A stretch of DNA of 37,096 nt from an uncultured Chromatiales bacterium (GTDB lineage: Bacteria > Pseudomonadota > Gammaproteobacteria > Steroidobacterales > BM003), in assembly GCA_937128475.1 (NCBI GenBank), contig CAKZML010000040.1:1-37096 (forward strand), in the 5' to 3' direction. The translations under genes were made by a program, and so were the position numbers. Of the stretch, positions 1 to 37,096 are shown piece by piece (within the stretch, counting starts at the first letter, position 1; each line of letters begins with the position of its first letter). A model generated the notes under the pieces. The model was not told where the DNA came from. It worked only from the letters and a program-made list of their open reading frames with translations, and did not search any database.

Positions 1-225
1 TTCCCTGCCAGCCTGGATGTGCAGGAAGAGATCAAGCGACTGGGCATGAAGGAAGGCCTGCTGATCTACGCTCGACGTACGTCTTTCGGTGAATTCGGTG
101 ACTGGCTCATGATGACGCCGCCGCTGATTGCCACGCGGGACGACATTGACGTGTTGGTGGAGCGCCTGGAGAGGGTATTGCGGGCGTACCAGGATGACCT
201 GGCCGCCCGCGGATTTCTCGATTAG
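1..225 (+). CDS. Class III PLP aminotransferase, C-terminal end (partial)
   Basis: The reading frame is open from the first base and ends with TAG at 223-225, so this is the last 74 residues of a gene that begins before the window. The tail has a GLL-Y stretch, a GD-W-MM-TPPL core and an ID-LVERLERVL helix. That is the usual C-terminus of class III (omega-type) aminotransferases, which move an amino group to or from a keto acid using PLP. The catalytic lysine would lie upstream and cannot be checked. The GTG at 19 is an internal valine, not a start. The substrate is unknown. The gene converges on the nhaC-like gene and may belong with the catabolic genes that follow. Confidence 0.75.
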   Translation, partial: FPASLDVQEEIKRLGMKEGLLIYARRTSFGEFGDWLMMTPPLIATRDDIDVLVERLERVLRAYQDDLAARGFLD

Positions 226-245
226 GAATTGCTACCCGGAAGTTT

Positions 246-1754
246 CTACTCATCCTTGTGCAGGGTACGGGCAAAGGACTCGACTTCTTCGGTCTGGGTC
301 TCTTCTTCGATGCGGGTGATCTTGATGTCCCGGAAGCCGTAGAAGATCGCCACCAGCGGGTTGATCAAGTTAAAGAACGCGAAGGGCAGGTAGGCGAAGG
401 TTGGGACGCCCAGGGTGCCTGCCATGAACGCACCACAGGTATTCCAGGGCACCAGCGCCGATGTCATGGTCCCTGCATCCTCGATAGTCCGGGACAGATT
501 CTCCGGGGCCAGTCCACGCTTCTTGAATTCTGCACGATACATCTTGCCGGGCAGGACAATCGCCATGTACTGGTCCGACGCGATGATGTTCAAGCCTATG
601 CAGGTAAACACAACCGACATAATCAGGGACCCGGTTGATTTGGCCGCATGCAGGACCGACCCAATCAGGCGGGTCAGGATACCGGCGTGTTCAAGTACCG
701 CGCCAAAGGCCAGGGCACAGATAATTAACCAGATGGTGTTGAGCATGCTGCTCATGCCGCCGCGGCTTAGCAGGGAATCCACCCGGGCATCACCGGTGTT
801 GGAAACATACCCGTCAGCCAGGGCCTTCCAGACGCCTTTCAGGTAGGCCAGCGGGCCTGTCAGTCCTGAATCAGCCACCAGGCCTTTCACTACGTCCGGT
901 TGCAGTATCACGGCCATAATGCCGCCCACCAGTGCGCCAATCAAAATGGTCGGCATGGCTGGAAACTTCCGAAATGCCATGAACATGACCAGCACCAGGG
1001 GAAGCAGTGCGATCAGCGTGATGTTGAATGACTCTTCCAGTACATCCATGGTCTGGGTTACCAGTGCCGCATCCCCCGAGCCATGGCTATTCAGGCCCAC
1101 GATGGTAAATAGCACCAGGGCGATGATGAACGATGGCGTCGTGGTCCAGACCATGTGTCGAATGTGGGTAAAGATATCCGTACCCGCGACCGCCGGAGCA
1201 AGGTTGGTGGTATCCGACAGCGGCGACATCTTGTCACCGAAGTAGGCGCCGGAAATGACGGCGCCGGCAGTGATTTCCGGCGACAGGCCCAGGCCACTGG
1301 CGACACCGATCAAGCCCACGCCCAGGGTGCCAGCCACAGTCCACGAACTACCGATGCTCACCGAGGCGACAGCACAAATCAGTGCACTGGCTGCGAAAAA
1401 AACCCGTGGATCCAGCAATTTAAGACCCAGCCAGATCATGGTCGGAACCGTGCCCGACAACATCCAGCTTCCGATCAGAGCGCCCACCGAAAGCAGTATT
1501 AGCATGGCGCCCATGGCCGTGCCGATACCGTGAACGATGGCCTGTTCAAGGTCTTGCCAGCGATGGCCGTTGCGAATTGCGATGATCACGCCGATACCGC
1601 CGGCGAAGAGCAGGGCAATTTGATTTGCCCCGTAGGAGGAATCCGAACCGAACAGGTAGACCGACATGGCCAGCAGTGACACGAGTGTTGCCACAGGAAT
1701 CAGTGCCTGGAGCATTGTCGGTGTTTTTATCTCGTCAGTCTGGTTTTCGCTCAT
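246..1754 (-). CDS. nhaC: Na+/H+ antiporter, NhaC family
   Basis: This 502-residue protein is strongly hydrophobic throughout, with roughly 11-12 membrane segments, and fits the NhaC antiporter family in length and pattern. Recognisable parts include the SIGSSWTVAGTLG loop, the GAYFGDKMSPLSDTTNLAPAV segment, which is the family's most characteristic stretch, and the late NTCGAFMAGTLGVP stretch. The expected role is Na+ export in exchange for H+ across the inner membrane. Some relatives exchange organic acids instead, for example malate/lactate antiporters of this superfamily. The gene lies 324 bp downstream of the aminotransferase of the catabolic operon on the same strand and may be transcribed separately. 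An AAGG lies about 7 nt before the ATG. Confidence 0.88.
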   Translation of the reverse strand: MSENQTDEIKTPTMLQALIPVATLVSLLAMSVYLFGSDSSYGANQIALLFAGGIGVIIAIRNGHRWQDLEQAIVHGIGTAMGAMLILLSVGALIGSWMLSGTVPTMIWLGLKLLDPRVFFAASALICAVASVSIGSSWTVAGTLGVGLIGVASGLGLSPEITAGAVISGAYFGDKMSPLSDTTNLAPAVAGTDIFTHIRHMVWTTTPSFIIALVLFTIVGLNSHGSGDAALVTQTMDVLEESFNITLIALLPLVLVMFMAFRKFPAMPTILIGALVGGIMAVILQPDVVKGLVADSGLTGPLAYLKGVWKALADGYVSNTGDARVDSLLSRGGMSSMLNTIWLIICALAFGAVLEHAGILTRLIGSVLHAAKSTGSLIMSVVFTCIGLNIIASDQYMAIVLPGKMYRAEFKKRGLAPENLSRTIEDAGTMTSALVPWNTCGAFMAGTLGVPTFAYLPFAFFNLINPLVAIFYGFRDIKITRIEEETQTEEVESFARTLHKDE

Positions 1755-2078
1755 GCTTTAGCCTTCGGCGTAGTGCCCTTGTTAAATTCACGCGATCGCT
1801 GTCGCTACGCATTGTTGTTCCCTTGCGGGGTGGTTATCAGATGGGGTGAAACTCACCTGCATCTTTCCCCATGCTCAACTGCTTTGCGTTCCTTGCCGAA
1901 AGTTGAGGCTCGCCGGCCACCCTAGCAAAAAAAACAAGAGCGGTCGCGTGTAGTTCGTTCCGAGTATATCCAGAAGATTGTTTTGCTTGCCGCCAGGGGC
2001 AGTGGCTCGGGGTAGGTATGTTCAATCATCCAACTAATTCATTGAATGTCCATCACCCCGGGTTCCACCATATGGCGA
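1755..2078. other. Intergenic gap, no gene seen
   Basis: This 324 bp gap lies between the nhaC-like gene and the aminotransferase, both on the minus strand. It holds a run of A's near 1926-1934 and a GCGATCGC palindrome at 1792-1799. The only open frame, about 60 codons on the minus strand, has a composition that looks random. No convincing terminator follows the aminotransferase stop. A promoter for nhaC is expected here, but I cannot point to one. Confidence 0.5.
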
Positions 2079-3401
2079 TTACTGTTCTGCCAGCACCTCC
2101 GCGAGGCTTGCTTCCAGCATCTCCATGGCTTCATCTATGATGGCCTTGTCCACCATCAGGGGCGGCATAAAGCGCACCGTGCTGACCCCACAACTGAGCA
2201 GTAACAGTCCCTTTTGGAAGGCCTTGCGCACGAGTTCATCACAGACAGTCTTGGCCGGTTCCTTGGTCTGGCGATCCTTAACCAGTTCCATGCCAATCAT
2301 CAGGCCCTGTCCCCGCACTTCGCCGATCACATCGAAGCGGGTAGCCATGTCACGCAGCTTGCCCATGAAGTACTCGCCCATCACCGCTGCGTTGGCGGCG
2401 TATTCAGACTCCACCAGGCGCAGGGTTTCAATCGCCGCCGCGCAGGCCACCGGATTGCCGCCATAGGTGTTGCCATGGGCGCCGTGTTTCCATTGGCTCA
2501 TTACGCTCTTGCGAGCAACGATCAGGCCTATGGGCATGCCCGAACCGATGCCCTTTGCCAGGGTCATGATGTCCGGTTCCACGCCCCAGTTCTGGCAGGC
2601 GAACATTTTGCCCGTGCGTCCGACGCCACTTTGCACTTCATCAAAAATCAGCAAGATGCCGTGTTTGTCGCAGATGTCCCGCAGCCCCTTCAGGAAACCC
2701 TCGGGCGGAACGATGTAACCACCTTCCCCCTGCAAGGGCTCAATCAGCATGCCCGCAACCTCGTTGGCCGGCAGATTGTGCTGGAAGAGTTGTTCGATGT
2801 ACTTGAGCACGGCCTTACCCTGGTCTGCACCCTCGAAAACCGGGCGGTAGTTGTTGGGGTAGGGCACGTGGGTGACGCCCGGCATGGTCGGGAAGAAGCC
2901 CGACTGCTGGGTGTACTTGCTGGAGGTGAAGGACAGCGACCCCATGGTGCGGCCGTGGAAACCGCCCAGGAAACCGATGAAGCGCGGGCGCCCGGTAACC
3001 GCACGGGCCAGCTTCAGGGCTCCCTCAACAGTCTCGGTGCCGGAGTTGGCAAAGAAGGTCATGGCGTCTTCTTCCATGGGTGCCAGCCTGGCCATGGTTT
3101 CGGCCAGGGCAACCTGGTTCTCGTGCCAGTAGTCTGAGGAAATGTGCAGGAACTTGTCCGCCGCACCCTTGATGGCGTTGACCACATCGGGATGGCTATG
3201 ACCGGTGGAGCACACGGCAATGCCGGCCATGAAATCCAGGAAGCGATTACCGTCCACGTCCCAGACTTCGGCGCCCTTGCCGTGGTCCATGACAAACCCA
3301 TAGTCACGGGGATAACAGGGAGCTACAACCTTGGCGTCGCGCTCCATCATTGCGCGTGCGCGGGGTCCGGGTAACTCTGTCTTGATGTGCTGTTCACTCA
3401 C
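2079..3401 (-). CDS. Class III aminotransferase (GABA/ornithine/acetylornithine type)
   Basis: This is a PLP-dependent class III aminotransferase of about 440 residues. In the chosen frame the cofactor lysine is near residue 283 in TLAKGIGSGMPIG, and the D-E pair in IFDEVQSGVGRTG is near residue 254. The PLP phosphate loop NSGTETVEGALK is near 119 and the GGFHGRT motif near 146. The frame also opens with TTG at 3416, but GTG at 3401 has a GAGGG ribosome site at good spacing and is preferred. This is the last gene of a minus-strand operon with an aldehyde dehydrogenase and a CoA-transferase pair. That context points to conversion of an omega-amino acid such as 4-aminobutyrate, 5-aminovalerate or ornithine to a semialdehyde. 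The exact substrate cannot be read from sequence. Confidence 0.88.
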   Translation of the reverse strand: MSEQHIKTELPGPRARAMMERDAKVVAPCYPRDYGFVMDHGKGAEVWDVDGNRFLDFMAGIAVCSTGHSHPDVVNAIKGAADKFLHISSDYWHENQVALAETMARLAPMEEDAMTFFANSGTETVEGALKLARAVTGRPRFIGFLGGFHGRTMGSLSFTSSKYTQQSGFFPTMPGVTHVPYPNNYRPVFEGADQGKAVLKYIEQLFQHNLPANEVAGMLIEPLQGEGGYIVPPEGFLKGLRDICDKHGILLIFDEVQSGVGRTGKMFACQNWGVEPDIMTLAKGIGSGMPIGLIVARKSVMSQWKHGAHGNTYGGNPVACAAAIETLRLVESEYAANAAVMGEYFMGKLRDMATRFDVIGEVRGQGLMIGMELVKDRQTKEPAKTVCDELVRKAFQKGLLLLSCGVSTVRFMPPLMVDKAIIDEAMEMLEASLAEVLAEQ

Positions 3402-3442
3402 GATGTAATCCCTCAAAAAACGTAACGATGAATTCTGAAAAT

Positions 3443-4234
3443 CTAGTAGGGCAGTTTCCGGGCCCGTTTGTGCGCCTCGGCAGTACGTGCATGCAATTGC
3501 CTGAGCGTGTGCAGTTCTTCTTCGCCAGGGGGCGGGATGCGCTCCAGCGATTCGGCCACCGCCAGCGGCCAGCCGGTAGCTGCCTTCACATCCTCCACGC
3601 TAATGCCTTGGAATAACCCGGTCAGGGTCAGCTCGCCGCTTTGCGGGTCGGGTTGGAGTACCCCCAGGTCAGTGATGATCTTTTGCGGGCCATCGCCCCT
3701 GGCGCCTGCCTTGCGACGGGCCTCGGTATCACCGATGTAACCCGCGGAAGTAATGAAGTCCATCTTGTCGACAAAGCTGCGAGGAGACTGGCGCAGCATG
3801 ATGAACGTTTCTTTGGCGTGGGCTGCGATCTCCGGTGCGCCACCGGCGCCGGGCAGGCGAACCTTCGGCGCGTGGTAATCACCGATGGCGGTAGTGTTGA
3901 GATTACCGAAGCGATCAATTTGGGCCGCTCCCAGGAATCCCACGTCAACCCGGCCGGCTTGCAGCCAGTAGGTGAAAATTTCCGGTATGGCTACCAGGCA
4001 CTCGGCGGTCTCTGCCAGGTCCTCGTCTCCGATGGACAAGGGCAGGACGCTGGGCTTGGTACCAATGGTGCCTGACTCATAGATCAGGACGATCCCGGGG
4101 GCATGGGTCAGTCGGGCAAGGTTCGCCGCTGCACTGGGCAGTCCGATGCCGACAAAACATACACAGCCATTCCACATCAATCGTGAGGCGGCAATGGTCA
4201 TCATCTCGTCCCGGGTGTAGTCAGGTGTACTCAT
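3443..4234 (-). CDS. CoA-transferase subunit B (glutaconate CoA-transferase type)
   Basis: This 263-residue beta subunit belongs to the class I CoA-transferase group typified by glutaconate CoA-transferase. Glu53 in YESGTIG matches the catalytic glutamate of that family, which forms the acyl-CoA thioester intermediate. That argues for a true transferase rather than an IpdB-like hydrolase subunit. The QIDRFGNLN and LPGAGGAPEIAAHA stretches are also typical. Its ATG overlaps the subunit A stop by 4 bp, so the two are probably translationally coupled. The expected role is moving CoA from a donor such as acetyl- or succinyl-CoA to the carboxylic acid made by the neighbouring dehydrogenase. The acid is not known. 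Confidence 0.87.
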   Translation of the reverse strand: MSTPDYTRDEMMTIAASRLMWNGCVCFVGIGLPSAAANLARLTHAPGIVLIYESGTIGTKPSVLPLSIGDEDLAETAECLVAIPEIFTYWLQAGRVDVGFLGAAQIDRFGNLNTTAIGDYHAPKVRLPGAGGAPEIAAHAKETFIMLRQSPRSFVDKMDFITSAGYIGDTEARRKAGARGDGPQKIITDLGVLQPDPQSGELTLTGLFQGISVEDVKAATGWPLAVAESLERIPPPGEEELHTLRQLHARTAEAHKRARKLPY

Positions 4235-5076
4235 GATCGCGCCCCCAGTCGAGCCAGGTAGCCCGCATGGTCACCGGTATCGAGTACGTATTCCTGAATC
4301 CATGCCCTGAAGCCATCCCGGTCCCTGGAGATGGCGTCCCACTCCTGGTAGAACGCGTTATCCCGGTCATACACACCGTGAACATAGGATGGGTGAGCGC
4401 CGCCGGGCACTTTGGCCACAGCGCTTACCACCCAGCTGGGCAGAATCACCGAGTTCTGTGGCGCATCCAGTTCGTCCACCACGTCCTCGACCGTGACAAT
4501 CACTTCCCGGGCTGCCATGGCGGCCTCTTTTTGCACCCCGGTAATGCCCCTGAGCAGCACATTGCCGGCCTTGTCGGCCAGGTGCGCGTGGATGATACCC
4601 ACGTCAGGGGTGAGGGCGGGTACTGCTGCCAGGCGTTGACCGGTAAAAGGACACTCGATGTGACGGATATTCGGATTCACCGAGGGCAAATCACTGCCCA
4701 CGAACCCAGCCAGCATGGCGAAAGGCAGTCCCGATGCCCCGGCCTGGTAGGCAGCGGCCATGGCGGCATGACTGCGCTCATCCAGTTCGATGGGACGCGG
4801 CCAGTGCTTTTCGACCGCATCACGCAGGCGGTGCAGCGAACCCACTCCGGGATTACCACCCCAGGAGAAGATCATCCGGCTAACACAACCCATGCCTATC
4901 AGCTGGTCGTAAATGATATCCGGCGTCATGCGCATCAACGTCAGGTCCTTGCGACCCTGGCGGATAATCTCGTGGGCTGCGGCGAATGGAATCAGGTGGG
5001 TAAACCCTTCCATCGCCAACGTCTGCCCGTCCTTGACGAATTCTGCTATCGCCTGCTGCAGTGATAGATGTTTCAT
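4231..5076 (-). CDS. CoA-transferase subunit A (glutaconate CoA-transferase type)
   Basis: This 281-residue alpha subunit is the partner of the gene that overlaps its 3' end. The start region GFTHLIPFAAAHEIIRQ and the GGNPGVGSLHRLRDAVE segment are characteristic of GctA-like proteins. VGIIHAHLADKAGNVLLRG resembles the conserved core of the family. The alpha subunit usually helps bind CoA, while the beta subunit carries the catalytic glutamate. It starts 6 bp after the stop of the aldehyde dehydrogenase gene, which places it firmly in the same operon. Steroid-ring hydrolases (IpdA) are related and remain an alternative, but no other steroid-degradation genes are visible nearby. Confidence 0.87.
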   Translation of the reverse strand: MKHLSLQQAIAEFVKDGQTLAMEGFTHLIPFAAAHEIIRQGRKDLTLMRMTPDIIYDQLIGMGCVSRMIFSWGGNPGVGSLHRLRDAVEKHWPRPIELDERSHAAMAAAYQAGASGLPFAMLAGFVGSDLPSVNPNIRHIECPFTGQRLAAVPALTPDVGIIHAHLADKAGNVLLRGITGVQKEAAMAAREVIVTVEDVVDELDAPQNSVILPSWVVSAVAKVPGGAHPSYVHGVYDRDNAFYQEWDAISRDRDGFRAWIQEYVLDTGDHAGYLARLGARS

Positions 5077-5082
5077 GCGGCG

Positions 5083-6657
5083 CTATTCAACTATTGTTTG
5101 TGACTGCTCACGAAGGTAAAGCGGCAGATAATAAAAACTGGCGATTGCCTTACCAGTGCTGCCAGAACCTTTCCATCCTCCGAAGGGCTGGTAGCCAGGC
5201 CAGGCGCCCGTCGTCGCACCCTGGGGACGGTTTGCGTAGGTCACGCCAGCCTCCACGTTATCCAGGAACCAGCGCACGTCATCCTCGCTGCCGTAGACAC
5301 CGGCGGTAAGACCCTGGTCCGGAGCATTGGTCAGTTCCATGGCGGTTTCCCGGTTGGGAACCCTGGCCAGGGTGAGGATGGGAACAAACATTTCTTCTTG
5401 CCACAAAGAATGATCCAGGGGCAGTTCCACCAGCGTAGGCTGGCAGTAGAAGCCATTTGCCATATTGCCCTCACGGGCCTGGGCGCCACCGGCCAGGAGG
5501 CTTACATCATCGGATTTGAACTGTTCGCAGTAACTGGCGAAATTATCGTATGCCGCCGCATTGGCGACCGGACCCAGCCAGTTCATTCTTTCGGTTGGAT
5601 CACCAATACGAATCTTGGCAATCTCGGCCTGTAATTTCTTGATCAACTCATCGGCTACGGTGTCGTCCACGTACAGTCGCGACAAGGCCGAACATTTCTG
5701 CCCACTCAGGCCATAGGCGGAACGCACGATGCCCATGGCGGCCCGGTCCAGGTCCGCACTACGGGTAACGATGGTGGCGTTCTTGCCGCCCATTTCAGCA
5801 ATGCAGGGGCGCGGGTAGGCGCCTGCGGCGAGACTGCGGTAAATATGCATGCCGGCCTTGTATGAACCGGTGAAGGTGATGCCGGCTACCCGGGGATGTT
5901 CCACCAGCACCTGTCCCACGTCGTGGGCTGATCCATTGACCAGGTTGAACACGCCCGGGGGCAGACCTGCGTCGTGCAGGCACTGGGCCAGCATGACTCC
6001 GGACCAGGGCGTATCAGTGGCGCCCTTGAGCACCACTGTGTTGCCGGTGACCAGGGCAGCGGCCACCGGTCCGCCGGCCAGGGCGAAGGGGAAATTAAAC
6101 GGGGTGATGACGGCCCAGACGCCATGGGGTTTCATTATCGAGCGATTGGTGCTCTTGAATCCTTCAAGCGGATCATCGGGCAGGGCGCGGTCGAATCCGT
6201 TGTTGCTTTCAAAATCGTCGCAGTAAACGGTAAAGAAATCGGCGGTCTCCTGGACTTCGCCCAATGCCTCCATCCGGTTCTTGCCGACTTCCAGGGCCAC
6301 GGCAGCAGAAATCTCGTATACCCGTTCTTCAATCAGGCTGGCAGCCTTGCGCAGGATCTTGTTGCGTTCGTGGTAGGGCATGCTGCGCCATTCGGGCCAG
6401 GCTTTTCTTGCGGCATTGACGGCCATCTCTGTTTCATCAGGGGTTCCGTCGCCAAAACGGCCCAGGAGCATGTCCTGGTCAACCGGGCTGCGTTTTTCCC
6501 GGTACCTTTCGGCCTCTATCGTCTCGCCGTTGATGTAATGCCCGTGCTTCTTTCCCAGGCTTTCTTTGACTGATTCCAGAGCTGCCTCGAATCGGGTGTG
6601 CAACTCCTCTGGCGGAGCGAACATTGTGGAATAGGTCAATCTGAACGGCTTGGTCAT
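5083..6657 (-). CDS. Aldehyde dehydrogenase, P5C (glutamate semialdehyde) dehydrogenase-like
   Basis: This 524-residue protein is an NAD(P)-dependent aldehyde dehydrogenase of the group that includes 1-pyrroline-5-carboxylate dehydrogenase (RocA/PutA C-terminal/ALDH4). Cys322 in SGQKCSALSR is the catalytic nucleophile and Glu288 in AEMGGKNA is the general base. Asn188 sits in ITPFNFPFAL and the cofactor-loop TFTGS is near 261. The N-terminal extension of about 45 residues before the first ALDH strand fits the P5CDH subgroup. It is the first gene of the operon with a CoA-transferase and an aminotransferase. It could oxidise glutamate-5-semialdehyde, or a related semialdehyde made by the aminotransferase. 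A GAGG lies about 8 nt before the ATG. Confidence 0.86.
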   Translation of the reverse strand: MTKPFRLTYSTMFAPPEELHTRFEAALESVKESLGKKHGHYINGETIEAERYREKRSPVDQDMLLGRFGDGTPDETEMAVNAARKAWPEWRSMPYHERNKILRKAASLIEERVYEISAAVALEVGKNRMEALGEVQETADFFTVYCDDFESNNGFDRALPDDPLEGFKSTNRSIMKPHGVWAVITPFNFPFALAGGPVAAALVTGNTVVLKGATDTPWSGVMLAQCLHDAGLPPGVFNLVNGSAHDVGQVLVEHPRVAGITFTGSYKAGMHIYRSLAAGAYPRPCIAEMGGKNATIVTRSADLDRAAMGIVRSAYGLSGQKCSALSRLYVDDTVADELIKKLQAEIAKIRIGDPTERMNWLGPVANAAAYDNFASYCEQFKSDDVSLLAGGAQAREGNMANGFYCQPTLVELPLDHSLWQEEMFVPILTLARVPNRETAMELTNAPDQGLTAGVYGSEDDVRWFLDNVEAGVTYANRPQGATTGAWPGYQPFGGWKGSGSTGKAIASFYYLPLYLREQSQTIVE

Positions 6658-6974
6658 GCGGTATCCTCTTTAGCGCCGAACTCAATCGTTCTGCGCTATA
6701 ACTTCACTATCCTCCCGCTAAAAATTCGATGAAGCGATGCATTTCCTGCCGTCCGGGGCGTCTTTTATCCTTTCGAGGGTATTCCCACAATAGCGGGCAC
6801 CCACAGTACAAAACGACTCGCGAGAGCCGATCACAAAAATCACATCGTTGATCTGAGTTCCATGGAGAGGGTAAACAGAAAATAATTCAATCCCGGATTC
6901 TTACAGACCTGACTGGCCAGCGGCAAGGACTTATCAATAAATGGCTAGGGTTGCCCGGGATTTGAATTGTCGGT
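6658..6974. other. Intergenic region upstream of the catabolic operon
   Basis: About 317 bp with no intact gene. It must hold the promoter of the minus-strand aldehyde dehydrogenase operon, but I see no convincing -35/-10 pair. The right part could contain more degraded sequence of the phosphatase-like remnant that follows, since stops occur in all forward frames and no clear homology is readable. Confidence 0.4.
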
Positions 6975-7251
6975 TTGTGGCTACTTGCCCGGAACCCGCT
7001 TTTTTCAAGCTTCGGGCTATTGTCTGAGGACTGGATAGAACACGCTGAGGAGATTCCAGGCTGTGGTGATATCTGGATGATGATTATGGGTCCGGATACG
7101 CCGGCTATGGGAGAAGTCGGGCCCTGGCCAGAGGTGTTCCAGGGCAGCGTGGCCAGCACGACTATCCAGCTACTTGGATTGGAAAGATTTTGATCCGGAG
7201 GCGGCACCCCCGGTGCCGGGTGTTACAGGGTCTGCAAAAGAGGTTCAATAG
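6975..7251 (+). pseudogene. Remnant of an alkaline phosphatase-family gene (C-terminal end, frameshifted)
   Basis: The readable peptide has the order W-x-x-H, then IPGCGDIWMMIMGPDTPAMGE, then a Q-x-x-V-A-S-T-x-x-x-LLGL stretch. This matches the last part of secreted alkaline-phosphatase/sulfatase-superfamily enzymes, where a G-P-D-T-x-x-x-GE loop is followed by an AAT-x-A-x-LLG helix. The frame ends at TGA 7191-7193. Shifting by one base at the A-run near 7183-7186 lets the reading continue as DFDPEAAPPVPGV to TAG at 7249-7251, as in intact relatives. The N-terminal four-fifths, with the metal ligands, is missing and no start or ribosome site is evident. I read it as a decayed gene whose end overlaps the 3' end of the convergent dehydrogenase. 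The match is from memory of the family, so it is moderate. Confidence 0.5.
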
Positions 7252-8183
7252 CCCCGGGTGAAATCCACCAGGTGGTGAGGTTGCTCACCCGCCAGGTAAC
7301 GACCGAGGTTCGCAAGGAACAGGGGCGCGATGTCCTCAACGAAGCTCACAGCAGAAGTGTGGGCGGTGATGGTGATGCCCGGACAGTCCCACAACGCATC
7401 CCCTGGAGCCAGGGGTTCATGTTCAAAGACATCCAGGACGGCTCCGGCCAGTTCGCCGGCCTTCATGGCGCTCAACAGTGCCTGCTGATCCAGTGATCTT
7501 CCGCGACCCACGTTGATGATGACCGCGTGGGGTGGGAGGGCATCCAGTACCGGGCCATCCACCAGGTGACGGGTTTCGGGTGTATCTGGCAGGCTCATCA
7601 CCAGGTAGTCCGCGTCGCTCACGGCCTGGGGCAAATTCTCTACCTGGAAATGTTTGTCGACCAGCGCCGTCTGGGCCCCCGATCGTGTGACCGCGCTGGT
7701 GCGCATGCCAAATTGCCGGCAGCGCAGGGCGCATTCGCCGCCAATGGATCCCAGGCCGAGAAAAACTGCGTGCTTGCCGGCAAGCTGTCCGGGCATTCTA
7801 TGGTCCCACGCTCCCTGCCTTTGGGAGTCGAACCGCTGAATCACCTGTCGCTCATGGGCCAGCATATAGCAGAGCGTGTATTCCGCCATTTGCGTCCCGA
7901 ACACGCCCTTCACACCGCTAAGCAGGTAATTGCGTGGTAATTCGGGGGCAAGCAGGGACTCGACCCCGGCCCAGGTGGACTGGACCCAGCGCAGGCTGGT
8001 CAGCCGGGGCAGGGCGCCGATCAGCAATCCCGGTGGGGCCAGCACGACCTCCGCCAACGCCGCGCCCTCGGGAAGGCCCGACGGGTCGGTCGCCAACAAG
8101 ACATTCAGTCCAGGCAGGTGGGCATTCTTCACAAACTCGTTATACGCATCTGCCTGGGAATCCAGAATGAGCAGGGTTGTCAT
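7245..8183 (-). CDS. D-2-hydroxyacid dehydrogenase (NAD-dependent)
   Basis: This 312-residue protein belongs to the D-isomer-specific 2-hydroxyacid dehydrogenases, which interconvert 2-keto acids and D-2-hydroxy acids. The Rossmann motif GLGSIGGECA is near residue 143. The three catalytic residues are visible: Arg227 in INVGRGR, Glu256 in VFEHEPL and His275 in TITAHTS. The N-terminal catalytic half is short, similar to glyoxylate/hydroxypyruvate reductase-like members. The gene starts 23 bp after the Lrp-family regulator on the same strand, so the two are probably co-transcribed. With ald on the other side of the regulator, a link to pyruvate or other keto acids is plausible. The substrate is not determined. 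Confidence 0.87.
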   Translation of the reverse strand: MTTLLILDSQADAYNEFVKNAHLPGLNVLLATDPSGLPEGAALAEVVLAPPGLLIGALPRLTSLRWVQSTWAGVESLLAPELPRNYLLSGVKGVFGTQMAEYTLCYMLAHERQVIQRFDSQRQGAWDHRMPGQLAGKHAVFLGLGSIGGECALRCRQFGMRTSAVTRSGAQTALVDKHFQVENLPQAVSDADYLVMSLPDTPETRHLVDGPVLDALPPHAVIINVGRGRSLDQQALLSAMKAGELAGAVLDVFEHEPLAPGDALWDCPGITITAHTSAVSFVEDIAPLFLANLGRYLAGEQPHHLVDFTRGY

Positions 8184-8206
8184 GTCTATGGGTCCTGGAG
8201 AGCGGT

Positions 8207-8686
8207 TTAATCGATGGGGATCGCGGTGCGCTTGATTACGGTACGCAGGGCGAAGCCAGATTGCACCCTTGCCACTGCCGGCAACCGGGTCAGTTGCTGA
8301 TAGTGAATCCGTTCAAAATCCGCCGCATTGGCGACCACCACTCGCAGCAGGTAATCCGAATCACCGGTCATCAAGTAGCACTCCATGACCTCGGGTACCC
8401 GTTGAACCGCTGCCTCGAATTCCTCCAGGTCTTTTTGTTGCTGGCGTTGCAGGGTGATGCGCACGAATACATTGCCCGGCAGGCCAGCCTTTGCGGAATT
8501 CACCAGGCCCACGTAGCCATCGATCACGCCTTCTTCTTCCAGAACCCGGACACGTCGCAGGCAGGCGGATTCGGAGAGATTTACCCGGCGGGCCAACTCA
8601 ACGTTACTCATGCGACCGTCTTTTTGCAGCTCGCGAAGAATGGCCCGATCAGTCTTATCTGGCAGCATTTTCGAATTTTCCATCAT
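8207..8686 (-). CDS. Lrp/AsnC family transcriptional regulator
   Basis: This 159-residue protein has the standard Lrp/AsnC layout. An N-terminal winged helix-turn-helix (residues 10-60, with RMSNVELARRVNLSESACLRR as the recognition region) is followed by a RAM-type ligand-binding domain (about 70-150, with VMECYLMTGDSDYLLRVVV). Such proteins form dimers to octamers and sense amino acids. It is transcribed away from ald across 138 bp, the usual place for an alanine-responsive activator of alanine dehydrogenase (AldR-like). It leads a likely two-gene unit with the hydroxyacid dehydrogenase. The ligand is inferred from context only. Confidence 0.92.
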   Translation of the reverse strand: MMENSKMLPDKTDRAILRELQKDGRMSNVELARRVNLSESACLRRVRVLEEEGVIDGYVGLVNSAKAGLPGNVFVRITLQRQQQKDLEEFEAAVQRVPEVMECYLMTGDSDYLLRVVVANAADFERIHYQQLTRLPAVARVQSGFALRTVIKRTAIPID

Positions 8687-8710
8687 TAGTTGACTCCGTA
8701 GCGGCGGATT

Positions 8711-8747
8711 CTTGCGATTCTGGCCTTAAACGGTGTTCGATCGCAAG
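8711..8747. promoter_or_regulatory. Candidate Lrp-family operator (inverted repeat)
   Basis: The arms CTTGCGA (8711-8717) and TCGCAAG (8741-8747) form a perfect 7-bp inverted repeat with a 23-bp spacer. Their centres are 30 bp apart, close to three helical turns. It lies in the divergent gap between the Lrp-type regulator and ald. A repeat this short can occur by chance, so position is the main argument. Confidence 0.35.
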
Positions 8748-8824
8748 TTAATTGCAGCCATGAAAAGGTATCATGTGCGGCTACCGGTCGATACAGCCCG
8801 GCCTAATTTGAGGGAGTTTCCATC

Positions 8825-9931
8825 ATGCTTATTGGTGTACCTAAAGAAATCAAGAATCACGAATATCGTGTGGGCCTGGTGCCCTCAAGCGTCAAGGACC
8901 TGGTCCACGCGGGTCACGAGGTCATCGTGCAGACTGGCGCCGGCGCCGGTATCGGTAGCAGCGACGACGAATACGTTGAGGCGGGTGCTAGCATCATCGG
9001 CACCGCGAAAGAGGTCTTCGCCAAGGCCGAAATGATCGTCAAGGTTAAAGAGCCCCAGTTGGTGGAATGCGAAATGCTGCGCCCCGGTCAGTTGTTGTTC
9101 ACTTACTTGCACCTTGCGCCAGATCCCAAGCAAACCGCTGCCCTGATCAAGAGCGGCGCCACGGCTATCGCGTACGAGACCGTGACTGCAGACGATCACA
9201 GCCTGCCGCTGCTGACACCCATGAGTGAGGTTGCCGGTCGTATGTCTATCCAGGTTGGCGCTGCCGCTCTGCAGAAAGCCTCTGGTGGCTCCGGTGTGCT
9301 GCTTGGCGGCGTTCCCGGTGTTGCCCCCGCCAAGGTAGTGATCCTCGGTGGCGGCGTGTCCGGTACCGCTGCAGCGGAAATGGCCGTTGGCCTGCGCGCA
9401 GAAGTGGTGGTCATTGACCGCTCTTTGAAGCGCTTGCGTGAACTGTCTGACCTGTTTGGTAACCAGCTCAAGACGGTCTATTCCACGGTCGATTCGATTG
9501 ACCGTTACGTAACCGATGCTGACCTGGTCATTGGCGCCGTGCTGATCCCCGGTGACGCAGCGCCCAAGCTGGTGTCCCGCGACATGGTCAAGCGTATGCG
9601 CGATGGCTCTGCACTGGTTGATATCGCTATCGACCAGGGTGGTTGCTTTGAAACCAGCCGTCCCACCAGCCACGCCGAGCCCGTCTACATTGACGAGGGT
9701 TGCGTTCACTACTGCGTGACCAATATGCCTGGCGCGGTTGCCCGCACCTCGGCCTTCGCCCTGAACAATGCCACCCTGCCTTTCGTGCATGCACTGGCCT
9801 CCAAGGGCTGGCAACAGGCTGTGGCTGACGACAAGCACCTTCTGAACGGCTTGAACGTCCACGCCGGCAAGGTTGTCTACAAGGCTGTGGCCGACGCCCT
9901 GAACCTGGAATACACGCCCTATGGCGCTTGA
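8825..9931 (+). CDS. ald: Alanine dehydrogenase
   Basis: This 368-residue protein is a full-length L-alanine dehydrogenase (EC 1.4.1.1), which converts L-alanine, NAD+ and water to pyruvate, ammonium and NADH. The N-terminus [18 protein letters not shown] is diagnostic. Lys75 in VKVKEPQ and His96 in TYLHLAPD match the catalytic pair known in this family. The NAD site is [16 protein letters not shown] near 172, and the D-Q-G-G-C segment near 270 is conserved. A GAGGGAG ribosome site sits about 8 nt before the ATG. It faces an Lrp/AsnC regulator and ends in a strong terminator, so it is a single-gene unit. The usual role is alanine catabolism, with possible reverse use for ammonium assimilation. 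Confidence 0.96.
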
Positions 9932-9957
9932 TTCCTGACTAACAGGGAATGAATAAA

Positions 9958-9993
9958 GGGCAGGCAGCCTGCGGGTTGCTTGTCCTTTTTTTT
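9958..9993 (+). terminator. Intrinsic terminator of ald
   Basis: The arms GGGCAGGCAGCC (9958-9969) and GGTTGCTTGTCC (9974-9985) pair over 12 positions, including three G-U pairs. The loop is TGCG, and eight T's follow at once. It lies 27 bp after the ald stop. Confidence 0.9.
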
Positions 9994-10070
9994 GGCCAGC
10001 AATTACAATAGCGAATTACCTCAGGCCGACCTACGCAGTCCGCCAGGCAATGAACACACGGAGTTCAGCC

Positions 10071-11498
10071 ATGTACGATTTCAAACAGTTTTATATCAAC
10101 GGCCAGTGGGTAGACCCGGTCACCCCGCGTGAATTAGGCGTTGTGAATCCGGCTACCGAATCGGTAGTGGGAACCATTTCCTTGGGCTCGCCTGCAGACG
10201 TGGAAAAGGCCGTGGCAGCAGCCAGGGCGGCCTTCGAGACATTTGGTCGCACCAGCCGCCAGGAACGTATAGAACTGCTGGAAGCCGTGCTTGCCGAATA
10301 CCATAAGCGCAAGGAAGAGATTGGCCTGGCCATCTGCGACGAGATGGGTGCGCCCATGTCCCTGGCGCGAGGCGCCCAGGCAGGTTCTGGCGACCAGCAT
10401 ATCGGAGGCGCACTCCAGGCCTTGAAGACCATGCACTGGGAAGAAAAGGTTGAAGGTGCCCGGGTGGTACGTGAGCCCATTGGTGTGGTCGGTCTGATTA
10501 CTCCCTGGAACTGGCCCATGAACCAGGTGGCGGCGAAAGTTGCCCCGGCCCTGGCTGCCGGTTGCACCATGATTCTGAAGCCCAGCGAAGAATCACCCCT
10601 TAGCGCCTATATTTTCAGCCAGGTGTTACACGATGCAGGCGTGCCGGCCGGCGTCTACAACATGATTAACGGTGATGGTCCCGATGTGGGCGCGCCGATT
10701 GCTTCCCATCCGGGTATCGACATGGTGTCGTTTACCGGTTCAACCCGGGCAGGTATCGCGGTAGCCAAGGCAGCGGCAGACACCGTTAAGCGGGTTGCCC
10801 AGGAATTGGGCGGCAAGTCGCCAAATATCATCCTGGATGATGCAGACCTGGTTCGCTCGGTGCGCGCCGGTACGGCCATGTGCTTCCACAACACCGGCCA
10901 GTCCTGTAATGCACCAACCCGGATGCTGGTACCCGAGGATCGTCTGGAAGAAGCCGAGGAAGTGGCTCGCAGCGTGGCGGAAAGAACTCGCGTGGGAGAT
11001 CCCAGGCAAGAGGGCATCTCCGTGGGTCCTGTGGTCAATAAGACTCAATGGATCAAGATCCAGGAATTGATCCAGGCTGGTATCGATGAGGGCGCAAAGT
11101 TGGTTGCCGGTGGCACAGGCCGACCCGAGGGCCTGGACAAGGGTTATTTCATCAAACCAACCGTGTTTGGCCATGTCAGCAACGACATGACAGTTGCCCA
11201 GGAAGAGATTTTTGGTCCCGTGCTGGTCATCATCCCGTACAAGGACGAAGAAGACGCCATTCGAATTGCCAATGACACGCCGTATGGTTTGTCAGCATAC
11301 ATTTCCTCCGGCGACCACCAGCGTGCCCTGCGGGTTGCCAGCCGGATTCGTGCTGGCATGGTACACATCAATGGCGCTGATCTTGTGGACATGGCGCCCT
11401 TTGGCGGCTTCAAGCAATCGGGTAATGGCCGTGAGTGGGGTGCCCACGGGGTGGAAGATTTCCTGGAGTGGAAATCGATTTATGGCTATGACGCCTGA
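10071..11498 (+). CDS. Aldehyde dehydrogenase family protein
   Basis: This is a 475-residue NAD(P)-dependent aldehyde dehydrogenase. Asn148 in ITPWNWPMNQ, Glu245 in QELGGKSPN and Cys279 in TGQSCNAPTRM are the expected catalytic residues, and the cofactor loop SFTGSTRAG is near 220. PFGGFKQSGNGREWG near the C-terminus is also typical. The ATG at 10071 has a GGAG ribosome site 7 nt upstream and matches the usual family start (YINGQW); an earlier ATG at 10050 would add seven unlikely residues. The sequence resembles the broad betaine/semialdehyde/aryl aldehyde group, so the substrate is open. It stands alone between the ald terminator and its own. Confidence 0.9.
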   Translation: MYDFKQFYINGQWVDPVTPRELGVVNPATESVVGTISLGSPADVEKAVAAARAAFETFGRTSRQERIELLEAVLAEYHKRKEEIGLAICDEMGAPMSLARGAQAGSGDQHIGGALQALKTMHWEEKVEGARVVREPIGVVGLITPWNWPMNQVAAKVAPALAAGCTMILKPSEESPLSAYIFSQVLHDAGVPAGVYNMINGDGPDVGAPIASHPGIDMVSFTGSTRAGIAVAKAAADTVKRVAQELGGKSPNIILDDADLVRSVRAGTAMCFHNTGQSCNAPTRMLVPEDRLEEAEEVARSVAERTRVGDPRQEGISVGPVVNKTQWIKIQELIQAGIDEGAKLVAGGTGRPEGLDKGYFIKPTVFGHVSNDMTVAQEEIFGPVLVIIPYKDEEDAIRIANDTPYGLSAYISSGDHQRALRVASRIRAGMVHINGADLVDMAPFGGFKQSGNGREWGAHGVEDFLEWKSIYGYDA

Positions 11499-11524
11499 GC
11501 CTTGAGCCAGACCTGGCCCTAACG

Positions 11525-11554
11525 AAAAAAGCCGGTGTTATACCGGCTTTTTTT
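11525..11554. terminator. Bidirectional intrinsic terminator
   Basis: GCCGGT (11531-11536) and ACCGGC (11542-11547) form a stem with loop GTTAT, flanked by six A's on the left and seven T's on the right. It serves the aldehyde dehydrogenase on the plus strand and the CBS gene on the minus strand. Confidence 0.92.
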
Positions 11555-11568
11555 ATGTCTGCAGAAAA

Positions 11569-12015
11569 CTAGAATTCGTCATCCAGTTCCATGGCGTCGA
11601 GCTGCTCCATCTGCTCGATCAGATTGATCGCAACCGACACAAAATCAGTGTCGGTGATAATGCCCTGGAGTTTGCCGTGGTTCACTACCGGAAGGCAGCC
11701 AATTTTGTGTTCTTCCAGAAAGCGCGCGCACTGGCGCAGACTGGCATGCTCATCCACCGACACGATGTCAGTAATCATCACATCGGCCAGTGTGATACAA
11801 GCCGGGTCAGCCCGATCCATGGGTTCCCGCAAGGTGGAGTCCGATGCTGCCAACACATCGCTCATGGTCACCAGGCCAACCAGGTCGCCGCTATCATTAA
11901 CGATAGGCAGATGCCTGATACGCTGTTCAATCATCAGCTGCTTGGCATCCTCAAGAGTGTCATGGGGTTCCAGTGTGTACAGGTCTGCAGTCATGACCTC
12001 AGCAACGGTAATCAT
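11569..12015 (-). CDS. CBS-pair domain protein
   Basis: This 148-residue protein consists of two tandem CBS motifs and a short acidic tail. The first is near residues 5-60 (VMTADLYTLEPHDTLEDA to LVGLVTMSDVLA) and the second near 76-135 (VMITDIVSVDEHASLRQC to LQGIITDTDFV). CBS pairs usually bind adenine nucleotides or S-adenosyl ligands and act as energy sensors or partner-protein regulators. No enzyme or channel domain is attached, so the target must be another protein. The gene is alone, converging on the aldehyde dehydrogenase and facing away from tRNA-Leu. The function is unknown beyond ligand sensing. Confidence 0.88.
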   Translation of the reverse strand: MITVAEVMTADLYTLEPHDTLEDAKQLMIEQRIRHLPIVNDSGDLVGLVTMSDVLAASDSTLREPMDRADPACITLADVMITDIVSVDEHASLRQCARFLEEHKIGCLPVVNHGKLQGIITDTDFVSVAINLIEQMEQLDAMELDDEF

Positions 12016-12138
12016 TTAAAAATGCTCTCCAGTTAGTGCGACAGGGTTAATTAATGCCTATAGGAATAGAGTGTAGGAGGCATGTATGGCTTTTTTAATA
12101 CGGGCATTCCACTAGACACCTTTTAAGATGAGAACAAG

Positions 12139-12169
12139 TTGCACATCTGCAGTGCAAACCCATTACAAT
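12139..12169 (+). promoter_or_regulatory. Possible promoter of tRNA-Leu
   Basis: TTGCAC (12139-12144) and TACAAT (12164-12169) resemble sigma70 -35 and -10 boxes. The 19-bp spacer is longer than the ideal. The -10 box ends 18 bp before the mature tRNA 5' end, which suits a short leader. A GC-rich stretch follows the -10 box, as at many stable-RNA promoters. Confidence 0.4.
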
Positions 12170-12187
12170 ATGCGGCTGATCACCCGT

Positions 12188-12274
12188 GCCCGGGTGGCGA
12201 AATTGGTAGACGCAAGGGACTTAAAATCCCTCGGTAGAAATACCGTACCGGTTCGATTCCGGTCCCGGGCACCA
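12188..12274 (+). tRNA. tRNA-Leu (anticodon UAA)
   Basis: This 87-nt type-II tRNA has acceptor arms GCCCGGG (12188-12194) and CCCGGGC (12264-12270), discriminator A and encoded CCA. The anticodon arm AGGGA-CTTAAAA-TCCCT gives UAA, which reads UUA and UUG leucine codons. A long variable arm (TCGG...ACCGT) and a standard T-loop GTTCGATTC are present, and the D-loop has the conserved GG. Confidence 0.97.
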
Positions 12275-12513
12275 TTCCTTTCCGGCCTTGCTCCAGGCCC
12301 TGGTCAGACCACGCCTGAAGTGGCCCCTGACTTTTCCCAGCCGCAATTTTGCTGTATTCATTGACCTCAGGGAACCTGGATTCCCGCCGCGAGTCGGTAA
12401 AAATTCAGGACAGCCCAAGGCACGGGCGAATCGTTACAAGGCAATCATTGGGATCGATCGAATCTCGGGAATAGCTCCCCGAATAGTGTTATTCATGGTC
12501 GACAGGGAGGGGT

Positions 12514-13062
12514 ATGAAGACTGTTTCATGGAAAGAAGTGGCAGAGGGAGTCGGTGTGCTTAGCATCGTGGCGGGCCTGGCGCTGGTGGCCTGGGAGGTT
12601 CGCCAAGCCAATCATATCGCCAGGACCGAGGTCATCATCACTACTCTTCAGCAGTGGAACGAATTCAACCTCTCTCGTTTCGAAAACCCGGACGTAGCCC
12701 AGTTAAGCCTGATTGCGATGAATCCGGAAAAGCATGAGATCACACCCCTGGATCGCTCTCGGCTTAATGGTATGGCCTGGCACTTCGTGAACATTGCCTG
12801 GGCCTCCCAGATCGCCTACGACGCTGGTCTGCTGGGCGAGAGAGATTTGCTCAATGCAAAGACGGACCTGAATTGGTCGCTGGAAGAGATGCCCGGACTA
12901 ACGCCGGAGTTACTGGCGATCTATGATCAAATCCCTTATATGAAGGGGGTATACGTGTTCGAACCCCTGGCCGATGCGGCCGCGAAGGGAAATTTACCCG
13001 AGCATAAAAGTCCACCCCCTCAAAGCGAGCCCACTAAAGACTCCCCGGAAGTGGATCAGTAA
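12514..13062 (+). CDS. Hypothetical protein with one N-terminal membrane segment
   Basis: The 182-residue product is not one I can assign. Residues 11-28 (GVGVLSIVAGLALVAWEV) form one membrane anchor, followed by RQANHIARTE and a mostly helical soluble part rich in Trp and Asn. The tail from about 160 is proline-rich and polar. Similar single-anchor proteins (anchor, then an R-Q-A/N linker and a helical domain) occur widely in marine gammaproteobacteria without known function. A GGAGGGG ribosome site directly precedes the ATG. It is a single gene with its own strand neighbourhood, converging on a small minus-strand membrane protein. Good codon structure supports it as real. Confidence 0.7.
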   Translation: MKTVSWKEVAEGVGVLSIVAGLALVAWEVRQANHIARTEVIITTLQQWNEFNLSRFENPDVAQLSLIAMNPEKHEITPLDRSRLNGMAWHFVNIAWASQIAYDAGLLGERDLLNAKTDLNWSLEEMPGLTPELLAIYDQIPYMKGVYVFEPLADAAAKGNLPEHKSPPPQSEPTKDSPEVDQ

Positions 13063-13082
13063 AAGCGACTCGTGAGTTGCGA

Positions 13083-13274
13083 CTAGATATGCAGGATAAA
13101 GACCAGGGGAACGGCAACCAGCCACCACCACCACAAGGCTGAGCCCAGGACCTGGCCCAGGAACTTCACGGCACGATTGTGGCTATGGGTTTGAACCATA
13201 CTGCCGGCGTAGGCTGCCAATGGACCAGGAACTATTACAAAGGTCCATGCCATCAGGAAATGAACAAATCTCAC
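13083..13274 (-). CDS. Small hypothetical membrane protein
   Basis: From GTG at 13274 the product has 63 residues and two hydrophobic segments: about 3-25 (FVHFLMAWTFVIVPGPLAAYAG) and 41-62 (LGQVLGSALWWWWLVAVPLVFI). A short polar loop with HSHNRAVK lies between them. A GGAG lies about 9 nt before this GTG. The frame stays open upstream to a TTG at 13397 (104 residues), but that extension looks non-coding. The hairpin topology and the run of four tryptophans suggest a real inner-membrane peptide. No function can be assigned. Confidence 0.5.
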   Translation of the reverse strand: MRFVHFLMAWTFVIVPGPLAAYAGSMVQTHSHNRAVKFLGQVLGSALWWWWLVAVPLVFILHI

Positions 13275-13493
13275 TGCAATCACTCCAAAAGCGCTTGTTG
13301 CGCGCGATGACCACTCGTTACCCGGGGAAGGATTTCCTCCGGTAGGCAGGATGGCCTTAAAAACCTCGAGAGGGGCGTTTTTATTCGGGTTGTCCAATGG
13401 TCCCCGGAGGCCGCCTTAATTGCTCTCTTGGCGCAGTATTTACGCCTGAATGCGAAAACTCGGAATAAGTATTTATACGCATGGGTCCCGCAT

Positions 13494-13526
13494 AAAAAAA
13501 CGGGTCGGTTTTTAGCCGACCCGTTT
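13494..13526 (-). terminator. Intrinsic terminator of nrfHA
   Basis: Read on the minus strand, CGGGTCGG and CCGACCCG (13523-13516 and 13508-13501) form an 8-bp GC-rich stem with a 7-nt loop. Seven T's follow, corresponding to plus-strand A's at 13494-13500. It lies 38 bp past the nrfA stop. Confidence 0.9.
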
Positions 13527-13563
13527 CAGGAGTCTACCGAGTCCAAAACCCGGTAAATACAGT

Positions 13564-15021
13564 CTAGTCGTCGCCGTCAGCCGAAGCTCCGCCAGCTGCC
13601 TTGTTCCAGTTCATGGCCGAAATCTGACCCTGCCTGGCGTAGTCAGATGCCTCACCCAGCACCTTTGCCGCTTCCTGGGGCGCATGGAAGCCCATGGAAT
13701 TTTCGGCAGCGATGAAGTCCAGGCGCCATTGTGCCTTGCGCTGCAGTTCCAGAGCTTCATTGAGCTGCGCGTCGGTAGCGCCTTCAGCCTTGGCTTTCTG
13801 AACCGCATCAATCAGGTCCATCAGGGCTGCGCCACCACGCTGCAACAAGTCGTAGTTGCGTTGCTGAATAACATCCACGCGCTCGGCCATTTCAGTCTCG
13901 GACTCACGATGACAAGTCTGGCAAGCACGGGAAATGTTCAACAGCGGGCTGCGTACCCAGTGATCCGACGTCTTGGTCGCGCCATCGCGCTGGTAGGGCA
14001 TGTGACAATCTGCACAGGCCACGCCGCTGCGTGCATGAATGCCCTGGCTCCACAACTCAAACTCAGGATGCTGAGCCTTAAGCACGGGAGCGCCGGTTTC
14101 CTTGTGTTTGAAGTCAAAGAAACGGGTGCCATCGGGGAACTTAGTGTTGTCCCAGAAGGATTCCACGTTGTCTGCGGTCATGCCTTCACCCCAGGGGAAG
14201 GTAAGCGGCATTTCACTGGAGCAGTAATACTCCACGTGACACTGGCCACACACGTAGCTGCGCATCTCGGTGCGAGTGCCATCCACGTTGGGATCGTAAG
14301 GGGTGCTGCGATCGCCTTCACGCCACTGCTGCATTGAGGGCAGGTGGGGAACCGGTGCGTCACCTTCGGCCAGAATCTGGATGCCGTTGATGAAGCCGGG
14401 GCGCGTTACACGAAGCGCCATGCTTGTGGGCTCATGACAGTCAACACAAGACACCGGATGGCCATTGCCCATATTGTGCAATTCGGCATTCAGATCCTGG
14501 TAGGACCACTTGTAGGTTTCCATGAAACCAGCCATGGCATCGCCATTACCCAGTTTGCGGTACAGGGGCATCACAGAGCCGTGGCAGTGCAGGCACGAAC
14601 CTGACTGGGGCTTGGTCAACCGCTGAGTGTTTTCCTGGTCCTCGAGCATGTAGGCATGACCGCGACGATCCCGGTAGTCGATAGAGAAGGCATAGCCCAG
14701 GAACATGCGCTTGAGCCACGGATCACGTTCGATTTTCTCGGCCGGCAAGGCTTCACTGCCGCCATGACCGCCGAAACGGGTCTTGGTGCTGATTGCAGTG
14801 CGCTTGTAGGAATCATATTGCTTGGGCCAGTTCTTTCCCCATTCAGCTGGATCGGTGGTGTCTTCCGTCACCTCCACCAACTGGACATAGGTCTGCTTGG
14901 CTTCGCTCTTGCGCTCGAAGACGTTTACCAGCAAAGCCGTAACGGCTGCTGTTGCCACCGCGACAATGGCAATAGCCACTATGACGCTGAATGTTGACCA
15001 ACCGCGTTGTACAAATCTCAT
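13564..15021 (-). CDS. nrfA: Cytochrome c nitrite reductase NrfA, CXXCH-type catalytic heme
   Basis: This 485-residue pentaheme enzyme reduces nitrite to ammonium with six electrons in the periplasm. Heme motifs start at C143, C192, C258, C336 and C367, and all five are CXXCH. In classical NrfA the first, catalytic motif is CXXCK. The other active-site parts are present: Arg120 in RRGH, Glu264-Tyr265 in HVEYY, Lys315 and Gln317 as calcium ligands, and His318 in KAQHPE. A hydrophobic segment at 11-33 is a signal or an uncleaved anchor. The start overlaps the nrfH stop by 4 bp, and a terminator follows. Octaheme or tetrathionate reductases are ruled out by heme count and by the [16 protein letters not shown] core. 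Confidence 0.94.
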
Positions 15022-15545
15022 AATCCCGCTTCCTCTTCCGAGTAATTATCCTCGGGACCTCCAAGTCCCGTGGTTTCTCCATGTCCTACCGTTACGTGAC
15101 AATGCACGCAGCGGACGTCATCTGGTTGTCCATTCACACCGAGCACCATTTCATGCACCGCATCCTGGTGACAATCCAGGCAGGCGTTCTGAAGAATGCG
15201 TTGATTCTTCCCGGTCATGATGATGGGTTCGTGAAAATTCTGAAGGGTAAATGCCTTGGAGTGATTCCAGCCGTTTTCGGCCTTGGCAAGGTACTTACCG
15301 ATAAAGTCGTGGGGCAGGTGGCAATCGATGCATCCGGCGACTGCATGGTGGCTGGATTTCTGCCAGGAGTCGTACTGGGGCTGCATGATGTGGCAGTTTG
15401 CGCACACTTCCGGGTCCGTACTCATGTATGAGAGGCCCTTGGCGTAGAGGAACGTGTAGCCTCCAATCCCGATTCCAAATCCCAGTGCGAGGATTAGAAT
15501 CAATACAAACAAGGACTTGCCGCGTTCGGCTGCTTGTCTTCCCAT
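15018..15545 (-). CDS. nrfH: NrfH, tetraheme membrane quinol dehydrogenase
   Basis: This 175-residue NapC/NirT-family cytochrome passes electrons from the quinol pool to NrfA. One N-terminal membrane helix (about 11-33) is followed by four CXXCH motifs at C48, C72, C122 and C146. The first is CANCHIM, whose methionine matches the unusual heme-1 ligand seen in NrfH. It is first in the operon and overlaps nrfA by 4 bp. NrfHA pairing is the system used in many delta-, epsilon- and some gammaproteobacteria instead of the enteric NrfBCD. No nrfBCD or nrfEFG is adjacent. The tail after residue 150 is acidic and probably disordered. Confidence 0.94.
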
Positions 15546-15605
15546 GAATAACTATCCCTGTCTCGTTTATTAGCGGGGCTCGACCAATCAATAAACATAA
15601 TGTGC

Positions 15606-15639
15606 GTAGGTAGCGCATGGCAATACGGAAACTACCTAC
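15606..15639. promoter_or_regulatory. Inverted repeat upstream of nrfHA
   Basis: GTAGGTAG (15606-15613) and CTACCTAC (15632-15639) form a perfect 8-bp inverted repeat with an 18-bp spacer, about 60-95 bp before the nrfH start. It could be an operator for a nitrite, nitric oxide or redox regulator. It does not match the FNR/DNR consensus (TTGAT-N4-ATCAA). Repeats of this size occur by chance. Confidence 0.25.
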
Positions 15640-15720
15640 CTAACTGGAATTTTGCTCATGTTGGTTATTACTGACGCTTACAGAAGGGTTCTCGAGGTAT
15701 TGGGAATCGCTTGAAGAGCA

Positions 15721-15794
15721 TGGAGGCTAGGGTCGGAATCGAACCGGCGTACACGGCTTTGCAGGCCGCTGCATAACCACTCTGCCACCTAGCC
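15721..15794 (-). tRNA. tRNA-Cys (anticodon GCA)
   Basis: The 74-nt tRNA includes CCA. Acceptor arms GGCTAGG and CCTAGCC pair fully, and the discriminator is U, as expected for tRNA-Cys. The anticodon arm CGGCC-TGCAAAG-CCG region gives a CTGCAAA loop with anticodon GCA, and the T-loop is GTTCGATTC. It lies between nrfH and the acetyltransferase-peptidase gene. Confidence 0.97.
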
Positions 15795-15877
15795 ATGCTC
15801 AAGCGAGGCGAGAATTTAACACACTCTGAATTGAAAAACAGGGTCTATCTTCGATCAATTTACAAAAACTTCGCCAA

Positions 15878-17038
15878 TTAGCCCTGACGGCGAGACGCGG
15901 AAGCCGAAGCAGAGAGGATGACGCAGGCCCGCAGACGGTTTTTACCGAAACTGGCCATGCGCTCGAACTGCTTCTTCAGGACCGGCAGATTGGCATTATC
16001 GGTCGCGGTACGCATATGGGCCGGGTCCGCATCCGGGTCGTTGATGTAAACAAAGCGCTCATCCATGCCAACGATAACTACCCAGTGGGGAACCTTACTG
16101 CTGCTAAAGCGGTAGGTACTCACCAGGACCAGGGGAATCCCGCCTGCTTCCAGGGCTGCCTCCAGCTTCTTCATGCTTATCGGTTGGTAGTGCACATCGA
16201 TTCCCGACCCCTGGACCTGCTTGCGGAAGTCCTCGTGAACCACCCGCATGACGGCCTTCTTTTCCTCGCTGCGTACGCCATTGAGGAACAAGGGGCCCTT
16301 GTGACTGATATACGCCTGGACGGCAAACCCGCGCCGTTCAGCAGCCAATGCCAGTCCATGAGGGCCGCAGCCACCGTGACCTGACATCATGAATATGGTG
16401 GTGGATTCTCGCCACAGCTGAAGTTCCAGGGTTCTATCCATCGCGCGGCTCGGTTCCAGGCTGCGCATGGCCATCAACAGGCAGGAGGGACCACAGGTGA
16501 AGGGTGTGGTTTGGGAATAGTAGGGCACCTTCAAACTGGTGCCGCCGGGTGCCTCGAACAACACCCGCTTTTCATAGCGCAAGGCATCGGATTTGTCGTC
16601 GTAATACTGTTTATACAAACCGAAACGGAAATAACCCGCTTCTTCATACAGGGCAATCGCCCGGGCATTGTCAGGGTGCACTTCAAGACGCAAATAGACA
16701 CAATCATTGTCCACTGCCGCTGCCTCTGATCGGGTTAGCAATTCCCTGGCCAGGCCGGCGCCGCGAAAAGCCTTGTCCACGGCGATGGAGTACATCCGTG
16801 CCAGGGACGTGCCCTTGTGAAACAACAGCAGGGTATATCCAGCCAGTGCGCCATCAATTTCCACCACCATGAAAAATGCATGGGCCTTGCGAATCATCCA
16901 GGTGAAGTTGCGCCGGGTGAGTCGATCAGTGGCGAAAGACTTTTCTTCCAGCGCCACCAGGGCATCCAGGTCACGTATTGTGGCGGCTCGGTAAACCGGC
17001 TGTTTTTCCTGGGCTTTGGTTGTTACTTTTCGGGTCAC
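15878..17038 (-). CDS. GNAT acetyltransferase fused to C39-like cysteine peptidase
   Basis: The 386-residue product joins two enzymes. Residues about 13-160 form a RimI-like GNAT domain with the acetyl-CoA motif RGAGLA at 92-97 and the conserved HPDNARAIALYEEAGY. Residues about 170-375 form a C39/papain-like peptidase with Cys182 in TPFTCGPSCL, His318 in VPHWVVIVG and an Asp at 334 in YINDPD. GTG at 17038 is chosen because it overlaps the upstream gene's TGA and has GAGGA 6-7 nt before it; the frame continues to 17116 without a better start. It is the second gene of an operon with a metallopeptidase, opposite an RLAN-RimK ligase. It probably cleaves and acetylates a peptide or protein made or modified by that ligase. 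The substrate is unknown. Confidence 0.88.
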   Translation of the reverse strand: MTRKVTTKAQEKQPVYRAATIRDLDALVALEEKSFATDRLTRRNFTWMIRKAHAFFMVVEIDGALAGYTLLLFHKGTSLARMYSIAVDKAFRGAGLARELLTRSEAAAVDNDCVYLRLEVHPDNARAIALYEEAGYFRFGLYKQYYDDKSDALRYEKRVLFEAPGGTSLKVPYYSQTTPFTCGPSCLLMAMRSLEPSRAMDRTLELQLWRESTTIFMMSGHGGCGPHGLALAAERRGFAVQAYISHKGPLFLNGVRSEEKKAVMRVVHEDFRKQVQGSGIDVHYQPISMKKLEAALEAGGIPLVLVSTYRFSSSKVPHWVVIVGMDERFVYINDPDADPAHMRTATDNANLPVLKKQFERMASFGKNRLRACVILSASASASRRQG

Positions 17039-18159
17039 TTCAATTCCTCGGAAGACAATCCGTCCAGGGCCATCTGGATAACCTGGCGGGAACGGAATAT
17101 TACCGCTTCCTGCCAATCCGTGGTCGGTGGATTGAAATGCTTGAGCATGGACTGGCGCACTTGCTCCAGTTGGCCTGCATCAGCCGCCGACAAAGGCGCC
17201 TTGTGCAGAGCATGGTCGCGCCGGAGGGATTCCATCAATTCAATAAACGGGAAGGTTCCGAACTCCAGGGTCAGGAAGCAAACTTTATCACCAAAGGCTT
17301 GCTGCCAGGCGTAATCAATCAACCCCAGCTTGGGTACGGAGCTGGATGTTCCCAGAGCCGGTTCGGCAACGTTGGCGCCATACCATCGACGGGCCATCTG
17401 CACGCCCTCGCTATTCGGTGGGTGGTCGCAAATCAGTTCTCCATAACCGTATGGCCCCAGGCCGGTATGCAGGTCCAGCACGGCAATCCTCGAGCGCTGG
17501 GCCAGCCTGAGATCGACAAATAATTTTTCCAGTACCTGGCGTGACCAACTGGATTTCGCGCCCCCGTAAAACGGTCCTTCTGGATCGCTGAATTGACCGC
17601 CGCTGACAGCCTGGTGAAAGCGGGTGCTTCCCCAGTCCCGCTCATAGCGCGCAAGCCGGTCGCTAGCCTGGTCCCAGGCGGAAAGGTTTTCCGGGATCAG
17701 GGCCGTGCGCAGCTCCTCGTAATCCGGATTTGCCGGCGCAGGCGCTGAGAAATCCACGAAGTTGCGATTTAAATCCACCCCGTCCTCGTTGACCCGCCTG
17801 CAATTGAGGAACCCATGAGGGTTGACGGCGTGGATGTGCAAAACGGCCACGCCGGCAGGCAAATCCTGTTGATCCTGGTTCAGTAATTGATCCAGCTGAA
17901 TGGCTGAGCCGGCAAAGCCTTCCACCCCGTGAACCGCCGACTGGGTCACCAACACCCTGGGGGCCTCCGGGTCGCCTATCCAGGCATAGTCCAGGCTCAG
18001 CTGTTCACCGGCGGGGCCGGGAAGGGGATGGGCGATGGACTGCCGAAGGCAAGGTGTGCCAAGCCGGTCGGCGGCCAGGATAAATTGGTTCCTGGCTTGA
18101 AAGTAATCACTGGAAAACAGGCGGGCAAGCCCGTGGGCGTCTGGCAGCTGCAACTTCAT
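17035..18159 (-). CDS. M14-like zinc metallopeptidase, DUF2817 family
   Basis: Counted from ATG at 18159 the protein has 374 residues. Zinc ligands are visible as His77 and Glu80 (AVHGVEGF) and His231 (VLDLHTGLG). Arg132 in DGVDLNRNF matches the substrate-carboxylate arginine of M14 carboxypeptidases, and Glu299 in LTLEFGT is the likely catalytic glutamate. This is the DUF2817 branch of the M14 carboxypeptidase/succinylglutamate desuccinylase-like group. The frame extends to a TTG at 18201, but the ATG matches the start of conserved sequence better. It is the first gene of the operon with the GNAT-peptidase fusion and lies divergent from the RimK-type ligase. It probably removes an amino acid or acyl group from a modified peptide. 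No signal peptide is seen, so it should act in the cytoplasm. Confidence 0.83.
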   Translation of the reverse strand: MKLQLPDAHGLARLFSSDYFQARNQFILAADRLGTPCLRQSIAHPLPGPAGEQLSLDYAWIGDPEAPRVLVTQSAVHGVEGFAGSAIQLDQLLNQDQQDLPAGVAVLHIHAVNPHGFLNCRRVNEDGVDLNRNFVDFSAPAPANPDYEELRTALIPENLSAWDQASDRLARYERDWGSTRFHQAVSGGQFSDPEGPFYGGAKSSWSRQVLEKLFVDLRLAQRSRIAVLDLHTGLGPYGYGELICDHPPNSEGVQMARRWYGANVAEPALGTSSSVPKLGLIDYAWQQAFGDKVCFLTLEFGTFPFIELMESLRRDHALHKAPLSAADAGQLEQVRQSMLKHFNPPTTDWQEAVIFRSRQVIQMALDGLSSEELK

Positions 18160-18299
18160 GGCGGGTCGTGTCCTGGCCAGCTTCAGCAGCGGGCCTTCCA
18201 AATTGTAACGTTCTAGCCTAGATTCACGCGATCGATGTCCCGCGATGCGCCGGCTACCGATACAATTGCAATCTTGAAATTCTCAAAGGGATTTACCTG

Positions 18300-19787
18300 A
18301 TGCCCAAGCATCTCATAGTCATTGAAAACGCGAAAGACTGGAACCTGGAGGCTGAAGACGTCCAGGTTGTGGATTATCAAAGCTATTTGATGGCTCCCCA
18401 TTCGCCAACCGATCTCAGGGTGATCAACATGTGCCGGGGCTATCCCTACCTGGGCAGTGGTTACTACACCTCGTTGATGGCCGAGGCCAGGGGCCAGCGA
18501 GCCCTGCCTTCTGTGCGCACAATTAACGATCTTAGTCGTCGTGCTCTGTACAGCCTGGACCTGGGTGACTTGATGTCCCGCCTGAACAAGGTGGCAAGCA
18601 AGATGGAAGAGGTGCACGAGGAGGGCGCAAATGAACTGCGCTTCAAAGTCTTCTTCGGACGCTCACAGATCCCACAACTGGAGGAACTGGGCAGGCAGAT
18701 TTTCGAGGCCTTGCCTGCGCCCATTTTGTCGGTGCGTTTCAAAAAAGGTCTTCGCTGGAGACTGGAATCGGTCAGGGCTGTCGGCCCCCAGGACTTGAAA
18801 AAAGCGGAGAAGGAAGCCCTGGGCGAGGCCTTTGCTGACTTCACCAACAAGAGCTGGAAGCGGCCGAAGAACATGCCCAATGCTCGCTTTGACCTGGCTA
18901 TGCTGGTGAACCCGGACGAGAAGATGCCGCCTAGCAGCAAGGCGTCTTTGAATTTCTTTATCCAGGCTGGCCGACAACTGGGCATCTCGGTGGAGACTAT
19001 CGGTCCCCGTGATTTTGGGCGGATTGCCGAGTTCGACGCGCTGTTTATTCGCGAAACAACTAACGTGAATCACCATACCTACCGGTTCGCCAAGAAGGCC
19101 GAGTCGGAGGGCCTGGTGGTGATGGACGATCCGACCTCCATCCTGCGTTGTACCAACAAGATTTACCTGGCGGATCTGCTCAGTCGCAACAAGGTGCCCG
19201 CACCGCGTTACCGCTTGTTGACCGAGGATCAGGACCCGGTTCAGCAACTCGGTGACATGAGCTACCCGGTGGTGGTGAAGATTCCGGACGGGTCGTTCTC
19301 CCGAGGTATGTTCAAGGCGAAGAACGAAGCAGAGCTCAGGGAAAAATCTGTCGAGCTGTTTGAGTCTTCCACGGTGCTGCTGGCCCAGGAGTTTGTCTAC
19401 ACGGACTACGACTGGCGGGTAGGCATGCTGAACGGACAGCCGATTTACGCTGCCCGCTATTTTATGAGCAAGGGCCACTGGCAAATCTACAAGCACGGCA
19501 GCGGAGGCAAGGTGTCCTCGGGCAAGGCTGATACCTTCCTGGTAGAGGATGTGCCGAAGGAAGTGCTTGAGGTGGCCAGCAAGGCCGCGGGGCTGATTGG
19601 TAACGGCCTGTACGGCGTGGATCTCAAGCAGGTGGGCGACCGTGTGCTGGTCATCGAGGTCAACGATAACCCCAGCGTGGATCACGGCTACGAGGATGCG
19701 GCATTGGGCAAGGAGCTTTACCGGGTTATCATGGCCGAATTCTTGCGCCGGCTGGAACTGAGAGTACAAGGCGGAACACCGAAGTAA
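18300..19787 (+). CDS. RLAN-domain RimK-family ATP-grasp ligase
   Basis: The 495-residue protein has an N-terminal RLAN domain (about 1-155, with MCRGYPYLGSGYY near 44), a linker with a Rossmann-like segment (about 195-255), and a C-terminal ATP-grasp domain (about 280-485). Visible ATP-grasp parts are VVVKIPDGSFSRGM near 324, LLAQEFVYTDYDWRVGML near 360, and GVDLKQ leading to VIEVNDNPS, where Glu453 and Asn455 should bind magnesium. RimK-like enzymes join amino acids, often glutamate, to a protein or peptide carboxylate using ATP. The RLAN form is longer than E. coli RimK and its substrate is unknown. It is divergent from two peptidase genes, and an MFS gene follows on the same strand. An AAAGGGA precedes the ATG by 9 nt. 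Confidence 0.87.
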   Translation: MPKHLIVIENAKDWNLEAEDVQVVDYQSYLMAPHSPTDLRVINMCRGYPYLGSGYYTSLMAEARGQRALPSVRTINDLSRRALYSLDLGDLMSRLNKVASKMEEVHEEGANELRFKVFFGRSQIPQLEELGRQIFEALPAPILSVRFKKGLRWRLESVRAVGPQDLKKAEKEALGEAFADFTNKSWKRPKNMPNARFDLAMLVNPDEKMPPSSKASLNFFIQAGRQLGISVETIGPRDFGRIAEFDALFIRETTNVNHHTYRFAKKAESEGLVVMDDPTSILRCTNKIYLADLLSRNKVPAPRYRLLTEDQDPVQQLGDMSYPVVVKIPDGSFSRGMFKAKNEAELREKSVELFESSTVLLAQEFVYTDYDWRVGMLNGQPIYAARYFMSKGHWQIYKHGSGGKVSSGKADTFLVEDVPKEVLEVASKAAGLIGNGLYGVDLKQVGDRVLVIEVNDNPSVDHGYEDAALGKELYRVIMAEFLRRLELRVQGGTPK

Positions 19788-19859
19788 CCGGCACGACCCT
19801 CTCTTGTTTCCGGCAAAGCAGTCCGGGAGCGGAACACGTCCTGACCAAGGAATTCAACC

Positions 19860-21014
19860 ATTTCTCTGACAGCCACATTTCGTTCCACCTGGGCGCTGTT
19901 CCTGGGTATTGCCCTGATGATGTTGGGGGTAGGCCTGCAAGGCACCTTGCTGGGCCTGCGAGCGTCGCTGGAAGGATTCCCTACCGTAGTAACCGGCGTA
20001 ATCATGTCGGCGTACTTCGCGGGTTTCGTTGGCGGTTCCCTGATGACACCCCTCATGGTGGCGCGGGTGGGCCACATTCGGGTATTCGCTGCACTGGCCT
20101 CTACCGCCTCCATTGCCGTGCTGGTTCACGGGGTGGTGGTTGTGCCCTGGGTGTGGATGCTGATGCGTCTGCTGTCAGGTTTTTGCATGGCAGGTCTGTA
20201 CATCGTTGCCGAGAGCTGGATTAACGATCGGGCGACCAACGAAAGCCGGGGCAAGTTAATGTCCCTGTACATGGTGATTGCCCTGGGCAGTCTCGGCCTG
20301 GGTCAATTCCTGTTGAATGTGGCGGATCCGGCCGGGGTGTTGTTGTTCTTGCTGGCCTCGGCCCTGGTGTCCCTGGCGGTAGTGCCTATTTCGCTAACCA
20401 GTGGCAGCGCTCCGTCCCACGATGAGCCCGAATCCATGGGTATTCGTACCCTCTGGAAAGTCTCCCCCCTGGGGCTGGTCGGCGTGATGGCCGAGGGCAT
20501 GGCAGCAGCCGCCTTCTATGGCATGGGAGCGGTGTATGCCAAGGACCAGGGGATGGATGCGTTTCAGGTGTCCATGTTGATGGCGGTGGCCACCTTCGGG
20601 GGAATGGCCCTGCAATGGCCGGTTGGCCACGCATCGGACCGACACGACAGGCGCATTGTCATTGCCGTGGCAAGCGTGGTGGGTGGCCTGGCGGCGATCG
20701 CGGCGGTGTTTGTCAGCGGTACTGCCCAACTGGTGGCCGTGGGGTTGCTGGGTGGCATGATGATGCCCCTGTACTCATTGTCGGTGGCTCACACCAACGA
20801 TTACCTGCAGCCTACCCAGATGGTGGCCGCAAGCAGTTCAATGATCCTGATGTCCGGAGTGGCAGCCATCGCCGGGCCGCTGCTCGCTTCATTAAGCATG
20901 CAGGTCCTGGGCCCGGACGGGTTCTTTTGGTTTATCGGTATGAGTATGCTGCTGGTAGCGGTTTTCGCCGTCTACCGCAGCATCCTGACTCGCCTGCAGG
21001 CCAGGCGAAGCTAG
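19860..21014 (+). CDS. MFS transporter with apparent AUU start
   Basis: The protein has about 384 residues and 12 hydrophobic segments. It resembles the YcaD/UMF-type MFS transporters, with GRLLSGF-like RLLSGFCMAGLYIVAESWIND and a central loop ending in the second six-helix half. The first ATG in frame (19917) cuts the first membrane helix in half. Upstream the frame reads ISLTATFRSTWALFLGIAL from ATT at 19860, with AAGGA 8 nt before it. A TGA closes the frame at 19842, and no ATG, GTG or TTG lies between. AUU is therefore the most likely start, with CTG at 19866 as the alternative. The substrate is unknown. It lies 72 bp after the RimK-like ligase on the same strand and may export or import its product. 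Confidence 0.85.
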   Translation: MSLTATFRSTWALFLGIALMMLGVGLQGTLLGLRASLEGFPTVVTGVIMSAYFAGFVGGSLMTPLMVARVGHIRVFAALASTASIAVLVHGVVVVPWVWMLMRLLSGFCMAGLYIVAESWINDRATNESRGKLMSLYMVIALGSLGLGQFLLNVADPAGVLLFLLASALVSLAVVPISLTSGSAPSHDEPESMGIRTLWKVSPLGLVGVMAEGMAAAAFYGMGAVYAKDQGMDAFQVSMLMAVATFGGMALQWPVGHASDRHDRRIVIAVASVVGGLAAIAAVFVSGTAQLVAVGLLGGMMMPLYSLSVAHTNDYLQPTQMVAASSSMILMSGVAAIAGPLLASLSMQVLGPDGFFWFIGMSMLLVAVFAVYRSILTRLQARRS

Positions 21015-21029
21015 CTAGTCACCGGACGC

Positions 21030-22133
21030 TCAGGCGCCCCGACTGCTGGCGAGGAAATCCTTTAACAGGCTGACCAGCAGCTTGTTGTGTTCTTCCAGAC
21101 CCACCGTGACCCGCAGACAGTCGCCAAGGCCGTATTCCTTAAGGGTCCTGGTGATTACGCCGTTGGAACGCAGGTGGAAATCTGCCGCTGCGGCTTCCTC
21201 GCCCGAGGCAAACCGGGCCAGCACGAAGTTGCCCTTGCTGTCGGTCATGTCCAGGCCAAGGGCCGAGAGTTGTTCATTAAGCCATGGCAACCATTTGGCG
21301 TTGTGATCTCTGGCCCGCTGCTCATGATCCTGGTCCTTGACCGCAGCCACAGCAGCCTTGGCCGCGATGGTGGTCACAGTAAAAACGCCACGCAAGCGGT
21401 GCAGGGCCATGGCCAACTCCAGTGAGCTGTATGACCAGCCCAGGCGCAGGCCAGCGAGGCCGTAGATTTTTGAGAAGGTGCGCAGAACCACCACGTTACC
21501 GGGATATTCGCTTACCAACTCAAGTCCCGCGGTGTAGTCCTCATCTTGCACGTATTCAGCGTAGGCCCCGTCCAGCACCAGCAGAACCGATTCCGGTAGC
21601 TCACGGCGCAGGCGCAGGATTTCCTCGGTAGGAAGGCTGGTACCGGTGGGATTGTTCGGATTGGCCAGGAACAAGACCTTGGTGCGCTCGCTCACAAGGC
21701 CCAGCAGGGCGTCCACATCGGTGGTCAGGTTCTTCTCCGGTGCTGCCACCGGGGTCGCGCCACAACTCAGGGCGGCGATCTTATAGGCGATAAAGCCATG
21801 AGCGCTGTAAAGGATTTCATCACCCGGGCCGGCAAAGATCCGGGCGATCAGGTTAATCAATTGTTCTGAGCCCGCCTCGCAGACAATGCGCCTGGCATCC
21901 AGTGCGTAGCGATCGGCCAACGCGTGCCTGACTATGGCCGCGCTGCTCTCCGGGTAGCGCTCCAACTCGTCCATGGCTCCCAGCGCAGCGGATTTTGCCT
22001 CCGGCGAGGGTCCCAGCGGAGTTTCGTTAGATGACATTTTTGTAATCTTTGTCACCCCGGCCACCGCCGAGTCTCCCGGCAGGTAGGGTTCGATTTTCAG
22101 CACGTGGGTGAGTGGTTTAACCGGTGATTCCAT
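21030..22133 (-). CDS. hisC: Histidinol-phosphate aminotransferase
   Basis: This 367-residue class I/II PLP aminotransferase carries out the transamination of imidazole acetol phosphate to L-histidinol phosphate in histidine synthesis. Typical HisC features are MSSNETPLGPSPEA near 34, NPNNPTGT near 154, LDGAYAEYV near 185, and the PLP lysine in RTFSKIYGLAGLRLGW near 216. Its stop lies 15 bp from the stop of the MFS gene. No other his genes are in the window, so it is an orphan copy here. HisC-like enzymes also act on aromatic amino acids, which remains possible. The region upstream contains its promoter and that of the divergent ccm operon. Confidence 0.9.
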   Translation of the reverse strand: MESPVKPLTHVLKIEPYLPGDSAVAGVTKITKMSSNETPLGPSPEAKSAALGAMDELERYPESSAAIVRHALADRYALDARRIVCEAGSEQLINLIARIFAGPGDEILYSAHGFIAYKIAALSCGATPVAAPEKNLTTDVDALLGLVSERTKVLFLANPNNPTGTSLPTEEILRLRRELPESVLLVLDGAYAEYVQDEDYTAGLELVSEYPGNVVVLRTFSKIYGLAGLRLGWSYSSLELAMALHRLRGVFTVTTIAAKAAVAAVKDQDHEQRARDHNAKWLPWLNEQLSALGLDMTDSKGNFVLARFASGEEAAAADFHLRSNGVITRTLKEYGLGDCLRVTVGLEEHNKLLVSLLKDFLASSRGA

Positions 22134-22456
22134 TTTTTAATGTCTTCCTGAAAGTAGCTCTGACCAAGCGGTTTGAGGCGTCATTCCCAGCGTATCTGGC
22201 CGGGAATTCTAGCATGGCCCCAGCCCGGGCACAGTGGCCCCCACAGACTTAAAAACCAGTATTCAAAATCTGTCTGTTAAGCAATGTTTAGGGGGGTGAT
22301 TTAGAAAAAGTCTAGCATGGCCTTACGGGTATCCGTATCCTTACCGGGCCGTTATGCGCATTTTCCGATATTGCGTCGGGAAGGCAATCTCGGCAGAATT
22401 CGCACCATACTGATTTTTCAGAAATTATTTTAATAAAACAGATATTTGAACCGCCT
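22134..22456. other. Divergent intergenic region between hisC and ccmA
   Basis: About 323 bp without a gene, and it must carry promoters for both sides. It is AT-rich from about 22409 to 22449, just before ccmA. Two small features are visible: a TACGG-GTAT-CCGTA hairpin near 22324-22337, and a 12-bp direct repeat TCTAGCATGGCC at 22208-22219 and 22311-22322. No FNR, NarL or heme-related box is clear. Confidence 0.45.
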
Positions 22457-23086
22457 ATGAGTATTTCTGAAGCAAGCCTCCAGGGCCGGGGTTTAAGCCT
22501 TTGGCGAGGTGATCGCTGTCTATTTCAAAATCTCGGTTTTGAACTTACCAATTCCCAGTGGCTGCATGTCAGTGGGGGCAACGGAAGTGGCAAAACCACC
22601 TTACTACGTGTGTTGGCCGGTCTGACCATGCCCGAATCGGGTGATGTCTACTGGGATGACAAGCGTATTAGCAGGTCACGTTTCGAGTATCACCGCTCGA
22701 TGATCTATATGGGTCACCTGGAAGGTCTCAAGGGAGATATGAACCCTGAGGAGAACCTGCGCTTCCATTACCAGTTGCGTGACAAGCAAGCCGGTGAACG
22801 AATCGAGATGGCCATTGAGCGTCTTGGACTTCAACGTTGCCGCTCTCTGCCTTGCCGCTCCCTGTCTGCTGGCCAACGCCGCCGGGCAGCCCTGGCAAGA
22901 GTGCTGGTCTCCAGCGCCACCTTGTGGATTCTTGACGAGCCCTTCGCCAACCTGGACGTAAAGGGCAGGGAACTGGTGGAAGAACTTGTGTCGGAACACG
23001 TGGAGCAGGGCGGAATGGCAATTCTGGCCGCTCATCACGAGATGCATATCAATGGCGGCACCCGCGTGCCACTGGAGCTAAGTTGA
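22457..23086 (+). CDS. ccmA: CcmA, heme exporter ATP-binding subunit
   Basis: This 209-residue ABC ATPase of the CcmABCD complex uses ATP to release holo-CcmE from CcmC during cytochrome c maturation. Walker A is GGNGSGKTTLLR near 40, the signature is LSAGQRRRAALARVL near 137, and Walker B is LWILDEPFANLD near 155. The His switch follows in LAAHHEM. Length and order fit CcmA well. It heads the nine-gene ccm operon, and its stop overlaps the start of ccmB. The sequence before its ATG has no strong ribosome site, so initiation may be weak. Confidence 0.95.
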   Translation: MSISEASLQGRGLSLWRGDRCLFQNLGFELTNSQWLHVSGGNGSGKTTLLRVLAGLTMPESGDVYWDDKRISRSRFEYHRSMIYMGHLEGLKGDMNPEENLRFHYQLRDKQAGERIEMAIERLGLQRCRSLPCRSLSAGQRRRAALARVLVSSATLWILDEPFANLDVKGRELVEELVSEHVEQGGMAILAAHHEMHINGGTRVPLELS

Positions 23087-23769
23087 TGCAGACCCCTGGA
23101 ATGCTGGACGCAGGGTGGTCCCTCCTGGTCAGAGATATCAAGCTGGGTTACCGGCGGATTGGCGAGTTAGCCAACCCCCTGGTATTTTTCCTGGTCGTGG
23201 CAACACTGTTTCCCCTGGCCACCAGTCCTGAAAAAGAACTGCTGATGGAAATTGGCCCGGGCATTGTTTGGGTAGCAGCCTTGCTTTCCTCGGTGCTTGC
23301 CCTGGATACCTTGTATCGCTCGGACATGGATGACGGAACCATGGAGCAGATGGCGCTTAGCCCTCAGCCCCTGGCATGGCTGCTCCTGGTCAAGACTGTT
23401 GCTCACTGGCTGGTAAGTGGATTGCCCCTGGTAATTCTTGCACCGCTGGTGGCCCAGGCGTTTTTCCTGCCTGCCGAGGCCGGTCCGACCATGGTGGCCT
23501 CGCTGGCCCTTGGAACGCCGACCCTTAGCCTTATTGGATCGATTGGTGCTGCATTGACAGCAGGACTGCGCAGGGGTGGGGCGTTGGTAGCCATGCTGGT
23601 ACTGCCGCTTTCCATGCCGATACTTATTTTTGGAGCGCGGGCTACCGACCTGGCGATGGATGGACTGGATGTCACCGGTCCCCTGAACCTGCTCGCTGCG
23701 ATTATGTTCCTGGCGCTGAGCCTGGGACCAATTGCGGCAGCTGCCGCCATCAGGGTTAGCCTGGATTAA
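23086..23769 (+). CDS. ccmB: CcmB, heme exporter membrane subunit
   Basis: This integral membrane subunit of CcmABCD has about 227 residues and six predicted membrane helices. The N-terminal segment LLVRDIKLGYRRIGELANPLVFFLVVATLFPL and the central LDTLYRSDMDDGTMEQMALSP loop are typical of CcmB. ATG at 23086 overlaps the ccmA TGA; a TTG one codon earlier is also open. It pairs with the CcmA ATPase in the inner membrane. What CcmAB transports, if anything, is unresolved. Nothing is unusual in length. Confidence 0.94.
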   Translation: MQTPGMLDAGWSLLVRDIKLGYRRIGELANPLVFFLVVATLFPLATSPEKELLMEIGPGIVWVAALLSSVLALDTLYRSDMDDGTMEQMALSPQPLAWLLLVKTVAHWLVSGLPLVILAPLVAQAFFLPAEAGPTMVASLALGTPTLSLIGSIGAALTAGLRRGGALVAMLVLPLSMPILIFGARATDLAMDGLDVTGPLNLLAAIMFLALSLGPIAAAAAIRVSLD

Positions 23770-23788
23770 TAGAAGGGAGATTTATATC

Positions 23789-24526
23789 GTGTGGACCTGG
23801 TTTCACAAGCTTTCATCACCGCCGCATTTTTATCGACTGTCCGGGACAATGATTCCCTGGTTTGGATGGTTGGCCGCGTTGTTGATCATCCCCAGCCTGT
23901 ATGCAGGACTGGTACTCGCACCGGCTGATTATCAGCAGGGAGAGGGATTCCGTATTATTTACGTGCATGTCCCCGCGGCGATGTTGTCACTGTTTGTTTA
24001 CATGTTTATGGCGACCGCTGCAGCGATTGGCATGATCTGGCGCATGAAGCTGGCCCACTCCGTGGCAGTGGCCTGTGCACCGATCGGCGCATCGTTCACT
24101 TTCCTGGCGCTGGCCACCGGTTCCATCTGGGGCAAGCCCATGTGGGGCACATGGTGGGCCTGGGATGCACGCCTGACCGCTGAACTTATCCTGTTGTTCC
24201 TTTACCTGGGATACATGGGATTACGTGCCGCCATCGATGACACCAACCGTGCCGACCGCGCCAGCGCGATCCTGGCCCTGGTGGGTGTGGTTAATGTGCC
24301 TATCGTTCATTACTCGGTGACCTGGTGGAACAGCCTTCACCAGGCCTCAACATTGCTCAAGAAGGGCGGTCCCTCTATCCCCCCGGATATGGCGATCCCC
24401 CTGTACGGAATGATCCTCGGTTTTATGTGCTTCTTTGGAGCCGTCTCCCTGACCCGGGTAAAACGTGAAGTCCTGGTCAGAGAGCAGAACTCTAAATGGG
24501 TTAAAGACATGGTGGCAAGCAAATGA
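23789..24526 (+). CDS. ccmC: CcmC, heme-handling protein
   Basis: This 245-residue protein has six membrane helices and the tryptophan-rich WWD-type motif MWGTWWAWDARLT. Two heme-ligand histidines are visible, in YVHVPAA and IVHYSVTWWN. CcmC loads heme onto CcmE at the periplasmic face. The start is GTG at 23789, giving the standard N-terminus VWTWFHKLSSPPHFY, with AAGGGA about 10 nt upstream. The frame is open further upstream to 23732, inside ccmB, but that part is not typical. Its stop overlaps the small ccmD gene by 4 bp. Confidence 0.95.
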   Translation: MWTWFHKLSSPPHFYRLSGTMIPWFGWLAALLIIPSLYAGLVLAPADYQQGEGFRIIYVHVPAAMLSLFVYMFMATAAAIGMIWRMKLAHSVAVACAPIGASFTFLALATGSIWGKPMWGTWWAWDARLTAELILLFLYLGYMGLRAAIDDTNRADRASAILALVGVVNVPIVHYSVTWWNSLHQASTLLKKGGPSIPPDMAIPLYGMILGFMCFFGAVSLTRVKREVLVREQNSKWVKDMVASK

Positions 24527-24699
24527 ATTTAATGGAATTTATCGACATGGGCGGTTATGGCGCCTACGTTTGGAGCTCGGTTGGCCTGGCGCTGGCCGTT
24601 TTGATCCTGAACGTTGTCACCGCACGCCGAGCAGTAAGAATTGAACTTGAACGCCTTAAAAGGCGCTACGCAAATGAATCTACGCAGGGAGCTTCCTGA
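24523..24699 (+). CDS. ccmD: CcmD, small stabiliser of the CcmABCE complex
   Basis: This 58-residue gene begins at ATG 24523, inside the ccmC stop, and ends at TGA 24697-24699, overlapping the ccmE start. The N-terminus has MEFIDMGGYGAYVWSSVGL, a typical CcmD opening. One membrane helix (about 14-33) leads into a positively charged tail with RRAVRIELERLKRRY. CcmD helps release holo-CcmE from CcmABC. Position, size and charge pattern all fit. Confidence 0.92.
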   Translation: MNLMEFIDMGGYGAYVWSSVGLALAVLILNVVTARRAVRIELERLKRRYANESTQGAS

Positions 24700-25139
24700 T
24701 GACCGCTAGACAACAACGCATGCTTATCGTCGCACTGGTATTGGCCGGAGTCGGCATTGCCACCGCATTTGGATTGCGCGCATTCCAGGAAAACCTGCTT
24801 TATTACTACACGCCTACCCAGGTGCAGGCGGGCGAGCCTCCCCTGAACCGTAAGTTCCGGGTCGGCGGACTGGTTGTTCCCGGCACCGTGGGCAACGAGG
24901 AAGGCAAGCTGGAAAAAACCTTTGACCTGACCGACAACGGCGCCATGGTTACCGTGCATTTTGCCGGCATCCTTCCGGATCTGTTCCGTGAGGGCCAAGG
25001 CATCATCGCCCACGGCAAGCTCAACGATGACGGCGTTTTTTACGCCGAGGAAGTCCTGGCCAAGCATGATGAAAATTACATGCCGCCGGAAGTTGCTGAG
25101 TCCCTGAAGCAGGTCCATGGAGAGGAGCCGAGCGAATGA
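24699..25139 (+). CDS. ccmE: CcmE, periplasmic heme chaperone
   Basis: This 146-residue protein has an N-terminal anchor (about 8-27) and an OB-fold domain that carries heme. The histidine in LAKHDENYMPPE near residue 127 is the covalent heme attachment site, followed by the tyrosine of the H-x-x-x-Y motif. The FRVGGLVVPGTV and FDLTDNGAMVTVHFAGILPDLFREG segments are conserved. It receives heme from CcmC and hands it to the CcmF/H lyase. Its ends overlap ccmD and ccmF by one to four bases, which suggests coupled translation. Confidence 0.96.
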   Translation: MTARQQRMLIVALVLAGVGIATAFGLRAFQENLLYYYTPTQVQAGEPPLNRKFRVGGLVVPGTVGNEEGKLEKTFDLTDNGAMVTVHFAGILPDLFREGQGIIAHGKLNDDGVFYAEEVLAKHDENYMPPEVAESLKQVHGEEPSE

Positions 25140-27124
25140 TCCCCGAACTTGGACAATTTGCCCTGATCATAGCGCTGATTCTCAGCGTGGTTCAGGGTGT
25201 TGTGCCGCTGGTAGGCGCACAGACCGGCAATCGTGCCTGGGTACGCCTTGCATGGCCCGCAGTGAGCGCGCAGGCGCTATTCGTATTTATTTCATTTGGT
25301 TGCCTGGTGTGGTCATTCCTGCAGAATGATTTTTCTGTCGCCTACGTCGCCAATAACTCCAACTCGGCATTACCGACCTTGTATCGAGTCTCCGCCACCT
25401 GGGGCGCCCATGAGGGTTCCATGTTGCTGTGGGTCGTAATGCTGGCGTTCTGGGGCGTGGCCGTAGCCGCTCGCAGCAAGCACCTTCCTGAGATGTTCGC
25501 CAGCCGGGTAATCGCCGTGCTGGGTTTGATCAGCTTCGGTTTCATGCTGTTTACCCTAATTACATCCAACCCGTTTGACCGGCTGATTCCTGCCGCGTTT
25601 GATGGCAGAGATCTGAATCCTCTGTTGCAGGATCCGGCCCTGGCAATCCACCCACCCATGCTCTACATGGGTTATGTGGGCTTTGCAGTGGCTTTCTCAT
25701 TTGCCATTGCCGCCATGCTGGAAGGCAAAATGGACGCATCCTGGTCACGCTGGGCCAGGCCCTGGACAACTATTGCCTGGGTTTTCCTGACCCTGGGTAT
25801 CGCCCTGGGAAGCTGGTGGGCATATTACGAACTCGGCTGGGGCGGCTGGTGGTTCTGGGATCCAGTTGAAAATGCCTCATTCATGCCATGGTTGGCGGGT
25901 ACTGCCCTTATTCATTCCCTGGCAGTAACCGAGAAACGCGGCCTGTTTAAGAGCTGGACTTTGCTGCTTGCGATTTCTGCCTTCTCATTGAGCCTGCTGG
26001 GTACATTCTTGGTGCGTTCAGGCGTACTGGTGTCTGTTCACGCTTTTGCTACCGATCCTGAGCGAGGCCGGTTCATCCTGGCATTCCTGGTAACCGTTAT
26101 CGGCGGCGCCCTGGGCCTGTATGCCTGGCGTGCACCGTTGCTTAAATCCGACGAGGGCTTTGGCAAGGTCTCAAGAGAAACCTTCCTGTTGGGTAACAAT
26201 GTGCTGCTGATCATCGCCACCCTGGTGGTATTGATTGGAACCTTGTTCCCCTTGTTCATGGATGCCCTGGGCGGGGGCAAGTACTCAGTGGGTCCCCAGT
26301 ACTTCGCTGCAGTATTTGTAATACCGACAATCCCTCTGGTGCTCTTGATGGGCTTCGGAATGCATTCAATCTGGCGTCGCGATAACTTTTCACGAATCGC
26401 TCGTCGCCTGAGAGTGCCTCTGATTGCTTCCATTGTGCTGGGCGTGGCCCTGCCGTGGATGTTATACGGCCAGCCGAGTGTGATGACCGCGATTGGCTTT
26501 ATTGCTGGCCTGTGGGTAATCGGAACCGCTCTGTTTGATCCCATAGGCAGCCTGTTTGACAAGAGTCGCAAGCTTCGCGTAACTCGCGGCCAGTTGGGAA
26601 TGATCGTCGCCCATTTCGGTATCGGCATCTTTATCCTGGGTGTCACTGCAACGGAGTCCTACAGTATCCACCGTGATCAAGCCCTGCGGATTGGTGAAAG
26701 CCTTGAGGTCTCCGGGTATAAAGTGACGTTTGAGTCACTCAAGCCAACAACGGGCCCCAATTACACGGCTACCGAGGCAAGCTTTGTAATCACCCGTGGT
26801 GGTGAGCACATAGTTAGCCTGAACCCCCAGAAGCGCACATACCGGGTGCAACGTAATCCCATGACCGAAGCGGGAATCGATGGCAGCCTGGCTCGTGACC
26901 TTTACGTGGCACTGGGTGAACCGCTGGGTGCTGGAGCCTGGAGCATGCGCTTCCAGTACAAGCCCCTGGTGCGTCTGATCTGGCTCGGCTGTATCTTCAT
27001 GGGACTTGGCGGACTCATTGCGATCACCGATAAGCGCTATCGGGTAGTCGTCAAAAAAGATGATGAAGCTAAAAAAGATGGTAAAGCTAGTGGCCGGGAG
27101 GCTCTCGCAGGAGGAACCAACTAA
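25136..27124 (+). CDS. ccmF: CcmF, heme lyase core subunit
   Basis: This 662-residue polytopic membrane protein has about 15 helices. The WWD domain reads WGGWWFWDPVENASFMPWL near 239, and the nearby RVSATWGAHEGSMLLWV segment carries a conserved periplasmic histidine. CcmF holds a b-type heme and, with CcmH and CcmI, attaches heme to CXXCH apocytochromes. It is the expected size. It is the only CcmF-like protein in the window, so there is no NrfE paralogue here to handle a CXXCK heme. It overlaps ccmE by 4 bp and ccmG by one base. Confidence 0.96.
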   Translation: MIPELGQFALIIALILSVVQGVVPLVGAQTGNRAWVRLAWPAVSAQALFVFISFGCLVWSFLQNDFSVAYVANNSNSALPTLYRVSATWGAHEGSMLLWVVMLAFWGVAVAARSKHLPEMFASRVIAVLGLISFGFMLFTLITSNPFDRLIPAAFDGRDLNPLLQDPALAIHPPMLYMGYVGFAVAFSFAIAAMLEGKMDASWSRWARPWTTIAWVFLTLGIALGSWWAYYELGWGGWWFWDPVENASFMPWLAGTALIHSLAVTEKRGLFKSWTLLLAISAFSLSLLGTFLVRSGVLVSVHAFATDPERGRFILAFLVTVIGGALGLYAWRAPLLKSDEGFGKVSRETFLLGNNVLLIIATLVVLIGTLFPLFMDALGGGKYSVGPQYFAAVFVIPTIPLVLLMGFGMHSIWRRDNFSRIARRLRVPLIASIVLGVALPWMLYGQPSVMTAIGFIAGLWVIGTALFDPIGSLFDKSRKLRVTRGQLGMIVAHFGIGIFILGVTATESYSIHRDQALRIGESLEVSGYKVTFESLKPTTGPNYTATEASFVITRGGEHIVSLNPQKRTYRVQRNPMTEAGIDGSLARDLYVALGEPLGAGAWSMRFQYKPLVRLIWLGCIFMGLGGLIAITDKRYRVVVKKDDEAKKDGKASGREALAGGTN

Positions 27125-27654
27125 TGTGGCGCTCTCTAATTCCAATCGTAGCTTTCGCGGTCCTGGCCTATTTCTTAAACGGAGGACTGTACAAGGATCC
27201 GCGGGTAATCCCGTCTCCGCTAATTGGCAAGCCAGCTCCGGAATTTAACTTGCCGGTCTTGGGTGACCGGGCTCGGCAGGTTGCCATGGCTGATTATCGT
27301 GGCCAGGTGGTGATGGTGAATGTCTGGGGAAGTTGGTGCAGTGGTTGCAGGGCGGAACACCAGACCCTGCTGGCCATTGCCTCGACCGGTGAAGTGCCTA
27401 TCATTGGCCTGAACTGGAAAGACGAAGATCCGGCGGCCGAGAAATGGCTGACTGATCTTGGTAACCCCTACCAGGTGAACCTGGTGGACGTCGAAGGACG
27501 TACAGCGATCAACTTTGGGGTCTATGGCGCGCCGGAAACTTTCCTGATCGACAAGAAAGGCGTCATCATTCACAAATTCACCGGACCCATTTATTGGCAG
27601 GCCTGGACCGAGGAGTTACTTCCCCTGGTCAAGAAAGCCAAGGAGGCCACATGA
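27124..27654 (+). CDS. ccmG: CcmG/DsbE, thioredoxin-like apocytochrome reductase
   Basis: This 176-residue membrane-anchored thioredoxin-fold protein has an anchor at about 4-19. The redox pair is Cys72 and Cys75 in WGSWCSGC, and the cis-proline loop GVYGAPETF is near 140. It keeps the cysteines of apocytochrome c or CcmH reduced, using electrons from DsbD/CcdA. The two residues between the cysteines are Ser-Gly rather than the Pro-Thr or Val-Pro found in better studied examples, which may shift its redox potential. It overlaps ccmF and ccmH by one and four bases. Confidence 0.94.
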   Translation: MWRSLIPIVAFAVLAYFLNGGLYKDPRVIPSPLIGKPAPEFNLPVLGDRARQVAMADYRGQVVMVNVWGSWCSGCRAEHQTLLAIASTGEVPIIGLNWKDEDPAAEKWLTDLGNPYQVNLVDVEGRTAINFGVYGAPETFLIDKKGVIIHKFTGPIYWQAWTEELLPLVKKAKEAT

Positions 27655-28085
27655 AACGCCTTTTGACGCTGTTGATACTGATGACCTGGCTGCCAGCAAC
27701 CGGGTTAGCTATTGATGCCGAGTTAGCCTTCCAGGACCCTGCTTTGCAGGCTCGCTATGAGGAAATAAACGCCGGACTGCGCTGCCTGGTTTGCCAAAAC
27801 CAGACTATCGCTGACTCGAGCGCGTCGCTTGCCATCGACCTGCGTAGCCAGGTCAAAGAAATGATCACTGCCGGCAAGACCAATAGGGAAATCCTTGATT
27901 ACATGGTGGAGCGTTACGGAAACTTTGTTCGTTTCAAGCCGCCTGTAAACAACGAAACAGTTTTCTTGTGGGCAGCGCCCGCGGTGATGGTGCTTGGCGG
28001 CTTGCTAATAGCAGTGTCCATCGTGCGCCGCCGCTCGACATTACCGGTTGACGATGACGAACAGGCCCCCAAGGGAGATGCCTAG
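27651..28085 (+). CDS. ccmH: CcmH, apocytochrome thiol-handling subunit
   Basis: The 144-residue protein begins with a signal peptide (cut likely near A20) and has Cys45 and Cys48 in the defining LRCLVCQNQ motif. A three-helix domain follows and a single membrane helix lies near 105-127. The short form, without a fused TPR domain, corresponds to CcmL/CycL; the TPR part is the next gene, ccmI. It forms the heme lyase with CcmF and CcmI. The ATG at 27651 overlaps the ccmG stop, which fixes the start although the frame is open to 27594. Confidence 0.95.
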   Translation: MKRLLTLLILMTWLPATGLAIDAELAFQDPALQARYEEINAGLRCLVCQNQTIADSSASLAIDLRSQVKEMITAGKTNREILDYMVERYGNFVRFKPPVNNETVFLWAAPAVMVLGGLLIAVSIVRRRSTLPVDDDEQAPKGDA

Positions 28086-28088
28086 ATC

Positions 28089-29198
28089 ATGAGTACTTTT
28101 TATATTCTCGCCACCGTTATGGTGGTTATAGCCATGTTGATTGTTGGCTGGCCCCTGATTCGCACATTTGGCGAACAGGAAAACAGCAGTCGCAAGAATA
28201 ACCTGGTGGGAGGCCTGATCATTATGCTGGCGCTTCCCGCCGCCGGGGCGTGGTTCTACAACACTGTCAGTACCTGGGACTGGAACCAATCCGGCGCCCA
28301 GACTCCCCAAGAGGCGCAACCCCATGACACCAGCACTGCCAACTTGGCTGACATGGCTGTGAAGTTAGAAGGGCGTTTGAATGCCAATGGCGGAACCCCC
28401 GCTGACTGGGGTCTGCTTGGCAGAACCTACCTGCGTGCGGGTAACACCGAAAAAGGGATGGCTGCTTTTGAAAAGGGCATGGCATTGGGTGGTGAGAACG
28501 ATGCCGAAGCACTGATCCAGTATGGCCAGTCCCTGGTAGAGTTGGACGAATCAAACATTACAGGTCGTGCCGGAGAGTTGTTTGAAAGGGCACTGGCACT
28601 GAGCCCTGATGAGCCTGCCTCCTTATGGTGGGGCGGCTTTGCTGCGCGGGCCACTAACCGCCTGGCGGAAGCCCGGACTCGCTGGAGTAAATTGCTGACG
28701 CTGAATCCGCCGGAAAATATCGTCACGATACTTAACGAGCAGATCGCAGGCATTGACCAGGCAATCGGTAGCGCACCGGCAGTCGCTGCAACCGCCGCCG
28801 AACCTGTTGTCGTGAAACCCGTAGCAAAGGTTGTCCAGGAGAACATTCCCGAGGGAACCATTGCCCTGCACATAAGCGTCGATCCACAACTTAACCTCAG
28901 TGGCTTGCAGGGTCCTGCCGCAGTCTTCATCATCGCTCGCCAGGCCGGCGTGCCCGGACCGCCTATCGCAGTCATTCGCAAGACCACCGACGATTTGCCG
29001 GCTACCATCATGCTCAGTGATGCCAACGCGATGATCGCTGGCACCAGCCTGACCGGTATCGAAGAACTGCAGCTTGTTGCAAGGATTTCCCTGAGCGGCC
29101 GCCCCATGGCAGCACCAGGTGACCTGTACGGACAACTTGACTATCGCTGGGAAGACGGCAACTCTCTTGATTTGGTAATCGATACACTCGCCAAATAA
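28089..29198 (+). CDS. ccmI: CcmI/CycH, TPR apocytochrome chaperone
   Basis: The 369-residue protein has two N-terminal membrane segments (about 4-22 and 40-58), then TPR repeats around residues 95-210 (WGLLGRTYLRAGNTEKGMAAFEKGMALG). A C-terminal periplasmic domain begins near 250. CcmI binds the C-terminal helix of apocytochromes and presents them to CcmF/H. It starts 3 bp after the ccmH stop and is the last ccm gene, followed by a strong hairpin. The C-terminal part (EGTIALHISVDPQLNLSGLQGPAAVFIIAR) resembles that of gammaproteobacterial CcmI. Confidence 0.92.
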   Translation: MSTFYILATVMVVIAMLIVGWPLIRTFGEQENSSRKNNLVGGLIIMLALPAAGAWFYNTVSTWDWNQSGAQTPQEAQPHDTSTANLADMAVKLEGRLNANGGTPADWGLLGRTYLRAGNTEKGMAAFEKGMALGGENDAEALIQYGQSLVELDESNITGRAGELFERALALSPDEPASLWWGGFAARATNRLAEARTRWSKLLTLNPPENIVTILNEQIAGIDQAIGSAPAVAATAAEPVVVKPVAKVVQENIPEGTIALHISVDPQLNLSGLQGPAAVFIIARQAGVPGPPIAVIRKTTDDLPATIMLSDANAMIAGTSLTGIEELQLVARISLSGRPMAAPGDLYGQLDYRWEDGNSLDLVIDTLAK

Positions 29199-29228
29199 GT
29201 GAATTTGCACGAACTAAAAAGCAAACTA

Positions 29229-29270
29229 CCTGGAGCGCAGCACACACCAGTGCCGCGCTCCAGGCATTTT
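29229..29270 (+). terminator. Strong hairpin after ccmI (likely operon terminator)
   Basis: Outer arms CCTGGAGCGC (29229-29238) and GCGCTCCAGG (29255-29264) pair perfectly. After one A-C mismatch the inner arms GCAC and GTGC also pair, closing on a six-base loop. That gives 14 of 15 paired positions. The T-tract after it is short (CATTTT), so termination may be partial. Confidence 0.65.
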
Positions 29271-29271
29271 A

Positions 29272-29302
29272 AGCATATGCCATCCACGGCATGGCATATG
29301 CT
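29272..29302. repeat. 12-bp perfect inverted repeat
   Basis: AGCATATGCCAT (29272-29283) and ATGGCATATGCT (29291-29302) are exact reverse complements with a 7-nt spacer. It comes 8 bp after the previous hairpin and covers two candidate starts of the MaoC-like gene (ATG at 29277 and 29298). It could be an operator or an mRNA structure that hides the start. Confidence 0.6.
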
Positions 29303-30125
29303 GCGTGGCGTAACCGCAAACAGAAAGCCCCACCTGGATGAGTCTGAGAGCCTTCCAAGCCTTCAGTTTCAGGTTGACAAGGTCATGGCAGGGCGTTACC
29401 GCCTGAACCGTTATCGGCGTGCTTGTCGCTTCAAGGCCCGGGATTACATGCCGGTGACCTTCCCACAAATACTCGCCATGCCGTTGCACACCGCACTGGT
29501 TGCACACCCGGATTTCCCGCTGCAGTTACTCGGTCTGATCCACCTGCGTAACGACATTACCCAGTACCGGCAGATTGGTGCAGATGAAGTGTTGAGGATC
29601 GATGTTCGCAACACCGCCCACCGGGAAGTGGATGCAGGGCAGGAATTTGACCTGTGTACCGATGTCTACGTTCAGGATGAATTGGTGTGGGAAAGCACCA
29701 CCACGGTGCTTGCCCGAATTAGGGGTCGCGTCAAGAAAGCCGACCGTCAGCGCCAAGCCGACGCTGAGCCAGAGGAAACCCGCCGTGAGTCCTGGCAGGT
29801 GCGTAGCTATTACGGCCGCCGCTACGCTCGTATCTCCAGGGACTTTAATCCGATTCACCTGGCTCGAATTACCTCCCGCTGGTTTGGGTTTAAACGGCCC
29901 ATCGCTCACGGCATGTGGAGCCTGGCCCGCTGTCTTGCCGCAGTGGACGCACGGCAGCCGATTACCGCCGCAAAGATCGAGGCACGCTTCATGCTGCCGG
30001 TTTTCCTGCCAGCGTGGGTGACCTTCGTCACGGGTGAGGACGGCAGAAGAAAACGCTTCCGCTTGCTGGACGCATCCGGTCGCCGGCCGCACATCCTGGG
30101 CTGGATTTCCCCCCTGGATTCCTGA
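29277..30125 (+). CDS. MaoC/hot-dog fold protein (enoyl-CoA hydratase-like)
   Basis: The product has about 282 residues from this start. The C-terminal half carries the MaoC signature: YYGRRYARISRDFNPIHLARITSRWFGFKRPIAHGMW near 180-225, with the D-x-N-P-x-H hydratase residues. The N-terminal half looks like a degenerate hot-dog domain, as in two-domain hydratases. Such proteins hydrate 2-enoyl-CoA, or act on related acyl-CoA/ACP substrates. The start is uncertain: ATG 29277, ATG 29298 or later. The frame is also open to a GTG at 29199, but that would run through the ccm terminator hairpin. It is a single gene between ccm and the V-ATPase. Confidence 0.78.
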   Translation: MPSTAWHMLRGVTANRKPHLDESESLPSLQFQVDKVMAGRYRLNRYRRACRFKARDYMPVTFPQILAMPLHTALVAHPDFPLQLLGLIHLRNDITQYRQIGADEVLRIDVRNTAHREVDAGQEFDLCTDVYVQDELVWESTTTVLARIRGRVKKADRQRQADAEPEETRRESWQVRSYYGRRYARISRDFNPIHLARITSRWFGFKRPIAHGMWSLARCLAAVDARQPITAAKIEARFMLPVFLPAWVTFVTGEDGRRKRFRLLDASGRRPHILGWISPLDS

Positions 30126-30126
30126 T

Positions 30127-30146
30127 CCCGCAAGGCCTTCTGCGGG
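30127..30146 (+). terminator. Weak hairpin after the MaoC-like gene
   Basis: CCCGCA and TGCGGG form a 6-bp stem around an 8-nt loop, directly at the MaoC-like stop. A T-rich stretch appears only about 10 bases later, so this may be a weak terminator or an incidental structure. Confidence 0.35.
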
Positions 30147-30273
30147 CATTACCAATTGTATTTTCCAGACCCATCAGAGACATTGATCTCAGCGGTGCGT
30201 TATTACCGACAGGATGTGGGTAGCCCGCTGTTAAAAGCAGCGAGGTCGACTTGCCACAGCAGTGGTGGACGAC

Positions 30274-30621
30274 ATGAACGAGCAGGGATTCTCGCCTGAA
30301 GCCGAAGTCAGCCGCGCCATGGAAAAGGTGCTGGCGGTTGAACGATCGACTGACATTGCAGTTAAGGCAGCCGGGCAGTCGGCGGAGACTGTACGCAGGG
30401 CGGCCACCGAGCAAGCCCAGCGCATCATTGGGCGCACCGAACGCCGAATCACTACTAGCCACCGCAACGTCGATGTCCAACTCAGGGAGGAGATCGCACG
30501 CATCCAGGCCGAGGCCAGCCTGACAGTCGATAACTACCCGGACCTGCAACCCAGTGACGAGGAACTGGATCGGCTATCTCGCGATGCCGCCCAGTGGTTG
30601 ATCAGCGATGCCAATATCTGA
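30274..30621 (+). CDS. Probable V-type ATPase peripheral-stalk subunit (G/H-like)
   Basis: This 115-residue protein is almost wholly helical and charged, with Glu/Arg/Gln heptad-like spacing from about 10 to 85. That fits the coiled-coil G (H) stalk subunit of archaeal and bacterial V-type ATPases, which pairs with subunit E. Sequence alone is not diagnostic; its place as the first gene before the C-like and I subunits is the main support. ATG at 30274 is chosen, and GTG at 30262 is an alternative. The last 14 bp overlap the next gene. The C-terminal WLISDANI part has no match I know. Confidence 0.58.
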   Translation: MNEQGFSPEAEVSRAMEKVLAVERSTDIAVKAAGQSAETVRRAATEQAQRIIGRTERRITTSHRNVDVQLREEIARIQAEASLTVDNYPDLQPSDEELDRLSRDAAQWLISDANI

Positions 30622-31351
30622 ACGGGCAGCATTCGGTTACATTCGCGCCAGGATTATGGCAAGGCACAGCCAACGCCCGGGCAAGGACCAGTGGCAACAA
30701 CTGGAACACGCCAGGGGCCTGGAGGCCTTCCTGCAAATAGCCCGTCAATCACAGCTGGTAGATTGGATACGCCAATTTGAAAGCGCTGACGACAGTGCGG
30801 CCTGGGAGCGATCTCTCAGGGCCGACTGGCAGCGGTATCTGGCGCGACTGGTTTCATGGACTCCCGCGCGCTGGCAGCCGAGCCTGGCTTGGATCGGGGT
30901 ACTGCCGTTTCTGCCCGGCATAGCCCGAGTATTGGACGGCAAGGCTCAGCTGGACTGGATGAAGGGGGAATTATTTTTCCAAGGCATGAATCTGGATAGC
31001 AGCGAGAATTTTCGTTCCGAACTGGGATCCGGACCCTGGGCAGGGCTGCTGGAATTCTGGGAAGACAACTCGCCACTAATCGCATGGCACCTTGCCTGGC
31101 AAACTCTTTGGCCCGAGAAGCACGAGGGGTCTTTCAGGGCCCTGGAACCAGGTTGGGAATTGCTCAGCCAGCCCGCAAGCCAGGAGAGCGAGGAGCTGGA
31201 AAAGTTTCTCATCCGGGTATTGCGCTCCCAGCAGGCAACGATACTTCCAGTTACTGCACACTTTGGCCTGCTGAGCCTGGATCTTGGGCGACTACGGGGC
31301 AACCTGCTAAGACGGCAATTACGTTTGCAGCAAACGAGATCGGCGGCATGA
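30608..31351 (+). CDS. Probable V-type ATPase subunit C (NtpC-like), divergent
   Basis: This 247-residue helical protein starts inside the previous gene and overlaps subunit I by 4 bp, so it belongs to the operon. The opening ERAAFGYIRARIMARHSQ is the kind of N-terminus seen in V/A-type subunit C (d), in which Y-x-x-A-R-I/V-R is typical. The family is usually about 320-350 residues; this copy is clearly shorter. Subunit C links the central shaft to the membrane ring. Trp residues are unusually many. I rate the assignment as likely from position and N-terminus, not proven. Confidence 0.6.
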   Translation: MPISERAAFGYIRARIMARHSQRPGKDQWQQLEHARGLEAFLQIARQSQLVDWIRQFESADDSAAWERSLRADWQRYLARLVSWTPARWQPSLAWIGVLPFLPGIARVLDGKAQLDWMKGELFFQGMNLDSSENFRSELGSGPWAGLLEFWEDNSPLIAWHLAWQTLWPEKHEGSFRALEPGWELLSQPASQESEELEKFLIRVLRSQQATILPVTAHFGLLSLDLGRLRGNLLRRQLRLQQTRSAA

Positions 31352-33189
31352 GGCCCCATCGTGCAAGCTGGTTTGAGTTGCTCACCAGCAGGGAGGAACT
31401 GGGCGGGGTTCTGCAATGCCTGGCCCGAAGCGGGATAGTGGAACTGGAGACCTACAGCGACATAAGTCAGCCTGAATGGCTTCCGGATATGCAAGAGGTG
31501 CTTCAGCAGTTCAGAAGCCTGTCCGATCGATACCACCGGTACTGGCCGGACCCGGCCCCGGCACCTGAGCATCATCAGCGCACCGACAGTGATAGCGGAA
31601 GGCAGGTTGTCAGGTCCCTGCTGGAGTGGTCCGTCCAGGCAGAACCGCTGGTGGTGGATTTCCAGCAACTGGGCGCTGAACAGGGGCTGCTTCAGTTACT
31701 ACGACAATGGCTGGAGAACGTGCCGCCTGGAGCCTTGCCGGATATGCAAATGCTGCATACCGCCGGTCCGATCATGAGCGTACGTCTCTATGTGCTCCCC
31801 ACAGGCTGCTGGCCCGAGACGGCGAGTCCGTCCCTGATGCTGCACAAGACAGAAAGTCCGAAGCATAATTTTCTCCTAACCCTTGGTCGCAAGGCCCAGG
31901 TGGAGGTGCTGGATCAAGCGATCCAGGGTCTAAAGGGCAGGGTGGTGCCCCTGCCAGATTGGTTGCCCGGGAATCTGGCCGAGGCCCTGTCCGCGATCGA
32001 GGCGCGCGCCCACAATATTGATCAGCGCAAGCAGAAGATTACCGTGGCCATTGCTGAGCTTTCCCGGGATCATGACCTGCCGACTTTGCTGGCACGGATG
32101 CGTTTTCTGAGCTGGGTCGTGGAGCAGGTCCCACAGTTGGCGATGACTGAACATTTCGCCTGGGTGACCGGCTGGACCAGCGACCTGGAAGGAAGCGCCC
32201 TGCGAGCCCGGCTGGACAAGTGCGGTCACAACTACCTGATTCGATTCCCGCCTGCACCGGCCAGGTCCCAGTCGCCCATCATCCTTAAAAATCCTGCCTG
32301 GGCCAGGCCGTTCGAAGTCTTCGCAGGATTACTGGGAACCCCCTCTGCAGGGGAAGCCGACCCAAGCCCCATGGTGGCGATCATCGCTCCGCTGATGTTT
32401 GGCTACATGTTCGGTGATGTGGGGCAGGGCGCGGTGCTGCTTTGCCTTGGACTACTCTTGAAGGGCCGTTATCCGGCGCTGAAACTGCTGGTGCCGGGCG
32501 GGCTGATGGCGATCCTGTTCGGTCTGCTTTTCGGCAGTGTGTTCGCCAACGAAAACCTGTTGCCGGCACTGTGGTTGCATCCCATTAATGCACCCCTGCC
32601 GGTGCTGCTGGTGAGCCTGGGTATAGGCGCCACCGTGATCAGCCTGGGTATCACCCTGGATGCGGTGCAATCCCATTGGGCAGGCATAGGTTGGCAATGG
32701 TGGCAACGCAGGGCAGGACTGGCATTGAGTTATGCGGGTGCGCTTGCCGCAACTGTTTGGATCGACACGATCTGGCTGGTCCTGGCAGGCATGCTTTGGT
32801 TCGTAGTCGGCAACGGACTTGCCGGTGGCAAGGACAAGCTGCAAAGCGCCGGCAGCGCCCTGGCCGAGTTTGCTGAAACCATGTTGCAACTGTTGGTGAA
32901 TACCGTGTCATTTGTGCGGGTGGGTGCTTTCGCGCTGGCACACAGTGGACTGTCCATGGCGGTAGCCGGGATCGCCGAGGCCTTTGATTCCACGGCGGCA
33001 GTCATTGCGGTTTTCGTGGTTGGGAACCTGTTCGTCCTCACCCTCGAAGCCCTGGTCGTGGGAATACAGGCCACCCGACTTGTGCTGTTTGAATTCTTTA
33101 TCCGATTTCTGCGAGCTGAGGGACGGGCATTTCACCCCCTCAGCGCACCGGATCACCCGTCTGACAAGAACATCAGGAGGGCATTATGA
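31348..33189 (+). CDS. ntpI: V-type ATPase subunit I (a subunit)
   Basis: This 613-residue protein has a soluble N-terminal half (about 1-345) and a membrane C-terminal half with seven or so helices. GYMFGDVGQGAVLLCLGL near 350 is the family hallmark. Arg in TVSFVRVGAFALAHSGLSMAV near 526 is the essential arginine that faces the proteolipid ring. It forms the ion half-channels of the V0 sector. ATG at 31348 overlaps the previous stop by 4 bp; the frame is open well upstream but that is inside the previous gene. It is somewhat short for the family. Confidence 0.93.
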   Translation: MRPHRASWFELLTSREELGGVLQCLARSGIVELETYSDISQPEWLPDMQEVLQQFRSLSDRYHRYWPDPAPAPEHHQRTDSDSGRQVVRSLLEWSVQAEPLVVDFQQLGAEQGLLQLLRQWLENVPPGALPDMQMLHTAGPIMSVRLYVLPTGCWPETASPSLMLHKTESPKHNFLLTLGRKAQVEVLDQAIQGLKGRVVPLPDWLPGNLAEALSAIEARAHNIDQRKQKITVAIAELSRDHDLPTLLARMRFLSWVVEQVPQLAMTEHFAWVTGWTSDLEGSALRARLDKCGHNYLIRFPPAPARSQSPIILKNPAWARPFEVFAGLLGTPSAGEADPSPMVAIIAPLMFGYMFGDVGQGAVLLCLGLLLKGRYPALKLLVPGGLMAILFGLLFGSVFANENLLPALWLHPINAPLPVLLVSLGIGATVISLGITLDAVQSHWAGIGWQWWQRRAGLALSYAGALAATVWIDTIWLVLAGMLWFVVGNGLAGGKDKLQSAGSALAEFAETMLQLLVNTVSFVRVGAFALAHSGLSMAVAGIAEAFDSTAAVIAVFVVGNLFVLTLEALVVGIQATRLVLFEFFIRFLRAEGRAFHPLSAPDHPSDKNIRRAL

Positions 33190-33542
33190 GACTAACGAAA
33201 ACTCCCTACTTACTGGCCTTGCTTGGAGTCACCCTGACGCTACTCATAGTCACGGTGGGTATTGTCGTGGCAACCGGCTCCGCCTGGGGAGCTGAAACCC
33301 CGGGATTTACCCAGGTGGATCCGGATGTGCTTCGCTGGGGCCTGATGGCCGGTGCCCTGGCGGCCAGTGTGTCGGCACTGGCGGCAGGATATGCGGTTGC
33401 CCAGGTGGGTACCGCAGCAGTCGGGGTGCTTGCCGAGAAACCCGAGCTGATTGGTCGGGTGTTGATCCTGGTGGGGCTGGCCGAGGGAATTGCTATCTAC
33501 GGCCTGATTGTCGCCATCCTGATCTTTAATCGGCTGGGCTAG
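33186..33542 (+). CDS. ntpK: V-type ATPase proteolipid subunit K (c ring)
   Basis: The protein has 118 residues. The first about 35 look like a signal peptide (positive start, long hydrophobic stretch, SAWGAE cut site). A two-helix hairpin follows, with the conserved loop AVGVLAEKPELIGRVL. Glu in LVGLAEGIAIYGLIVAILIF is the ion-binding carboxylate. Unlike the larger NtpK of Enterococcus hirae, it has one hairpin rather than two. It is not possible to say with confidence whether it binds Na+ or H+. A GGAGGG ribosome site is close upstream and it overlaps subunit I by 4 bp. Confidence 0.92.
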   Translation: MRLTKTPYLLALLGVTLTLLIVTVGIVVATGSAWGAETPGFTQVDPDVLRWGLMAGALAASVSALAAGYAVAQVGTAAVGVLAEKPELIGRVLILVGLAEGIAIYGLIVAILIFNRLG

Positions 33543-33544
33543 CC

Positions 33545-33844
33545 ATGGGCATGCGCTGCATCCTGCTCGCTGATCGGGTGACCGCTGCGGCCTATCACCT
33601 GGCGGGCGTGGAAGTTCGTCAGCCGGGCAATGAGGGCCTGCTGGCGGCGTTCAGGCAGGCCCGCAAGGACTCGGGGGTGTTGCTGCTCTCCCGGCCGCTG
33701 GCAATGAAGCTCCCGAATGATGAGCTAACGCAAGCGATACGGGATGCCACCCCGCCGGTTCAGGTTATTAGCCCAGTCTACCTGGACAGGGCATCACCGG
33801 ATGCGGCCATCCGGGCGCGACGGGCCCTGGGGGTAAGCACGTGA
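33545..33844 (+). CDS. V-type ATPase subunit F
   Basis: The 99-residue protein has the typical size and Rossmann-like outline of subunit F, which binds the central shaft subunit D and regulates the motor. CILLADRVTAAAYHLAGVEV at the start resembles the G-D-x-x-T-x-x-G-F-x-L-A-G opening of the family, and VLLLSRPLA near 40 fits its second strand. It starts 2 bp after subunit K and overlaps the E-like gene. The sequence is divergent; position supports it. Confidence 0.72.
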   Translation: MGMRCILLADRVTAAAYHLAGVEVRQPGNEGLLAAFRQARKDSGVLLLSRPLAMKLPNDELTQAIRDATPPVQVISPVYLDRASPDAAIRARRALGVST

Positions 33845-34456
33845 GCCGGGACAGCCTTTACCAGGTCCAGGCTGATGCACTGATCAGCCAATTAAAAAAG
33901 GATCAGGAGGCCGCCATTCGAAAACTGGACCACCAGGCCGGGGACTGGAACAGGCAGCGTTTGCGTGACGCCCGCCACCAGGCCTTGCAACACTTTCGAA
34001 AGGCGGCAGCGATGGAACGGGAACGGTTTACCCGGGAAATCTCCGCCGCGGAGGCGGCCATCGCCGCCGAGGCACGCAGCCGTCATCAACAGCACCTCTC
34101 CGCCATGGTCCAGGCTGTTATCGATCGATTGCCCGGGGCCCTGGAACAACGCTGGCAATCTCCTTTGCACAGGTCTGAGTGGATACTGTCGGCACTGCAA
34201 AATGCAGCCCGACGTCTAGGGGAAGGCGAGTGGCAAATTCGCATTGCTCCCGGTCCGGGGCAGGAAGAGCGACCAGAGGGTTTTGAAGGGGCACGCCTGG
34301 ATTGGCAGGAAGACCCGAGTATCAGGGCAGGCCTGGTGATCGAAAAAGGCGGGGCCAGGCTGGATGCCAGTATCCGTGGCTTGATGGCCGACACACCCCG
34401 GGTTCAGAGCCATGTGCTGACCTTGCTTGGCGAGGTCAGGGGCGGAGGTCGGATTC

Positions 34457-34464
<8 letters not shown>
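33841..34464 (+). CDS. V-type ATPase subunit E
   Basis: The 207-residue protein has a long charged N-terminal helix (about 5-95) and a C-terminal alpha/beta domain (about 110-200). Its GLVIEKGGARLDASIRGLM near 163 matches the conserved G-x-x-x-x-x-G-x-x-x-D-x-(T/S) core of subunit E. It forms the peripheral stalk with the G-like subunit and contacts the A/B ring. The start is GTG at 33841, overlapping the F stop. Its TGA overlaps the ATG of subunit A by 8 bp. Confidence 0.75.
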
Positions 34465-36197
<1,733 letters not shown>

Positions 36198-36208
<11 letters not shown>

Positions 36209-37096
36209 CCTGGTACTGGATAAAGCCTGCCGGCGCATAGAGGGACCACTGCTGTTCCTGGAGCGTAAGGTCCGGGTGGGGCTTAACCATGCCGTAGAGG
36301 TGATCTCACCAGACGGGCAGACCCGTATCGGACGGGTGGCGGCACTGGATGAACACACCATCGTCGTGGAAGTACTCGGCTCCACAACCGGGCTCGGCTT
36401 ATCCGGCACCCTGGTGCGCCTGGATGATTCCCCATTGCGGATGCCGGTGGGGCCAGGACTGATGGGGCGGGTGTTCAACAGCGTTGGGCGTCCCCTGGAT
36501 GGCGGTCCCTCCATCGTGGCCGAGCAACATCGACCGGTGGACGGTCGGGCCCTGAACCCGGCAGCACGAGCCCTGCCACGTGATTTTATCGAAACCAGTA
36601 TTACGGCCATCGACCTGATGAACTCCCTGGTGCGGGGTCAGAAGCTGCCGATATTCTCGGGCGGCGGCTTGCCCCATGACCGACTGGCCACGGAGATTGC
36701 CCAGCGTGCACGTCTGCGAGAGGGCGTCAGTGGCGGTTTCTGTGTTGTGTTTGTGGGCATTGGCATCTCCCATGATGCCGCCGAGACATTCCGGCTGGCC
36801 ATGGCCGATAGTGGCGCCCTTGAGCATACGGTGATGTTCCTCAATCGTGCCGACGAACCCAGCGCCCAGCGACTGCTGACACCCCGTTATGCACTGACCG
36901 CTGCCGAGTATTTGGCCTTCGATCAAAACCAGCACGTACTGGTGGTGATGACCGATATGACCAACTATTGCGAGGCATTGAGAGAAGTCTCTGCCAGTCA
37001 CGGCGAAATCCCCAGCCGCAAGGGCTATCCCGGGTATATGTACTCCGACCTTGCGAGCCTGTTCGAACGGGCGGGCTGCGTTGCCAAGCGCCAGGG
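36198..37096 (+). CDS. ntpB: V-type ATPase subunit B (partial, runs off the window)
   Basis: The frame starts at ATG 36198, overlaps the end of subunit A by 11 bp, and is still open at the last base, giving the first 299 residues. [38 protein letters not shown], and [42 protein letters not shown] are hallmarks of the non-catalytic B subunit, which shares the nucleotide site with A but lacks a full P-loop. Subunit D would be expected next, outside the window. Confidence 0.95.

Follow-up and report, generated by a model that had tools for sequence, protein, structure and literature searches.

A conserved neighborhood of an RLAN-RimK ligase, a GNAT-papain fusion and exchangeable metallohydrolases as a candidate module for N-acylated peptides

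What chemistry could unite an ATP-grasp ligase, a zinc hydrolase and an acetyltransferase joined to a papain-like hydrolase? This question is raised by three neighboring genes in the window, namely the whole stretch of 37,096 nucleotides that we analyzed from an uncultured Chromatiales bacterium. The genes for a DUF2817 protein and a GNAT-DUF3335/C39 fusion form a two-gene operon, in which the GTG start of the latter shares bases with the stop codon of the former in a GTGA overlap, and are divergent from the gene coding for the RLAN-RimK ligase (Table 1). The original prediction for this locus described these reading frames, their domains and the divergent layout correctly, as seen from the ORF list and the Pfam matches, and the catalytic residues that it named are invariant in homologs, with a numbering that fits the starts chosen here. 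A congeneric genome displays an identical three-gene arrangement, and comparison of two congeneric genomes reveals purifying selection on all three genes (dN/dS of 0.037 for the ligase, 0.152 for DUF2817 and 0.102 for GNAT-C39). Promoter and terminator scans at the locus gave signals no better than chance.

Table 1. Coordinates of the genes and domains of the RLAN locus in the window
Feature	Position	Strand	Basis
RLAN-RimK ATP-grasp amide ligase, 495 aa	18300..19787	+	Pfam PF14401 and PF08443
RLAN domain within the ligase	18378..18827	+	PF14401 match
RimK-like ATP-grasp catalytic domain	19155..19685	+	PF08443, residues 286-462
DUF2817 metallohydrolase (M14/AspA-like), 374 aa from ATG 18159	17035..18159	-	PF10994; ORF opens at TTG 18201
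GNAT-DUF3335/C39 fusion, 386 aa, GTG start 17038	15878..17038	-	Domain matches, invariant catalytic residues
GNAT acetyltransferase domain, RimI/Ard1-type	16631..16924	-	PF00583
DUF3335 papain-like (C39-like) hydrolase domain, Q176/C182/H318/D334	15914..16528	-	PF11814

The ligase combines an RLAN domain (3.6e-41; 140.8 bits in the Pfam search, with a cut-off of 25, and 144 bits in the genome search) with a RimK domain (1.3e-10, 41.6 bits; cut-off 21). Its AF2 model (pLDDT 86) finds its nearest folds in RimK and in LysX/ArgX bound to LysW (Z 26-28); the ATP-grasp fold (match of Z 28) retains the metal ligands D441, E453 and N455, which, along with R373, are invariant among 30 homologs, while in the RLAN domain Y55, Y56, S58, L59, A63 and R64 are invariant in a 22-row alignment. 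With RimK, the ribosomal protein S6 L-glutamate ligase, it shares the fold over residues 197-487 (Z 26.4-28.2) and the metal-binding D, E and N; however, it adds the RLAN domain and falls below the curated RimK cut-offs (77.4 versus 143.4 bits for TIGR00768 and 22.6 versus 331 for PRK10446). Likewise, it shares with LysX/ArgX the fold and a similar HW motif region, but no gene for a LysW-like carrier is found among the recurrent neighbors of RLAN. Moreover, the substrate-binding motif of RimK and LysX (RSNLHRGG and ITNTARGG) is not kept in the RLAN enzymes (HWQIYKH...); hence, glutamate should not be assumed to be the substrate. Indeed, the window genome separately encodes a canonical RimK, which argues for another job for the RLAN-RimK ligase.

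The second protein unites a GNAT domain (3e-17) with a DUF3335 domain (E about 7e-91 to 1.7e-91, 303.8 bits, with a cut-off of 25) that is also matched by Peptidase_C39_2 (9e-9). It is of equal length in a congeneric genome, and C182, H318 and D334 of its papain-like domain, together with the oxyanion Q176, are invariant among 26 sequences. The RimI/Ard1 N-terminal acetyltransferases are both the structural neighbors (Z 22-23) and the nearest sequence relatives of the GNAT domain, which differs from them in being joined to a papain-like domain and in scoring below the RimI equivalog cut-off (73.9 versus 86.4 bits for TIGR01575). Neither the C39 nor the RLAN domain gave a convincing PDB sequence match, and in each case the other domain of the same protein accounted for the structure-search matches. 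The presence of a C39-like domain adjoining a peptide ligase might call to mind a cluster for a peptide antibiotic or bacteriocin, with C39 as the leader-removing peptidase. However, the C39 domain of bacteriocin exporters is fused to an ABC transporter, with a double-glycine precursor encoded nearby, whereas here it is joined to GNAT, and none of the conserved genes codes for a precursor peptide, an ABC exporter or an immunity protein. The genes also occur in numerous families belonging to two classes, whereas an antibiotic cluster would be sporadic, and we regard this interpretation as highly improbable. In line with the lack of a nearby substrate peptide in the original prediction, a scan of 83 dereplicated loci turned up no small peptide gene that is conserved, the hits being limited to antisense shadows and one cold-shock gene.

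The third protein is a clear member of the DUF2817 family (6e-102, 342 bits, above the cut-off), most likely beginning at ATG 18159, a start that is kept in a congeneric genome. Its zinc-binding and catalytic H77, E80, H231 and E299 (H91, E94, H245 and E313 if counted from the upstream TTG) are intact and invariant among 13 sequences. It also matches AstE_AspA_cat (8e-6), and the nearest solved sequences are the REP34 carboxypeptidase 4oko (1e-4) and then MpaA (0.06). Thus, DUF2817 has in common with the AspA/AstE-type deacylases and the M14 peptidases the zinc-binding H-x2-E ... H and the catalytic E, and matches them weakly in sequence, but it is a Pfam family of its own without a known substrate.

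RLAN was recovered in 34 of 143 sampled genomes of the same class and in 56 of 299 across the phylum. Strong DUF3335 matches occur only in genomes with RLAN (23 of 23; p about 1e-18 over the 143 same-class genomes), the two being side by side in 22 of these 23, and a GNAT fused to DUF3335 lies beside RLAN in 22 of the 34 class loci. The co-occurrence across genomes that the original prediction proposed to look for was thus found for RLAN and GNAT-C39. We compared 143 loci, the bulk of them gammaproteobacterial or alphaproteobacterial, with one record each titled Pontiellaceae, Bacteriovoracaceae and Bacteroidetes; a GNAT adjoins RLAN in 125 of them (84 GNAT-C39, 40 GNAT alone and one GNAT-nitrilase). 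Several lineages are devoid of the C39 domain and keep only GNAT and RLAN; hence, the ligase and the acetyltransferase are the usual core, with the cutting enzymes being optional. An absence of any shared role, with the genes merely adjacent, would accord with the patchy DUF2817, with a congeneric genome that has no RLAN and with the separate contigs for RLAN and GNAT-C39 in one genome (G060). Nevertheless, it is already contradicted by the co-occurrence data, as well as by gene orders and strands that differ between lineages and by the clustering of hydrolases near RLAN, leaving it with a negligible likelihood.

This clustering involves four metallohydrolases, M20, M14, DUF2817 and FGase, which are exchanged for each other next to RLAN: 36 such genes lie less than 2 kb from it and none at 2-10 kb, and exactly one of the four types is present in 21 of 34 loci in a one-per-family sample. 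The M20 counts rest on a profile built from five genuine members, and the M20 of locus L041 was assigned by our own M20 profile. Among dereplicated rows, a hydrolase accompanies 29 of 60 C39-bearing loci and none of the 14 with GNAT only; hence, the C39 domain and the hydrolase may act together. Against a joint module stand the lack of significance of this link once relatedness is allowed for (informative pairs 3 to 0, p 0.25) and the many genomes that carry DUF2817 away from RLAN. In a second version of the system, C39-RLAN-GCS2-FGase, the place of GNAT-C39 is taken by GCS2 together with a C39 that is encoded on its own; the placement of GCS2, a gamma-glutamyl ligase family, in lieu of the acetyltransferase is what one would anticipate if each of the two caps an amine. 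Thus, of the three-gene system originally envisaged, the ligase/GNAT-C39 linkage stands, but DUF2817 is interchangeable and often absent, C39 is dispensed with in some lineages and GCS2 marks an alternative version. A joint ligase/acetyltransferase/hydrolase module is nonetheless strongly supported by the conserved linkage, the catalytic residues and the occupation of one position by unrelated hydrolases.

We therefore considered what such a module might make, and give a probability of about one half to a single cytoplasmic make-and-break amide system that produces a small N-acylated di- or tripeptide and recycles it. We infer its reactions and substrates as follows: based on the fold and conserved residues, RLAN-RimK would couple an amino acid to a small acceptor at the expense of ATP; the RimI/Ard1-type GNAT would acetylate a free amine, either on the product or on a precursor; and the DUF3335 papain-like domain and the DUF2817 zinc hydrolase would then cleave the product, potentially allowing the N-acyl peptide to be edited or recycled. 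The families in the hydrolase slot include deacylases of small N-acyl amino acids (AspA/AstE, ArgE/ACY1 and N-formylglutamate deformylase), which favors a small N-acyl product; hence, this is most likely what is made, rather than a protein tag.

The main rival is a reversible tagging of protein ends, wherein the ligase would add residues (as RimK does on S6, and ArgX/LysX on LysW), the GNAT would act like RimI in capping an N-terminus and removal of the tag would fall to the hydrolases. The nearest folds of both the GNAT (RimI and Ard1) and the ligase (RimK and ArgX-LysW) act on protein ends, which also speaks against a small peptide. Further, by family the M14 enzymes that fill the hydrolase slot are akin to tubulin deglutamylases, and a recurrent neighbor of RLAN in some lineages is a gene of the DUF155/RMND1 family, which is tied to mitochondrial translation. 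Against this stand the absence of a conserved carrier or substrate protein gene nearby, the many small-molecule deacylases among the hydrolase families and the canonical RimK elsewhere in the genome, so that we hold protein tagging to be possible, though less likely than a small peptide.

A pathway of a known osmolyte or thiol type appears unlikely. The NAGGN (N-acetylglutaminylglutamine amide) synthase, Ngs, likewise combines a GNAT with an ATP-grasp peptide ligase, and is somewhat enriched in genomes with RLAN (4/34 versus 2/109, p 0.03); however, it is a single fused protein of another family, four genomes carry it alongside the RLAN system, the GNAT-C39 protein is far below its cut-off (19.7 versus 569 bits for TIGR03103) and no synthase above that cut-off is found in the window genome. 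Similarly, the GCS2 and ATP-grasp pair of the second version is reminiscent of GshA and GshB of a glutathione-like route, but an ordinary GshB is present in seven of nine second-version genomes and in the window genome (TIGR01380). These profile tests leave both the glutathione and the NAGGN readings unsupported.

In 2009, Iyer, Abhiman, Burroughs and Aravind reportedly predicted neighborhoods of RLAN-RimK and GNAT-papain, with a role as peptide ligases or in acetylation; PMC10318531 cites this work (PMID 20023723) for DUF3335-GNAT fusions. Those neighborhoods reportedly feature the same PF14401 ligase family and adjacent GNAT-DUF3335 fusion as the window; hence, the idea of this association is not new to it. 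The present analysis contributes DUF2817 as a partner, the exchange among four hydrolases, the core with GNAT only and the neighboring DUF155; of these, DUF2817 in the hydrolase slot and the recurrent DUF155/RMND1 neighbor look new. Our literature search found no biochemical data on a peptide ligase or tagging activity of RLAN-RimK with GNAT-DUF3335, nor a product or phenotype of the RLAN system. The Pseudomonas aeruginosa PA1766-PA1768 genes, considered as a relative with phenotypes, include one for a membrane protein, PA1767, and one for a protein that is exported, PA1768, but none for GNAT-C39 and, judged by gene content, are probably a different ATP-grasp operon.

More tentatively, these loci might define a widespread, unnamed pathway for making and recycling an N-acyl peptide or, alternatively, a corresponding tag on proteins, with RLAN and the acetyltransferase at its core. 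The exchangeable zinc hydrolase and, in some lineages, the DUF155/RMND1 membrane protein would tie this pathway to some cellular process, perhaps translation. That four hydrolase families alternate at a single position restricts the possible chemistry, and mutants with a dead hydrolase should accumulate the product. If a small N-acyl peptide is made, it would be a common bacterial metabolite still to be identified; if proteins are tagged instead, the system would be a bacterial counterpart of the tubulin-type modification cycles.

Divergent from the RLAN-RimK ligase gene (RLAN, PF14401, is the N-terminal domain of this RimK-like ATP-grasp ligase), the window has a two-gene operon, in which the stop of the DUF2817 (PF10994) gene overlaps the start of the gene for a fusion of GNAT with the papain-like DUF3335 (PF11814; GNAT-C39) as GTGA. 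The original prediction of this layout is borne out by the ORFs and domains, as is its claim of intact catalytic residues: E453/N455 of the ligase, H77/E80/H231/E299 of DUF2817 and C182/H318/D334 of GNAT-C39 are invariant in 30, 13 and 26 relatives, respectively, with numbering that fits the start sites; Q176 of GNAT-C39 is likewise invariant in its 26 relatives. In a congeneric genome (L190), all three genes recur with unchanged neighbours on either side; the GTG start of GNAT-C39 is shared, and dN/dS values are 0.037 (ligase), 0.152 (DUF2817) and 0.102 (GNAT-C39). Presence of the locus is patchy in the order, as two other families (L191, L192) have a second version, C39-RLAN-GCS2-FGase, and RLAN is absent from one congener. 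Also in the window, downstream of a tRNA-Cys, an NrfH gene (TIGR03153 match above cut-off) precedes one for a multihaem cytochrome resembling NrfA; the two look like a cytochrome c nitrite reductase pair.

Coordinates of the window genes and of neighbours at the compared loci
Feature	Record	Position	Strand	Remark
RLAN-RimK ligase	window	18300-19787	+	divergent from operon
DUF2817	window	18159 to 17035	-	ATG start; first gene of operon
GNAT-DUF3335	window	17038 to 15878	-	GTG start; second gene of operon
NrfH and NrfA-like cytochrome	window	13564-15545
DUF155	L040	10577-11371		beside RLAN or GNAT-C39
DUF155	L062	17301-17777		beside RLAN or GNAT-C39
DUF155	L078	3713-4537		beside RLAN or GNAT-C39
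DUF155	L177	10141-10926		beside RLAN or GNAT-C39
DUF155	L152	9279-10070		beside RLAN or GNAT-C39
DUF155	L161	1890-2714		beside RLAN or GNAT-C39
GNAT-nitrilase fusion	L077	1925-3514		beside RLAN
GNAT-nitrilase fusion	L057	10842-12398		beside RLAN and a stand-alone C39
DUF2817 and DUF155	G147:C1	246878-248664		without RLAN

The families co-occur well beyond this genome, so that the original prediction withstands the refutation set for it on this point. Among 143 genomes of the class, RLAN occurs in 34, strong DUF3335 in 23 and strong DUF2817 in five; all 23 strong-DUF3335 genomes have RLAN (hypergeometric 1e-18), adjoining it in 22, and DUF2817 adjoins RLAN in three of its five, divergent as in the window. 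A scan of named records recovered this layout in Methylophaga, Methylomonas, Candidatus Methylobacter, gamma proteobacterium HdN1 and others, and at loci L152, L153, L161 and L162, from genomes of a different class that we infer to be Alphaproteobacteria, DUF2817 adjoins GNAT-C39 and RLAN with a different gene order and strand arrangement. DUF2817 lies apart from RLAN in many genomes and is therefore a wider family, one part of which serves the RLAN module.

GNAT-papain, M20 and GCS2 neighbours are listed in the Pfam RLAN entry and, reportedly, by Iyer et al. in 2009. A passage in a later paper describes DUF3335 as often fused to GNAT domains, which may function as peptide ligases or acetylases (PMC10318531, citing Iyer et al. 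2009). In the literature searched, no experiments on proteins with RLAN, DUF3335 or DUF2817 were found; the module thus stands as an uncharacterised system known from prediction, of which the window has the version bearing DUF2817.

Across 34 RLAN loci of the class (one per family), GNAT-C39 is accompanied by M20 in eight, M14 in three, DUF2817 in three and no metallohydrolase in eight; stand-alone C39 occurs with FGase, and as a rule GCS2, in seven and without FGase in two; one has GNAT alone and two neither domain. Two GCS2-version genomes, G028 (L046) and G120 (L045), have no GshB above cut-off. Of all 143 loci examined, 84 have GNAT-C39, nine stand-alone C39, one a fusion of GNAT with a C-N hydrolase of the nitrilase type in the usual GNAT-C39 place (L077; L057 has this fusion next to its stand-alone C39) and 40 GNAT alone, among them those of Dyella and Rhodanobacter, one Pontiellaceae record and several from the other class. 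One genome (G194) carries RLAN twice, at L165 and L166, of which one has GNAT-C39 and the other GNAT alone. Thirty-six metallohydrolase genes lie within 2 kb of RLAN and none at 2-10 kb, although the inner zone is only 29% of the sequence; the exact count deserves caution, as the profiles were built from set members and the loci are non-independent. In a phylogeny of 83 RLAN proteins, hydrolase type changes at least 14 times (shuffles: mean 27.6, minimum 24) and partner type 11 times (mean 21.6); thus, both are inherited but repeatedly exchanged. C39 and hydrolase tend to go together (hydrolase in 0/14 GNAT-only rows versus 29/60 with C39), which is a hint only, with three to zero informative pairs once relatedness is allowed for (p 0.25).

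AlphaFold2 models of the ligase and GNAT-C39 (pLDDT 86 and 90) are nearest, respectively, RimK, LysX and ArgX (Z 26-28, residues 197-487) and, for the GNAT part, Ard1 and RimI (Z 22-23); structure searches with these models settled no fold for the RLAN and papain-like domains. The ligase aligns with RimK/LysX in its metal and ATP residues, but their substrate motif (RSNLHRGG/ITNTARGG) is replaced by HWQIYKH; hence, its amino acid need not be glutamate. The window's genome encodes a canonical RimK separately.

The most economical reading of the module, as we infer its every step, is a make-and-break amide cycle, in which the ligase and acetyltransferase would assemble an N-acylated peptide that the C39 and metallohydrolase would dismantle or trim. 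Protein tagging is a less probable alternative, in keeping with the fact that both synthetic enzymes are closely related to modifiers of protein ends and with the link of the locus to DUF155 (RMND1 family), whose gene directly adjoins the operon in four gammaproteobacterial lineages (L040, L062, L078, L177) and in one family of the other class (L152, L161). RLAN occurs in 19 of the 31 DUF155 genomes of the phylum sample (p 2e-8, one family dominating the count); DUF155 was not found in the window's genome. In G147, DUF2817 adjoins DUF155 while RLAN lies elsewhere. The hydrolase families in RLAN loci include deacylases of small N-acyl amino acids; since such families are used, and since GNAT is exchanged for GCS2, both of which might cap an amine, we favour a small molecule as the probable product of the cycle.
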